From Roseimicrobium sp. ORNL1 (GTDB lineage: Bacteria; Verrucomicrobiota; Verrucomicrobiia; Verrucomicrobiales; Verrucomicrobiaceae): a DNA stretch of 64,000 bases. A model generated the notes under the pieces. It was not told where the DNA came from. It made no database searches and saw only the letters and a program-made list of their open reading frames with translations. The stretch spans positions 4,154,001-4,218,000 of the forward strand of contig NZ_CP049143.1 of NCBI RefSeq assembly GCF_011044495.1, given 5' to 3'. Shown here one piece after another: positions 1-64,000 of the stretch (position 1 is the stretch's first letter; each line of letters opens with the position of its first letter). The position numbers and the translations under genes were made by a program.

Positions 1-1
1 C

Positions 2-418
2 TCGCAGACCCCTCTGAAGTTCACCGAGACTCAACGCCAGACCGCCATCGAGGGCGTGAAGGGCATGATGTACTTCGCCGACTTTGACAATCCCATTCTG
101 CAGGAGGCGTTGGGAGATTTGCTGAGCTTCGGCAACATGGACGAGAACGCAGCGCAACTCGCCGGCCTGTGTTATCTCCACGCTTCTGAAAAGACTGCCG
201 ATCCGCTGGAAAAGGCCCGGTTGAAGAAACTGCGGGGCATGGTTCTCTCTTCGAGCCACGAGCGCGAAGAGGCCGAATCCTCGAAAACCCTCACCTACGC
301 CCTAGAGAAGGGTCAGAAGCTCAACGCCGCTGTCCGTTCCGAGGAAATGGCTTGGATTTCCGCAGGTCAGGATGCCACGGTGGAGTTTCAGAAGAAGTAT
401 CTGCAGGCAGCCAGATGA
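2..418 (+). CDS. C-terminal part of unknown protein (truncated by window edge)
   Basis: The frame is open from the first bases of the window to a TGA at 416-418, so the true start lies outside; the GTG at 56 is an internal codon and should not be taken as the start. The visible 138 residues are charged and mainly helical, with an Ala/Leu pattern (AAQLAGLCYLHA) that could be TPR- or SEL1-like helices, but no repeat is clear enough to name. No membrane segment or catalytic motif is visible in this part. It converges on rlmN, whose stop codon lies 20 bp away on the other strand. Function unknown. Confidence 0.55.
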   Translation, partial: SQTPLKFTETQRQTAIEGVKGMMYFADFDNPILQEALGDLLSFGNMDENAAQLAGLCYLHASEKTADPLEKARLKKLRGMVLSSSHEREEAESSKTLTYALEKGQKLNAAVRSEEMAWISAGQDATVEFQKKYLQAAR

Positions 419-438
419 ACTGACGGTCTTTCTACTTT

Positions 439-1539
439 CTACACACGGCTCTCGTCCGCTGCGCGCCTTCTCAACTGCCCACACGCCGCGTCGATATCCG
501 GACCACGTGCGCGGCGCAGATGCGCCACGGCACCGTGCTCACGTAATGTCGCGAGAAATGCTTCCGTCTGCTCCATGCTGCTGGGCAGGTAGGTGCGGCC
601 TTTGAGGCTCAAGCCTGTTGGATTGTACCGGAGGAGATTCACGTGCATGCGCCGCCCTTGGAGCAGGTGGGCCAGTTCTCGAGCTTGAGCGAGAGAATCA
701 TTCACGCCCTCCAGCAGGCAGTACTGAATGGTGGTGATGCGGCCATTGCGTGCTTGATATCGATCCGCGGCAGCCAGCACATCCTGCACGGCGAACCTTT
801 TGCCCATGGGCAGCAAGGCTGCGCGTGTCGCATCATCCGGCGCGTGCAACGACACCGCCAGATGCACGCCGAGGTCTGCTTCCGTCAATTCATCCATGGC
901 GGGCACGATGCCCACCGTGGAGATGGTGACCTGCCGCCAGCCCAGGGCTCCGAGCTTGTTGTCGGCCATGCGGCGCACGGCCTCCAGCACGTTGCGCAGG
1001 TTCAGCATCGGTTCTCCCATGCCCATGAAGACCACCGTACGCAGGGTGCGTCCGGTCGCCTGTGCTTCCCGCCGGAGGTGGAGGAACTGCTCGACTATTT
1101 CACCGGAAGTGAGATTGCGCTCAAAGCCCGTCTGGGTCGTCGCGCAGAAGTCGCAGCCCATGGCACATCCCACCTGGCTGGAGATGCATCCCGCGGCTCT
1201 GTCGGCATGGTAATCCGGCATCAGCACGGACTCCACCGTGCGTCCATCCGGCAGGCGCAGCAGCAGCTTGCACGTGCCGTCTTCAGACACCTGACGCCGC
1301 GCCAGCGAGGCCGCTTCTCTGGGAAAGGTGGAAGTGACGTGCTCCATCAACCCCGCCGGCAGCCGGTCCTTGGGCAACTGCCCCCCGGCCCTCGCCCCAT
1401 ACACCTCCCGCAACACCGGGAGCGTATGCGTCGCCTTGTAGCCCTGCTCCATCATCCATGCCGTCAGCTCCTCCGTCGAGAGGTCTGGCAGGGAACGCAA
1501 GGCAGTAGCAGTGGCTGGCATGATCGGGGCGAGCAGCAT
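439..1539 (-). CDS. rlmN: 23S rRNA (adenine-2503-C2)-methyltransferase RlmN
   Basis: A 366-residue radical-SAM enzyme that methylates C2 of A2503 in 23S rRNA (and, in characterised bacteria, A37 of some tRNAs). The radical-SAM cluster motif CAMGCDFC is present (CxxxCxxC), followed by the family-typical ATTQTGFERNL. GMGEPMLN matches the SAM-binding GGE-like loop. The second, substrate-accepting cysteine is present near the C-terminus in DIDAACGQL, so both catalytic cysteines needed by the RlmN mechanism are intact. Length matches the family. The ATG at 1539 is used here; an in-frame ATG at 1521 is an alternative that would shorten the N-terminus by six residues. It appears monocistronic. Confidence 0.96.
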   Translation of the reverse strand: MLLAPIMPATATALRSLPDLSTEELTAWMMEQGYKATHTLPVLREVYGARAGGQLPKDRLPAGLMEHVTSTFPREAASLARRQVSEDGTCKLLLRLPDGRTVESVLMPDYHADRAAGCISSQVGCAMGCDFCATTQTGFERNLTSGEIVEQFLHLRREAQATGRTLRTVVFMGMGEPMLNLRNVLEAVRRMADNKLGALGWRQVTISTVGIVPAMDELTEADLGVHLAVSLHAPDDATRAALLPMGKRFAVQDVLAAADRYQARNGRITTIQYCLLEGVNDSLAQARELAHLLQGRRMHVNLLRYNPTGLSLKGRTYLPSSMEQTEAFLATLREHGAVAHLRRARGPDIDAACGQLRRRAADESRV

Positions 1540-1608
1540 AGCATCTCCCGCCGAGATTCAAAGTCCCCGAAACCCGGTCTGAGTCTGGCTCCCACGACTC
1601 ATCCTCTC

Positions 1609-1652
1609 CTCATTTTGCATTTTTCATTTTCCACTTTTCATTTTGCATTCTC
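1609..1652. repeat. T-rich degenerate short tandem repeat (catttt/gcatttttcatttt units)
   Basis: Between rlmN and the next methyltransferase gene lies a 44-bp tract built from variants of cattttgcattt and cattttccactttt. It is plainly lower in GC than its surroundings. It could be an extragenic repeat unit or a replication-slippage tract. Read on the minus strand it is A-rich and so does not look like a terminator for the methyltransferase; read on the plus strand it lacks a hairpin. Confidence 0.5.
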
Positions 1653-1662
1653 TTGAAGCTCC

Positions 1663-2619
1663 CTACCGAACCATCATCCACAACGTACTGGCCCCATGCC
1701 CCGGCGGGAAGTCGATCTGCGGTTGTCCCGCCACATAGTCGGCTACGAGACGCTGCTCTTTCGCGCAACGACGCGCCCGGCGCTCCAGGGATGCGGCATC
1801 GAGTTTGGTGCAGTTCGTGGAGATGAGGATCGCGCACTTTGGCATCGCCAGCTCCAGCGCCGCATTCAGCAGTTGCTCGAAATCATTCTCCACCTGCCAG
1901 CGACGGTTGTTCTTGCCGCGTGAGAAGGTCGGCGGATCGAGGATGATGGCGTCGAACCGTTCCTTGCGCGGGTCGAGCTTGGGCAGAAGCTCCAGCGTGT
2001 CCTCCGCGAGGAAGCGATGCCCCGTGTCCGAGATGTCATTGAGCAGGAGGTTCTGCCTGCCACGGTCCAGCCACTTGCGGGAGAGATCCACGCTCAAGGT
2101 TTCCGCGCCTCCGAGCGCCGCCACCACCGAGAAGCTGCAGGTGTGGGCAAAGGTGTTCAGCACGCGCTTCGGCTTCAGCATCCTGAGCCGCGCGCGATTC
2201 TTCCGCTGATCCATAAAGAGCCCGTGGCTGTACCCCGCCGCCATGTCGATGCCATAGCGAACCCCGCCCTCCGTCACCACCAGAGTCCACGGCAGCGCCG
2301 CATCTCCACTGTGCAACACCGGCGCGATGCGGTCCGCATTCTTGAGCGGCAGGAAGCGCGTGAAGATCCGTGCCGGCTTCCACCCGGACGCCGCGCTCTG
2401 TTCCGCCAGTCCCGCCAGGAGCACTTCGAGAGCTGCTTCGTTCTTATAGGAGACATTCACCACATCCCCCAACCTCTCCACCCACCCATCAGGCCCCGAC
2501 CCCAGCCGATGCGCCGTCGTCCCCGCTTCCTCCAGCTTTTTACACTGATCAGGGGTCAGCCATGTCGGGGAAGAATCAGGTGAGGCGGGGCGAGAGTCAT
2601 GAAGGGGGGGCACAAACAC
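1663..2619 (-). CDS. Class I SAM-dependent methyltransferase, RlmI-like (COG1092)
   Basis: The protein carries a Rossmann-type methyltransferase domain with the RlmI/RlmK-type signature: VLNTFAHTCSFSVVAA (SAM-binding motif I region, usually LNLFSYTG), SVDLSRKWLDRGRQN (motif II) and DPPTFSRGK (catalytic motif IV). These enzymes normally methylate C5 of cytosine or N2 of guanine in 23S rRNA. Compared with RlmI it has no convincing N-terminal PUA domain. The frame stays open to 2790 and overlaps the neighbouring DUF262 gene, but the first ~55 residues look non-coding; GTG codons at 2619 and 2613 are plausible starts. Neither has a clear ribosome binding site, so the start is uncertain. Confidence 0.85.
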   Translation of the reverse strand: MFVPPLHDSRPASPDSSPTWLTPDQCKKLEEAGTTAHRLGSGPDGWVERLGDVVNVSYKNEAALEVLLAGLAEQSAASGWKPARIFTRFLPLKNADRIAPVLHSGDAALPWTLVVTEGGVRYGIDMAAGYSHGLFMDQRKNRARLRMLKPKRVLNTFAHTCSFSVVAALGGAETLSVDLSRKWLDRGRQNLLLNDISDTGHRFLAEDTLELLPKLDPRKERFDAIILDPPTFSRGKNNRRWQVENDFEQLLNAALELAMPKCAILISTNCTKLDAASLERRARRCAKEQRLVADYVAGQPQIDFPPGHGASTLWMMVR

Positions 2620-2773
2620 GGGGCATGGTGCCGTAGGATGCGCGGATGCGCAATGTTCATGACGCTGCCCTTTGATCGCGAAATGCGCCCGCGACGTCAC
2701 TGCGCGCACGGCAATCAGCAACTCGCAACTTCCTGCCACTCGGAAAACTTTTCTGTAAATTGGTCCACGCCCG

Positions 2774-3769
2774 CTAGATGAGATCTTCAATTACCTCACC
2801 ACGAGCAATCCGTCGTGAACGACTGTTACTCCCTTGGATCGCGGCTTTGTAGTACTTTGCACTCTCCACATCCAGGCTCGCATCATCAATTTCATCTCCA
2901 TTCATAGTCGAATAGAAAGTTTTCAACCTCCTGGAGATAGCAGTCTTTTTAGGCACTAGATTTTCAGAAAAGTATTTTCGATCCAACTCAACGCACAAAG
3001 TAAAAAGGTCAGCCTTGTTCCAAACCCTACAACTGGGCTCAAAATTACACGAATCGATAAATTCAAAAGCGGAGTCTATACGCTTTTCAATCTCTCGCCC
3101 CTCCTCGAAAGTGTCATTGTAGGTTGCCAGAAACTCCTCAATTTTCGATGAATCATTGAAGTAACCCGACATCATCGTGGACATCAGCACAAGCGCGTAC
3201 CGCAAATCTTGCATTCGCTTAACATCGCTCTGGCTAAAAAAATTGTGCCTTTCAAAGAAATCCTTCGACGCCACTTTGTCGCCCATTTTTTTGAACTCTC
3301 CCGCAAATCGAGAGTTGTCTATTTCCATCGCGTTTAAGGAATAGCTCGTGGAATTGATCGTTTGAAAAATCTTTTTAATCTCGTCAATTTTCAAATTCCC
3401 CAAATCCCTCACTACTACGTCGTACTGCAAAAAATTCTTCTTGGCGTCACTTGTAAGATCCGCGTACTTTTTCATCCCAGCGGGCAATTTGATATCACCC
3501 ACATCTTTGAAGTAATGGAACAAGGTAGTGATTCGCTGCTGCCCATCCACCAAGTATTCCTTTGCCGCACCCGTATCTTCGTCCACTTCTCCTGCAGCTA
3601 CGTAAATTTCGGGAAACGGATACTCGCTGAGCACCGTCTGAATGAAAGCGACCTTCTCTTTATTTGTCCACACAAGCCTTCGTTGAAAGTCTGGGCGAGA
3701 GATCAGGGTTCCGCTCTCTAAACCAAGAATCAGTTCTCGAAGCTTTTTATTAGTCGCTACTGTTTTCAT
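2774..3769 (-). CDS. DUF262 domain protein (ParB/sulfiredoxin-fold nuclease or NTPase-like)
   Basis: 331 residues. The N-terminal half has the DUF262 hallmarks: RPDFQRRLVW near residue 24, the PFPEIYVA segment and VDGQQRITTLF near residue 80, where DGQQR forms the ParB-like active site. DUF262 proteins include GmrS/BrxU-type and SspE-type defence nucleases, but this one has no C-terminal HNH (DUF1524) motif that I can see; its C-terminal half is helical and unrecognised. The ATG at 3769 is chosen because it overlaps the TGA of the upstream nucleotidyltransferase-like gene as ATGA, implying translational coupling. GC is clearly lower than in flanking genes, suggesting acquisition. Confidence 0.85.
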   Translation of the reverse strand: MKTVATNKKLRELILGLESGTLISRPDFQRRLVWTNKEKVAFIQTVLSEYPFPEIYVAAGEVDEDTGAAKEYLVDGQQRITTLFHYFKDVGDIKLPAGMKKYADLTSDAKKNFLQYDVVVRDLGNLKIDEIKKIFQTINSTSYSLNAMEIDNSRFAGEFKKMGDKVASKDFFERHNFFSQSDVKRMQDLRYALVLMSTMMSGYFNDSSKIEEFLATYNDTFEEGREIEKRIDSAFEFIDSCNFEPSCRVWNKADLFTLCVELDRKYFSENLVPKKTAISRRLKTFYSTMNGDEIDDASLDVESAKYYKAAIQGSNSRSRRIARGEVIEDLI

Positions 3770-4368
3770 TTTCTCTTCAAAGGGAGGTTCTTGCACTGGT
3801 TAATCGCTTTCAACTGGTACTTCTCGAGGAAGTCCCAGCTTTTGTACAAGCCCGCATTTATGGATATCCCCCCATATTTTCGAGACTTTGTAAGTCCGTT
3901 GAAGAATTGAAACCACGCTTTACGAACATGAAATTCAAAAGGAAGCTTGTCGGGCCTGATCCAACCATTGAACAGATAGTTCTTAAAATCAGCCTCTGTA
4001 TCCCAAATGGGTTTGGTTTTTCTAAACTCGTGAACCTCGGTCCAAATTTTATCAAAAAGTGAGGCCGAGATTATGGCCATGTCGTAGTCCGACTCATCCC
4101 CAAATTCTCTGAACCTAGGCTTTTGTGGTTTTTCTGTAATGCCAAAACCAAGCTTGCCCGAGCCCACCATGACAATCTCGTTGGGATAGAGGGCAAAGTT
4201 ATCCGCGATCTCTTGCTTCAATTCATAGTAGCGCTCATGCTCAAGAGAGTAACATTCTCCAAAAAGCACGTGTTTTCTGAGAACTGTTTGGGCAGAATTA
4301 TCCGCGAGATCGCTTTTAAATTTTCCAATTCTTTGTTCTATAGAAGTGGCCACGGCAGTCCTCAGCAT
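3766..4368 (-). CDS. Nucleotidyltransferase-fold protein (Pol-beta-like), partner of DUF262
   Basis: 200 residues. The segment MVGSGKLGF followed about 20 residues later by DESDYDMAII fits the Pol-beta superfamily signature (hG[GS] then [DE]h[DE]h), so metal-binding acidic residues are present. The region after it (tryptophan- and phenylalanine-rich, e.g. WFQFFNGL) is unlike CCA-adding enzymes, and no second domain is evident. It is the first gene of a two-gene unit with the DUF262 protein; stop and start overlap by 4 bp. Minimal nucleotidyltransferases often act as antitoxin or toxin partners that modify tRNA or protein, but the role here is inference only. AT-rich, like its partner. Confidence 0.75.
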   Translation of the reverse strand: MLRTAVATSIEQRIGKFKSDLADNSAQTVLRKHVLFGECYSLEHERYYELKQEIADNFALYPNEIVMVGSGKLGFGITEKPQKPRFREFGDESDYDMAIISASLFDKIWTEVHEFRKTKPIWDTEADFKNYLFNGWIRPDKLPFEFHVRKAWFQFFNGLTKSRKYGGISINAGLYKSWDFLEKYQLKAINQCKNLPLKRK

Positions 4369-7050
<2,682 letters not shown>

Positions 7051-7087
7051 GCAAGCTTCGAGCTTGCTGCTCTAACGTTCAATCCGA

Positions 7088-7124
7088 CGCCCCGGACTCG
7101 CAAAGGTCCGGGGCGTTTTCGTTT
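7088..7124 (+). terminator. Rho-independent terminator of katG
   Basis: Perfect 10-bp stem (cgccccggac / gtccggggcg, 7088-7097 with 7106-7115) with an 8-nt loop, followed by ttttcgttt. It lies 38 bp after the katG stop. Confidence 0.85.
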
Positions 7125-7179
7125 CGGAAGATGGAATCCGTTTGCAATTCAAAGGGGTTTCACGAAGCCTTGCTGAATC

Positions 7180-8199
7180 ATGAAGACGTTACGCTCCCCT
7201 TTTTCGCGGCTGGCTACTGCACTGGTCAGCACCTTGTTCGCCTGTGCCCTGCAAGCACAGACGCTTCCGGACAAGCCTGTCGTCTCCGGCACGTTCCTCG
7301 GTGACGGCAAGGATGGGAAGATCCAGCATCTCGTGGTACAGACGCGCGAGCCTTTCAGTGACCAGCCCGCCATCCGCCTGGTGTTTACGGAGAAAGATCC
7401 GTCCTCATCCAAGAAGCCGGACTTCGACGCCGCTTTCAAGAAGCTGGGAAGCGCGCTGATCATCAGTGTCCATAAAGACGGCGGCATCTTCGGCTGCGAT
7501 GTCGCTCACACCGCGCACTCGAAATCCCCTTTTTCTTCCATCGGCAAGATCAAGATGAAGGAGTTCAAGGTGACGGAGACACATGTTTCCGGGACGTTAA
7601 GCACAGACGGCACCCAGGATTTCTTTGATCAAAAGTGGGATGTCGAACTCACGTTCTCCGCACCCCTACCGAAGGGAGCGTTCGCCGGCGAAGAGGAACC
7701 CAAGCCTGTTCCTGCCTCCTCATCCAAGAAGACCGCTCAGGAAGACGACAACGAAAAGCCAGCCTCCACCGGACCGAAGCTGGCGGTATCGCAGCTTCCC
7801 CTTCCCACAGCCGCACGCGACGTGGAGTACAAGAAAGTGGTGGGGCACATCGTGTTTCGTGCCGATGAAAGCGTGAGCGCCGTGGCAACCGACTTCTCCA
7901 AGAAGCTGAAACAGCAAGGTTGGCAGGACACGCCCGGCAGCTTGATTGGCAAGACCAATGCCATCCTTAAACGCAAGCTCAACGGCGCTGACCTGACAAT
8001 CATGATCCAGCCTGAGGGCAAAGGCTGCACCGCGAAGGTCTTCACGCAGGGACTCGATTGGTCCTCGCCTCCTGCTGCTACCACTTCCAGCAGCTCTTCC
8101 ACCCCACCTACCAAGGGCAGCGACGTGAAGGATATCGAAGACGAAGCCAACAAGCTACTCAACGACGCGCTGAAGAAGATTCCGGGTGGTCTCAAATAG
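7180..8199 (+). CDS. Secreted protein of unknown function
   Basis: 339 residues starting with a signal peptide ([20 protein letters not shown] then ACALQAQ cleavage region). The mature part has a first globular segment with alternating beta-like strands (residues about 30-165), a Ser/Lys/Glu/Pro linker near residues 170-200, and a second segment ([12 protein letters not shown] to VFTQGLDW) whose spacing resembles a small alpha/beta unit, then a Ser/Thr/Pro tail. No catalytic motif recognised. The ATG at 7180 gives the signal peptide directly. It is followed by its own hairpin terminator, so it is probably monocistronic. Confidence 0.75.
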
Positions 8200-8225
8200 C
8201 CCCTGTTACGAGAAACGGGGCTTTG
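8198..8225 (+). terminator. Probable terminator overlapping the stop codon
   Basis: agcccc(t)gtt at 8198-8207 pairs with aac-ggggct at 8214-8222, followed by a short ttt. The stem begins inside the TAG stop of the upstream gene. The T-run is short, so the terminator may be weak. Confidence 0.5.
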
Positions 8226-8382
8226 CCAAAGTGGCTCACGCTGCCCTCAGCGTGAACTGATGCAGGATCCCTGATCTCGCCATCATCCAAGCACTACGCA
8301 CAGAGACGCAGCGTCGGGAACGCAACCGACCGCCTTGAGATTGATCGCTCCACCGGCGAAAATATTCTCCACTGGCATCTTC

Positions 8383-9651
8383 CTACTTCGCCTGGGGATG
8401 TGTCGGCACATCGTGAATCACAACACCGTCCCGCGTTCCAGCAAGCACCGATGCCCTGGGCACAATCGCCGTGCAGATGGCTCCTCGGAAGTTCACCCCA
8501 TCGGGAGCCAGTCCAGCGACCTTCATATTACGACCGTGATCGTAGGTGACGATGTAATTGCCCGTTGGCTTGCCATCTGAACTCCGGTCAATCGACACCA
8601 CGAAATTCGCCATGTGCGTGCCCACGGGCGGCTCTCTCGGGTCAAACACCACCGATGCTCTCGTGCCATCTTTGCGAAAGATGGTAAGCGCGCCCTGCAT
8701 GCGGCCACGAGTGGGATTGTGTGCCACCACGACATCTCCATCGTGGTCCACCATCATGCCGTTGATCACGTTCTTGAGCTTCGGCACGCCTTCCGGCTGG
8801 TAGGGCACACCCCAGGTTCCCTGGCGTCCACGTTCCTTGCTGTCACACCAGTACATGCCGGACATGGCGCGGATGAGCATGCGATAGTGCCCCTGTCCCA
8901 GTGAGACAATAAAGGGATCGCAGAAGCCGCTGTTGTCGTTGGTATCCGGGAGATCAGGAAGCTGGGAAAGCAACTCAGGTGCAATGATATCACCCTCCTT
9001 GAGCGCGAGCTTCCACAAGCGCACGCCATCGTAGTCATGTGAAATCGCAGTCCCCTTTCGCAAACTCACAAAGCTGGGTAGCAACACGTCCGAGCCCACC
9101 ACGGTAGGCACACCCGCAGTGCCACGCCCAATGTAGCAACTGGGTCCCACGGCAAAGGTACCTCGTGTGCCCTTCTGCGAATTCCGCACCACGCAGCCGT
9201 AGAGGCTGTACCAGCCACGCTGAGGTCGTCCTCCGTGCACGGTGGAGAAGTAAACGATGGCATCACCATCCGCTGTCTGTCCGATGCGGGGATCCACCAT
9301 GCCGCCTGGAGCTTCAGGCGCGGGAGGTGGCACGAGGAAGAAGCCGATGTTCAGAGTCTTCCCCTTATCATCGGAGTAGTAGAAGGTCAGGTAGTTGGGT
9401 GGCCCTGCGCCATCTGTACCAGGAGGCACATTGTTTCGACCATAGGCTACATAACAAATGCGACCATTCGGCAACACCGTGCTCATCACGTAGAGCCGCG
9501 AGACGTACTGATCGTACGCGGCATCCGTGGAAACCACGAGAGGTGGCAACGCGCCGGCGGGTGGCAGTGGCGGCAGTGGCTTTTCAGCGAACGCACTCGC
9601 TGTCGAAACAAGCGCCAGCGCCAGGGCAATGTACGAGCGCAGTTGCATCAT
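8383..9651 (-). CDS. Secreted sialidase-like (BNR/Asp-box propeller) protein
   Basis: 422 residues from ATG 9651: MMQLRSYIALALALVSTASA is a clear signal peptide. The mature protein reads as a six-bladed propeller of the exo-alpha-sialidase/BNR type, with an Asp-box-like SDDKGKTL at about residue 80 and the repeating pattern of VDPRIGQTADGDAIVYFS and DHDGDVVVAHN segments. No full arginine triad of a true sialidase can be assigned by eye, so the substrate is unknown. It lies downstream of the DUF1592/DUF1552 pair on the same strand with a 65-bp gap, and may be transcribed with it. The frame is open further upstream but the signal peptide fixes the start. Confidence 0.75.
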   Translation of the reverse strand: MMQLRSYIALALALVSTASAFAEKPLPPLPPAGALPPLVVSTDAAYDQYVSRLYVMSTVLPNGRICYVAYGRNNVPPGTDGAGPPNYLTFYYSDDKGKTLNIGFFLVPPPAPEAPGGMVDPRIGQTADGDAIVYFSTVHGGRPQRGWYSLYGCVVRNSQKGTRGTFAVGPSCYIGRGTAGVPTVVGSDVLLPSFVSLRKGTAISHDYDGVRLWKLALKEGDIIAPELLSQLPDLPDTNDNSGFCDPFIVSLGQGHYRMLIRAMSGMYWCDSKERGRQGTWGVPYQPEGVPKLKNVINGMMVDHDGDVVVAHNPTRGRMQGALTIFRKDGTRASVVFDPREPPVGTHMANFVVSIDRSSDGKPTGNYIVTYDHGRNMKVAGLAPDGVNFRGAICTAIVPRASVLAGTRDGVVIHDVPTHPQAK

Positions 9652-9716
9652 GATCCTTCTTGTCGGCCAACGTTTACCTCGACCGTACCATCCATGCGCG
9701 ACAATCACATCGTTCC

Positions 9717-11099
9717 TCAAATCCCCACCTTCATCTCCGAAATCTGCTTCGTCGCGATGCCAATGGGACGATCCAGCGGGACACCAGCGCACGCGAGCAG
9801 CGTAGTAAGCAGGTCGCCTTGATTGCCCTTGGTATTGGGCAGGAATTTTCCGGTGTTGATGGTGCCGCCGCCTTTGCCGGCGATGATGAAGGGCAGGTTT
9901 TCGCGGGAGTGCTTGTTGCCGTCTTCGAGACCCGAGCCCCACATCATGATGCAGTTGTCGAGAAGGGTGTCCTCGCCTTCGCGGAGAGTGGCCATCTTCT
10001 TCACCATGTAGGCGAACTGGGAGATGTTGAAGGCGGTGATGGCGGCGACTTTGCCAGACTTCACGGCTTCGTTGTTGTGATGGGTCTGCGAGTGATGCGT
10101 GTCGTTGAAGCCAAGCTCGGGATAGGACACCCCATTCGGCGTGGAGCCGATGTAGGTGCTCACGCGCGTGGTGTCAGTCTGGAAGGCCAGCACATTGAGA
10201 TCACACATCACCTGCATGTACTCACTGCGCTTGTCGCCCACGGGAATCTTGATTTCAATGGGAGGCGAATCGGAGGCCTTCTTCTTGCTGGAAGCCATGC
10301 CGGCCTTTTCCATCGCGGCTTCTTTCTGGCGATACTCAATGGCGGCGATGCGGCGCTCCACGGCGCGCACGCTGTCGAGGTATTCATCCAGCTTGTGCTG
10401 GTCCATTTGAGGAAGCTTGCGGCGCAGATCCTTGGCGCCACCGATCACGAGGTCCAGCATCTGCCGATCCAGCGGGTCTGCCTGGAGTGACTGGCCGGGT
10501 TTATCCGACTTTCCGAAGAGGCGGTTCAGCACGCTGCGGGGATTCGTTTCCGCAGGCAGTGCCTGGGTGGGTGAGCGATAGCTGCAGTGTGAGTAGTAGC
10601 CCTCGTTCAGCCCTTCCTGATTCTCCTTGTGGGTCTGGGGCATGGTGGCCAGCTCCAGGGACGGCAGGGACGTGAGCGCGCCCACGTAGTTCGCCGCAAT
10701 CTGGTCCGCGGAGATGGCGATGTTGATCTCGCTGCGACGATCCGCATCCGGGAGCTGGGCAGTGAGCCAGGTGGAAAGCTCCAGCGCATGAGGCGCTCCA
10801 TTGAAAGGCGAAATCGGGATGCCCGAGATGCCTTTCATCATCAGACACTGGTCGAGCACGGGGCGCAGAGATTCCAGTGCGGGCGGTGGCGCGGTGAGGA
10901 AAGTCTCCGGACTGGTGGGCCAGAACTGATCCATGATCACGCCGTGCGGCATGTACATGAAGCCGAGGCGCACAGGTGGCTTGGCCACTTTCCCTTTCAC
11001 TGCGGAGGCCCAGCCCATGGATTCCATGAAGGGCAGCGCGAGAGACACTCCCAACCCTTTCAGGGCGGTGCGGCGATCGATGCGGGCGTTATTTCGCAT
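9717..11099 (-). CDS. DUF1552 family secreted protein
   Basis: 460 residues. The N-terminus ([17 protein letters not shown]) resembles a twin-arginine export signal, followed by family-typical segments [11 protein letters not shown] and [16 protein letters not shown], and a C-terminal [27 protein letters not shown] block that is characteristic of DUF1552. Biochemical role of the family is unknown; genes of this family are almost always paired with DUF1592/PSD1-type cytochrome genes in Planctomycetota and Verrucomicrobiota. The ATG at 11099 overlaps the end of the upstream DUF1592 gene by 11 bp, which fixes the start and suggests translational coupling. A longer in-frame start at 11198 is unlikely. 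Confidence 0.9.
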
Positions 11100-13089
11100 T
11101 GGGCTTGGGCTTGGGGGTGGCAGGGTCTTGAATGCGGTAGTTGACGAAGGGATAGCTGGTGACGACCTCAGCGATGAGAGTCTGCATGCGGTAGCCATCC
11201 TTGGCGATGGTCTCCATCATGCGCTCCACCACGATTTCGTCATAGCCTTCCAACTGTCGGCACAGGGCGTAGGCCAGCAGCTTCTGGGTAAAATTACGCG
11301 CGAGATCCGCGGATCGTGCAGCGATGATGCCTTTCAGCTCCTTCGGCGTGGAGAAGTGCTTTCCGCCAGGAAGCTCGCCTGCGGCATCAATCGCACCACC
11401 CGCATCGTCCTTGTCACGCCAGCGTCCGATGGCATCGAAGTTCTCCAGTCCGAAGCCGATGGGGTCGAGAATCTTGTGGCAGTTCGCACACGTGGCGTCC
11501 GTGCGGTGCAGTTCCGTGCGCTGGCGCAGGGTCAGGTTGGCCACGGTCTTGTTGTCCTGCTTTTCCAGCGCCGGGACATTCGGCGGCGCGGAGGGAATAT
11601 GTTCCCCCAAGACCTGCTCCAGCACCCACACACCACGCCGCACGGGACTGGTGCGATTCGGGAAGGAAGTCGTCGCGAGGATGCCGGGCATGCCGAGGAT
11701 GCCGCCGCGGTTGGCATCGGTGAGCTTCACCTTGCGCATCTCGGACCCAGAGACGGATTTTTCCATGCCATACAGGGCGGCAAGCGTTCCATTGAGGAAG
11801 GTGTAGTCACTGTCGATGAAGCCGACCACGCTCCGGTTCTCCCGAACAATGCTCTCAAAGAACAGGCGCGCTTCGTCATACATCGCCTGGCGCATCTCGG
11901 CCGTCATCTGGGGGAACTTCGCCGGGTCAAACGTCTGGTCTTCCAAGGCGCCGAGGCCCAGCCAATGCGCGCCAAACCCATCAAACAGCGCGCGAGCGCG
12001 CGGATCCTTGAGCAGGCGCTTCACCTGCGCTTTCAGGATTGCAGGCTCGCGTAGTTTTCCCGCATCGGCCAGGGCCGCGAGCTCTGCATCCGGCATGGTG
12101 GCCCACAGGAGATAGGACAGTCGCGATGCGAGCTGATAGTCATCCAGCGGCAACATGGTCTTCCCCGGATCCGCTTCCTTGACGGGCGTGATGAAAAGGA
12201 ACTGCGGTGATACCAGGACCGCCTTCAGCATGAGTCCCAGAGATGCCTGGTGGTCGAGCTTGTTCTTCTGCGCGAGGTCATACACGTTCAGGAGTACCGC
12301 CACCTCTGCATCTGAGGCAGGTCTGCGATACGCACTGCGGGCGAGTGAGCGAGCGGCCTTCCCCGCTTCCAGACGAAGGTCTGCGCCAGCGGCAGGCAGC
12401 GCACCGAAGAGGCGCTGCTGCACTACGGTGGGTGGCGCACCTTTCGGCGCCATGACCTGACGCAGCACTTCATTGGCAATGCCGAGGAATTGCTCCGACT
12501 GCAGCGCAGAAAGCGTATTCAGATAGCCCTCGCCAGCCACTTCATCCGGCAGGTCCTCTGCGATCTTCGCATCGACTCCAAAGAGGTCACGCAAGGTATT
12601 GCCATACTCCACCTTCGTCAGGCGACGAATGACAAAGGGACCGGGATCCTTGGGGCTGAGATATTTGATGGTGCCCATCCACTCCAGGAACTTCTGGCGC
12701 TCCTCCTCCGTGGGCTGGGCATCCGCATCATCCGGCGGCATGTCATGCGCGCGCACATTGGCGATGGCCTTCTTCCACTTCTTGCTGGCCGCGGCATTGC
12801 CGGGGTTTTTGATGGCCGGGGAGAAGGTAAGCCCGCCCTTCATCTTCTTGTCCCCGTGGCACTCCGTGCAATACGCCTTGAAGAAGGGAACGATGTGCTC
12901 GCGGAAGGACCTACGGGCATCGGCTTGTTGCGCGGCAAAAGCGACATCAGCATCGACAGCGGGGCCGGGGGCAGGGGCAGATGTAGGAGCAGGTTCGGCA
13001 GCCGCCCGACAAGGCATGGCCACTGCGAGCGCAATGGCCAGGAGAGTCATGGGCATCACGCCGCTGCTGAAAAGTCGGGGGGGTGTCAT
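11089..13089 (-). CDS. DUF1592/DUF1588/DUF1587/DUF1585 protein with c-type cytochrome motif (PSCyt1-like)
   Basis: 666 residues with signal peptide ([18 protein letters not shown]). A planctomycete-type cytochrome domain follows with the haem motif CTECH in [14 protein letters not shown] (about residue 80). Then come DUF1587 ([18 protein letters not shown]), DUF1595 ([15 protein letters not shown]), DUF1592 ([26 protein letters not shown] split over two strands), DUF1588 ([26 protein letters not shown] with a second CxxCH) and DUF1585 (the C-terminal [16 protein letters not shown]). The full multidomain order of the family is intact. Start at ATG 13089 has ggag about 12 nt upstream. Upstream partner of the DUF1552 gene; likely exported electron-transfer or polysaccharide-related complex, function unproven. 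Confidence 0.92.
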
Positions 13090-13307
13090 TCTATTCTTAA
13101 TCTCCAACTGGGAGCCGTGATTCCTACGGATGCTGGTACGGGCCTCTATCTGCCTCAAAGCCAGGCTGCGGAAATCCAACGCATGTGATCCGTGCTTCCC
13201 GAGTGGCTCCGTGCGGAAGGCAAGACGCCCGCCGTGCCGCGCTTATCACTGGCGATGAGAGCTCGCGTGCGTGAAGCTTGCGTGCCTATCTTCGCTCTCC
13301 TCTCTTC

Positions 13308-14771
13308 ATGCCCGCTACTTCCACCAGTCCCTCCCTGCCCCATGGCTGGCGCCTTGAGCATTCGTATGCACAGCTACCATCCGTGTTCCATGTGGCTTAC
13401 AAACCGACACCAGTAAGCAGGCCAGAGATGGTCATCTTGAACCGTCCCCTGGCGGAATCCCTGGGACTGGATCCGGCTTCGCTGGACAACCCCGCACTCT
13501 TTGCCGGCAATGCGCTGCCCCCTGGAGCACACCCCCTGGCCCAGGCCTATGCGGGGCACCAGTTTGGGAACTTCACCATGCTGGGTGATGGTCGAGCCAT
13601 CCTGCTGGGTGAGCAGCTAACTCCCGATGGAGAGCGCTTTGACATCCAGCTCAAAGGCTCGGGGCAGACACCCTTTTCCCGTCGCGGAGATGGACGCGCC
13701 ACCCTGGGGCCGATGTTGCGGGAGTACGTCATCAGCGAAGCCATGGATGCCCTGGGCATTCCTACCACGCGCAGCCTCGCAGTCGTGACCACAGGGGAAG
13801 TGGTCTACCGCACGGCACCCCTGCCGGGAGCGGTGCTCACACGGGTCGCGGCCAGCCACATTCGCGTGGGCACGTTTGAATACGCGGCCGCTCTCGATGA
13901 AAAACCAAACCTGCAGGCACTGGCGGACTACACCATCCAGCGTCACTACCCACAGGCAGCAACGACCGCGCAGCCATACGCCGCTTTTTTGGATGCAGTC
14001 ATCGAGAGGCAGGCAGCCCTGATCGCCCGGTGGCAGCTTGTGGGCTTCATCCACGGCGTCATGAATACGGATAACATGGCCCTCTCCGGTGAGACCATCG
14101 ACTACGGGCCATGCGCCTTCATGGAAGCTTATGATCCCGCGACGGTCTTCAGCTCCATCGACCACGGGGGCCGCTATGCCTACGGCAGCCAACCGCAGAT
14201 TGCCCAGTGGAACCTTGCCCGGCTGGCGGAGAGTTTGCTGCCGCTGATCCATCAGGACGCACCGCAAGCGCTCGATATCGCGAATGAATCGATCGGACGT
14301 TTCGGCGAGCGCTTCCAGCACCACTGGCTGGTGGGCATGCGAGCCAAGCTGGGACTCTTCACTGAAGAGAGCGACGACCCCGCACTGATCGACTCCCTAC
14401 TGGAATGGATGCAGCGCTCGCAGGCCGACTTCACGAATACCTTCCGCGCTCTGAGCAGCGCCTCTTCGGCCATGCATTCACCCGAGCCCGCTTACCGCGA
14501 GTGGCACCAGCGCTGGCAAGACCGCCTGACCCGTCAGACTTCATCGGCCAGCGAAGTCATGGCGAGCATGCGGCGCCACAATCCCGCCATCATCCCACGA
14601 AATCACAAAGTGGAAGAGGCACTGGCGGCAGCAGTCGGGAACGGGGACTTACGTCTGCTGGAACGCTTGCTGGCAGTTCTGGCAAATCCGTACGATCATA
14701 CGCAGGAACATCCGGAGGAGTTCAGCCTTCCTTCGAAATCGGAGGCTTACCAGACCTTCTGTGGGACGTGA
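13308..14771 (+). CDS. selO: Protein adenylyltransferase SelO (YdiU family)
   Basis: 487 residues. SelO is a pseudokinase-fold enzyme that transfers AMP from ATP to Ser/Thr/Tyr of proteins, in bacteria linked to redox stress. Visible family motifs: [41 protein letters not shown] (nucleotide site), [21 protein letters not shown] (the inverted catalytic-loop region with metal-binding N and D) and the C-terminal YQTFCGT. The C-terminal Cys is where some relatives have selenocysteine; here it is a normal Cys codon (tgt) followed by Gly-Thr. The start at ATG 13308 is preferred; an in-frame GTG 30 nt upstream is possible. It stands between divergent or unrelated genes. Confidence 0.95.
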
Positions 14772-14867
14772 GTCACTCCAATTTCAAGGGTTATCGGCAC
14801 GGCAATGCGCCGATGTGGACGACGACCACAGACCTGCTTTATTCTCCACTCTGTCCCCGAACCATCC

Positions 14868-15500
14868 ATGAACCGCACCCTCCTCCTCCCCTCCCTGCTT
14901 GCCAGTGCCTTGATCGCCATTCCCTCCCAGGCCGCCGACGACCTGAAGAAGCTTGCCTCGGAACTCGATGGCTACCGCTATGAGTTCCCCTGCAAGGACC
15001 CCATGCCGGAGACTCCGAAACCCGGCGCCGATGGCATCTCCGCTCGTGCAACCACGGACCCGGCCACCAATGACAAGTTCACCGATGTGAAAAAATTCGG
15101 CGGTGAACCTGGGAAGAAGTACAAGGTCACCCTCCGCGTGCGCGGTGTCGTGGAACCCATGATGTACAAGGACGGCAAGCAGGAGGGCGAGCGCTTCTAC
15201 ATCGGTGGCACTCCGAACAACGCCACCTACAACATCTACCAGCTCACCGTCTCTTCACCGGCCTCGCACTTCTTCTTCAATCGCGATGACAAGGTGGGCC
15301 ATCGCATCTTCACCATCGACTACACGGCGACCATCGAAGTCGAAGGCGGCGCCACACTCACCCTGCACGGCAATGGCCAGAACGGACGCATGATTACCAA
15401 CTTCTCCAAGCTCGTGGTGCCGGACGTCGCTCCCGCGCCGCAACCGTTCAACGGGCAGTTCATCCAGCTCAATGTGGTGGATGTGGCTGAGGTGAAGTAG
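14868..15500 (+). CDS. Secreted beta-rich protein of unknown function
   Basis: 210 residues; MNRTLLLPSLLASALIAIPSQAA is a signal peptide, fixing the ATG at 14868. The mature protein is rich in beta-prone and aromatic segments (KKYKVTLRVRGVVEPM, RIFTIDYTATIEVEGGATLTLH) and looks like a jelly-roll or C2/CBM-like fold; residues 60-140 contain GERFYIGGTPNNATYNIY. No catalytic motif seen. It starts about 95 bp after selO on the same strand but the gene is not obviously related to it. Function unknown. Confidence 0.75.
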   Translation: MNRTLLLPSLLASALIAIPSQAADDLKKLASELDGYRYEFPCKDPMPETPKPGADGISARATTDPATNDKFTDVKKFGGEPGKKYKVTLRVRGVVEPMMYKDGKQEGERFYIGGTPNNATYNIYQLTVSSPASHFFFNRDDKVGHRIFTIDYTATIEVEGGATLTLHGNGQNGRMITNFSKLVVPDVAPAPQPFNGQFIQLNVVDVAEVK

Positions 15501-15538
15501 CGAGGTGAGTGAACGGAATTACGGGCACCTGAGCAGCC

Positions 15539-16513
15539 TCATCTGGGGCCATGCAGGTGCTTGGAATCTTTGTTGTGCTCAATCTCCCATCTTTCCCACT
15601 TTGAAAGGCGTCTCCAAGCCCGGGGAAAAGTGTCCGCGGCAGGATTCAGTTCTTTGATCTGATCCAGCAACTTCCCCCCTGTTTCGTTGTGAAGGGCATA
15701 GGATCGATTCCACAACTCTGTCGGGGTGGCCCAGCCATTCAGCATCCTGACGGTTGGACCAAAGACATCCACTGGCCCTTCACAATCAAACATCCCATCC
15801 GAGCTAAATTGCTGTGGCGCGTGGCGGAGCCGTGACACGAGGGCCACTTGATTGTCGTTCAATAGCCATGGGGGAACGACTCCCTTGGTTTGACCCTTCG
15901 CATAGGCCTTGAGATCCCAGAACGTCTTCACCATGGGCAGTTCCGCGAGGCCGATCGCAACAAAAACAGACAATACGCCAGACACCCACAACGGTCGCAG
16001 CCGGAACCGTGAAATGCCCTCAGCGCTTCTGATGACCCAGGGTAGCAAAGCAAACCAGCCGACGACGGCAAGCATCGGCAGAATAATCAAGGTGAGAGTG
16101 GACGCCAATTCCACGTCAGAACGATCCAATTCGCTCGTGAGCAGGCCAACGCCATGCAACGCCCAGCAACCGGCGAAGAACACAGAAGCGAATAGGCCAT
16201 AACCTTGCACCAATGGCCCGAGTGCCATGACATAGTAAGCCGGAATGATGAGCGACGGCCACCAGAGGAACTGAACCACGCCTTGGAACCAAGGTGCTCT
16301 CCAGCGTGCACCAATCAGCGCCAAGGAATGCGTCAGCGGCACTATGAGAAGCACCATGAAGTGCCACCGCGTCGGCATCGGATCAAACAGGCAGCCGCTC
16401 AAGCAGTGCGTCTTGTACTCCAGGCGGAGAAACAACACCGGTCCCACAATCCCAAAAAGGAACCCCAGCACTCCACGGAAAAGGGTGCATTTTGGTGTGG
16501 GTATCGGATCCAT
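15539..16513 (-). CDS. Polytopic membrane protein of unknown function
   Basis: 324 residues. I count about six hydrophobic segments between residues 10 and 215 (for example LFRGVLGFLFGIVGPVLFL, FMVLLIVPLTHSLALI, SLIIPAYYVMALGPLV, LIILPMLAVVGWFALL, LWVSGVLSVFVAIGLA). They are followed by a soluble C-terminal domain of about 115 residues with conserved-looking NGWATPTELWNRSYAL and a charged tail. No transporter or enzyme family recognised. The start is taken at ATG 16513 (MDPIPTPK); the 30 upstream codons are Cys/His-rich and unconvincing. Confidence 0.65.
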   Translation of the reverse strand: MDPIPTPKCTLFRGVLGFLFGIVGPVLFLRLEYKTHCLSGCLFDPMPTRWHFMVLLIVPLTHSLALIGARWRAPWFQGVVQFLWWPSLIIPAYYVMALGPLVQGYGLFASVFFAGCWALHGVGLLTSELDRSDVELASTLTLIILPMLAVVGWFALLPWVIRSAEGISRFRLRPLWVSGVLSVFVAIGLAELPMVKTFWDLKAYAKGQTKGVVPPWLLNDNQVALVSRLRHAPQQFSSDGMFDCEGPVDVFGPTVRMLNGWATPTELWNRSYALHNETGGKLLDQIKELNPAADTFPRAWRRLSKWERWEIEHNKDSKHLHGPR

Positions 16514-16670
16514 GTTGCTGGAGCTAAGCTTTAAGAACAAACACAGGCAGCAACCTACGCAGTGCCACAGAGCGTGGCAAGGACAGCCCACTTCCCATTG
16601 CAATCCAGGATCATTTCATTGAACACTACGCCGCCTCCGGCACGTTGAGTCATTCCGCAACTATCCGCCC

Positions 16671-17813
16671 ATGCTTTCGATCCGTCACCTCTCCTGCCTT
16701 GGCTTCAGCCTCGTGGCACTTGCCTTCCCGGCATTCAGCCAGAATCAGCCCAAGAAACCCGACCGTCCCCAGCCTCCGACACGGCCCCTCGATGCACCCA
16801 GCGCGCCGAAGTTCACGCGCCTCGATGGCAAGCCGGGCGTGAATCCACCCGTGGATGCCGAGGGCGACTTCGTCATCGGGCCTGACTACACGCCGGCACC
16901 GGAGTTGAAGGCCGTGGAAGGCGTGCCCCAAGGCAAGGTGCAGCAGTTCCAGATGGATTCGAAGGACTGCAAGCTCTTCAATCCCGGCATCGCTCGCAAT
17001 GAGTTCGGCACCGTCGATCCGAACAATCCCAAAACACTCATCGTCGAGACCCATCCCATCGACTACAAGCGTACGGTGACCGTGTATGTGCCCGCGCAGT
17101 ATGTGGCGAGCAAGGAGGCACCCTTCATCGTCACCCACGATGGCCCGGGCATGGGCAAGCCGGACATGAACCTCGCGCACATCCTGGACAATCTCATCGC
17201 CCAGAAACGCGTTCCCGCCATGATCGCCATCATGATTTCCAGTGGTGGTGGCGATGCCCAGGGCCACGAGCGCGGACGCGAGTATGACACCATGTCCGGC
17301 CTCTATGCCGAGTTCATTGAAAACGAAGTGCTGCCCCTAGTGGAGAAGAACTACGGCGTGAAACTCACCAAGGACCCGGAAGGCCGCGCCACCATGGGCA
17401 ACAGCTCCGGTGGCTCCGCCGCACTCGCCATGGCCTGGTATCGCAATGATCTGTATCACCGCGTGCTCACCACCTCCGGCACCTTTGTGAATCAGCAGTG
17501 GCCCTTCAATCCCGAGACGCCGGGTGGCGCGTGGGACTTCCACAGCAAGCTCATTCCCGAGAGCCCGGTGAAGCCCATCCGCCTCTGGATGGCTGTAGGC
17601 GATCGTGACCTGCTCAATCCAAATGTCATGCGCGACGACATGCATGACTGGGTGGAAGCGAACCACCGCATGGCGAAAGTTCTCAAGGAGAAAGGCTACC
17701 ACTACCAGTACGTGTACTGCCTGAATACCGGTCACAGTGTTGGCCCCGCGAAGGCACAGTTCCTACCGCAGGCGCTGGAGTGGCTGTGGAAGGACTATCC
17801 TGTCGCAAAATAA
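16671..17813 (+). CDS. Secreted esterase, enterochelin-esterase-like (alpha/beta hydrolase)
   Basis: 380 residues with a signal peptide (MLSIRHLSCLGFSLVALAF then FSQN). The alpha/beta-hydrolase core begins near residue 125 with RTVTVYVPAQYV and continues PFIVTHDGPGMG. The nucleophile elbow is GNSSGG at about residue 243, with candidate acid in AVGDRDLL and His in NTGHSVGP near the end, so the triad can be assigned by eye. PF00756-type esterases of this shape cleave acyl or feruloyl groups from polysaccharides, or siderophore esters; the substrate here is unknown. A strong hairpin terminator follows, so it is probably a single-gene unit. Confidence 0.85.
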   Translation: MLSIRHLSCLGFSLVALAFPAFSQNQPKKPDRPQPPTRPLDAPSAPKFTRLDGKPGVNPPVDAEGDFVIGPDYTPAPELKAVEGVPQGKVQQFQMDSKDCKLFNPGIARNEFGTVDPNNPKTLIVETHPIDYKRTVTVYVPAQYVASKEAPFIVTHDGPGMGKPDMNLAHILDNLIAQKRVPAMIAIMISSGGGDAQGHERGREYDTMSGLYAEFIENEVLPLVEKNYGVKLTKDPEGRATMGNSSGGSAALAMAWYRNDLYHRVLTTSGTFVNQQWPFNPETPGGAWDFHSKLIPESPVKPIRLWMAVGDRDLLNPNVMRDDMHDWVEANHRMAKVLKEKGYHYQYVYCLNTGHSVGPAKAQFLPQALEWLWKDYPVAK

Positions 17814-17826
17814 GAACCAAAAGCAA

Positions 17827-17859
17827 AAAGGGGCGCCAGACCGGCGCCCCTTTCTTTTT
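17827..17859 (+). terminator. Rho-independent terminator after the esterase gene
   Basis: Perfect 11-bp stem (aaaggggcgcc / ggcgccccttt, 17827-17837 with 17843-17853), 5-nt loop, then ctttttc. Reading leftwards the A-run also gives a T-run, so it may act on both convergent genes. Confidence 0.88.
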
Positions 17860-17879
17860 CGCAGGCTCACGCCGTGCGG

Positions 17880-18464
17880 CTATTTCTCAATGAGTGAGAT
17901 ACCAGCCACATCCACCGCACCGGCCTTGTTCACGACAAACATCACGAACCCTTCGCAATTCCTCTCCGGCGTGAAGGCCACCTCGAAGGGCTTCCATTCC
18001 GACTTGCCCTTCACCGTTTCCTGTACGTAGAAGGCGTGCGGCTCGTCTACTTCGCGAATCCCGACCCTCACGCTTGAGTTGTCTGAGCTTCGCACCCATC
18101 CGGTGATCGCATAGTTCACCCCTTGCTGGTACGCCGTGTGTCCCGTGAAGGTGGTGAGTTGAAGCTGGCCGGAGTCCACCGCCTGCACATCGATGCGGAT
18201 GGCCGTGAGCTCTGCCTTCGGAGGGTCCAGCAGCACGGTGTAGATGGCATTGACCGCAGCCCATGAGGAATTGTCCAGCCACTTCTTTGGGAGCCACCCG
18301 GTGATGGTGTGGTCATCCTTGCTCTTCTTATTGATCAAGTACCCCTCCCCTCCAAAGGCGGGCAACAGGCTCTTGGGTTCATCCGCACGCAGCACCATCG
18401 GTGTCAGCGCCAGCGCCACAAGAATCGAGTAGCGGCTCAGGGAGTGGAGCAGAGGGAGTTTCAT
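17880..18464 (-). CDS. Secreted carbohydrate-binding-like (beta-sandwich) protein
   Basis: 194 residues with signal peptide (SILVALALTPMVLRADE). The mature part is a single beta-rich domain; GVNYAITGWVRSSDNSSVRVGIRE and VNKAGAVDVAGISLIEK are typical of CBM-like jelly-rolls, where a ligand lengthening and a final VxGISL strand are usual. No catalytic residues are evident. It is convergent with the esterase gene, sharing the terminator hairpin. Start at ATG 18464; the open frame extends upstream but without coding character. Substrate unknown. Confidence 0.7.
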   Translation of the reverse strand: MKLPLLHSLSRYSILVALALTPMVLRADEPKSLLPAFGGEGYLINKKSKDDHTITGWLPKKWLDNSSWAAVNAIYTVLLDPPKAELTAIRIDVQAVDSGQLQLTTFTGHTAYQQGVNYAITGWVRSSDNSSVRVGIREVDEPHAFYVQETVKGKSEWKPFEVAFTPERNCEGFVMFVVNKAGAVDVAGISLIEK

Positions 18465-18596
18465 GGATGCTCGTAGTGCAATCCATGGAATTTGTCGATG
18501 AAAAATCGAATGGCACAGCAGGTGCACCCGTCTCCAAAGTACAAACTGGAGGAAAAAGTTCGGGCCTTTTCCTCCGTCATCGGGTAGAACGCGTCC

Positions 18597-19466
18597 ATGA
18601 CCACACTTTGGAAGTGGATGCTGCCCGCCACGGTGTTTCTCGCTTTGGCGACGCTGCCCTCGCAGGAGCTTGCGACACCTCGCAACTTCGGCGCGCAGCG
18701 TACGCATGTCTTTCCTCATGACGCACGTCAGTTCAAGGGATGGCGACACCAGGGGGCGCCCATGTGGACGTTGAATCCGGAACTGCCGAATGATGTCTTC
18801 ACCTTCGCGCGACTTCGCTATCCGGTTCGCAAGCGCGGACGCTGGACGGCGGACTACCCGGAGGCTGAGCTCAATTTTTCCTACCGTCTTCACCAGCTCA
18901 CTTCCATCCAGGTAAATCCCTACCCTGCCATCGTGGATATCGAAGCGGAGCAGCTGCGCCACTATCCGTTCATCTACGTCAGCGAGCCGCAGAACATGGA
19001 CATCACGGACGAGCAGGCGAAGATCCTCCGTGACTACATGCTCAATGGAGGGTTCCTCATGATCGATGACTTCTGGAGTGACCAGGAATGGAATGAATTC
19101 GCTCCCTCATTCAAGAAGATCTGGCCGGACCGTGACTACGCGGAGTTGGGACAGGATCACCCCATCTTCCACGTGGTGTTCGACCTGCCCGCGCTACCCC
19201 AGGCGCACAGCAACGTTTATGTGGAAGAGATGCGCAAGCTGGGGCGCACCCGCATCACCAATGAAGTGCGCAAGGGCACGGAGACACCCCACTTCCGTGC
19301 GGTGCATGATGACAAGGGGCGCATGGTCATGCTCATCTGCCTCAACAATGATCTGGGAGATGGATGGGAACAGGAAAAGAGCGACCCCTATTACTTCACC
19401 GAAGTGTCCGAGAAGTATGCCTATCCCCTCGGTATCAACATCGTGTTCTACGTGTTGACCCACTAG
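18597..19466 (+). CDS. DUF4159 domain protein (secreted)
   Basis: 289 residues; MTTLWKWMLPATVFLALATL is a signal peptide. DUF4159 hallmarks follow: FTFARLRYP, RGRWTADYPEAELNFSYRLHQLTS, the PFIYVSEP segment, LRDYMLNGGFLMIDDFW (the GG...DDF core) and the HPIFHVVFDL segment. DUF4159 proteins commonly occur next to MoxR/vWA/DUF58 genes in aerotolerance-like clusters; those partners are absent here. The fold is probably a glutamine-amidotransferase-like Rossmann domain, inferred from family knowledge. Single gene, promoter between it and the divergent CBM-like gene. Confidence 0.88.
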   Translation: MTTLWKWMLPATVFLALATLPSQELATPRNFGAQRTHVFPHDARQFKGWRHQGAPMWTLNPELPNDVFTFARLRYPVRKRGRWTADYPEAELNFSYRLHQLTSIQVNPYPAIVDIEAEQLRHYPFIYVSEPQNMDITDEQAKILRDYMLNGGFLMIDDFWSDQEWNEFAPSFKKIWPDRDYAELGQDHPIFHVVFDLPALPQAHSNVYVEEMRKLGRTRITNEVRKGTETPHFRAVHDDKGRMVMLICLNNDLGDGWEQEKSDPYYFTEVSEKYAYPLGINIVFYVLTH

Positions 19467-19525
19467 GGGCTCCCAGAATCTCTGTGAGGTCAAGCGCCGC
19501 ACTATCAGCGGACTTGCGCCCGGGG

Positions 19526-20110
19526 CTACCTGGCGCCGGGTCTCTTCAAGGCCAACACCTCTCCATAGTGTTTCTCAGCACAATCCGGACACACGCCGTG
19601 GCTGAAGCGGGCCTCGGATCTGGAGGCCACATAGGCTTCAATCTGTTGCCAGTTCCCCTCTTCGTCCCGGATGTCCTTGCAGAAAGAGCATGTGGGTAGA
19701 ATGCCCTCCAGTGTACGGACGCGTGCACGCAGCGCCCGCAGTGTGCCTCCCAGTTTGGCGCACAAAAAGGTGAAGACGTATAGGACCACGAGTCGCAGCA
19801 GGCCATTGATGAGCGCCACAGACAAGGCGTAGGGCACCCCCCAAACGGTATATTGGATGCCAAAGCGAATGGCGCACAGCACGGTTCCCAGCACAAGGGC
19901 GGTGCGAAGTCCGCAATTCCACGCCATCAGGGAGACGGGAATCAGAAAGAGGATGGGGAAAAACACCACCGGGCCCGCCAGGAAATCAAAGCAGGACACT
20001 ACGAGGGCGATGCCAAATAAAAGCCACCGGTTGTTCCACGGAGACCGTTCGAAAAAATACTCCGTGGGAGGCGGAAGTCGTTTGGGAGCTGTAAGCGGGC
20101 GCTCGCTCAT
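19526..20110 (-). CDS. Membrane protein with C-terminal CxxC...CPDC sensor-type tail
   Basis: 194 residues. Four or five hydrophobic segments occupy residues 25-125 (LLFGIALVVSCFDFLAGPVVFF, ILFLIPVSLMAW, ALVLGTVLCAI, ALINGLLRLVVLYVFTFL), in a MASE1/prokaryotic sensor-like arrangement. The tail ILPTCSFCKDIRDEEGNW ... FSHGVCPDCAEKHYG is the short zinc-ribbon-like motif usually found at the C-termini of response regulators and PAS sensor proteins, yet no kinase, GGDEF or receiver domain is present here. It may be a minimal sensor or a truncated histidine-kinase relative. ATG 20110 is used. Confidence 0.7.
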   Translation of the reverse strand: MSERPLTAPKRLPPPTEYFFERSPWNNRWLLFGIALVVSCFDFLAGPVVFFPILFLIPVSLMAWNCGLRTALVLGTVLCAIRFGIQYTVWGVPYALSVALINGLLRLVVLYVFTFLCAKLGGTLRALRARVRTLEGILPTCSFCKDIRDEEGNWQQIEAYVASRSEARFSHGVCPDCAEKHYGEVLALKRPGAR

Positions 20111-20218
20111 GGCCGTAACCCACACTAAAGAAGAGCTCAAGCACCTCACAAGTCCTAAATGGTTATTAGGAGCGAGAACTCAAGCTCCGTGCAAAACGCA
20201 ATGAATGGACCGCCCCCC

Positions 20219-20509
20219 TCATAGCGACCATGGACGAATCGGATTGATGTGGCCGCAACTTTCACATTCAACGCCCCACCGACGATGCTTGTAATAGACC
20301 CACGTACAGGCGTCCGTCATCTCAGTCAGAACTCCGCCCATCGCAATCAGCGAAATGAACCCGAGGGCGACTTTGACGACAAGTCCCGTGAAGCCCGACC
20401 AAAAGAGCGCGGCAGTCAAAGCCCCCGCAGCTGCGCCGCCGGCAATCATGAGGAATTGGCCAGGTCGATGGCTAATGACGATTTTGGCTCGACACTTTTG
20501 ACAGGTCAT
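20219..20509 (-). CDS. Small membrane protein with two zinc-ribbon CxxC motifs
   Basis: 96 residues from ATG 20509. It opens with MTCQKCRAKI, has two hydrophobic segments (FLMIAGGAAAGALTAALFW and VVKVALGFISLIAMGGVL) and closes with WGVECESCGHINP. The two CxxC pairs could jointly bind one zinc ion on the cytoplasmic side. No Shine-Dalgarno is obvious; a TTG at 20575 would add 22 residues. No known family recognised. Function unknown. Confidence 0.5.
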   Translation of the reverse strand: MTCQKCRAKIVISHRPGQFLMIAGGAAAGALTAALFWSGFTGLVVKVALGFISLIAMGGVLTEMTDACTWVYYKHRRWGVECESCGHINPIRPWSL

Positions 20510-20599
20510 GCGGAAGCTTGCATCCAACTTGATCGAGAACGACACATTATCGCTGATGCGATGACAATCAATCAACAGGCCCGCGTTTGAAAAAGTGCT

Positions 20600-21952
20600 T
20601 CAAGAGCCTTCCTTCGCATCCGGCCCCACATCCGCCTCTGTCAGCCGCTTTGGTTCCTCCACCGTCGGCTTGTCCTTCTCCCACGTGAACCAAGATGACC
20701 AGGCCGTATCCTGTGGGGGAGGCTGCACATCATAGGCCACGTTTCCTGTGGCCTGCAAGTCACGCACGGCGCCAAGAATCACCATCGGCTTCGGGTTGGG
20801 CTTGGTGCGAATGACGTGGTTGTTGGTGAAGACACATCCGTTCGGGCTCAGCGGCCATTTCTTGTCTTCCTTTTCATAGCCGAACTGGAGCGCCGCGCAG
20901 TCCACCCACGTGTTGTTGGAGATGGTGCATCGTGTGGGCGCGGTGGCGGTCATGTCGTCGTACTTCTTGCCGATATTCTCCGTGGTGGGCGTGTCATGCA
21001 TGCCGGGGATGAGTGACAAAGGGGCCTCATGTTTCGTGCCGGTCAGTCCGGAGAGATAGTTGTCCGTGACCTTGTGCTCGAAGCCAAACAGCTTGATGCC
21101 GCCAAAGCCCGGCCCCTCCTCAGTCGCGATGATGACATTGCCGGACACCACGCCACGATTACCAAGGCGCATGCAAATGGCTCCACGGCAATTGATGAGA
21201 GTGTTGTTCCGAATGACATTGTCAGAGGACTTGATGGAGATGAGTTCATCCTCACCGCTGCAACGCTCGAGCAGGTTGTGCTCGATGGTCGTGAAGGAAC
21301 TTTGCCCCGAAGCTCCGAGGTCATTGCCCCCGGTGCGGATCGTCTCGTGACCATTCTCACGATTCGCATAGACCACATCGCGGAAGTGATTGTAGTCCAC
21401 GCGGTCGTGCTGGGAGCAAACAAGCGCCGTATCATCCCCACGGACGAAGAGCGGGCTGCCACGGTTCACCTTGCGCTCAAATCGGTTGCGGTCGATGCGG
21501 TTGTACCCGCTGCGTGCGCCATCCACCGTCACCCAGTGCTCCCAGTGTCTCGGCTTGGCGCGCTCCTTGGGTTGGAAGACATTCCGCGTCACGCGCACAT
21601 GCTTGCAGTTGTCCAACATCACACACTGTTGGTCCGCATCATTCTCGAAGACGAATCCCTCCAGCACCAGGTGCTCACAATCACGGAAGATGAATCCCGC
21701 CTCTCCCACGATCGTCACCTTGCCACGGTTCTTCGCACGGAGGACGATGGGCTTCTCCTCCGCGCCGCGCAAGCCCTGGAGGGTGCGGCAACCGCTGGTC
21801 GTATAAGTGCCATCCGGAATGTCCACCGTCGTTCCCGGCTTCAGGTCACGAAGAAGTGCTTTCAAGGACGGCGTGTCCTCCCCGACAGCATGGCCTCCCA
21901 AGAAGACAGCGAGCAGCAAAAGGAACGCTTGGCGTGGCAGGAATGTCCTCAT
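20600..21952 (-). CDS. Polysaccharide lyase family 6-like beta-helix protein (chondroitinase B/alginate lyase type)
   Basis: 450 residues with signal peptide (RQAFLLLLAVFLGGHAVGE). It folds as a right-handed parallel beta-helix. PL6 hallmarks are WVTVDGARSGYNRIDRNRFE, GNDLGASGQSS and ISIKSSDNVIRNNTLINC. In the last, the Lys matches the catalytic base of chondroitinase B; the catalytic Arg lies in the following MRLG, where the usual His of RHG is Leu. PL6 enzymes split dermatan sulfate or alginate by beta-elimination; the specificity here is unknown. It lies 10 bp downstream of another beta-helix gene, forming an operon. Confidence 0.85.
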   Translation of the reverse strand: MRTFLPRQAFLLLLAVFLGGHAVGEDTPSLKALLRDLKPGTTVDIPDGTYTTSGCRTLQGLRGAEEKPIVLRAKNRGKVTIVGEAGFIFRDCEHLVLEGFVFENDADQQCVMLDNCKHVRVTRNVFQPKERAKPRHWEHWVTVDGARSGYNRIDRNRFERKVNRGSPLFVRGDDTALVCSQHDRVDYNHFRDVVYANRENGHETIRTGGNDLGASGQSSFTTIEHNLLERCSGEDELISIKSSDNVIRNNTLINCRGAICMRLGNRGVVSGNVIIATEEGPGFGGIKLFGFEHKVTDNYLSGLTGTKHEAPLSLIPGMHDTPTTENIGKKYDDMTATAPTRCTISNNTWVDCAALQFGYEKEDKKWPLSPNGCVFTNNHVIRTKPNPKPMVILGAVRDLQATGNVAYDVQPPPQDTAWSSWFTWEKDKPTVEEPKRLTEADVGPDAKEGS

Positions 21953-21962
21953 GAGTTGTGGA

Positions 21963-23414
21963 TTAGCGGGAGGGCTTGGCGCTTTCAACAGGCGAAGTAG
22001 AAACGAGATTGTCTTTCACGATCGTGGACACACCCTCATCGCCTATCGGAGCCACGGTGACATTGTCCCGCAACATGTTTGCCCGGGCACCTGACGCCAC
22101 CCGGATGGTTCCCGCAGTGAGCGTGTTGCCCGACCAGACCCACTGGTCGGCGTTCAGGACATACTCGCCTGCTTTGCAGAGCATGTTGCCCCGCACCATC
22201 ACATGCTGGGACATCATCTTAACATTGGGCACGGAGATCACATCGCCCTCACAGACATTGTCCGCGAAGATGATGTCCCGAATGGTTGTCTTTGAAGGAG
22301 AGCGATCATCGAAGAAGTGCACATCGCCATCGAACACGTTTCCCGTGAAGGTCACGCCACGATAGGTGCAGGCCAGGGCTTCCGGTCTGGTTTGAAAACG
22401 AACCACGCACTTCGCCCGCGTCGCCTGATTGCGGAAGACGTTGCCAGTGACGACCACATCCGAGATGGTTCCATTGAGCGGCTGGGGTTCCGTGCGGAAG
22501 ATGAGACATGGCCCCAGGGCTCCCGCGTTGATGTCAGCCACCGGCTCGACATGATTCCCACTGACGCGGATGTGATGAGAGCCCTCCGTGATATTGATGC
22601 CGGTGTCTGTGAAGAGGACCACGTTGTCACGAATCTGCACATTGCGGCTGCCGAAGATGACCTGCGGACCAGCCTTCACATTCACGATGTGATTGTCCGC
22701 GATGAGTCCTCCATTGCACTCGGCAAATTCCACGGCCTTGTTCCCACAGGTATCGATGAAGTTGTGATGCACCTGCCAGTTCTTGAATTGCGCGTCTTGC
22801 CGCACTTTGGAGGGATACTCCAGGATGCCCTCTTTGGTACAGCCCACGGCTTGCTGGGCATCGAGGATCCAGCAGTGGCGGACGGTTACATTCTCCGAGG
22901 TCATCAAGCGGGCTTCCACTGAGCCAAGGCGAGCATTGAATCCCATGATGGAGCCGCCGCCGATCCTGGCATTGTTCCCCGTGTAGCGCAGATGCTCCAC
23001 CACCACGTTGCTGGCGGGTGTGGTCTCCGTGCCAATGCGCACGGGATAGTAGCGTGCCGCCTGTGGAAGCGTGGCGGGATCGAGATAAAGATGCGTGGCA
23101 TGGCCCTGTCCACGCAGCGTCACTCCCGACTTCAGCACCACCGTTTCATACATGCCCGCACGGCGCGAGAGCTTGAAGTCCCCCGCCCCTAGCAGCACGA
23201 CTCCGCCACCCTTCGCAGCTACTTTATCAATGGCTTCTTGCAGGATCGTATCAGCCACCACGGCGGCTCCGGGAGCGGAGACTCGCACCTCAAAGTCACT
23301 CGCATTGGTCTCGTGAACTTCAGGTCCGGCACCTGGTTGCGCGGATGCGACATCGGCCATTAGGCCCGCGCAGCACAGAAGGGCAAGAAAGTAAGGAGTG
23401 GATTGTAATCTCAT
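21963..23414 (-). CDS. Secreted right-handed beta-helix (pectate-lyase-superfamily) protein
   Basis: 483 residues from ATG 23414; signal peptide MRLQSTPYFLALLCCAGLM then DVASAQ. The N-terminal cap ADTILQEAIDKVAAKGGGVVLLGAGDF is the classic start of pectate-lyase superfamily (PF12708-like) helices, followed by many repeating coils such as VVVEHLRYTGNN, GLIADNHIVNV, IHIRDNVVLF-like and GVTFTGNVF. No certain catalytic residues are assigned. It is the first gene of a two-gene operon with the PL6-like lyase (10-bp gap), so both are probably exported together to act on the same anionic polysaccharide. Confidence 0.82.
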   Translation of the reverse strand: MRLQSTPYFLALLCCAGLMADVASAQPGAGPEVHETNASDFEVRVSAPGAAVVADTILQEAIDKVAAKGGGVVLLGAGDFKLSRRAGMYETVVLKSGVTLRGQGHATHLYLDPATLPQAARYYPVRIGTETTPASNVVVEHLRYTGNNARIGGGSIMGFNARLGSVEARLMTSENVTVRHCWILDAQQAVGCTKEGILEYPSKVRQDAQFKNWQVHHNFIDTCGNKAVEFAECNGGLIADNHIVNVKAGPQVIFGSRNVQIRDNVVLFTDTGINITEGSHHIRVSGNHVEPVADINAGALGPCLIFRTEPQPLNGTISDVVVTGNVFRNQATRAKCVVRFQTRPEALACTYRGVTFTGNVFDGDVHFFDDRSPSKTTIRDIIFADNVCEGDVISVPNVKMMSQHVMVRGNMLCKAGEYVLNADQWVWSGNTLTAGTIRVASGARANMLRDNVTVAPIGDEGVSTIVKDNLVSTSPVESAKPSR

Positions 23415-23559
23415 AACAGGTCCCTTGAGATAACGCACAGCCGGCGAATCCCTGTCTGCGACTTTCCTGCGCATCCATGTCGCGCAGCAAGGCATGATAC
23501 TTCTGCCACTCAAACTCCGTTCATCCCCCAAGCACCTTTCACGTTTCGCTTTGATCCGC

Positions 23560-25188
23560 ATGAAATGGAATCCCCTTATTCTCGCCGCCCTTGCTGCGAT
23601 GCCGCTGACCTTCGTGCATGCAGATGCCCCACCACCGCCGAATCCCGCTGTGGACGCGGGCTCCAAGTGGCCGGCACGACGGGCGCAGTTGGAGAAGGAA
23701 TGGCTGAAAATCCTGGGCCCCTTCCCCACCAGCAAACCTCCGCTCGACGTGCAGATCCTCAGCACGGAGAAGGTGCCGTCTTCTCCAAGTGATCCCACCT
23801 ACCCCATGCACGCGGGAGACATCACACGGTACAAGGTGAAGTTCCGCGCAGAGGCCGACTCGAGTGGCGGCACGCAGTCAGACATCTGGATCTATGGCTG
23901 GCTGCTCGTGCCAGACAGTGCAAAGGAAGCCCATGAGAAACAGGGGCTCCAAACGCCTGCCGTGATCTGTCTGCACAGTACCACGTACGGCTCGGGCAAG
24001 AGCAGTCCCGCAGGCGTGGCCGGCCGTTTCGTTTCGAATCCAAAGCTTGGCTTCGTCGGTCGTCCCGATCTCGTGGGCAAGGACCCACGCTACGACAACA
24101 ACAGCATGCCTGACCCGAACGATGCCGAGGCGATGCACACGTGGTACGCAGGTGGTCGCGCCTCCGGCCTGCTGCTGGCGAAGCAGGGTTTTGTCACCTT
24201 GAGCATCGACATGCTGGGCGATGGCGAGCGCATCGAACCGGGACAACGTCCGCTGGATATGCGCCAGTTCTACAAGCAGCGCTATCCGGACCCCATGGCG
24301 GAGAAGGCGTGGTCATGCATGGGCAAATGGATCTGGGATGTGATGCGCTCCGTCGACTATCTGGAATCACTCCCTTATGTGAATCCCAAAGGCATCGGCT
24401 GCACCGGCTGGTCCTGGGGTGGCCATGTCACGCTCTTTGCTGCAGCCTTTGACCAGCGCATAGCCGCCGCAGTGCCTAATGGAGGCGTGCTGGATTGGGA
24501 CAGACCCAAGTATCCTCCAGGTTACAAGGGCAAGCCCAAGGCGAATCAGTGGTGCCGCCAGCCGTCTACTTGGGAGCCCTGGACCCCAGACGCCACTGAG
24601 CCACCCTCCAGCGGAGCGGAAAGCCTGCGTCGCTGGGGCTTCCTGCAAAACAGCGGGCCCGCGATCATGATGCCGAAGTTTTACAAATACACGCTGCCCG
24701 AGAATCGCGACCTGGAACTCCCTATAGGATTCGAGAGCCTGATGATGATGGTCGCGCCCCGGCCGCTGCTCATCATTTCCAGCGAGATCGAGTTCAAGCA
24801 GCACGACATTCTCCCCAAGTGCATGGAGACCATGAAGGTCTATGCCCAGTGGCAGGACGTGAAAGACTCCGGCCTGCCAAGTCCCCTTCAGGCCAGAAAG
24901 GAGCGACGTGGCTATGTCGAGACACAAGCCTACTACGTGAACAACAACGAGTATTCGCCGAAGGCCATCGACTCCTATCTGAACAGCCTGAAGGCTGGCG
25001 ATTGCTTCAGTTGGTTCTCCTTCCCCGGCGGCCACAGTTACCCCTTCTCCGCACAGATGGTCACTACCGGTTGGTTCGGTCGCTGGATGGGACTCTACCC
25101 TGCGGCAACCGTGCCTCCCCTCCCGAGCATTCCCGCGAACGAAGTGCTAAACATCGGCCCGCTTCCAACAAAGAAAGAAGGGCAGTAG
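23560..25188 (+). CDS. Secreted alpha/beta hydrolase, acetyl-xylan-esterase-like
   Basis: 542 residues with signal peptide (MKWNPLILAALAAMPLTFVHA). The hydrolase core shows PAVICLHSTTYGSGK (oxyanion region), SIDMLGDGER and the nucleophile elbow GWSWGG at about residue 288. Candidate acid lies near the PRPLLIISSEIEF strand and the His in FPGGHSYPF near the C-terminus. Family members (AXE1/dienelactone-hydrolase-like, CE7/CE15-adjacent) remove acyl or methyl groups from glycans. It is transcribed away from the beta-helix/PL6 operon with a ~145-bp divergent spacer, consistent with joint degradation of a decorated polysaccharide. The ATG at 23560 gives the signal peptide. Confidence 0.83.
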   Translation: MKWNPLILAALAAMPLTFVHADAPPPPNPAVDAGSKWPARRAQLEKEWLKILGPFPTSKPPLDVQILSTEKVPSSPSDPTYPMHAGDITRYKVKFRAEADSSGGTQSDIWIYGWLLVPDSAKEAHEKQGLQTPAVICLHSTTYGSGKSSPAGVAGRFVSNPKLGFVGRPDLVGKDPRYDNNSMPDPNDAEAMHTWYAGGRASGLLLAKQGFVTLSIDMLGDGERIEPGQRPLDMRQFYKQRYPDPMAEKAWSCMGKWIWDVMRSVDYLESLPYVNPKGIGCTGWSWGGHVTLFAAAFDQRIAAAVPNGGVLDWDRPKYPPGYKGKPKANQWCRQPSTWEPWTPDATEPPSSGAESLRRWGFLQNSGPAIMMPKFYKYTLPENRDLELPIGFESLMMMVAPRPLLIISSEIEFKQHDILPKCMETMKVYAQWQDVKDSGLPSPLQARKERRGYVETQAYYVNNNEYSPKAIDSYLNSLKAGDCFSWFSFPGGHSYPFSAQMVTTGWFGRWMGLYPAATVPPLPSIPANEVLNIGPLPTKKEGQ

Positions 25189-25256
25189 CGAGGCATCGGA
25201 GCAAGCGACTTCAAAATATCCTCGACCTTTGCTTTCAAGAGGATAACTCCTCTTCC

Positions 25257-25727
25257 ATGCCCCATCTCTTCCGGACACACGACGGCACCGAATGGAAACC
25301 CGGCAAGCCCATGCCTCTCACACTGGCTGATGGCACCCAGGTCGAAGGCGTGTGGGCGGGCTCAGCACAAGTCGAGAAACTCAGTTGGTGGCTCGGCAAG
25401 CATGGTCATGATCTTGCCCAGACCGACGAAGTGGCTGCAGTAGCCGTCCGGGGAGAGCAAACGGGCATCGAGCGCTGGGGAGACGCGCCCTCGGGAACCC
25501 GGCTGTTCTTTGTACTGGAAGCTCCCAAGGTGGGAAAAAGCGGGCAGGCGTACCGTCTCGCAAAGTTGGTTACCACCGCCTCCACCGAAGCGCAGACAAA
25601 GTATTTCGATGACGAGCGATTCTCGCTGTTCGGCAACTTTAATACCGACGGCACCATTGCGAAAATCCCGTCACTTCCTCCACCAAGCGGTCCGGAGGAT
25701 ATGCGCCGTCCGGGCGAGCTGTTTTGA
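25257..25727 (+). CDS. Hypothetical cytoplasmic protein
   Basis: 156 residues from ATG 25257, preceded by agaggataa as a possible ribosome binding site. No signal peptide or membrane segment. The N-terminus MPHLFRTHDGTEWKPG and the segment ADGTQVEGVWAGSAQVEKLSWWL suggest a small beta-barrel (SH3- or KOW-like), followed by an alpha/beta region. No family recognised. It starts about 70 bp after the esterase gene; co-transcription is possible. Confidence 0.65.
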   Translation: MPHLFRTHDGTEWKPGKPMPLTLADGTQVEGVWAGSAQVEKLSWWLGKHGHDLAQTDEVAAVAVRGEQTGIERWGDAPSGTRLFFVLEAPKVGKSGQAYRLAKLVTTASTEAQTKYFDDERFSLFGNFNTDGTIAKIPSLPPPSGPEDMRRPGELF

Positions 25728-25800
25728 GCTGGTAGCTGAAAAACCTGTACCGCTCCCAAGCTGAACTCAGGAACGGATACAGTGTCCTACACCCTCTCGT

Positions 25801-27120
25801 TTACTCCGGCTGCGCAGCCGCTGCAGGCTTCACTTCAGCGGCCTGCCGCTTCTTCTCAGCTTCCATGGCGGCCTTGTCGGCAGCCATGGTCGCCATCGCA
25901 GCCATACGGCGGGCACGATCCTTGGCCTCCTGCTCGGCGCGTGCCTTGGCAGCAATGGCTTCGCGCTTGGCCTTGGCCTCCTCTTCAACCTTCCGCTTCG
26001 CTTCCTGTTCAGCCTCCTGCTTTGCCCGCATCGCGGCAGTCGCAGCTTTCATCTCTTCGATTTCACGCCGCGCTTGTTCTTTCTCAGCTTCGCGAGCGGC
26101 ATCACGTTGCGCCTTTTCTTCGGCAGCAGCCTGACGAGCGGCTTCTTTTTCTGCGGCGGCTTGTTGCTTGGCGGCTTCTTTCTCAGCCTGGAGACGCGCT
26201 TTCTCGGCCGCCTTCTCTGCATCTGCCTGCTCCTTCGCGATTCTGGCGGCTTCCTTCTCGGCGGCAGCTTGCTGCTTGGCAGCCTCTTTCTCGGCCTGGA
26301 GACGTGCCTTCTCCGCAGCCTTCTCAGCATCGGCCTGCTCCTTGGCGATCCTGGCGGCTTCCTTCTCGGCAGCAGCTTGCTCTTTGGCAGCCTCTTTCTC
26401 GGCTTGGAGGCGGGCTTTCTCAGCGGCCTGTTCAGCGGCGGCCTGTTCCTTCGCGCGCTGGGCTGCTTCCTTCTCCTCCTGAAGGCGGGCTTTCTCAGCA
26501 GCTTTCTCTTGGGCGGCTTGCTCTTTGGCAGCCATCAACTCGGCAAGGCGACGTGCCCTCTCAGCCGCCGCTTGTTCTTTGGCGAGCTTTGCCGCTTCCT
26601 TCTCCGCCTGCAGGCGCGCAGCCTCGGCAGCTTTCTCTGCCGCGGCTTGTTCCTTCGCGCGCTGGGCCGCTTCCTTCTCGGCGGCAGCTTGCTGTTTGGC
26701 GGCCTCTTTCTCAGCCAGGAGTCGCTCCTTCTCCGCAGCCTTGTCGGCGGCAGCTTGTTCCTTGGCGCGCTGAGCAGCTTCCTTCTCCTCCTGGAGGCGG
26801 GCCTTCTCAGCGGCTTTCTCCGCCGCAGCCTGCTCCTTGGCTGCAATCAACTCAGCCAAGCGGCGGGCCCTCTCGGCCACCTCCTGCTCCTTCGCGAGTC
26901 TGGCCGCTTCTTTCTCGGCGGCATCAGCAGCGATCTTCGCCTCCTGCGCCTCTACGAGGCTCGTGGCGTAGGCATGCAACTGGCGGGAGAGATCTGCAGC
27001 GGTTTCCTTCAGCGACGGGGCAGTATCGGCAAGCACACGGGGCAGCAGTTCCAGCGTTTCGAGCTTGGCGGCCAGGTCATTGAGTAGGGCGGTAAATTTC
27101 GGATCGAGTTTCGTGGTCAT
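25801..27120 (-). CDS. Ala/Lys/Glu-rich coiled-coil repeat protein
   Basis: 439 residues. After a short N-terminal helical domain (residues 1-60, MTTKLDPKFTALLNDL) nearly the whole protein is an uninterrupted alanine-, lysine- and glutamate-rich helix made of near-identical units of the type AEKAAEKARLQAEKEAAKQQ and AEKEAARIAKEQAD. The tail is AAQPE. The composition resembles TolA domain II or cell-wall/stalk-type coiled coils, but there is no membrane anchor or signal peptide. The repeated units at the DNA level make this a likely site of length variation by recombination. Long open frames on the opposite strand are by-products of the repeat. Function unknown. Confidence 0.8.
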   Translation of the reverse strand: MTTKLDPKFTALLNDLAAKLETLELLPRVLADTAPSLKETAADLSRQLHAYATSLVEAQEAKIAADAAEKEAARLAKEQEVAERARRLAELIAAKEQAAAEKAAEKARLQEEKEAAQRAKEQAAADKAAEKERLLAEKEAAKQQAAAEKEAAQRAKEQAAAEKAAEAARLQAEKEAAKLAKEQAAAERARRLAELMAAKEQAAQEKAAEKARLQEEKEAAQRAKEQAAAEQAAEKARLQAEKEAAKEQAAAEKEAARIAKEQADAEKAAEKARLQAEKEAAKQQAAAEKEAARIAKEQADAEKAAEKARLQAEKEAAKQQAAAEKEAARQAAAEEKAQRDAAREAEKEQARREIEEMKAATAAMRAKQEAEQEAKRKVEEEAKAKREAIAAKARAEQEAKDRARRMAAMATMAADKAAMEAEKKRQAAEVKPAAAAQPE

Positions 27121-27275
27121 TTAAAAGTGGGGATGGGGCGAAAAGGGAATATGAATGGAGACAGATTCCCCGCTGTAAAGTGCGTTCCGATGCGGCATTT
27201 AAGAGATTGTCATTGCACGCTCCGTCAACCCGCTGTCCCACGCCTCACCAGCATGAGGCACATCTCAACGGCCTG

Positions 27276-28439
27276 TCATCCCGCCTCCACGCCAGCATTC
27301 GCATCCTGCTCTTCAGCCAACCGCATTCCCGATGCCCAACGGGTTGACGAGTGCTCGGGCCCCAATGTGAACAGAAAAATGTCTTCCGCCTTTTTGTAGG
27401 CATTCACGGCATCGCTGCTGCGCTTCGCGTGGCCGTGCATGTAGCCCATCTCCAGCCAGGTTTCTGCCACCTCGACGTCGTTGGGTCCCTTGATCGCCAT
27501 GAAGATATCCCGCGCTTGTTCAAAAAGAGCGGTAGCATTCTCCAGCTTCCCCGATATTCGACGGGCCTTTGCCAGTTCTCGCAAGCGACGAGCGCCGACC
27601 GGACTGGCCACTCCATGACATTGTTTTTCAATCTCCAGCGCCTCCTCAAAGAACTCCTCGGCCTCAGGGCTTCTCTTTGTGATGAGGCATAGCTTCCCCA
27701 GTTCCTCAAGCAGCCGACCCACCGCCTCATGCCGCGCTCCGTGAGCTTTCATGAGTATCGGCCACGCACGGCGAAGATATACTTCCGTTTCCTCGATGGC
27801 TCCAGCTTTGGAAGCGATGAACCCCAAGTTGAACAATACAGTCCCCGTCTCGACATGGTCCGAACCATTTTCCTGTTCACACGAGCTCAAAGAAAGGCTG
27901 GCCAGCGTCCACGCTATGGGACGATTCCCGGGAGAATCCAGCAGCAACGCCATTTTGTTCGCAACATAAGAGGTCGGCCATCCCACCTTTCGCTGTACAG
28001 CCGCCTCCACGAGCGCACGCGTATGGGTAGCCCACCTGCGCGTTTCCTCAGACGACCAAGCGCTGGCTGCATTCGACTGTAGGAGCTTTCCGACCCGGTC
28101 CAAGCCATTCTTCAAACACCAGAATTCTTTGTGGGGGATTCGCCGATACTTCACGATTGAAGCCATCCACTCGAAGAAACGCGAGAGGAAACTCTTGTAA
28201 TGAATCCCCGTGAATTGCTGTACCCTCGCAGCCACACCCGGCCTCAAGACGATGGTATCGTCCCCGGGATGACAGTCTGCATAGTCACCTTTGGCGAGTT
28301 CATCCATCACGCGTACTATCACCTCATCTGGAAGGTCAATGCGCAAGAGTTGCAGCGATATGGGTTCTTCGGAAAACCAGCATAATATTCGCAGCTCCGT
28401 CTGCGCAGCGGGACTGAGGGCATAGAATTGAGCATCCAT
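27276..28439 (-). CDS. Winged-helix plus tetratricopeptide repeat protein
   Basis: 387 residues from ATG 28439. Residues 1-75 (ALSPAAQTELRILCWFSEEPISLQLL) resemble the winged-helix segment that follows the NB-ARC domain in STAND ATPases. From about residue 180 onward there are helical pairs of the kinesin-light-chain/TPR_12 type, for example GTVLFNLGFIASKAGAIEETEVYLRRAWPIL broken here at about 20 residues, then LLEELGKLCLITKRSPEAEEFFEEALEI. No NB-ARC or other P-loop is present. It may be an adaptor or a truncated STAND protein. Coding density and composition are slightly less GC-rich than neighbours. Confidence 0.7.
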   Translation of the reverse strand: MDAQFYALSPAAQTELRILCWFSEEPISLQLLRIDLPDEVIVRVMDELAKGDYADCHPGDDTIVLRPGVAARVQQFTGIHYKSFLSRFFEWMASIVKYRRIPHKEFWCLKNGLDRVGKLLQSNAASAWSSEETRRWATHTRALVEAAVQRKVGWPTSYVANKMALLLDSPGNRPIAWTLASLSLSSCEQENGSDHVETGTVLFNLGFIASKAGAIEETEVYLRRAWPILMKAHGARHEAVGRLLEELGKLCLITKRSPEAEEFFEEALEIEKQCHGVASPVGARRLRELAKARRISGKLENATALFEQARDIFMAIKGPNDVEVAETWLEMGYMHGHAKRSSDAVNAYKKAEDIFLFTLGPEHSSTRWASGMRLAEEQDANAGVEAG

Positions 28440-28604
28440 GAAAGAGGTCAAGGATGTACTCTGCCGCGACAGACTTCGCACTGCAAAGGTGGTTTAATTC
28501 TTAGCCATACAGCACACTGGAATATCGAGGCGCCATGGACTTGGAGCGCCGAGGTGAGCCCCAGCACTCCAAGTAATCCCCCACATTTACAACGTAGAAG
28601 TGTC

Positions 28605-28994
28605 TCAGCCCCCACCCCGCCGCTTCTCACTCGCCTTCACCATCTCACTCAGATCCGCGGCGGGGCGGATTTCGAAGGGGCCGGCTTTCACACCAGGGTG
28701 TTTTGACATGATCTGGATAGCGTGATTCAGATCCCGCGCCTCGAGGATGAGAATGCCACCGATTTGTTCCTTCGTTTCAGCATAGGGACCATCAGTGATG
28801 GCGACCTGGCCATCCTGCCAGCGAAGGGTCGCGGCGGTTTGGGGAGGCTGTAGGGCTTCGCCTCCGGCAAAGTGCCCCTTTGCTCGCAGTTCATCGTCGT
28901 AGGTGAAGCATTCATCGACCATCGCATTGCGTTCGCTCTCCGTCAGGCTCTCGAACTTGTTCGGCTCAATGTATCCAAGGCAAATGTATTTCAT
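28605..28994 (-). CDS. YCII/DGPF domain protein (ECF42-associated), second copy
   Basis: 129 residues, the last gene of a sigma-factor cluster. The DGPF-family signature is present as [16 protein letters not shown], with the preceding conserved [11 protein letters not shown] and following [22 protein letters not shown]-related proteins form dimeric ferredoxin-like folds with a His-Asp pair; the enzymatic role is unknown. In many bacteria DGPF proteins are encoded next to ECF42-type sigma factors and are their regulatory targets. Here two lie in a row after the sigma gene. Its ATG is 49 bp downstream of the other YCII gene. Confidence 0.9.
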
Positions 28995-29043
28995 AAAGGG
29001 TCGTCCTCTTTGTTGTGTTCGGTGTTGCGATTCCCGGCCCGGC

Positions 29044-29460
29044 TTACTTCTTCTTTTCGGCGGCCGCCTTCTGCACTTCCTCGGGCAGGTCTTCCATCTC
29101 CCAGATCTCGCGAAGCTCGATCACATCGCCATTCAGAGCGGGACAGCGCCGGGCCCAGTCCACGGCTTCCTGCTTGGACTTCACCTGGATGATCCAGAAG
29201 CCGCCGACGACCTCCTTGGTCTCGATGAATGGTCCATCTGTAACTGTCGCGTTGCCGCCGGGGAAAGTCACACGCGCGCCTCGCGACAGCGGGTGCAGAC
29301 CGTCGACCGTGAGGAGCACGCCGGCCGCTTCCATCTCATCGTTGAATTTCCCCATGGGAGCCATCTCCTCGGCGGTCGGTTCAAAGCCATCCTCCTGCCG
29401 CTCGGATGCAGGCGTGTCGGGTTGGTACCCGCGGGGAATCATCATCATCAGGAATCTCAT
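29044..29460 (-). CDS. YCII/DGPF domain protein (ECF42-associated), first copy
   Basis: 138 residues from ATG 29460. The signature [21 protein letters not shown] is the exact DGPF motif, with an upstream [15 protein letters not shown] helix and downstream [12 protein letters not shown] tail typical of longer DGPF proteins. It lies 133 bp after the sigma-factor gene and 49 bp before a second YCII gene. Expression is probably controlled by the neighbouring ECF42-like sigma factor. Biochemical role unknown. Confidence 0.92.
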
Positions 29461-29593
29461 ATGTGTTCGTTCGTGGATTGGGTTCGGGGGTTCGTTTCGA
29501 CAGCGTTCAGTTCTGATTGGCCGTCTCACAGGGTAGTCGATTGGGATTCGCGGAATTCGACAGTGCCCCTCACTTTTTTTGATGAAGGCGATT

Positions 29594-30847
29594 TTATCCC
29601 AGCTCCTGCAGCCGCTTCACCAGGAAACGCCGCTCCGGCTCCGACTGCGTAAGAGCCAGGGCTCGCTCATAGGAGGCGCGTGCCTCGGCACTGCGACCCA
29701 GACGACGACATAGGTCCGCGCGTGCGGAGTGGGCAAGGTAGTACCCGGTAAGTTCGCCGCGCGCGAGGATGGCATCAATCATCGCCAGGCCCGCCTCCGG
29801 TCCATCGCGCATGGCCACAGCCACGGCACGGTTCAATTCCACCACGGGGGATGGGGCCGCGCGGGCCAGCACGCTGTAGAGCGCCACAATTTGCGGCCAG
29901 TCGGTCGCCGAGGCTTCGGTGGCTTCGGAATGCACCGCAGCAATCGCCGCCTGCAGCGTGTACGGGCCGAACCTCCGCGAGAGCAGAGCTCGCTCCACCA
30001 GCGTCACACCTTCCGCGATGTACTCACGATTCCACTGCGAGCGGTCCTGATCCTCCAGGAGAATCAACTCTCCCGTGAGTGAGGTCCGGGCCGCGCGACG
30101 CGACTCCTGCAGGAGCATCAGCGCAAGCAGCCCCATCACCTCCGGCTCCGGCAGCAAGGCGAGCAGCAAGCGTCCCAGCCGGACGGCTTCCCCCGAAAGG
30201 TCCGCCCGCGTCAGCACCGCTCCTGACGATGCGGCATACCCCTCGTTGAACACCAGATAGACCACCTGCAGCACCGTATCCAGCCGGTCCGGAAGTTCCT
30301 CCAGGGACGGCACCTGATACGGGATGCGCGCCTCGCGAATCTTCGTCTTCGCCCGCACGATCCGTTGCGCCAGCGTGGGCGGCGGGATGAGGAAGGCGCG
30401 GGCAATCTCCTCCGTCGTGAGCCCGCACACCTCGCGCAGCGTCAGCCCCACCCGCCCCTCCGGCGCCAGCGCAGGATGGCAGCAGGTAAAGATCAATCGC
30501 AACCGATCGTCCTCCACCTCAGCGCCTTCACCTGCCCCAGCCAGGCCCGCCGCATCACCCGAGGACGAGCCCGCTTCGAATTCTGCCGCAATCTTCTCCT
30601 GCGACGCATCGAACCGCGCCCTGCGCCGCAGCGCATCAATCGCCTTGAACCTTCCCGTGGAAATCAACCACGCTCGCGGATTCGCCGGCACCCCACCCTT
30701 AACCCACTGCTCCGCAGCCGCTGCAAACGCATCCTGCATCGCATCCTCCGCCAGGTCGAAATCGCCGAGGAGCCGGATGAGGGTGGCAAGGATGCGGCCG
30801 GATTCGGCGCGGTAGAGGGCATCCAGAGTTTCGCGCACGTGTTCCAT
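29594..30847 (-). CDS. ECF42-type RNA polymerase sigma factor with C-terminal TPR-like extension
   Basis: 417 residues. Region 2: ILATLIRLLGDFDLAEDAMQDAFAAA and the DNA-binding NPRAWLISTGRFKAIDALRRR. Region 4: GLTTEEIARAFLIPPPTLAQRIVRAKTKIR. The extra ~220 residues after region 4 (YQVPSLEELPDRLDTVLQVVYLVFNEGY to the ALTQSEPERRFLVKRL end) are the TPR-like domain that defines the ECF42 (SigJ/DUF6596-like) group and replaces an anti-sigma factor. The cluster with two DGPF proteins is the conserved ECF42 context. The sigma factor may itself be activated by its C-terminal domain. Confidence 0.93.
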   Translation of the reverse strand: MEHVRETLDALYRAESGRILATLIRLLGDFDLAEDAMQDAFAAAAEQWVKGGVPANPRAWLISTGRFKAIDALRRRARFDASQEKIAAEFEAGSSSGDAAGLAGAGEGAEVEDDRLRLIFTCCHPALAPEGRVGLTLREVCGLTTEEIARAFLIPPPTLAQRIVRAKTKIREARIPYQVPSLEELPDRLDTVLQVVYLVFNEGYAASSGAVLTRADLSGEAVRLGRLLLALLPEPEVMGLLALMLLQESRRAARTSLTGELILLEDQDRSQWNREYIAEGVTLVERALLSRRFGPYTLQAAIAAVHSEATEASATDWPQIVALYSVLARAAPSPVVELNRAVAVAMRDGPEAGLAMIDAILARGELTGYYLAHSARADLCRRLGRSAEARASYERALALTQSEPERRFLVKRLQELG

Positions 30848-30869
30848 GGCGACACATCAAAGCCGCTTG

Positions 30870-31895
30870 CTATCGCCTCACAAGTTTCAATCCAATATCT
30901 GTACGTTCCGTCTCTTTGCGATCTGAAATGGTCGGTGCCTGCCACCACGCCAGACCCGTTTGGGCAATGTCCCAAAAGAAATGGGCCGAGCTCGGCGAGA
31001 CTGGCACCCACTCATCCGGGTCAGAACCGTAGTACACCTGCGCATCTTCATCCCCCTCGCTGAAGACCGCATTCCAGGCATCACCGGTATGGGACCGGTA
31101 TAGAATGGTCATGGCCACTTGGGGATTGCCTTCCACGGGAGGAGACTCTTCCACATCGCACTCCTCATCCGTGGGAAAGACGACGTCTGGATTGTTGGGA
31201 TGCACGTCATGCACGGCTTTTGCAAAGCCCGTGCTGGAAAGAAGCTTCCGCAACACCGGTGGCACCCGCACGCCGGATGCGACTTCGAAGGCGTCGAGCT
31301 TGGCGACTGCACTCGGGTCCGGTTCATTGCCATCGACACCCAGGGCCTCCAGCGCATCCTGCAGCGTCACCGCCCTCGAGATCTCCTTCGGCTCCCGCCC
31401 GCCCATGCGCACCTCGTTCACGTAGGCGCTGCGATACTTGGTACGCGGCGCCCCGGCCTGGCCAATCTGCTTGGCACAGCTTGCCGTGCTCCGCACCAAC
31501 TCATAGGACTGCTCTTCAGTCAGCAAGGCATCTACGTCATGGATGTCGAACAAATCCCCGCAAAGGGCGAGCCAGACTTCCCTGTTCTTTTCTTCCGTGA
31601 CCTTGTAACCGCTCCACACCATCGCCCGACCGAAGTCGTTGATAGACATGCCTCCCCTGTCTTCCGTCAGCATGGCAAACACCTCCGGCCACAACGCCTT
31701 GTCATTCACGGACACCTCGGACGGTGCCACTCCGTAGGTGTAAGGGAGCAGTGTCTTGTGCTCATCAAGCTGCACCGTGAACGTGCCATCCTCATTCTCT
31801 CGAACGACCACGCCGGGTTGCCAGCAGCCATCCATCCACACCAAACAGGCCGCTCCATTCGCCGCCATCTCTCGCAAGACTTTCAATTGCTCCAT
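30870..31895 (-). CDS. Protein with SUKH/SMI1-KNR4-like C-terminal domain
   Basis: 341 residues. The N-terminal part begins with a small beta-barrel-like segment (WQPGVVVRENEDGTFTVQLDEH), followed by a helical region. From about residue 195 the pattern AVAKLDAFEVASGVRVPPVLRKLLSSTGFA fits the SUKH helix-loop that holds 'fE...g..lP..lk.ll'; DPDEWVPVSPSSAHFFWDI fits its C-terminal strands. SUKH proteins are often immunity proteins against contact-dependent or polymorphic toxins, but no toxin gene is next to it. Assignment is by pattern only. It lies 22 bp upstream of the ECF gene on the same strand, so co-transcription is possible. Confidence 0.6.
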   Translation of the reverse strand: MEQLKVLREMAANGAACLVWMDGCWQPGVVVRENEDGTFTVQLDEHKTLLPYTYGVAPSEVSVNDKALWPEVFAMLTEDRGGMSINDFGRAMVWSGYKVTEEKNREVWLALCGDLFDIHDVDALLTEEQSYELVRSTASCAKQIGQAGAPRTKYRSAYVNEVRMGGREPKEISRAVTLQDALEALGVDGNEPDPSAVAKLDAFEVASGVRVPPVLRKLLSSTGFAKAVHDVHPNNPDVVFPTDEECDVEESPPVEGNPQVAMTILYRSHTGDAWNAVFSEGDEDAQVYYGSDPDEWVPVSPSSAHFFWDIAQTGLAWWQAPTISDRKETERTDIGLKLVRR

Positions 31896-32039
31896 GGGTG
31901 AAACTGGATCGGCTCTTGGAACAAATCAATGAGCATTGCCGGGTTTGGAAAAACTCACCAAGTTCCAGACCGTCTCCGCCCACAGAAATTTGGATTCCGG
32001 CGCAGCATGATCCACCACATTTCTTAACCTGCCCGAGCC

Positions 32040-32534
32040 TTACTGAGACATCCGGACTGAGGCCTTGTCGGGAAAGTCATACTTGGTCCAGTCGTCCTTG
32101 GGATAGATCTTGCCGACCAGGTCTCCTTTTTTGCCGGCCACCACAATCACGTGCTTCCATTTGATGTTTGCAGGTGCTCCAAACTTCACCCCATACTTCT
32201 TTCCAGCTTCCAGCTTTGCCGGCATGCTCACCATGCCTCCGTTCGGGCCTGCGGATACCCGATCCTTTTCCGGGATCTTCTGAAACGAGCCAGGAGTACC
32301 GTTGCCCAGCAATTCCCCGCTCTCGGAGAAATAATACGCCAGGAACATAAACTCACTGGACGCCATATCTACAGGCACTGAAAGGCGCGTGGCCGCAAAA
32401 TCGACTGTCCTGCTTCTTCCCTCGTCAGGGATTCGCGATCTTTCGATGCCAATCGATCCGATTTGAAAGTCGCTTTGGGCGGAGGCCGTCCCAACAAGCG
32501 TGGCGAATAGAACCAAAAGAAACAACCGTCTCAT
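32040..32534 (-). CDS. Small secreted protein of unknown function
   Basis: 164 residues from ATG 32534 with signal peptide (MRRLFLLVLFATLVGTASAQ). The mature part is beta-rich with SEFMFLAYYFSESGELLGNG and KHVIVVAGKKGDLVGKIYP; no catalytic motif recognised. The 44 in-frame residues upstream of the ATG look non-coding. It stands between the SUKH-like gene and a LamG-like gene, all leftward, with gaps of about 140 and 175 bp. Confidence 0.65.
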   Translation of the reverse strand: MRRLFLLVLFATLVGTASAQSDFQIGSIGIERSRIPDEGRSRTVDFAATRLSVPVDMASSEFMFLAYYFSESGELLGNGTPGSFQKIPEKDRVSAGPNGGMVSMPAKLEAGKKYGVKFGAPANIKWKHVIVVAGKKGDLVGKIYPKDDWTKYDFPDKASVRMSQ

Positions 32535-32710
32535 ATCCCAAAAATAATCAATCCTGACCATCCCTGTCAACAATTGCATCGATGAACCCAATTCAAGCCC
32601 AAACTGGACTCGACAGAATGCATCACCGTCTTTCCTTTTGAATAGAAAGACGGAGACGAATCGCATCGCACGGCATCAGGAGTGCTCTTCGGGGTGTCTG
32701 CGCCCCCACG

Positions 32711-33469
32711 CTATTTCACCGCACTCGGTTCCGCATTCCAGATCTTGAGATCGTCAAAGAAGCCTCCCTGGCCCATGCAGCCGAATTCCACCTTCGACTT
32801 GGTGGGATGCGCGATGCCGGGGGACTGCAAGAAGGCCACGGGCTTGCCGTCGATGGTGGCGCGCATGGTGTCGCCCACGGTTTCCAGCATGAAGGTATGC
32901 CAGCTCTCCGTGTCGAGGCTCAGTGGGAAGGTGACGTTCTTCCGGCCGGCGGGCGTCGGGGGTTCGCCGGTGGCGCCTTCGGGCCGGGCCACGGCGAGCC
33001 CCTTCTGGTCCACGAGGATGATCTTGTCCGCCGCGATGCGGGCCATGCAGAGGTGCCCGTAGTGCGAGCCGTTGAACTTCCGATCGTCATATTCCGCCGT
33101 GACCGACTGTGCGGTGCCGAGACGGAAGCGGAACTCGATCACGCTGTCTTTCGTGGGAATGTCGTTGCCGAGGACGGCCTGGTGTCCCTTCACCGCCGGC
33201 TTGCCATTCGCGGCGGGGGCATCGAAGCGCATCTGCATGCCCTTCAGCGTGCCATTCTCGAGGGAGAACGTCGGCACCACAATGGCCCAGGCCTTTTCCC
33301 CGGCCTTGTTCAGTTCCGTCCGCTCGAAGTCATCGGAGAAGAGCAGTTCTTTCTTCTTGGCCGTGGGCTCGGCAGGAATCGAGGGAAGCTTCGGCGGGTC
33401 AGCGGCGATGGCACAAGCAGTGACGAAAGCGAAGGAGAGGGAAAAGGGCGCGAAGCGGCGGAGGTTCAT
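32711..33469 (-). CDS. Secreted DUF1080/LamG-like domain protein
   Basis: 252 residues with signal peptide (FSLSFAFVTACAIAAD). The mature domain LLFSDDFERTELNKAG ... VVPTFSLENGTLKG and the closing GCMGQGGFFDDLKIWN are the concanavalin-like strands of DUF1080 (3-keto-disaccharide hydrolase) and related LamG domains. DUF1080 enzymes are very common in Verrucomicrobiota and Planctomycetota; whether this copy is catalytic is not evident. ATG 33469. It follows the PQQ-propeller gene by 55 bp on the same strand and could be in the same transcript. Confidence 0.78.
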   Translation of the reverse strand: MNLRRFAPFSLSFAFVTACAIAADPPKLPSIPAEPTAKKKELLFSDDFERTELNKAGEKAWAIVVPTFSLENGTLKGMQMRFDAPAANGKPAVKGHQAVLGNDIPTKDSVIEFRFRLGTAQSVTAEYDDRKFNGSHYGHLCMARIAADKIILVDQKGLAVARPEGATGEPPTPAGRKNVTFPLSLDTESWHTFMLETVGDTMRATIDGKPVAFLQSPGIAHPTKSKVEFGCMGQGGFFDDLKIWNAEPSAVK

Positions 33470-33524
33470 GGAAGATGAAGAACGTCTGCCCCTGTCCCTG
33501 TCATTCAGGAAAGAAGGAGTGCCT

Positions 33525-35300
33525 TCACGGAGCAAGCGGCAGCGCATAGCACGCGGCTTCGGTTCCATTACGCACGAGCAGCTTGTCGCCGACGATCACG
33601 GGATGATTCCAGGTCTTGCCTTTGAGGGCCTGGAAAGAGGTGAGCTCCTTGTGAGCCGTGGGATCGGCTTGCAGCAACACCACGCGACCGTCTTCCGCAG
33701 CAATCAGGATCTGGTCCGTGGTCTCCAGGAGCAGGGCCTGACCCTTGCCGTAGCGTCCGTCTTTCCACGTGCGCTTTCCAGTCTCGAGATCAATGCAACT
33801 GAACATGGATCCATCGACACCGTAGAGATGGCCCTTGTGCGCGATGAGTTCGGCGAAGTCGGTCTTCAGGTGCCTGGAGGTCCAGAGTTCTTCAGCCGTG
33901 AGTTGATCGTCCTTCTTGCTCACACGAATGGCACGGGTTCCTTCCGACATCGGCGTGGGCAGCAAGATGACGTCCTCGCCCACGACCGTCGGTTGCAAGG
34001 CGCGGTAGCCGTTGAACTTCCACTCGTAGTTCAGCCGCACCTTGCCGGTGGTCGGGTCGAGCAGGAGGAGTCCATCGTTCGTGAGCATGAGTAGGGTGTC
34101 TTCACCGAGCACCTTGCTGAGTTGCGGTGAGCTGTACGACTCGGGACCACAAGCCACGGACCAACGCGCTTCTCCCGTCGCGGCGTCGAATGCCATCACG
34201 CCTTTGTCCCCTGCCCCGCCCGCATAGACGATGACCAGTGAGTTCACCACCAGGGGCGATGCCGAGTAGCCCCACATCGGGAGCGGCTCGCGTCCGGAGA
34301 GTTTCTTGAAGTCCTGCTGCCAGACCACTTCGCCCGTGCCCGCCTTCAATCGCTGCAACACTCCCGTGGCGCTTGCGGTGAATACCGCGCCATCGGCGAG
34401 CGTCGGTGTGGCGCGCGGGCCGGGGCCACCCATCGGTTCGTCGAACCGGGCTTCGCGTTGGTGAGTCCAGACCTCGTTGCCCGTCGCGAGGTCGTAGCAG
34501 GCCACGACCTCGTGCGGGCCGCGTTGTTCATCGGCGAAAGCATACGGCCCCGCCACGGCAAAGGAGGACCAGCCTGCGCCCACGGCTTTTTTCCAGAGCA
34601 GCTTGGGTGGATTGGCCTTCCAGTCCGTCGCCAGCTTCGGCGCCTTCGCATGCCCCATGCGGTCCGCACCGCGGAAGCCCGGCCACTCGGCGGTGGCGAG
34701 GGCGGCATCGATGGCCGCGGCGGCGCCGGGCGTCTTGGGCGCGCCGGCGTTGTTTTCCGCCCACGCGCCTGCGCCCGGAGCCGAAGACCAGCGCGAATGG
34801 AAATCAAACACGTAGTCGCCCGTGATGCCATGGCTCTGCAACAGCAGCGTGAGGGACATCGCGAGTGCGGAACAGGCAAGCACGCCGGAGACGCGTTGCT
34901 TCGGCGGCCTGGCGCGGTAGAGAAGGGCTCCCAATCCGAGTCCGACCATGCCGAGCGGCACCGTCAGATACGTGCTGATCATGCCTCGCATGGACGCATG
35001 ACTCAGCAGGACGATGACCGCTCCAGCCACGAGGAATCCGAACAGGCCGATGAGCCTCTCGAACCATCTGGCCCGACTCGCCGCCAGCCACCAGATCAGC
35101 ATCAAGACGCTGCCCAGCAACGGGAAGAAGACCGGCACATACCAATACTGGCTGCTCGCGCCTTCGATGAACGGAGGCACGTACCGGCACAGCACGATGA
35201 CGACCACAAGTATCAGCGCCGGCCAGACGCGCAACGGTTTGTAGTGCGCCTGAGATGGTGAAGGGACCGAATCTGGATTGGGCGAGGCATCTGAAGTCAT
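33525..35300 (-). CDS. Membrane-anchored PQQ-type beta-propeller protein
   Basis: 591 residues. The N-terminal part has about five transmembrane segments (WPALILVVVIVLCRYV, YVPVFFPLLGSVLMLIWWL, LIGLFGFLVAGAVIVLL, LTVPLGMVGLGLGALLY, GVLACSALAMSLTLLL). They are followed by a soluble PQQ/PQQ-like eight-bladed propeller with the usual blade ends (YDLATGNEVWTHQ, FDAATGEARWSVA, IDLETGKRTWKDG). The WPGFRGADRMGHA start is the well-known N-terminus of such proteins in this phylum. Catalytic calcium ligands of true PQQ dehydrogenases are not apparent, so it is probably a BamB-like or scaffold protein. Start at ATG 35300; GTG at 35303 also possible. Confidence 0.85.
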   Translation of the reverse strand: MTSDASPNPDSVPSPSQAHYKPLRVWPALILVVVIVLCRYVPPFIEGASSQYWYVPVFFPLLGSVLMLIWWLAASRARWFERLIGLFGFLVAGAVIVLLSHASMRGMISTYLTVPLGMVGLGLGALLYRARPPKQRVSGVLACSALAMSLTLLLQSHGITGDYVFDFHSRWSSAPGAGAWAENNAGAPKTPGAAAAIDAALATAEWPGFRGADRMGHAKAPKLATDWKANPPKLLWKKAVGAGWSSFAVAGPYAFADEQRGPHEVVACYDLATGNEVWTHQREARFDEPMGGPGPRATPTLADGAVFTASATGVLQRLKAGTGEVVWQQDFKKLSGREPLPMWGYSASPLVVNSLVIVYAGGAGDKGVMAFDAATGEARWSVACGPESYSSPQLSKVLGEDTLLMLTNDGLLLLDPTTGKVRLNYEWKFNGYRALQPTVVGEDVILLPTPMSEGTRAIRVSKKDDQLTAEELWTSRHLKTDFAELIAHKGHLYGVDGSMFSCIDLETGKRTWKDGRYGKGQALLLETTDQILIAAEDGRVVLLQADPTAHKELTSFQALKGKTWNHPVIVGDKLLVRNGTEAACYALPLAP

Positions 35301-36001
35301 CACCGGGAGGGGTTAGGGTTGCGGTGGGATCGGCAGTGGCGCGCCAGGTGAATCTGACGGATCTGGTTCGGAAATGCGCGAGTCGCTATCTGAGCAAGGG
35401 CTTGCGCGCGGTCAAGATGGGTCACTCACTCGTTGCAGGATGAGTCGAAGTGAGGTTCGAATCGCTCCTCCCGCACATGACGTCGGCAGGGCGCTGCGTC
35501 GGCGCCCAAATTTTTGTGGGCGGAGGCGGTGTGGAACCGGGTGAATTGAAGCCGTGGGCCCTTATCACCCCTTCGCTCCGCACCACCTAAACCCGACTTA
35601 ATTTGGGTGCCGACGCAGCAGCACCCTACCGACATCATCCTGCTCGGCACGGAGGCCCAAATGGGCCTGGCCGCCCATGCAACCCGGGAGCAGGTCGCCG
35701 GACGTCATGTCATGTTCACACGCACGAGATGGTGGTTTCGTTGCGTGCGTAACTTCATTCGCGAGGCCCTGGCTATGGAACCCCTCCCCCACCGGATTGG
35801 AGATTCCCACGCAGAGATCAGCGAGTGTCATCATGTCAAGATTTGACGTCAAACCCTATTTGAGCCCATCCCCCGCCTTTTTTTCCAAAGCGCTGCGTGG
35901 ACCGAGATGGAAATCAAACCAAAAACCAAATAGAATCGCCTATTCCCACGTCCCTCAAGAATGATATTGACTTCGCGCGCCGCGCCTCAAATATCACCCA
36001 C
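35301..36001. other. 700-bp intergenic region with a long imperfect palindrome
   Basis: No convincing gene on either strand; short frames here lack ribosome binding sites, and several overlap each other. The chief feature is the fold-back structure at 35476-35640, described separately. GC content falls sharply towards the right end, where the AT-rich operon begins; its promoter should lie around 35850-35990. Confidence 0.55.
35476..35640. repeat. Long imperfect palindrome (fold-back element)
   Basis: The arms 35493-35512 and 35600-35619 (gctgcgtcggcgcccaaatt against its complement) match at 19 of 20 positions. The pairing continues outward with mismatches to about 35476 and 35640, and inward weakly (aggcggtgtgga against its near complement). 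It could form a cruciform or a structured RNA, or be the remains of a miniature inverted-repeat element. No flanking target duplication was recognised. Confidence 0.55.
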
Positions 36002-36232
36002 ATGGCAGACAAAACAAAACTACGCAAAGTCCTTTTGGAATCGGCTCAGGCGCAGCGGAAGACCCTGTCCGAGAGGCAACTGACTGAAGCCACTGAACAA
36101 CTGGTAAAGAAGGGTAGCGTAACGCGAGAGGATCTGAGACAGGTTGGGCGCAGTGTTGCAGCAGATCCTGAGATTTTTGCCGTCGTTGATACCGGCAAGG
36201 TTAACGACATCCTTACAGGCGGAAAGAACTAA
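36002..36232 (+). CDS. Small helical protein, first gene of AT-rich operon
   Basis: 76 residues from ATG 36002; Lys/Arg/Glu-rich and helical throughout (KTKLRKVLLESAQAQRKTL), no cysteine, signal or membrane segment. It is 12 bp upstream of the membrane/TPR gene broken by the IS element, so the two form an operon. The region is clearly more AT-rich than the rest of the window. No family recognised. Confidence 0.6.
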   Translation: MADKTKLRKVLLESAQAQRKTLSERQLTEATEQLVKKGSVTREDLRQVGRSVAADPEIFAVVDTGKVNDILTGGKN

Positions 36233-36244
36233 CCAAAACACAAT

Positions 36245-37108
36245 ATGGAATCGAGGGTGAATGACGGGAGTTCTATAGACACCCAAGACGCTTTAATCAA
36301 AGCCAAACTAGAAGTATTCGAAGGAACCTGTAAACGTTTTGAGAAGGCGAAGAGTGGGGCAGCGTCACGTGCAACCCAGATTAAACTCCTCGATGAGGTA
36401 AATGCGAAACGTCGGGAATTTTATCGAGCGTTGAACGACGCAATCGTTGACCCCGAGTCCCGCACAGGGGAACAATTCGAACTCTGGAAGCGCGATCGAC
36501 TCGCTTCAGCCCGGAACATTCTGAATGGACTACCGGAAATTCAGGAAAAGATTCGCGAAGATCGAGAAAGATTAAAGCTTAGCAAAGAAAAGTACGAATT
36601 CGAACCAGCTGTGTTCGACAATATGCAAGGCATCATTGCATGGGAACTTCCCGAAGAAGCGAAGCTTCTTCGGGAAAAGTTTGCAAACGCCAATCTACCC
36701 GCTGGCGGCTTCGACAACGCGATTGAGCGTAATCCTTTTATAAAGCAACACGATGTTGCATCTACGGGCAGCTACCGACCGAGTCAGCTTTTCGACCTTG
36801 GCCGACTCGCCTTAATTATTTACGCCGTCTTGATTTTGCTATGCGTCGCTGGAGGACTGTTCTTCAAAGCAGGAGGTATCGCTCTTCTCTTTCTCTTAGT
36901 CTTGTTGTCGGCGGCGGTTACTTTCGGATCGTTGATCGCAGGTGTATGGGCCATTTATAAAGGGGCCAGCGGCGCCACTGACATAGATGTTTTCGGCGTC
37001 AAAGTTAAGACCAAAAATGTCGCAGTTGCCTTCATGTCAATTGCAATCGTGGTAGGCCTATTTACGACTTATGCCGTCCTAGCTAGCCCAGCCCTAGGTC
37101 GTGTCTGA
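36245..37108 (+). pseudogene. 5' part of membrane/TPR gene interrupted by an IS5-family element
   Basis: Residues 1-284 of an originally longer protein. It has a charged helical and coiled-coil N-terminal half (to about residue 170) and then three hydrophobic segments (LGRLALIIYAVLILLCVAGG, IALLFLLVLLSAAVTFGSL, VAVAFMSIAIVVGLFTTYAV). Between the second and third lies TDIDVFGVKVKTKN. The last four codons and the TGA at 37106-37108 come from the insertion sequence. Joining base 37097 to 37955 (removing the IS and one CTAG copy) continues the frame without a stop into the 3' part, giving one gene of 2034 nt and 677 residues. A truncated membrane protein could still be made. Confidence 0.85.
37094..37097. 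repeat. Target-site duplication, left copy (CTAG)
   Basis: The four bases before the insertion sequence, CTAG, match those after it at 37951-37954. This YTAR-type 4-bp duplication is what IS5-group elements make. Confidence 0.85.
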
Positions 37109-37950
37109 AAACCTGTATTTAGGACCTTAGCCAGTCAATCACTGCGGCGAAGTGAATAAGGGACAGGAAGTTCTGAGCGAGCTTGTCACGACGGGTGGCG
37201 GTGCAGCCCCATCGCTTCAAGCGGCAGAAGAAGTTCTCCACCCGGTATCGAGTGCGGTAGAGTTTCTTGGGGATGCGCACCTGGTGTTTGCGGTTCTTCT
37301 TGGTGGGGAAGCACGGTTGATGACCCAAGGCGCGTAGTGTGTCGCGAAGTTTGTCATCATCAAAACCCTTGTCCCCCACGATGCGCAGATTACATCCCAC
37401 TCTGATTAGATTGACCACATGACGTCCTTCGTAAGCCTGTCCTTCAATGAGAGCTGTGTTGACCAAGCGACCTCGGGCATCGGTCAGAGCCATGAGCTTG
37501 GTGTTGCGTCCACCACGCGTCTTTCCCATGGCTTGTGCGGCAGCACCGCCAGCGGGATTGGCCGCACATTGGTGCACCAGGATGTGAGTGCCATCCACCA
37601 AGCGCACCGGACCGCGGACTCGGCGCGTGAAGACCTCCAGGATTTTGAACCAAAGGCCCTCCTTGGCCCAGCGGCTGTGCCAGCCGTGAATGGTGGAGTA
37701 CGGCCCGAACCGCTCTGGAAGGTCACGCCAGGGCCCTGCGTTGCGCAGGCGATAGAACAGGGCGTCCAATAACAGGCCCAAGTCGGTGCGAGGCCGCCCG
37801 CCTTGATTTACCTGGGCACCACCATTTTTGTGAGCCGCTTTTTCAGCGGCTCCCACCAGAGAAATCGAACTTTCATGTCGTTCCTATGCTGCCACCAAAT
37901 GCCCTCTGAGCCACGTTATTTAAGACTCATTTGAGGTTCTCAGACACGAC
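37098..37950. mobile_element. IS5-family insertion sequence (IS427-like), 853 bp
   Basis: Terminal inverted repeats gtcgtgtctgaaaacct (37098-37114) and aggttctcagacacgac (37934-37950) match at 16 of 17 positions. They are flanked by direct CTAG repeats. One DDE transposase gene fills the element on the minus strand. The near-perfect ends and duplication suggest a recent, possibly still mobile insertion. Confidence 0.92.
37119..37856 (-). CDS. IS5-family DDE transposase
   Basis: About 245 residues. DDE catalytic residues: Asp in RLVDGTHILV, Asp in IVGDKGFDDDK, and Glu in YRVENFFCRLKRW, the typical YxxRxxxExxF-like motif. GPWRDLPERFGPYSTIHGWHSRW is the conserved N-terminal block of IS5/IS427 transposases. 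The reading frame is open to a stop codon just upstream; GTG 37856 is a convenient start, but the true start is unclear. An ATG at 37875 in another frame gives only 22 codons, so programmed frameshifting, as in IS427 relatives, is possible but unproven. Confidence 0.9.
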   Translation of the reverse strand: MGAAEKAAHKNGGAQVNQGGRPRTDLGLLLDALFYRLRNAGPWRDLPERFGPYSTIHGWHSRWAKEGLWFKILEVFTRRVRGPVRLVDGTHILVHQCAANPAGGAAAQAMGKTRGGRNTKLMALTDARGRLVNTALIEGQAYEGRHVVNLIRVGCNLRIVGDKGFDDDKLRDTLRALGHQPCFPTKKNRKHQVRIPKKLYRTRYRVENFFCRLKRWGCTATRRDKLAQNFLSLIHFAAVIDWLRS

Positions 37951-37954
37951 CTAG
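37951..37954. repeat. Target-site duplication, right copy (CTAG)
   Basis: Second copy of the 4-bp duplication beside the right inverted repeat of the IS5-family element. Confidence 0.85.
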
Positions 37955-39135
37955 CGTTCTCAGGGAAAGATTTAATGCCCCCAACGGCAGACATGTCACC
38001 TGAGGTGTCAGATATTCTAGTCAAGGCACGAGAGCAATATGCGGCCGAAGACTTTGGAGCTGCCAAGGAAAGCTTTGATCGCGCCGTTGCGCTCGATCCC
38101 CACAACTACATCCTACTCACAAATCGAGCAGTCGTTGAATTGCAATTGAACCAAAAACAAGCCGCTCTTAATGACATTGAGGAGGCGACTCGCCTACACC
38201 GCCTTTTGCCTCCGCAAACCTCGAGTCGAGAGAAAGCCTATGAGCTAGTGATTGCGAATACGCGCATTCAAGCATACGCTTCTAACAATAAGGACGTTAA
38301 GGCCGTCCTCAAGGATATTGACCCCACCGTAAACGACGTCACGGATACCATAATGCGGATCTACGTTAGCGCAGGCAACGCAGCATTCAGCGCTCAATTA
38401 TGGAACGACGCAGCAGCAAATTACGAAACTGCAAAGAGCTTCGCGAGGGCTCTTCGGAACGACGAACTCGAACTTATATGCTATGTAAATGCGGCAAACT
38501 CTTTGTTTAACTTAAAGGGTCGAGAAGCAGAATCATTGGATCAAGCAAAGAAGGGTCTCGAATTACTCCCCGCTTTTAAACTCAACGTCGAGCGCTCAGC
38601 TTATTTCGGCGGCCAATTACTAAATGCAAAGGGACTTGCGTTGGGGGCTGTCTCCGACGCTCAATCAACTCTTGAAGAACAGGAAGGCATTTTTACCGAA
38701 GGTATAAGCAAGGTTGAAAAATACGCCCCCATTAGCGACTCCGGCGTGGATATTCTGGCATCTCTTCTAGGCAATCGTGGCGATGTTCGCTCAAAACTCG
38801 GAAACCTAGAGGGTGCGAGAGTCGATTTTACCGCTTCAATGAAGCGCTATATAAAGCGCCATGACGCAAGTGGAATTTCGAGACAACTGTCAGGTCTAGC
38901 AAAAATTTCCCTCTCGAAGAAGGATACTCAGTTGGGTTATGCGTACGCGGTTTCTGCAGTGAAGTTAGGCTCAAACAAGGTTGCTCGAGATCGGGACGAA
39001 GACCAACAACTTCTATCTTCATCAAAGGCATTACTTACCGAGGTCCAAATTCGTCAGGTCGATGGAAATCCCGCTTCCTTTCTGGCGAAGGAGACGGAAG
39101 TCGAAGAGTCCCGATGGAAAAGTCTGCTTCAATAG
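37955..39135 (+). pseudogene. 3' part of membrane/TPR gene interrupted by the IS element
   Basis: Continues in frame from the 5' part through GCG TTC TCA GGG AAA GAT TTA to the ATG at 37975, from which 386 residues could still be translated separately (MPPTADMSPEVSD). The sequence is a set of TPR helices: ILVKAREQYAAEDFGAAKES near the start, HNYILLTNRAVVELQLNQKQAAL, then FSAQLWNDAAANYETAKSFA and DVRSKLGNLEGARVDF. It lacks its own obvious promoter or ribosome binding site, though the IS end might supply transcription. Before the insertion the protein was membrane-anchored with a cytoplasmic TPR array. Confidence 0.8.
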
Positions 39136-39240
39136 CAGCATCACTATGTATGCCAAATTGGATGCGAATCCGAAGCCCAACCAATCTGCGCATCCCGGGT
39201 ACCACTTCTTACTTTCATGCCGGTTTCGCAGAATCAATCA

Positions 39241-39528
<288 letters not shown>

Positions 39529-40860
39529 TCATACCGACTCGCCAGCACTGGCCTCCCGTTTCTTGAGCTTCCTGATGGCCTTTGCCGCAAATTTGTTCTC
39601 CAAGTCGTTGGCATTGAGAATCACTTGGTTCTGATAGGCGACCAAGGCTCCCCGGCTCGAGTATCGGTGGAAAAGATGCGCGACCGGCACTTCTCCAGAC
39701 TCGACAAGTAGTTTGTCCGATGAACTCAGCCGCATCATTCGCCAGTGTCCCCACCCGGGCACCTGGAGTGCAAGGATTGTGTCGTCACCTGTTTCTGTCT
39801 GGCGTAGGGAGTAGCCGAGTTCAGTGTCCTCGTGGAGCAGCCGGCCATAGATGCGAAACTGCTCCACGATTAGCCGGTGTGTCTTGTTCTTCGGCAAGGA
39901 CTCATAGCGAACGGGACACTCGGCTTGAAACGCCAGCGAGGGGTTGGCCCTGAGTGTTTCCCACAAGGACGTGACAAACGCGTACTGTTCATATTCGATG
40001 GGCATCCAGCCATTCAGTCTGGCGACGATTTCCGTTGCCCGTCTTCCTCGGCAAACAATAGTTTGCGATATCTTTTGTGAGGTGAACCAGCTTTCAGTAA
40101 AGTGCAGATGCTCGACGAGAAAATGGATCACCTCCTGTCGCTCATATTCTCCATACCATTCGGCAAGTCGCCAAATGACGTAAGCGTCGTGAGTGAGGCG
40201 GAAATGCTCCTCAGCAGAGATTAGGCCTGCCGCGTAACGCTCGCAAATACCGACTTCATCGACCACTTGCGCCTCGCGAAACCACTTCTGCAGATAGGGC
40301 TTGGCGTCGAATTGCGGAAATGTTCGCAGGTAATGCGCCACATTGCGATTCTCCGCTGTATTTTCCCAACCCAAGCCTTCCTGCAAAGCAATCAGATTCT
40401 TCGGCAATTTCAAGAGAGCAGCAGATCGGAGAGCGGCATCTTGGGAGAGGCTGGCAAGAGCGGCGAGATACTCACTCTCCGGTCGTTGGTAGAAAAAGAA
40501 GCCGTTCAAGTGGTGGGCAAACTCATGAAGGCGGAATCTGCCGATGGCAGCGAGGACTTTGTCACGGAACTGGAGTGACTCATCTTCCAGCCAGCCCTTG
40601 ATCCGATGATGCAGCGATGGATGAAAAAGATGCTCGCAAGCAATCGGCACCATGCACCTCTCACGGGCGGCGTCTCCTTTGGCTATCTTTTCGTAGCAGG
40701 CATCTATCTGATCGGACGGCAAAGTCAGAATCTCTGGCAGCAAGCCATCTAATCGGGTCTCGAACCCGACATAAAGAGCCCACGCGCTCTTTAGTTTGCC
40801 GCACAGGGAACTGATCTTCTTTGCAGCTTGCGGATCGGCTTTCACAACGACGGCTCCCAC
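39529..40860 (-). CDS. Unrecognised soluble protein immediately downstream of thiC
   Basis: About 443 residues. GTG at 40860 follows the thiC TGA directly (TGAGTG); an alternative GTG lies 6 codons inward (VKADPQAA). The protein is helical in its first 230 residues ([31 protein letters not shown]) and rich in aromatic residues; [10 protein letters not shown] is suggestive of HExxH-like metal sites but lacks the second His spacing (HEFAHH). The C-terminal 110 residues look beta-rich ([26 protein letters not shown]). No signal or membrane segment. It is flanked by the intact thiC and the decayed thiC 3' copy. Function unknown. Confidence 0.65.
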
Positions 40861-43313
<2,453 letters not shown>

Positions 43314-43349
43314 GTGTGTTCTGACCTATTGTGGTGTGTGCCGGTGAAT

Positions 43350-43387
43350 AAAAATGAAAAAGCCATGCGCGGTGAGGCGGCATGGCT
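43350..43387 (-). terminator. Leader terminator downstream of the TPP riboswitch
   Basis: On the minus strand agccatgc and gcatggct (43380-43387 and 43361-43368) form an 8-bp stem with a GC-rich loop, followed by ttttt catttttatt. Its position just after the riboswitch and before the small membrane-protein gene fits a transcription-termination expression platform. Confidence 0.75.
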
Positions 43388-43424
43388 GTCGTGCGGTGTT
43401 GGATGAGATTCTTTTCCGTGCGGT

Positions 43425-43530
43425 CGGCTTTGCTCCCTGCGGCGGCATTACCCGCATCAGGTCCAAAGGGTTCCCCGCGGTGTGCGGAATCTCAGCCAGC
43501 CTGCGCCAGCGCCCCTGCGATGTGCTGGGA
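43425..43530 (-). promoter_or_regulatory. TPP (thi-box) riboswitch
   Basis: Minus strand reads GGCTGAGA...CGCGGGGAACCC, then GGACCTGATGCGGGTAATGCCGCCGCAGGGA, which are the conserved CUGAGA and ACCUGAU...GUAAUNCC...GCGNAGGGA cores of the thiamine pyrophosphate aptamer. It lies upstream of a small membrane-protein gene and thiC. Confidence 0.95.
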
Positions 43531-43569
43531 GTGTGGGGGATGCGCGGGGGAAAGTCAAGGGCGGGGGCA

Positions 43570-43766
43570 GGTTGATGGTTTAGGGTTGATAGTTGATAGC
43601 CTGAGACCGCTCGGGATACACCGGCTGAGGCGTCAGGAGGCCACGTAGCAAACCAAGATGACATGCGTGCGCCAGCAAGCTCCCTTGCTGCTTGCAATGC
43701 CGCCGGCCCGCGGACCTAAAACCGCCTCCCCTCAGGCTATCAACTATCGACCACAGACCATCAACC
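43570..43766. repeat. Fold-back inverted repeat (36-bp arms)
   Basis: Arms 43570-43605 (ggttgatggtttagggttga...) and 43731-43766 are inverted copies matching at about 32 of 36 positions, separated by 125 bp of GC-rich sequence. It lies between the riboswitch and the glycosyltransferase gene, where no gene is seen. Such paired gttgatagttgat tracts may be a mobile or extragenic repeat family. They could also insulate the two divergent transcription units. Confidence 0.65.
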
Positions 43767-43834
43767 CTACCACAGCTTCCGCAAATTTCGCTTGCTTGGG
43801 ACTCGCTACGGTTCAGGGATGATGGTTCCCGTCC

Positions 43835-44542
43835 ATGCCAGATTCCTCACCCCAGCTCTCCGTCGTTGTGCCGCTCTACAATGAGGAGGAAAACGTGCCC
43901 GATATGCAGAGCCAGCTCACGGCCGCCCTCGCCGGCCATGACTTTGAACTCATCTTCGTAGATGACGGCAGCTCGGACGGCACGGCGGCAAAGGTGCAGA
44001 AGGATGCGCGGGTGCGGCTGCTGCGTTTCCCCAAGAACTCGGGACAGAGCGCGGCGATGTACGCAGGCATCATGGCGGCGAAGGGCGAGATCATCGCCAT
44101 GCTGGATGGCGACCTGCAGAATGATCCGGCGGACATCCCTTCGCTGGTGAAAAAGCTGGATGAGGGATTCGACTTTGTGTGTGGCTACCGGAAGAAGCGG
44201 AAGGACACGGCCTTCAAGCGCGTGCAGAGCCGCATCGCGAATGCGGTACGCAGCCGGTTCATCGGCGATGGCGTGCGGGACACGGGCTGCTCGCTGAAGG
44301 CGATGCGCAAGGAGTGCCGTAGTGCACTGCTGCCCTTCAATGGCATGCACCGCTTCATTCCCGCGCTGATCCGGCATTCAGGTTTCCGCATTACGGAAGT
44401 GCCGGTGAATCACCGTCCGCGCATCCACGGGGTGAGCAAATACACCTTCTGGAGCCGCGCACTGCGGGCGACAAAGGACATGTTTGGCGTGAGCTGGCTG
44501 CTGAGCCGTCGCGTGCGGGTGGAGTTTAACGAGGAGAAGTAG
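43835..44542 (+). CDS. Family 2 glycosyltransferase, DPM1-like
   Basis: 235 residues. GT2 GT-A fold: SVVVPLYNEEENV, IFVDDGSSDGT, NSGQSAAMYAGI, then the metal/nucleotide site MLDGDLQNDPADIP and the later DTGCSLKAMRKE and MHRFIPALIR segments typical of dolichyl- or undecaprenyl-phosphate sugar transferases. Unlike GtrB-type relatives it has no C-terminal membrane helices and stops at about residue 235. It probably transfers a sugar from a nucleotide donor to a lipid or protein acceptor at the inner face of the membrane. ATG 43835. Confidence 0.92.
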   Translation: MPDSSPQLSVVVPLYNEEENVPDMQSQLTAALAGHDFELIFVDDGSSDGTAAKVQKDARVRLLRFPKNSGQSAAMYAGIMAAKGEIIAMLDGDLQNDPADIPSLVKKLDEGFDFVCGYRKKRKDTAFKRVQSRIANAVRSRFIGDGVRDTGCSLKAMRKECRSALLPFNGMHRFIPALIRHSGFRITEVPVNHRPRIHGVSKYTFWSRALRATKDMFGVSWLLSRRVRVEFNEEK

Positions 44543-45035
44543 TGGTGTGCGTGTGACGTGGCGTGGCAAGGGCAGGAGGGAATGGCCGCAAAAGAACGCA
44601 GAGAACGCAAAAGGTTGGGAGAGTTGGCTTCTTGGCAGAGCTGACCGGTGAGGCATACAGCTGTGGTGGTAGTAAACTGCTGCTGTCGGGCCGGAAGGCC
44701 CAACGCCCACTGTCAGGCCAGAAGGCCTAACCTCCGTGAGGAGGCTGCATCACTCGTGGCCTTTGCAGGCTCTGCTTCGAAGCATGCCGACGCCCGGACT
44801 GCCATGTGGCCGGCGCATCTTTATCAAGAAAGACTCCATCTTTCCCTGCGTCCTTGGTTGCTTTGCCCCTTTGCGTTTAACCAGAAACCTCCATACAACT
44901 TCGCGAGGGGACTCGCGAGTTACGTTAAATTCCTTCGCATTCGCTGACTGTCTTCTTGTTATGCAGCAAGGGATTGCATATCTTTCTTGACTCCCTGCTC
45001 GCATTCATCATGCTCGCACGCCAACGTCACCACTC
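44543..45035. other. 490-bp intergenic region with repeat copy
   Basis: No convincing gene. It contains short direct and inverted tracts (cgcaaaagaacgcagagaacgcaaaag near 44588) and copy 1 of the double-hairpin repeat (44685-44735). The promoter of the COG2958-like gene should lie near its right end. Confidence 0.5.
44685..44735. repeat. Double-hairpin dispersed repeat, copy 1
   Basis: Two adjacent palindromes, gtcgggccggaaggcccaac and gtcaggccagaaggcctaac, are joined by gcccact and followed by ctcc. The same layout is found at 48441-48489. Possibly a REP-like extragenic element. Confidence 0.65.
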
Positions 45036-45995
45036 ATGAGTCTTCGCGAACAGTTGCGCGACATCCTCCCACAGATACTTCCCGCCAGTCCGCTGGAGGC
45101 TATCAAGGGTACTGAACTCATTCGTCTGGTGCGGCACAAGCTGCCGGATGACTACAGCGACGCAACGCTGCGCTACCATTTCTCCATTCTTTCCTACGAT
45201 CCGACCTCTCCGATTGCAAAGGTGGACCAGGGCCAGGGTTACTACCTGCGGCTGAACAAGAGCGAATCCCGCAATGAAGCGATGCACCTCGGCATCTTCG
45301 GCGCGGACGCGTCGCCGGTGGACCTAGTCTCGCTGCGCTACGCGCGCTTCCGCAGTGTGGTGGAGCGCCACTGCGTGCACGGTGGTCGCTACCCCTTCGC
45401 CCTCATGCAGGCGCCCGGTGGGCACTGGGAACTGCCGGATCTGGTGATCACCGACTGGGATTTCGAGACGGACAATGACGACACGCCGCGGCTGGATGAA
45501 ACCATGCTGAACCTGAAACGGTGCCTCGGCGTCTCCACGGTGGAACTCACGGCGGCGCAGTTGAAGCTCAGCATCACGCTGGACTCGTGTAATGAGGACT
45601 TCTTCAAAACCCTGAGCGCCACGCGCTGGTCGAACAAGGGAGAAATCCTCATCGCCGAGCGCGTGAGTGACGAGGCGCTGGTGGAGACGCTGCGCACCCT
45701 CGGTCACCAGCACGGCGTCGGCATCACGAGCTTCGGCCTCGACCTGGATCTGCTGGATGAGCTGCCGCTGCCAGATGACATCCGGAGGATGAGTGCGGCG
45801 GAATTCGAATCACTCCAGACCCTGCTGAAGCCCCAGCGCATTTCGATTGGCTCGCATCGTTCGCACCTCGACTGGCAGCACCTTTCCACGCTGAAGAAGA
45901 AGCACGACTGCCTCTCGCGCATGCTTCGCTGGCTGAATGACTGCCTGGAGAATCGGAAGCCGGTATGGCCGGCGCGTGAGCGCGAGGAGGGCTGA
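45036..45995 (+). CDS. Unknown protein with N-terminal winged helix, HrgA/COG2958-like
   Basis: 319 residues. Residues 1-70 (LEAIKGTELIRLVRHKLPDDY, TLRYHFSILSYDP) resemble a winged-helix HTH as found at the N-terminus of COG2958 proteins. The following region, HGGRYPFALMQAPGGHWELPDLVITDWDFE, has the spacing of the predicted PD-(D/E)xK-like or restriction-associated domain, but I cannot assign a full catalytic set. The C-terminal 120 residues are helical and basic. No membrane segment. Related proteins are found near restriction-modification genes; none is present here. ATG 45036. Confidence 0.55.
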   Translation: MSLREQLRDILPQILPASPLEAIKGTELIRLVRHKLPDDYSDATLRYHFSILSYDPTSPIAKVDQGQGYYLRLNKSESRNEAMHLGIFGADASPVDLVSLRYARFRSVVERHCVHGGRYPFALMQAPGGHWELPDLVITDWDFETDNDDTPRLDETMLNLKRCLGVSTVELTAAQLKLSITLDSCNEDFFKTLSATRWSNKGEILIAERVSDEALVETLRTLGHQHGVGITSFGLDLDLLDELPLPDDIRRMSAAEFESLQTLLKPQRISIGSHRSHLDWQHLSTLKKKHDCLSRMLRWLNDCLENRKPVWPAREREEG

Positions 45996-46034
45996 GCCCC
46001 CTCCCCTTTTCTAGGCACACCGCCACTCGCTCAC

Positions 46035-46472
46035 TCAGTGCGCGTGGTCGCCACCATGGCAGCTGAAGCTGCGATAGGTGACGAGCAACGTGGCGGGCTT
46101 CGCTACATCCAGGAAGGAAACGAGCGCGGGGCCAGCTATCAAGAAGCGACCACCATTTGCCTGATGCTTGACCATCACCGGCACGTCAAAGATGGCATTT
46201 GCGTAACCGCGGACCACGCGCATGCAGGGGATCTTTTCACCCGCTTGGGAGGACTGGTCGCCGAAGCCGTTGTCGTAGTGCAGCGTAACAATCTCGATGG
46301 TCTCCCCCTCGGCCACACGAACCTCGGTAGTGGCGGAGGGATAGACCAGGGTCACGTAGTCCTCGGCCCGAGCCGGACCGGCTATGATGAAGAAGCCAGT
46401 CGCGACGAGGGACAGGCACAGGAGGAGGAAACGGCGGGAGTAGCGAGGTTGTGAAGCAGGTTGCGCTTTCAT
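46035..46472 (-). CDS. Small secreted protein of unknown function
   Basis: 145 residues from ATG 46472, with twin-arginine-like or Sec signal peptide (RRFLLLCLSLVATGFFIIAG then ARA). The mature part is beta-rich (YVTLVYPSATTEVRVAEGETIEIVTL) and ends in FSCHGGDHAH, a possible metal-binding tail. The start overlaps the divergent plus-strand frame by 2 bp, but the true divergent gene starts later. Function unknown. Confidence 0.65.
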   Translation of the reverse strand: MKAQPASQPRYSRRFLLLCLSLVATGFFIIAGPARAEDYVTLVYPSATTEVRVAEGETIEIVTLHYDNGFGDQSSQAGEKIPCMRVVRGYANAIFDVPVMVKHQANGGRFLIAGPALVSFLDVAKPATLLVTYRSFSCHGGDHAH

Positions 46473-46614
46473 GCCGCCATGGACGGAGGGCGCGTGGAGT
46501 TTATTCGACGGAAAGTGGAAGGGCGCGAAAAACTGCCACCTACCCGCCTGCTGGATTCGCCCGGGCACGGCTTCCGATTGCCCGGCTTTAGGCTCTCCGT
46601 ATGATGACTCCCTC

Positions 46615-47889
46615 ATGCCCCTTCGCCATTTCCTCATCGCATGCCTGCGCCCCCTCGTCTGCGCCTTCTGCGTATCTGGCTTTTCCATCCAAGGACACGC
46701 GCAGAATACGGACCCCTTCCCCACCCCGCTCAGCAAGAAGGGGCTGCAGGTACAGATGGTGGATGATGCGCTGGCGCTGGGTGTCCATCACGCTGCGGTG
46801 AATGTGAGCCTTGGCGCGCTGTTTCAGCTCGGTGAGAAGCCCGGAGAGCTGCGGTTCGATGCCGGATACCTCGCAAGTCTCGACAAACAAGTGAAGCCGC
46901 TCAGCGATGCCGGTGTGGTGGTGTATTTCATCCTGCTGGCCTATCCCACTGGAGATGCCGCGAAGGACGCAGTGCTGCTGCATCCCGCTCGCAGGAAGGA
47001 TGGAAAGTTCAACATCGCAGCATTCAATACCGCCACGGCGGAAGGCTTGTCCCTTTACCGCTCGCTCATCTCCCTCCTCGCAGAGCGCTACAGCGGCGCG
47101 CATCCGGAGCATGGCCGAGTGTGGGGTTACATCGTGGGGAATGAGGTAGACTCGCACTGGATGTGGTACAACCTAGGCAATGCTCCCATGACCCAGGTGG
47201 CCAGCGAGTACGAGAAGGCGGTACGCGCCACCCATGAAGAGGTGAGCAAGCACTCGGCTCACGGGCGGGTGTACCTGTCCTTCGACCATCACTGGAATAC
47301 CTCCATGCCCGGCATCAGCGCCGAGGAGGCGTGCAAGGGACGCGATTTGCTGGATACCTTTGCGAAGCTCGCGCGCGAACGCGGGGACTTTGAGTGGCAT
47401 GTCGCGCACCACCCGTATCCGGATGACCTGGGCAATCCACGCACGTGGCTGGACAAGGCGGCGCTACCCAATGTGGACAGTCCGCACATCACCTTCAAGA
47501 ATCTCGAAGTCGCCTGCGACTACATGAAGCGCCCCGAGCTTCTCTGGCAGGGACAGCCACGCCGCATCATTCTCAGCGAGCAGGGCATCCACTGCCTGGC
47601 TGCGCCGGAGGGCGCGGAGCTGCAGGCCGCAGGCTATGCTTACGCATGGGAGAAGGTGACGCGGCAGGCTGGCATCGACGCGCTCATCTGGCATCGGCAT
47701 GTGGACCATGCGCATGAGGGAGGTCTGCGTTTGGGCCTGTGGGAAAATCAAGCCGGGAGCATCGCGACACCGGGAAAGAAGCGTGAGATCTACGGGTTGT
47801 TTTTGAAGGCAGGTACACCGGAATGGACGGACTTGGCGAAGAAGTACCTGCCGATCGTGGGGCTGAAGTCGTGGGATGAATTGAAGTAA
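46615..47889 (+). CDS. Secreted GH-A-clan-like TIM-barrel protein (DUF5722)
   Basis: 424 residues with signal peptide (MPLRHFLIACLRPLVCAFC ... GHAQN). It has GH-A features: a Glu in GYIVGNEVDSHWMW as candidate acid/base at the end of strand 4, and a Glu in RIILSEQGIHC as candidate nucleophile at the end of strand 7, with HHPYPDD between. DUF5722 proteins are predicted glycoside hydrolases whose substrate is unknown. ATG 46615 is chosen for the signal peptide, though the frame opens earlier. Confidence 0.82.
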   Translation: MPLRHFLIACLRPLVCAFCVSGFSIQGHAQNTDPFPTPLSKKGLQVQMVDDALALGVHHAAVNVSLGALFQLGEKPGELRFDAGYLASLDKQVKPLSDAGVVVYFILLAYPTGDAAKDAVLLHPARRKDGKFNIAAFNTATAEGLSLYRSLISLLAERYSGAHPEHGRVWGYIVGNEVDSHWMWYNLGNAPMTQVASEYEKAVRATHEEVSKHSAHGRVYLSFDHHWNTSMPGISAEEACKGRDLLDTFAKLARERGDFEWHVAHHPYPDDLGNPRTWLDKAALPNVDSPHITFKNLEVACDYMKRPELLWQGQPRRIILSEQGIHCLAAPEGAELQAAGYAYAWEKVTRQAGIDALIWHRHVDHAHEGGLRLGLWENQAGSIATPGKKREIYGLFLKAGTPEWTDLAKKYLPIVGLKSWDELK

Positions 47890-47945
47890 GCCACTACCAG
47901 CCCTACCTTGACGGAGCGGCATTTTCGGCGACCTCGTTGGTTACT

Positions 47946-48401
47946 ATGGGCCTCGACTCTGTTGAACTTGTGATGGCTTGGGAAGAGGGATTCGGAATTG
48001 CTATCCCCAATGAGGTGGCAGAGGGCATGATCACGCCCGCTATTGTGATTGACTGGATCAGCAAGCGGGTGGGTGCCTCCGGGGAATGCAATCCCTGCTT
48101 CTCGATGGTGGGGTTCCACCGGATACGCGAGCAGCAATTCACCACTCATGGAATTCCCCGGCGTGCCGTGAGGCTGAATAGCTTGATGCCCGACGCATGG
48201 ATAACGTCCCACACCGTACGTGACGAAGTGCGATGCCGAGTCAGGACTCGTGCCATGGCATTGATAAAGCGGCGCAAGCTCGACCCTCGATGGAAGCGCA
48301 ATGAGGTGCGTGAAGTCGTGCGCGAGATTGTACGCGAGCAGATTGGCGTGCAGGAGTTTTCCGATAAGGATCACTTCATCCGTGATCTTGGGATTGATTG
48401 A
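47946..48401 (+). CDS. Acyl-carrier-like protein with its two halves in reversed order
   Basis: 151 residues from ATG 47946. It begins with the phosphopantetheine-site half of an acyl carrier protein, MGLDSVELVMAWEEGFGIAIP then IVIDWISKRV, where the Ser of LDS is the attachment point. A basic middle region of about 70 residues follows, and the C-terminus KRNEVREVVREIVREQIGV then FIRDLGID matches the N-terminal half of an ACP up to the DLGxD that normally precedes the Ser. The order is thus C-half, spacer, N-half. No clear ribosome binding site. It starts about 55 bp after the GH-like gene. Its partner enzymes are not evident here. Confidence 0.6.
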   Translation: MGLDSVELVMAWEEGFGIAIPNEVAEGMITPAIVIDWISKRVGASGECNPCFSMVGFHRIREQQFTTHGIPRRAVRLNSLMPDAWITSHTVRDEVRCRVRTRAMALIKRRKLDPRWKRNEVREVVREIVREQIGVQEFSDKDHFIRDLGID

Positions 48402-48440
48402 TCTGTGAGCGACACTGACGGGGCACAGCACCGTCCTCTC

Positions 48441-48489
48441 GTCAGGCCAGAGGCCTAACGCCCACTCTCAGGCGGGACGCCTAACCTCC
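48441..48489. repeat. Double-hairpin dispersed repeat, copy 2
   Basis: gtcaggccagaggcctaac then gcccact then ctcaggcgggacgcctaac and ctcc; same layout as 44685-44735, with some base changes that keep pairing in both hairpins. Confidence 0.65.
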
Positions 48490-48600
48490 TTTTCTGAAGT
48501 TCATTACTGCTTGGTTGCTTTCGCTGCTTTGCGATGAAACCCACCTGCTCGGCTATCACCACCAACCCAGAGTCGTCTCTTCTATGCACCGCCTACGCGT

Positions 48601-48640
48601 AAAGCGGCGATCCCGCCATGCAGGAACGCCGCTTTTTTCA
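48601..48640. terminator. Hairpin terminator, possibly bidirectional
   Basis: Stem aaagcggcg / cgccgcttt (48601-48609 with 48627-48635) with a long loop, followed by tttttt rightwards; leftwards the T-run is only ttt. It lies 15-55 bp after the amt stop and 200 bp after the acyl-carrier-like gene. Confidence 0.6.
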
Positions 48641-48654
48641 ATTATGTCGCTGAG

Positions 48655-50229
48655 CTAGGCCCGCTCGCTCGTCTGGAAGTCCGGATACGCATTCACTGCG
48701 TGCTCGGAGAAGTCCAGGCCATCCAGCTGCTCTTCCTCGCTCGCGCGGAGGCCGACGGTGAGGTCGATGAGTTTGAAGATGGCGAAACCTGCGACAAAGG
48801 AGAAGGCGGCAACGGAGAAGGTGCCAAGGGCCTGCACGCCAAGCCGGCCGGCGTCGAAACCCTTTTCATCGAAGAGCGCGACGGAAAGGGTTCCCCACAA
48901 TCCGTTTACCAAGTGCACCGGCACGGCGCCGGCCACGTCATCGAGGCGCAGGCGTTCCAGCAAAATGGTCGCGCCTGTGGTGAGAAGTCCGGCCACAGCG
49001 CCCACTACAAGAGCGGATGCCGGGGAGATATTTGCGCAGCACGCGGTGATGCCCACGGCGCCACCGAGCGAGCCGTTGATGGCGATGCCCACATCAGACT
49101 TGCCCTGGGCCAGCCACATGGCGATCATGGCAAAGACGGCTCCGGCGCTTGGGGAGATGAGTGTATTCACGGCAATGCGGCCCATGGCATCATTCGCCGC
49201 CAGGGTGGAGCCGGCATTGAAGCCGAACCAGCCGAACCACAGCAGCAAGGCGCCGAGTGCCGCGAGAGGGAGGTTGTGTCCTGCGATGATGCGTGGTGTG
49301 CCATCTTTGGCAAAGCGTCCCACGCGCGGTCCCACCACGATGACGCCCGCCAGTGCGCAAGCGCCGCCGCAGGCATGCACCACGGAAGAGCCAGCGAAGT
49401 CGATGAAACCCATCGCCTCCAGCCAGCCTTTATCACCTGCCATGCCCCATGAACCACCAGCGCCGCCCCATGCCCAATGCCCGGTGATTGGATAAATCAG
49501 AACAGTGAACAGGGCGGAATAAATCAAATAGCCCATGAACTTGGTCCGCTCTGCAATGGCGCCAGAAACTATAGTGCAAGCCACCGATGCGAACCCGACC
49601 TGGAAGAACCAGAAGACCCACACCTTGTGCTCTGCGCCGAAGTTCGGCAGCCATGTGCTGTCCAGTCCCAGGATGCCCATCCATGAACTACCGAACTGAA
49701 TGTTGAAGCCAATGAGCAGATACACAATCGAGCCGATGCAGAAGTCGAGATAGTTCTTCATCAGCACGTTGATGGAATTCTTGGCGCGACACACGCCAAG
49801 TTCCAGCATGGCGAAGCCCGCCTGCATGTTGAAGACAAGAATCCCCCCCAGCAGGGCCCACACATAAGAGGAATGATCCTGCACGATCTGAAGCATTTCA
49901 GCTGTCACCGATGACGCTGCTGCAGTCGGAGCAGCACTGCCTGCAGGCTCTGCTGCGGCCGCAGTCGACGCAGGGGCAGTGCCCTTCGCCGCCATCGTCT
50001 CTGCCATGGTCTCCAGGATTTTGCTGACATGGTCCAATCGCTTCTCCACATCCTGCATGCCGGCGGACGATGGCGTCTGCGGTTCTGCGATGATGATGCG
50101 GTAGTTCGAGGGGGCTTGTGGAGCTGCTTCGGCATCCGTTGTGGTGGACTGGGCTTGTGCTTGCAGGCACAAGCTCAGACTGATCATGCCCACTAGAGTG
50201 GCTAGAATGGAGGGAGCTGGACGAGTCAT
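48655..50229 (-). CDS. amt: Ammonium transporter Amt with long N-terminal extension
   Basis: 524 residues; a normal AmtB has about 400-430. A signal-like start is followed by a ~110-residue Ala/Pro/Thr-rich extension with a short helical heptad-like segment (MQDVEKRLDHVSKILETMAETM) before the first Amt helix (WALLGGILVFNMQAGFAMLE). Key channel residues are present: Asp in GFIDFAGSSVVHACGG with the first pore His, and the second pore His in VPVHLVNGLWG. It carries ammonium (as NH3/H+) into the cell. It is the last gene of a three-gene leftward operon after a small protein and a roadblock-like protein (22-bp gap). No GlnK is next to it. Confidence 0.95.
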   Translation of the reverse strand: MTRPAPSILATLVGMISLSLCLQAQAQSTTTDAEAAPQAPSNYRIIIAEPQTPSSAGMQDVEKRLDHVSKILETMAETMAAKGTAPASTAAAAEPAGSAAPTAAASSVTAEMLQIVQDHSSYVWALLGGILVFNMQAGFAMLELGVCRAKNSINVLMKNYLDFCIGSIVYLLIGFNIQFGSSWMGILGLDSTWLPNFGAEHKVWVFWFFQVGFASVACTIVSGAIAERTKFMGYLIYSALFTVLIYPITGHWAWGGAGGSWGMAGDKGWLEAMGFIDFAGSSVVHACGGACALAGVIVVGPRVGRFAKDGTPRIIAGHNLPLAALGALLLWFGWFGFNAGSTLAANDAMGRIAVNTLISPSAGAVFAMIAMWLAQGKSDVGIAINGSLGGAVGITACCANISPASALVVGAVAGLLTTGATILLERLRLDDVAGAVPVHLVNGLWGTLSVALFDEKGFDAGRLGVQALGTFSVAAFSFVAGFAIFKLIDLTVGLRASEEEQLDGLDFSEHAVNAYPDFQTSERA

Positions 50230-50251
50230 GGTTATGTCGAAATCAGAAAGT

Positions 50252-51049
50252 TCAAAGTTTTGCCTCGGCTAGGGCGTGTTCGAGTTCGCTGAGAAGGGCG
50301 TCGCGCTTGGCCTTGTTGGGCACCTGATCCAGCACCGCCCTGGCAAGCGTCTTGGCATCGGCAGGACTGATTTTGGAGGCATCCTTCCCGTGCTTGGATT
50401 CGCTCATCCGGTTGATGAGCCGCACGGCCTGTGCATTTCCCATCACCTTGCCCAGAATGGTTTCCAGCATCTCACTCACCTTCGGCCACGTATTGTGCAC
50501 GGGTTCTGCCAGGATAGCTTTCTCCCGCACTGGAACTGCAACTGCAACAACATCATCCGCAGCGGCAAAGGCCACGGGCACCACTACCGGATCAGACTCC
50601 GGCTTCGGTTCCGGCTTGGTCGGGACCTTCACCGTATCCAGTTTGATCGGGGGCGTTGGCGCAGCGGCTTCGACCTTCGCGATCTCGACCTTCGCAGCCT
50701 CAAGCTGTGAGGCATAGTCCGTGAGAAAGGCGCCGGCCGCGAGTGATGCCTTGTCCAGATCAGCCTGCGGCGTGAGAAGCAGCGCGAGCTGGATTTGATC
50801 CTTAATCGTCACAAGGAGGGACCCGGAGTCAAAGAGCATCAGCACCTGACGCACGCGGCGTTTCACCTGGGTGTAGCCAGCCGCCATTTGTGTCACGTAA
50901 TCACCCAGCTCATTGGTCCGCACATCCGCAAAGGGCATGTGATTGGCCAGTTGACTGCCGCCCTTATTCAAAAGGAGACCCACCACTCCGGAAATACGGT
51001 ACAGGTGAATCGTTGCGGCACTGATCTCAGAAAAGTCTGTAGCAGCCAT
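50252..51049 (-). CDS. Roadblock/LC7-like domain protein with C-terminal helical region
   Basis: 265 residues. Residues 1-110 show an alpha/beta pattern (SGVVGLLLNKGGSQLANHMPF, MLFDSGSLLVTIKDQIQLALLLTP) that fits the roadblock/MglB fold, in which homodimers regulate small GTPases. A Pro/Lys/Glu/Asp linker (residues 130-180) is followed by a helical C-terminal domain (EMLETILGKVMGNAQAVRLIN). The fold is inferred, not proven. The gene sits 16 bp after a small protein gene and 22 bp before amt; the operon suggests a link to ammonium uptake, but no GTPase is present. Confidence 0.55.
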   Translation of the reverse strand: MAATDFSEISAATIHLYRISGVVGLLLNKGGSQLANHMPFADVRTNELGDYVTQMAAGYTQVKRRVRQVLMLFDSGSLLVTIKDQIQLALLLTPQADLDKASLAAGAFLTDYASQLEAAKVEIAKVEAAAPTPPIKLDTVKVPTKPEPKPESDPVVVPVAFAAADDVVAVAVPVREKAILAEPVHNTWPKVSEMLETILGKVMGNAQAVRLINRMSESKHGKDASKISPADAKTLARAVLDQVPNKAKRDALLSELEHALAEAKL

Positions 51050-51065
51050 GTAAAAGAGGGAACTA

Positions 51066-51383
51066 TTAGTCGCGATGCTCTTCCCGAAGAGTTTCCACGA
51101 GTTCGCTCAAGGAGCGGCGCTTTGTGCTGATAAAGCCATTGACGGAGGGAGCTCCTCCTATCGGTGGCGCATAATAGATGGCCGTCTGGGACTGTGAGTC
51201 CTCCACCACCGCCAATTCCAGGCTTTGCATACCCAAATTGGTGCCTATCAGTTGCGCAAAATAATCAACAAACTTTACCTCTCCTAGAAAACGTTGCTGT
51301 TCGTCGGGATTGCCCGTACCGCGGACGCCCTGGTCCGCAGTCACCTGGAATAGTGGCACACGTTGTGAATCTATAGAAGTCAT
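51066..51383 (-). CDS. Small hypothetical protein, first gene of the amt operon
   Basis: 105 residues, ATG 51383. No signal or membrane segment. The centre EVKFVDYFAQLIGTNLGMQSLELAVVED looks alpha/beta and the end is a charged helix (RRSLSELVETLREEHRD). It could be another small regulator with the roadblock-like protein. No family recognised. Confidence 0.6.
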   Translation of the reverse strand: MTSIDSQRVPLFQVTADQGVRGTGNPDEQQRFLGEVKFVDYFAQLIGTNLGMQSLELAVVEDSQSQTAIYYAPPIGGAPSVNGFISTKRRSLSELVETLREEHRD

Positions 51384-51510
51384 GAATAAGATGGTCGCTG
51401 CGTGTCACTAAGCAGTCCCGATGCCAAAGTGCTCCGATTGTCGCAGAACCTTTGTTTTTAATTGCAGAGCCGCACGGGATAGAGGTGCGGAGCTCAAACG
51501 TTCATTTCAA

Positions 51511-52503
51511 ATGCATCGAAGGCATTTCCTCCAATCTGCAGCGACGCTCGGCGCAATCACTATCTCCGGAGTGACTCCACGCGACACTTTCGCTGCCGCT
51601 TCGCCTACTCATAATGCGTTCTCACTCACGGATAATACCGTTTCCCTGCGCAGTCCCGGCGTCTCTGGACCAGTACGCATCACCATGCTGTCCGACACAC
51701 ACCTCGGACTGCAGGACGCACGTGAAGAACCCTTCGCCCAGTACAGCAAACGCATGGCAGGTGCTTATGTGAAGACGCGCCATGCCAAGTCCGGCGGGCA
51801 AACCTCACCACAGGAAAGCTTTATAGAAGGCATTGCCATCGCGCAAAAGAACAAGGCGGACCTGCTCGCTCTGCCGGGCGACCTGTTCAGCTTTCCTTCC
51901 GAGGCGAATGTAGAGTGGGCGGCGCAAAAGCTTCAGGAGTCCGGCCTCACGTGGCTCTATACCGCAGGCAATCACGACTGGCACTACGAAGGGATGGAAG
52001 GCACCAGTCAGGCGCTGCGCGAAACGTGGATCCAGAAGCGGCTGCTTCCACTCTATCAAGGATCCAATCCACTCATCTCATTTCGCGACATCAACGGGCT
52101 GCGCATCATCGCGGTGGATAACTCCACGTATGAAATCCTGCCCGATCAACTCGACGAATTCCGCCGCCTTATACGTGCGGGTCTGCCCACACTACTCTTC
52201 ATTCACATCCCACTCTATGCACTGGGGCGGCCACTGGGCTTTGGTTGCGGACATCCAGAGTGGGGTGCTAAGTCTGACAAGAACTTCACCATCGAGCGCC
52301 GGCCAAAGTGGCGCGAGGCAGGCCACACGCAAACGACCATGGACTTCCATCGCGAAGTCCTCGCGTCCTCCAACCTCCTCGCCGTCTTCGCTGGTCATAC
52401 CCATTCGCCTTCGCTCGATCTGCTGAACGGCATCCCTCAAGTGGTGAGCGATGACAACGCCAGCGGCGGACGCCTGGACATTGAAGTCCTTCCGTTTTCA
52501 TGA
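51511..52503 (+). CDS. Tat-exported metallophosphoesterase
   Basis: 330 residues. A Tat-like signal (MHRRHFLQSAATLGAI) leads to a calcineurin-like phosphoesterase with metal-binding motifs TMLSDTHLG, LALPGDLF, YTAGNHDWH and FAGHTHSPS; an additional LFIHIPLY block supplies the remaining His. These are the canonical Dx(H), GD, GNHD/E and GHxH ligands of the family. Likely an extracytoplasmic phosphatase or nucleotidase; specificity unknown. ATG 51511 is fixed by the signal. It is divergent from the amt operon. Confidence 0.9.
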   Translation: MHRRHFLQSAATLGAITISGVTPRDTFAAASPTHNAFSLTDNTVSLRSPGVSGPVRITMLSDTHLGLQDAREEPFAQYSKRMAGAYVKTRHAKSGGQTSPQESFIEGIAIAQKNKADLLALPGDLFSFPSEANVEWAAQKLQESGLTWLYTAGNHDWHYEGMEGTSQALRETWIQKRLLPLYQGSNPLISFRDINGLRIIAVDNSTYEILPDQLDEFRRLIRAGLPTLLFIHIPLYALGRPLGFGCGHPEWGAKSDKNFTIERRPKWREAGHTQTTMDFHREVLASSNLLAVFAGHTHSPSLDLLNGIPQVVSDDNASGGRLDIEVLPFS

Positions 52504-52516
52504 CGGACGACCAGCA

Positions 52517-52550
52517 TAAAAAGAAGCGCGCACGGTCACCCGTGCGCGCT
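52517..52550 (-). terminator. Rho-independent terminator of the aminotransferase gene
   Basis: Read leftwards: 11-bp stem agcgcgcacgg / ccgtgcgcgct (52525-52535 with 52540-52550), 4-nt loop, followed by tctttttatg. It also lies just after the stop of the convergent phosphoesterase gene. Confidence 0.85.
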
Positions 52551-52576
52551 CTGTAAGACTCTAAGAACAGACCAGC

Positions 52577-53743
52577 TTAGTGCTGGTTGCAGAACTCTTC
52601 GAAGCGGTCCATGCCGGCGTTGATGACGTCCAGGCTGGTCGCGTAGCTGAAGCGGATGGTGTACTCCGCACCGAAGGCCACGCCCGGCACCACGGCCACC
52701 TTCTGCTTGCTCAGCAGCTTCTCCGCGAAGTTCACGGACTTGATGCCGATGGGCTCGATGTTCACCAGGAAGTAGAAGGCGCCAAGGGGCTCCACCACGC
52801 GGATGTTCTTGATGGCCTGCAGGCGACCCAGCATGTACTGGCGGCGCATGTCGAACTCTTCACGCATGTCCGCCACGATCTGCTGGTCTCCATTCAGCGC
52901 GGCGATGGCGCCGAACTGGGCGAAGGTGGTCGGGTTGGAGGTCGTGTGGCTCTGAATGGTGTCGATGGCGGTCGCGATCGCCTTCGGAGCGGCGGTGTAG
53001 CCGAGGCGCCATCCGGTCATGGCATAAGCCTTGGAGAAGCCGTTGATGGTGATCGTGAGGTCGTGCACTTCCTTGCTCAGGGAAGCGATGCTGATGTGCT
53101 CCTGACCGGCGTACACGAGCTTCTCGTAGATTTCGTCGGAAAGGATGAGGATGTCTTCACCCAGAGCGATTTCGGCGATGGCTTCCATCTCCGCGCGGCT
53201 GTACACCGAACCCGTCGGGTTGCCGGGCGAGTTCAGGATGATCATCTTCGTGAGAGGCGACATTGCTCCCTCGAACTCATCGGGGGTGATCTTCCAGCCG
53301 TTCTCGGCCTTCGTTTCCACGATCACGGGCACGCCACCAGCGAGACGGACCATCTCAGGATAGCTCGTCCAGTACGGGGCGGGAATGATGACTTCGTCCC
53401 CCGGATTTACGACCGCGAGAATGGCGTTGTAGCAGGAATGCTTCGCGCCGCAGTTCACGCTGATCTGGGAGGGTTCGTAGGAAATGTTGTTGTCCACGCT
53501 CAGCTTCGTGGCGATGGACTCGCGCAGTTCCAGCAGACCGGCGCTCTCGGTGTAGCGGGTCTGGCCGTCGTGCAGCGCCTGGATGGCTGCCTCCGTGATG
53601 TGCGCCGGCGTATTGAAGTCAGGCTCACCTGCGCCGAAGCTCAGCACGTCCACGCCCTGCTTTTTCAGCGCCTTCGCCTGGCTGGTGATAGAGAGAGTCA
53701 GGGACGGCGACAGTTCTGCGACGTTTTTGGCAATGAAGTCCAT
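52577..53743 (-). CDS. Class I/II pyridoxal-phosphate aminotransferase (aspartate-type)
   Basis: 388 residues. Fold-type I aminotransferase with FGAGEPDFNTP (substrate loop), SPGNPTGSVYS, LSDEIYEKLVY (Asp binding the pyridine N and Tyr) and the Schiff-base Lys in INGFSKAYAMTGWRLGY; the carboxylate-binding Arg lies in TIRFSYATS. It matches the Ib-subgroup aspartate/prephenate aminotransferase type, transferring amino groups between aspartate or aromatic substrates and 2-oxoglutarate in the cytoplasm. Specificity between aspartate and prephenate cannot be read from the sequence. ATG 53743; strong terminator after it, monocistronic. Confidence 0.93.
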   Translation of the reverse strand: MDFIAKNVAELSPSLTLSITSQAKALKKQGVDVLSFGAGEPDFNTPAHITEAAIQALHDGQTRYTESAGLLELRESIATKLSVDNNISYEPSQISVNCGAKHSCYNAILAVVNPGDEVIIPAPYWTSYPEMVRLAGGVPVIVETKAENGWKITPDEFEGAMSPLTKMIILNSPGNPTGSVYSRAEMEAIAEIALGEDILILSDEIYEKLVYAGQEHISIASLSKEVHDLTITINGFSKAYAMTGWRLGYTAAPKAIATAIDTIQSHTTSNPTTFAQFGAIAALNGDQQIVADMREEFDMRRQYMLGRLQAIKNIRVVEPLGAFYFLVNIEPIGIKSVNFAEKLLSKQKVAVVPGVAFGAEYTIRFSYATSLDVINAGMDRFEEFCNQH

Positions 53744-53911
53744 TGTGAGGGGCGGGATTGAATGATTGGAGGGAGGGGCAAAAAGGAGAGCTTTGGGCCT
53801 TTGTCAACGATTGTGAAAGGAAAGCGGGCTCATGTCGCAACAAGATCGGCGGCCCGGTCTTGCCCGGTTGCCGCCCTAAACCGTTTCGTGCGTAGAGGAT
53901 TCAGCCCGAAA

Positions 53912-54751
53912 TCATCCCAGCCGTCCCTGGGCAGTGACCCACTTCCCACGGGTGACAATTTCTTCGAAGACGAACCCCGCCTTCCGCCCGGCATTCAGGC
54001 AGCCATCGGCCTGGGTCTTTAAAATACCCGAAATGAGGAGGGTACCTTTCTTTTTGATGGCGCGGGCCATCTTGGGGAAAGCCTCCTCCAGCACATCGTG
54101 GAAGAGATTGGCCGCCACGCAGTCCCACTTCTCCTTCGGCTTCCATTTGAGGACATCCGCCACCTCCAGAGTGACCTTCTTGGTCCGGTTCCGCTTCAGG
54201 TTTTGCAGGGCCACTTTGATGGCCAGTTCGTCGAAATCACAGCCCCAGGCCTTCGCGGCGCCCAGTCGCTCCGCCGCGATGGCCAGCACGCCGCTGCCCG
54301 TGCCCAGGTCCAGCATGGTCCAGGGGGTACCCTCCCGCTCCTCCGCAATGTCCACCAGCATGCGCAGCACCGTGGAGGTGGTCTCATGGTGACCAGTGCC
54401 AAAAGCCATGTCCGGCGGGATGCTGATGATCTGGCGCCCCGGATGCTCCCGGCCCAGCGCCGCCAGCTTGGTGCGCTCCTTGTCCCCGACAATGAGAAGC
54501 CGGTCCCGCACTTTTACCGGCACGGGCGGGTCAGGGTTCATCGCCGCCCAGTTACGGGCCTTCACCTCGCGCACCACGCCGCCGAAATGGCTCTGGATTT
54601 CCTCCGCCTCCTTCTTCTTCTCACAATACACCTCCACACGCACGGTATGGCGCCCCGGGATTCGCGTGATGACAAACCGCGGATCCCCCGCGAAACGCTC
54701 CTCCCAGGCATCTACCCACGTGTTCCCTGAAAGCTTGGACCAGACAAACAT
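53912..54751 (-). CDS. prmA: Ribosomal protein L11 methyltransferase PrmA
   Basis: 279 residues. PrmA trimethylates amino groups of ribosomal protein L11 using SAM. The characteristic MAFGTGHHETT, DLGTGSGVLAIAAERLGA (motif I), CDFDELAIKVALQN and ANLFHDVL motifs are all present. The N-terminal ~75 residues form the usual ferredoxin-like substrate-recognition domain. Length is normal. ATG 54751. No obvious operon partner; the aminotransferase gene downstream has its own promoter region. Confidence 0.93.
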   Translation of the reverse strand: MFVWSKLSGNTWVDAWEERFAGDPRFVITRIPGRHTVRVEVYCEKKKEAEEIQSHFGGVVREVKARNWAAMNPDPPVPVKVRDRLLIVGDKERTKLAALGREHPGRQIISIPPDMAFGTGHHETTSTVLRMLVDIAEEREGTPWTMLDLGTGSGVLAIAAERLGAAKAWGCDFDELAIKVALQNLKRNRTKKVTLEVADVLKWKPKEKWDCVAANLFHDVLEEAFPKMARAIKKKGTLLISGILKTQADGCLNAGRKAGFVFEEIVTRGKWVTAQGRLG

Positions 54752-54858
54752 GGGTGGATGCTAGCGTGCCCCGAACCGGATGGCAGCGAAAAATGTGCCT
54801 CTTCCCTTTTTCTTAATGCCCCTGCGAACTCCCATCCCAAGAGCAACCCGTGAAAAAT

Positions 54859-57159
54859 TCAATTCCTTCCCTTGGGTAGAGCAGCCGTGGCCGGCACCAA
54901 CTCCTGGAGCCAGGTCGGCAGCGGCGGGCGTTCTCCGTCTTTGGAAAATCGCTGGCGCCAGTTTTCATCTGTAAGGGTCGTGGAAGCGTCCACTTCGTGG
55001 TAGGGCATCACGATGCCGCGGCAGAGCACTTCTTTGCCTTCCCATGGGTAGAGCACATAGAGATGGCGCGGCCGGCCAATGCCCACGTGCTGCATGCTGC
55101 TTCGCTGAGGCTGCGAGGAAAGGAAGGCAATACGCGGAGCATCATCATGGGGATGGAAAAGCGCCTGACCCCGGTAGAGCATGATTTCCGATAGTTCATG
55201 GCCGATGCCTGAGACGAGATTGTTCTCACTGTCGGTGAATGCGCGACGATCGAGCTGCTTGTCCGCCAGGAAGGAGAGACGCAGGCACAGGACCTCCAAC
55301 TGGTGCCAGAGCACATCCGTTCGGATACGGTCCTCTTGCAGGATGCGCCACAATTCACTGCCTGGCCTCGCTTCCCGCTCGACTCTCGTTGCCAGCTTTT
55401 CAAGCTCGTCCGCCAGCTTGTGCACATCCGCGAGGGTGGGATTCTTCAGTTTGTCGTGATCCATCGGCACGCGATAAGTCCCAAGCTCATGGGACAATAC
55501 CCAGGTAGCCCCGAAAATCTCCTGCTCACCTGGCTTTTCCGCCGCGCGAGCCCGTTCGCTCTTCGCTGTCTCTCTCATCTCCTCCACCACGGCGGCCACG
55601 GGATTCCCCACGGCCTCCGCATCGGAGGCAAGCCGGGCCATGGTGTGGGCACACCAGCTCAGTCGCATAAAAAACTCCGGGACTGGCTCGACGAAACCCT
55701 GCGGCGATCCCATGCCACTCAGCACGTGCACCTCTGGCTTCGCCTGGAGTACCCAGGCGTGTCGGTCCTGAGCCCAACTTGCTGCGATGGTCTGCATTGC
55801 CTTCGCCTGCCATGCGGCACTGCGCATGAAAGCAGGCGCGCGTTCATCCACTTCTGCCGCCCAGCGCAACGCACCTCGGTACCGCAGTTCCGGATACCAC
55901 CCACGAGTGAGCCTCTTCCACCAGGGCAGAGCATTATTCGCGGGATTCCTATAGTCTTCTCCCAACGAGGGCCTGCCTGCCGCCAGGCGAGTCAATGCCT
56001 CTTTCCCATATTGCTCCTCGAAGAGCTTTTCCGCAGATGGAACTCCCAGCCACGCATTGAAAGAAAGTCCTGGAGAGATGGCAGGCTGTGTCACGGGTTG
56101 AGCGGCGACCGCAGTGTACATGGCCAGGTCTTCAGGGAGTCTGTAGGTACTCAAGACCCGGAACTCCACGTCCTCATCCCCGGGCACCGTCTCACGCAAT
56201 CGATCCGAGATGGGAGATGCCTTGTAACCCTTCTGTTGTATGTCCGATTGCACAACCTCCAAACCGCCCTTGAAGAGCGCCTCATCCACCGTCAGCTTGT
56301 CTTCCCGATAGGAACCTATCCGTGTTTCATCGAGATCGAGATTGTCCGACGCTCCACCCAGAGCCTCGAAAAGAATGCTGCGGCTCGTCAAGATGCCTCC
56401 ATAATGGCGCATCCGAATGCTGCCCAGCATGTGGTAGGCGAGATGCTCCTCCGGGAGCTCCCCCCGAAATGGCACCAATTGCAACCAGCGCACGGCCCTG
56501 AAGTATCTGCCCAGCAGGGCCTTGTCCGCATAAAATCCTATGGGACGAAAAAGCGCATATTCAAACGCGAGAAATGAAGGCTCCGGCTTCCCCAACATCG
56601 CCGGCTTGTACCTCCCCTCGGCCTTTTGGATGAGCGCAACTTCGTCTTCAATGGCCTTCTTCAACTCCGAGGGAGCGCCTTCAAGTTCACCACCCATGAG
56701 TTTCAACGCCACACCCATGATGGACATGGCCCGGTTCTTGGATCTGGTGATCAGCGAGGCATCCCCCGCATAGCACCTTTCGATGCTGCGGAGGTCCTTC
56801 CACACGGTGCCGCAGAAATCCTTCAGTCCCGTCGCCTGCACTTCCTCCTGCTGGCGGAGCGTCTCCTCAAAAAGGACGTGGTAGGCATTGAGCACCGCGT
56901 CGCTCGTCACAAACTGGGGTTCTCTTCCACCGAGGTACGCGCGGAAGGACTGGCGCTCCTCCACGCCGGTGACCAGGAACTTGTCCTTCTCCAAGCGGGT
57001 TGACTGGTCATCCGTCAATCCGGCACGCTGCGCGGCTTCCTGCCAGTTCTTGGGGGGCTTGGGACCATCTTCATCTGCCAGGCTGGTTGAAATGCCAAGG
57101 GATGCAATGGTCAGCGGCAACAAGACACGGGAAAACATGGCGCAGGCTAACCTTTTCAT
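54859..57159 (-). CDS. DUF3160 family secreted protein
   Basis: 766 residues, ATG 57159, with signal peptide (MFSRVLLPLTIASLGISTSLA). The DUF3160 core starts near residue 75 with REPQFVTSDAVLNAYHVLFEETLR and continues YAGDASLITRSKNRA. The Pro- and Trp-rich middle (PAISPGLSFNAWLGVPSAEKLFEEQYG, WYPELRYRGALRWAAEVDE) and the late GSELWRILQEDRIRTDVL match the long form of the family. Function of DUF3160 is unknown; proteins are exported and abundant in Verrucomicrobiota and Planctomycetota. It is divergent from the GntR regulator, with a 30-bp palindrome between, so it may be controlled with the sugar-acid cluster. Confidence 0.87.
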   Translation of the reverse strand: MKRLACAMFSRVLLPLTIASLGISTSLADEDGPKPPKNWQEAAQRAGLTDDQSTRLEKDKFLVTGVEERQSFRAYLGGREPQFVTSDAVLNAYHVLFEETLRQQEEVQATGLKDFCGTVWKDLRSIERCYAGDASLITRSKNRAMSIMGVALKLMGGELEGAPSELKKAIEDEVALIQKAEGRYKPAMLGKPEPSFLAFEYALFRPIGFYADKALLGRYFRAVRWLQLVPFRGELPEEHLAYHMLGSIRMRHYGGILTSRSILFEALGGASDNLDLDETRIGSYREDKLTVDEALFKGGLEVVQSDIQQKGYKASPISDRLRETVPGDEDVEFRVLSTYRLPEDLAMYTAVAAQPVTQPAISPGLSFNAWLGVPSAEKLFEEQYGKEALTRLAAGRPSLGEDYRNPANNALPWWKRLTRGWYPELRYRGALRWAAEVDERAPAFMRSAAWQAKAMQTIAASWAQDRHAWVLQAKPEVHVLSGMGSPQGFVEPVPEFFMRLSWCAHTMARLASDAEAVGNPVAAVVEEMRETAKSERARAAEKPGEQEIFGATWVLSHELGTYRVPMDHDKLKNPTLADVHKLADELEKLATRVEREARPGSELWRILQEDRIRTDVLWHQLEVLCLRLSFLADKQLDRRAFTDSENNLVSGIGHELSEIMLYRGQALFHPHDDAPRIAFLSSQPQRSSMQHVGIGRPRHLYVLYPWEGKEVLCRGIVMPYHEVDASTTLTDENWRQRFSKDGERPPLPTWLQELVPATAALPKGRN

Positions 57160-57226
57160 TCCGTGAATGTCACGCTCCAAGTCCCGGCGGTTTGCAGGGT
57201 GAAGAAAAACTCACGCTTGACCGCCC

Positions 57227-57256
57227 ACCACAAAACCGGTATACCGGTTTTGTGGT
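57227..57256. promoter_or_regulatory. Perfect 30-bp palindrome, probable GntR-family operator
   Basis: accacaaaaccggt and its exact complement meet with no spacer (57227-57256); centre ccggtataccgg. It resembles the ttGGTATACCaa operators of UxuR/ExuR-type FadR-subfamily regulators. It overlaps the GTG (57252) taken as the regulator start and lies 70 bp from the DUF3160 start, so it may control both directions. Confidence 0.75.
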
Positions 57257-58106
57257 CCGGAATACAGCACACACTCGCTCCAAGAAATCCCCCAGACGCG
57301 CCCCGCTGAAGAAACCACGGGCGGCGCGGGTGGCGACTGCACCCTCCAATCTGGCGCAACGGGCCTACGAGCACCTGCAGACGCAGCTCTGGAGCGGGAA
57401 GCTGGCGGCGGGAGAAAAGATCTCCGAGGCGCGGCTGGCCAAAGGACTGGGCATGAGCCGCACGCCGGTGCGCGAAGCCATCCGCCGTATGGAAACCGAG
57501 GGCGTCGTCACGCAACGTGCCTCCAGCGGGACCTACGTGGCGATGCCGGAGCGTGCGGAAATTGTGGAGGCGTATGAGGTGCGCATGGCCATCGAGTCTT
57601 TTGCCGTGCGCAAGGCAGCCCGTCGCATGAAGCCGGCGCAGATTCTCGAACTGCAAAAGCGCTGCGATGACATGCGCGAGGCCATTCGCGACTTTCGCGC
57701 CTCAGGTGAAACGCTCATGACTGGCGCTCCGCTGAAGCGTTATCTCAATGCGGATCTCGCGTTCCATCTGCTGCTGATCAAAGCGGCGGAGAACCGTCGC
57801 GCGCTCACCATCTTCGGCGATGTGAATCTGCGCAGTGCCATCTTCGGCTGCCGCAGCCATGAGCGGGACCTGCATCACGTGGCGTGGGTGTGGCTGAAAC
57901 ATGCGCGCGTCGCACGCTCCATTCGCCAACGCAATGCAAGTGCCGCGCAGCAGCATCTGGAAGCTCACATGCAAACCAGTATGGAGGACGCCCTGGCCTC
58001 CCACGATGCGCGGCGCGGCAAGCAGCCAAAAACCACCACCGCTCCCCCACCCCTTACTGAAGCGATGTCGGAACTCATCGCCGAACTCCGCGAACCGGCA
58101 CACTGA
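57252..58106 (+). CDS. GntR-family regulator, FadR subfamily (FCD domain)
   Basis: About 284 residues. After a basic N-terminal tail, the winged-helix HTH reads AYEHLQTQLWSGKLAAGEKISEARLAKGLGMSRTPVREAIRRMETEGVV; the C-terminal helical FCD domain contains EVRMAIESFAVRKAAR and the metal-binding Asp/His residues around NADLAFHLLLIKAA and HVAWVWLKHARVARSIR ... AHMQTSM. Ligands are likely sugar acids. GTG 57252 lies inside the operator palindrome; GTG 57330 is an alternative start that would remove the basic tail and place the operator fully upstream. First gene of the rightward sugar-acid cluster. Confidence 0.88.
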   Translation: MVRNTAHTRSKKSPRRAPLKKPRAARVATAPSNLAQRAYEHLQTQLWSGKLAAGEKISEARLAKGLGMSRTPVREAIRRMETEGVVTQRASSGTYVAMPERAEIVEAYEVRMAIESFAVRKAARRMKPAQILELQKRCDDMREAIRDFRASGETLMTGAPLKRYLNADLAFHLLLIKAAENRRALTIFGDVNLRSAIFGCRSHERDLHHVAWVWLKHARVARSIRQRNASAAQQHLEAHMQTSMEDALASHDARRGKQPKTTTAPPPLTEAMSELIAELREPAH

Positions 58107-58134
58107 ACTGCTAGCGCCTCATCTCACATTTCTC

Positions 58135-58818
58135 ATGGTATCTACCATCACCAACACTGCATTCTCACCCGCATGGCGCGACCGGATTCAAAAGTCCGGC
58201 GTCATTGCCACCATCATCCTTGAAGATCCGGATGCCGCCGTACCGCTCGCCAATGCCCTATGTGACGGCGGAGTCGATTGCATCGAGCTCACCCTTCGCA
58301 CCGAAGGCGCTTTGGAAGCCCTGCGCCGCATGTCCAGCGAAGTGCCACGTGCCTTGGTGGGAGCGGGCACGGTGCTGACGCCGCAACAGGTACATGCGTG
58401 CGTGGAAGCGGGAGCGAAGTTTGGTGTGGCGCCGGGAACGAATCCTCGTGTGATACAGGAAGCGCAGAGTGCGGGCTGGTCCTTCGCGCCAGGCGTATGC
58501 ACGCCCTCCGATGTGGAGCGTGCGCTGGAACTCGGTTGCACGCTGCTGAAGTTTTTTCCCTGCGAGCCGTGCGGTGGCCTGACTTACCTGCGGAGCATCG
58601 CCGCCCCTTTCGCGCATCTCGGTGTGCAGTTTGTCCCGCTGGGCGGAATCGATGAACACAATGCCGCGAGCTATCTGGGAGATCCGTTGGTGCCAGCCAT
58701 CGGAGGTTCCTGGCTCGCGCCAAAAAATTTGATCCATCAGCGCGATTGGGAATCCATCACGGCCCGTGCGCGTGCCATCCGTGAACTCATTGACCGCACC
58801 CGGGGAGGCAACTCGTGA
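58135..58818 (+). CDS. eda: 2-keto-3-deoxy-6-phosphogluconate aldolase (KDPG/KHG aldolase)
   Basis: 227 residues. The class I aldolase fold shows GGVDCIELTLRT (the catalytic Glu), VGAGTVLTPQQVHACVEAGAKF, APGTNPRVI, FAPGVCTPSD and the Schiff-base Lys in LLKFFPCEP, then PLGGIDEHNA. It splits KDPG (or KHG) into pyruvate and glyceraldehyde 3-phosphate (or glyoxylate). It is followed by the KDG kinase gene with a 4-bp GTGA overlap. A short inverted repeat (ATGGTA TC TACCAT, 58135-58148) spans its start and may be a second operator. Confidence 0.9.
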   Translation: MVSTITNTAFSPAWRDRIQKSGVIATIILEDPDAAVPLANALCDGGVDCIELTLRTEGALEALRRMSSEVPRALVGAGTVLTPQQVHACVEAGAKFGVAPGTNPRVIQEAQSAGWSFAPGVCTPSDVERALELGCTLLKFFPCEPCGGLTYLRSIAAPFAHLGVQFVPLGGIDEHNAASYLGDPLVPAIGGSWLAPKNLIHQRDWESITARARAIRELIDRTRGGNS

Positions 58819-59891
58819 GCCGCGCGGTCGTTGTTACCCTCGGGGAAATCATGATGCGCCTCGCCACGCCGGGGCATGCACGCTTTCAGCAGGCAATGCC
58901 CGGCATGCTGCAGAGTACCTTCGCAGGGGCAGAGGCAACGGTGGCGGCAGCGCTCGCCCACTGGGGTGGGAATGCTTCCTTCGTATCGGCGCTGCCGGCT
59001 CATGCCATCGCGGACGCGTGCCTGGTGAATCTGCGACAGTTCGGCGTGGATACACGCCCCGTTTTGCGCACGCCGCATGGCCGCCTTGGGCTGTTCTTCC
59101 TGGAGGCAGGTGCAAATCAGCGACCGCACCAGGTCATTTATGATCGTGAGGGTGCCTCCGTGGCCATCACGCCACCGGAGGCCTATGACTGGAATGCCAT
59201 CTTCGCGGATGCGACCTGGTTTCACATCACCGGCATCACACCCGCCCTTTCTGAGAATGCGGCGAATGTCGCGCGGACTGCTTTGCGTGAAGCTTCCGCA
59301 CGCGGACTGCAAATTTCGCTCGATGTGAACTTCCGCAGCAAACTGTGGAACTGGTCTCTGCCCCTCACTCCGGTACAACTCGCCGCACGCACGCTGCAGG
59401 AACTCATGCCCATGGTGACCGTCTTCATGGGCGGTCGTGAAGATGCTGCCGCTTTGCTGGATATCCAGGCGGATGCTGGCGCGAAGAATCCGGATGTGAA
59501 TGTGGCCCGCAAACTCGCCACGCGCTATCCACAACTCACGCACATCGCCATGAGCCTGCGTGAAGGCGTCTCTGCCAATCACAGTTTGTGGAGCGGGATG
59601 CTGCATGCTGTGGCCACGGACACCACGCACTTCGCTCCCATGCATGATGGCGACGTGGTGCCGCATGAGATTCCGAACATCGTGGATCGTCTCGGTGCCG
59701 GTGATGCGTTTGCGGCGGGAATCATCTACGCACTCTCGGCTCCAGGGTCCCGTGACCCGGCACACGCCGTCCGATTCGCAGTAGCCGCCGGTTGTCTCGC
59801 GCACTCCGTCGAGGGTGACTTTGTGCATGTCTCGCGTGCCGAGGTGGAAGCGCTCATGCAGGGCGATGCCTCTTCCCGAGTGAAACGCTGA
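58815..59891 (+). CDS. kdgK: 2-dehydro-3-deoxygluconokinase (PfkB family)
   Basis: 358 residues, GTG start overlapping the aldolase stop. PfkB-family ribokinase fold: GEIMMRLATPG and FAGAEATVAAALAHWGGN near the N-terminus, and the catalytic RLGAGDAFAAGIIY (anion-hole Gly-Ala-Gly and the Asp base). It phosphorylates 2-keto-3-deoxygluconate to KDPG, the substrate of the aldolase encoded just upstream. Length is at the upper end of the family. The cluster position supports KDG as the substrate. Confidence 0.88.
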   Translation: MSRAVVVTLGEIMMRLATPGHARFQQAMPGMLQSTFAGAEATVAAALAHWGGNASFVSALPAHAIADACLVNLRQFGVDTRPVLRTPHGRLGLFFLEAGANQRPHQVIYDREGASVAITPPEAYDWNAIFADATWFHITGITPALSENAANVARTALREASARGLQISLDVNFRSKLWNWSLPLTPVQLAARTLQELMPMVTVFMGGREDAAALLDIQADAGAKNPDVNVARKLATRYPQLTHIAMSLREGVSANHSLWSGMLHAVATDTTHFAPMHDGDVVPHEIPNIVDRLGAGDAFAAGIIYALSAPGSRDPAHAVRFAVAAGCLAHSVEGDFVHVSRAEVEALMQGDASSRVKR

Positions 59892-59909
59892 ACACGACTA
59901 CTCCGCGCT

Positions 59910-61349
59910 ATGGCCACGCGTTCCCTTTCACAAGAAACCACTGCTACTGCTGCTACACCCACGCGTGTGCGGCACAGCGTGCTTTGGTTCGTCTGCATCC
60001 TGTCCATGATCACGTACTTGGACCGCGTGGCACTGGCCTCGGCGGCGGGAGATGTGGTAAAGGCACTGGACCTGGACAGTGTAGCCGACTTGAAGTGGGC
60101 CTTCACCGCATTCGCATTGGCATACGCCCTCTTCGAAGTGCCCACGGGCTGGATGGGCGACATGTTCGGACCTCGTAAGGCGCTGCTGCGCATCGTGCTG
60201 TGGTGGTCCGTGTTCACCGTGCTCACCGCAGCGGCAGGCCTGAAGTTCGGTCCGGTGACGTTGGGACTTGGGTTCTTGATTGTAGTGCGATTGCTCTTCG
60301 GCATTGGCGAGGCGGGCGCCTATCCGAACATCACCCGCGCTCTGCACAACTGGCTGCCACTGCAGGAGCGCGGGCGCGGTCAGGGCACGGTCTGGTTCTT
60401 CGGGAAACTCATGGGCGGACTCACCCCCTTCCTGTGGACACTGCTTGTGGTGGGCACCACTTACACCCCTGCTCTCTTTGGATGGCGCACGGCCTTCTGT
60501 GTGTTCGGTGTCATCGGTGTGATATGGTGCATCACTTTTGCGAGAAAGTTTCGCGACCAGCCGGAGCAGCATCCGGGGGTGAATGCCGAAGAGTTGGAGT
60601 ACATTCACCGCAACCGTGCCGCCGTGAAGGAATCCCACAGCGGCGTGCCGTGGAAGCGCATCGTCACGGACTGGAATTTCCTCGCCCTCTGCCTCATGTA
60701 TTCCGCGCAGGCGTATGGGTGGTATTTCAACATCACGTACCTGCCACAGTTCCTGGAGAAACACTACGGCATGCCAAATTCCAGCCTGCTGGGCGCGCTC
60801 TACAAAGGTGGGCCGCTACTCGCGGGCGCCCTGGGTTGCCTCTTCGGCGGCATGATCACAGACTCCATCATCCGTCGCACCGGTGATCGTAAAAGGGCGC
60901 GACGCCTCTGCGGCTGGGTGGGCCACAGCATCTGCGTGCTCTGCTTCCTCATTGCCCCCGTAGCACCGAATGCCTTCATCTTCTTTCTCGCAGTATCACT
61001 CGCGGCCCTCTGCACGGACCTCACCCTGCCAAGCGCCTGGGCCACGTGCCAGGATATCGGCGGGCGATTCGCAGGCACCATCGGAGCCTTCATGAACATG
61101 GGAGCCGGACTCGCTGGTGCACTCGCTGGGTGGGTCACGGGTTCGGTGCTCGAACGTTCGGTGATGAACCACGCAGTCTCACTCGGTGTCGAGGTGAAGG
61201 CGCTCACCACAGAGCAGGCAAACGCCGCCTTGCTGCATGGATACCATATGAATTTCTACAGCTTCGCCGCGCTCTACGTCGTGGCCTTCCTCTGCTGGTT
61301 CAAGATTGATCCCACCCGCCCTATCGACCCTGCCACGGCTCCGGACTGA
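59910..61349 (+). CDS. MFS transporter, anion:cation symporter (hexuronate/glucarate type)
   Basis: 479 residues with about 12 transmembrane segments. It begins with SVLWFVCILSMITYLDRVALA, and MFS motif A is GWMGDMFGPRKALL; a LLFGIGEAGAYPN block is characteristic of the ACS family (ExuT/GudP-like). It should import sugar acids such as hexuronates or KDG in symport with protons, at the inner membrane. It lies 18 bp after the KDG kinase gene and 30 bp before the sialidase-like gene, so it is part of the operon. Confidence 0.9.
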   Translation: MATRSLSQETTATAATPTRVRHSVLWFVCILSMITYLDRVALASAAGDVVKALDLDSVADLKWAFTAFALAYALFEVPTGWMGDMFGPRKALLRIVLWWSVFTVLTAAAGLKFGPVTLGLGFLIVVRLLFGIGEAGAYPNITRALHNWLPLQERGRGQGTVWFFGKLMGGLTPFLWTLLVVGTTYTPALFGWRTAFCVFGVIGVIWCITFARKFRDQPEQHPGVNAEELEYIHRNRAAVKESHSGVPWKRIVTDWNFLALCLMYSAQAYGWYFNITYLPQFLEKHYGMPNSSLLGALYKGGPLLAGALGCLFGGMITDSIIRRTGDRKRARRLCGWVGHSICVLCFLIAPVAPNAFIFFLAVSLAALCTDLTLPSAWATCQDIGGRFAGTIGAFMNMGAGLAGALAGWVTGSVLERSVMNHAVSLGVEVKALTTEQANAALLHGYHMNFYSFAALYVVAFLCWFKIDPTRPIDPATAPD

Positions 61350-61379
61350 TCCCCCTGTTCACGATTGATACACCCCATC

Positions 61380-63815
61380 ATGAATACTCACGCCCTCATC
61401 ACCCGCTTCGCCTGCGCTCTCGTTTTGCTGGGCTCCACGGCAGTCGCCGCGGATCCACACGATGCCCTCACGCCGGTGAAGGTGAACTTCTCCCCCGGGC
61501 CTGAATATGGCGACAGCACCCGTATCTTCCAGGGCATCCCCGGCATGGAGCGCGCTGCCAACGGCCGGCTCTGGGCACTCTGGTACGCAGGTGGTCCTGA
61601 TGAACCCGGCGAAGGCAAGGGCAACTATGTGATGCTCGTGACGCGTGGTGATGACGGCAAATCGTGGTCCGGCCCACGACTCGTCATCGATCCGCCCGGC
61701 GATGTGCGCGCCTACGATCCCACGCTGTGGCACGATCCGCAGGGACGTCTCTGGCTCTTTTGGGCACAGTCCAGCCACTGGTGGGATGGGCGTTCCGGCA
61801 CCTGGGCCATAGTCACGGAGAATTCCGGTGACGAGAATCCGAGATGGTCGGAGCCACAACGCCTCTGCAACGGCATCATGATGAACAAGCCCACCGTGCG
61901 CAGCAACGGCGAATGGCTCCTCCCTGTTTCCATGTGGGCCATGCCTGTGGACAAGCGCACGCGTGAGGAGCATCGTCACAATCTCCCCGAGGAAAGCGGC
62001 GCCCAAGTGGTCATCTCCCGCAACAAGGGCCACACCTTCGCCTTCCTCGGCAAGACCCGCGCTCCGGAGAACATCTTCGACGAGCACATGGTCGTAGAGC
62101 GCAAGGACGGCAGCCTCTGGATGCTCATCCGCACCAAGGCTGGCATCGCTGAGAGCATTTCCACGGATGGCGGCAAGACGTGGACACCCGGGGCTCCTTC
62201 GAAGATCCCACACGTGAATTCACGCTTCTTCATCCGCCGGCTGAACTCAGGGAAGCTTCTACTCGTGCGCCACAATCCACCGGACATGAAAACGCGCTCC
62301 CACCTCACCGCGTGGCTGAGTGACGACGACGGCATCACCTGGACAGGCGGTCTCATGCTCGATGAGCGCAAGGGTGTATCCTACCCTGATGGGGTGCAGA
62401 ACAAGGACGGCGTGATTCGGATCATCTATGACTTCGAGCGCACCGAGGCGAAGCAAATTCTCATGGCAGCTTTCACAGAGGCCGACGTCGCCGCGGGCAA
62501 ACCCTCCGATACCACCCGTCTGCGAGTCCAGGTAAATCAATCCACCGCCATCTCACCGAAGAAGAAGGAGAAAGAACCCGAAAAGAAATCCCCTTCACCA
62601 GCGAAATCGGCCACGACCTCCACCTCCGCAGCAAGCGCAGTCCCTTCTCCCGACTCTTTCGGCATCACCACCCTCACACCTCCGGTACTCAATACCAATC
62701 CCGGTCCGCGCTACTGGCCGCGTCTTCGCATGTGGCAAGGCATCCCCGGCATCGAGCGCAGTCCCAACGGCCGTCTCTGGGCTACGTGGTATACCGGACC
62801 TCTCGCCGAGGGCAGCGAAGGCAATCACGCCGTGCTGGTCACCAGTGAGGACGATGGCAAGACGTGGACGAATCCCGTGGCTGTGTATGATGCCAGCCTC
62901 TTCTTCAGCGGCAATACCGGCGATCCGCATCTCTGGGTGGATCCCAAAGGCCAGCTTTGGTGGTTCGTGTATCGCAACATGCGCATCAAGGATGCCAATG
63001 GCATCCGCTCGCTGTGGGGATTCCGCATGGTGGATGCAGAGAGCGCAACGCCACAGTTTCACCCGCCTGTGTTCGCAGGATTCGGTGTCGGGTTGAACAA
63101 GGCGACCGTCCTTGCCAATGGCGACTGGATTCGCCCCATCGACAATTTCAACTCCAAGGACCCAGAGCGCACCCTCTTCTACGTATCCCGCGATCAGGGA
63201 GCAAGCTTCACTCCTCTGTCCAAAGCACGCGTCAAGGACGGCGTCTTCTCCGAGCATCAAGTCGTGCAACGCAAAGATGGAAGCCTCATCGCTCTTGTGC
63301 GCACCAGTTATGGCATTGGGCAAATCGAGTCCTTCGACAACGGCGCCACCTGGGTGAATGACAAGCCCTTCACCACCGAGCGTGGTGTGAACACCCGATT
63401 CTTCTTTACCAGGCTGAAGTCCGGCAACTGGCTCCTCGTGGTGAATGATGTCCCCAAGGGGCGCAGCCGCCTGACCGCGATGCTCTCCGAGGACGAAGGC
63501 AAGACCTGGCCGCACAAGCTGCTCCTCGACGACCGCCAGTCGGTGAGCTACCCGGATGGCACGGAGGGAGCGAACGGCTGCCTCTACATCACCTATGACT
63601 GCGGCCGCTACACCAAGGACGAGCAGGAAATTCTCTTCGCCAAGATTACGGAAGCCGACATCAAGGCCGGCAAACTGGTGAACGAAGGCAGCCGTCTCCG
63701 GCAACTCATCAATCGTCTGGCCGACCACGGCGGCGGCGTGCGCGAGACCCGTGAACCGCAACTCATGGAAAAGGCGGACGAGGTCGCAAAAGGCCGCATC
63801 GCAGAGAAAAACTGA
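61380..63815 (+). CDS. Secreted tandem sialidase-like (double BNR propeller) protein
   Basis: 811 residues with signal peptide (FACALVLLGSTAVAADP). Two homologous six-bladed propellers are fused: residues about 35-390 and 435-770. Both open with a closely similar FQGIPGMERAANGRLWALW / WQGIPGIERSPNGRLWATW block. Asp-boxes (SxDxGxTW type) recur: RGDDGKSW, STDGGKTW, SDDDGITW in the first half and SEDDGKTW, SFDNGATW, SEDEGKTW in the second. They are joined by a Lys/Ser/Thr/Pro linker (residues 393-433). This is sialidase-like but a complete arginine triad was not confirmed in either half. Last visible gene of the sugar-acid cluster, likely releasing the substrate outside the cytoplasm. Confidence 0.85.
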   Translation: MNTHALITRFACALVLLGSTAVAADPHDALTPVKVNFSPGPEYGDSTRIFQGIPGMERAANGRLWALWYAGGPDEPGEGKGNYVMLVTRGDDGKSWSGPRLVIDPPGDVRAYDPTLWHDPQGRLWLFWAQSSHWWDGRSGTWAIVTENSGDENPRWSEPQRLCNGIMMNKPTVRSNGEWLLPVSMWAMPVDKRTREEHRHNLPEESGAQVVISRNKGHTFAFLGKTRAPENIFDEHMVVERKDGSLWMLIRTKAGIAESISTDGGKTWTPGAPSKIPHVNSRFFIRRLNSGKLLLVRHNPPDMKTRSHLTAWLSDDDGITWTGGLMLDERKGVSYPDGVQNKDGVIRIIYDFERTEAKQILMAAFTEADVAAGKPSDTTRLRVQVNQSTAISPKKKEKEPEKKSPSPAKSATTSTSAASAVPSPDSFGITTLTPPVLNTNPGPRYWPRLRMWQGIPGIERSPNGRLWATWYTGPLAEGSEGNHAVLVTSEDDGKTWTNPVAVYDASLFFSGNTGDPHLWVDPKGQLWWFVYRNMRIKDANGIRSLWGFRMVDAESATPQFHPPVFAGFGVGLNKATVLANGDWIRPIDNFNSKDPERTLFYVSRDQGASFTPLSKARVKDGVFSEHQVVQRKDGSLIALVRTSYGIGQIESFDNGATWVNDKPFTTERGVNTRFFFTRLKSGNWLLVVNDVPKGRSRLTAMLSEDEGKTWPHKLLLDDRQSVSYPDGTEGANGCLYITYDCGRYTKDEQEILFAKITEADIKAGKLVNEGSRLRQLINRLADHGGGVRETREPQLMEKADEVAKGRIAEKN

Positions 63816-63887
63816 AAAACTTCTCCCCACCTCTCCGGTTATTGTCTCCCCGCTGATGATTCCCGGCCGCCTCCTCCCACTCAACCC

Positions 63888-64000
63888 GTGAACGAAGACC
63901 TGATCATCTTCATCAGGGCTGTATTGGGAACGGACCATCTCCCCTCCGAAGTGCGGAATGCCGCAACCTCGCTGGACTTCGTCTCACAGAGCACGTTTGA
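63888..64000 (+). CDS. Partial gene starting at GTG, running off the right edge
   Basis: From GTG 63888 the frame is open to the window end (MNEDLIIFIRAVLGTDHLPS and onward). It is too short to identify. An ATG at 63856 in another frame stops at once. Included as a possible 5' end of a gene. Confidence 0.4.
   Translation, partial: MNEDLIIFIRAVLGTDHLPSEVRNAATSLDFVSQSTF

Follow-up and report, generated by a model that had tools for sequence, protein, structure and literature searches.

Few small proteins are as strongly conserved as acyl carrier protein (ACP). In AcpP of the type II systems, residues D38, V40, E41, M44 and E47 contact partner enzymes. Among the known systems closest to the protein reported here is DUF1493 (PF07377), which likewise has an ACP-like domain without the prosthetic Ser, but in which the helix order is normal. 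The PF07377 profile finds no match in our protein at E<=1 and none in its genome at E<=0.001. One DUF1493 protein (L056:8802-9155; DLGIDADDAEE, with Ala at the Ser site) is encoded by a gene next to a member of the family described below.

The window, the whole stretch of 64,000 nucleotides from Roseimicrobium sp. ORNL1 that was analysed, contains the gene whose parts are as follows.

47946..48401, + strand: the complete gene, encoding 151 aa before its stop; the two parts of a permuted ACP-like domain A (A-II/III/IV ... A-I) flank a spacer, domain B.
47946..48083, + strand: ACP helices II, III and IV at the N-terminus, residues 1-46, with Gly2 at the Ser36 position (NCBIfam E 2.3e-12; PDB 2ehs E 3.8e-9; Foldseek).
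48084..48293, + strand: residues 47-116, the basic spacer; this is probably domain B, another ACP-like domain that has degenerated, with normal helix order and, in this protein, no helix II (structure alignment and HHalign).
48294..48398, + strand: ACP helix I and the loop to DLGID at the C-terminus, residues 117-151 (PF00550 positions 2-30; phmmer; HHalign 98%).
48399..48401, + strand: stop codon directly after DLGID; of 98 family ORFs, which include some duplicate loci, about 94 terminate within one residue of this point.

The preliminary description had claimed this 151-aa ORF, which is indeed present, and had read it as ACP halves in permuted order joined at DLGxD. The halves prove complementary. 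Residues 3-41 match ACP model positions 38-76 (NF002149, E 2.3e-12), and residues 122-151 match the N-terminal part of ACP, roughly its first 30 positions, up to DLGxD. Homology to acyl carrier protein (TIGR00517 / PF00550) thus extends over the whole domain, both halves matching, and in relatives too the PF00550 halves are complementary, the C-terminus covering positions 1-30 and the N-terminus 32-67. The helix order in the window protein and its relatives is II-III-IV first and I last, not the I-II-III-IV of ACPs. When the window sequence is rotated, phmmer returns a single full-length alignment with no gap at the joint, and the E value to 2ehs moves from 3.8e-9 in native order to 4.7e-15. 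The rotated window sequence scores 64.7 bits on TIGR00517, below the curated cut-off of 70.45; un-permuting L110, a member of 86 aa, raises its score from 67.4 to 83.8 bits, above that cut-off.

Two observations named beforehand as able to overturn this reading were looked for. The C-terminal segment might have been unrelated to ACP helix I, but HHalign gives it a probability of 98% for that helix. The true start might have lain upstream and yielded a normal ACP, but no such start exists; an in-frame stop lies upstream of the ORF, so a normal ACP N-half there is ruled out, and in the ortholog from a congener (L127) the M of MGLD is the sole possible start. A 213-aa ORF at 47790-48431 on the - strand overlaps the gene and is probably a chance ORF, since selection favours the + strand frame. 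The preliminary description also asked whether homologues keep the joint where it is, and nearly always they do. The permutation of the ACP halves is real, and there is strong support for the chain ends lying where ACPs attach phosphopantetheine.

Structure prediction of the single chain, proposed earlier as a check, gave a confident fold: AlphaFold, run on the window protein with 82 family sequences, returned pLDDT 94.9 and pTM 0.86. For the 86-aa member from L065, run with 9 sequences, the values were 91.1 and 0.82. Both Foldseek and VIA follow chain order and are unable to score a permuted match; nothing is proved by the absence of a fold from their lists. In Foldseek it is chiefly the N-half that superposes on ACPs, over 38-41 residues and for the most part within 0.4-0.9 A (for 1l0i, 3ejb and 2ehs, 38-39 residues at 0.4-0.6 A), which is what a permuted protein should show under a sequential aligner. 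VIA comparison of a compact model with ACPs over the whole length gives 2-8% identity, with Z of 4-6, weak for helical bundles, while the N-half of the window model alone gives 35-49%. This contrast between the models is compatible with permutation. The joint in the sequence, taken with the pTM, suggests that the termini close and rebuild one ACP fold.

The spacer is basic, as first described: a count by eye over residues 47-117 gives about 14 Arg, 3 Lys and 6 acidic residues. It had also been described as an insert linking helix 4 to helix 1; an insert does separate the halves, but it is probably no plain linker. The first part of the spacer, with the family consensus aFY.lR.aL....R..I.P.T.l..L.P....W..L....lP.L, aligns to ACP from helix I into helix II. 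A family profile of this region scores 66-79% against the ACP profile in HHalign, compared with 0.3% for the reversed control and 98% for the positive control, the profile of the C-terminal helix I. Residues 52-102 of the model align to whole ACPs (6lvu, Z 5.7, 51 residues, 2.3 A), where Z of 5-6 is within the chance range for helical bundles. With this moderate support, the spacer probably represents a further ACP-like domain (domain B), degenerate and with its helices in normal order; only a remnant of it would be left in the window protein.

Family members fall into length classes of about 86-115 aa, with little or no spacer, 150-204 aa and 212-245 aa. Two hydrophobic stretches occur in the spacer in 30 of 39 members of at least 212 aa, and the 12 short members have not a single one; the sequences suggest that the spacer of long members probably contains a transmembrane hairpin. 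Domain B is optional, being absent from members of 86-90 aa. The tree, built on few columns and with many weak forks, implies several separate origins of compact members, with 7 changes of which at least 3 are forced, and the permuted domain A therefore looks like the functional core.

Relatives were collected with the pattern MGLD[GSA]VE[LI]V, which yielded 96, of which 80 were kept. Since the pattern forces the N-terminus, it inflates the conservation of residues 1-9, and the C-terminus serves as the independent test. Searches with profiles free of the pattern added relatives starting MGLE, MGMD, MGME, MGID and MGLDI/Y/L; most members start M-G, and V6 and E7 vary in members found by profile only. 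E13, the equivalent of E47 and outside the pattern, is invariant in 82 sequences. A single-sequence search of genome contigs found no relatives; the alignment-based search did find them. A divergent branch in Bacteroidota (L177-L181) lacks the MGLD start; in L178-L181 the Ser position holds P, R or S and the chain ends just before DLG. One contig carries two permuted genes in tandem (L050:7254-7940 and 8001-8693), 64% identical.

Members occur in Verrucomicrobiota, Lentisphaerota, Kiritimatiellota, Planctomycetota, Bacteroidota and Pseudomonadota, and also in Thermodesulfobacteriota, Acidobacteriota, Gemmatimonadota, Cyanobacteriota and Melainabacteria, though many member genomes are metagenome-assembled and single phylum assignments may be wrong. 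In four phyla, matches at E<=1e-16, a threshold that misses compact members and lets in a few other ACP-like ORFs, were found in 9/294, 4/299, 7/296 and 9/288 genomes. With members in some ten phyla, the family looks conserved and horizontally dispersed, and a sequencing artefact is not a likely explanation. A canonical AcpP is encoded elsewhere in the window genome, so the window protein is not the housekeeping ACP.

No neighbour recurs beyond near relatives. Those seen (GT2, PhyH, CobB-like, E1 dehydrogenase, 3HCDH and MoCo-binding) are each local, and since neighbours are not conserved, context gives no function. In two alphaproteobacterial contigs, a glycosyltransferase gene adjoins a compact member (L065:1798-2559, GT2 by Pfam; L081:7236-7997, with a similar start), on opposite sides of the gene. 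At L107:8610-9185, 16 bases downstream of a permuted gene, lies the gene for a putative SUKH-1 (SMI1/KNR4) protein, whose match is below the Pfam cut-off; SUKH-1 is a family often linked to toxin immunity. In Flavobacteriaceae, one member gene (L106) stands among 13 attC-like sites that share one strand and span 16 kb. Such an array is also seen in L099 and, in shorter form, in L103, and at L100:7824-8735 the gene is enclosed by direct repeats of 144 nt. Judged by these repeats, these flavobacterial copies look like residents of chromosomal integron cassette arrays. A search of the flavobacterial genomes for an integron integrase gave only matches below the family cut-off, and control genomes matched too. 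No flanking repeat was found that would place the window copy in a cassette. Viral contigs gave one weak hit, and plasmids one full-length distant copy, on a Persicobacter plasmid.

The N-half had been taken to carry the phosphopantetheine Ser, and here the preliminary description was mistaken. Alignment pairs DLGID-G-LDSVELVM with DLGAD-S-LDTVELVM, placing Gly2 at Ser36 and the Ser that was noted, residue 5, at Thr39. The window protein therefore cannot carry phosphopantetheine at the canonical site, and modification of that Ser by a PPTase, proposed as an experiment, has no target. Every M-G member found has Gly where ACPs have the accepting Ser of D-S-[LM]. That Ser5 is nevertheless the attachment site of an active carrier is very improbable: GLDS looks like GADS by eye, but the register in profile alignments and the variation in relatives (S 48, A 24, G 24 and T 2 among 98 family ORFs) led us to reject Ser5 as the prosthetic site. 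The C-terminal Asp was rejected as a chemical attachment point, the last residue varying among D, S, G, E, N and V. Chemistry at the termini could instead involve the amine of Gly2, which would stand at the place of Ser36 after removal of Met1, as normally happens at M-G starts, and could be acylated or otherwise modified, the acyl chain lying in the ACP pocket of a carrier without phosphopantetheine. Gly2 is kept in profile-found members though its neighbours vary, and the joint is fixed within one residue; but in the divergent branch the start is not M-G and the position holds P, R or S, no acyltransferase neighbour is conserved, and Gly2 may be structural. We regard this chemistry as improbable, and the fuller proposal, that the N-terminal Gly replaces the modified Ser and accepts an acyl or other group to make a carrier or lipid-switch protein needing no phosphopantetheine, as more improbable still.

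A decaying pseudogene or chance ORF might be suspected, as part of the spacer domain is lost in the window member, but the likelihood of this is close to nil. The syntenic ortholog in the same genus is intact and 64% identical (dN 0.24, dS 1.2), dN is well below dS in every pair with computable dS, and the stop position is kept family-wide; the window gene is under purifying selection. Domain swapping, in a dimer or oligomer where each ACP fold receives helix I from a different chain, would suit the long inserts that part the two halves in many members; the compact members of 86 aa, whose linker is short, are confidently predicted as single chains, and swapping is distinctly unlikely. We consider it unlikely, too, that this is a selfish or conflict gene (a toxin, an inhibitor or an immunity part) carried on cassettes, its mimicry hitting fatty-acid synthesis or a PPTase. 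Its patchy distribution in the four phyla counted, the integron-like arrays in some Flavobacteriaceae and the variable neighbours speak for that reading, but no paired immunity or antitoxin gene recurs and the window copy is syntenic in its genus.

The account we favour, to which we give about an even chance, is that of a conserved permuted family whose termini close to a Ser-less ACP fold and which acts as a look-alike toward an enzyme that has ACP as its partner. Such a rebuilt fold, unable to take phosphopantetheine at the canonical site, would not be a carrier. It would present helix II, acidic and hydrophobic and with the equivalents of the five AcpP contact residues kept, to an enzyme that normally binds ACP, and might regulate, block or scaffold that enzyme, in long members presumably at the membrane. 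The family could have arisen from a tandem ACP array that was cut off at the Ser codon at either end, so that II-III-IV / I-(II)-IV / I remained. In a family that is split at the attachment site and has no Ser there, but is kept by purifying selection and found in many phyla, the ACP fold's role in protein recognition would be separated from its role as a carrier; such a family might also lead to a naturally occurring regulator or inhibitor of fatty-acid enzymes or PPTases.

An open-access literature search, outside which most subscription journals fall, found no natural circularly permuted or Ser-less ACP family of this kind, and these proteins seem to form a family of carrier look-alikes that has not been described. 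Profile libraries give its proteins partial 'acyl carrier protein' matches, which mask the difference. The family is a variant of a known fold family; we do not file it among carrier proteins proper because its helix order and its residue at the Ser position, both checked, are not those of a carrier. With AcpP (TIGR00517, PF00550) the window protein shares homology of all helices, the recognition surface of helix II and DLGxD; it differs in the order II-III-IV ... I instead of I-II-III-IV, in Gly for Ser36 and in the extra spacer domain. Doublet ACPs (PDB 5y08, from the prodigiosin pathway) resemble it in having two ACP-like domains per chain but keep the normal order, unpermuted; a tandem ACP is the likely ancestor of the permuted family. 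For an ACP serving as a protein partner, precedent exists in the ACPs with structural roles in MukBEF, mitochondrial complex I and ISD11-NFS1, which, unlike the permuted family, keep the Ser and its phosphopantetheine arm.
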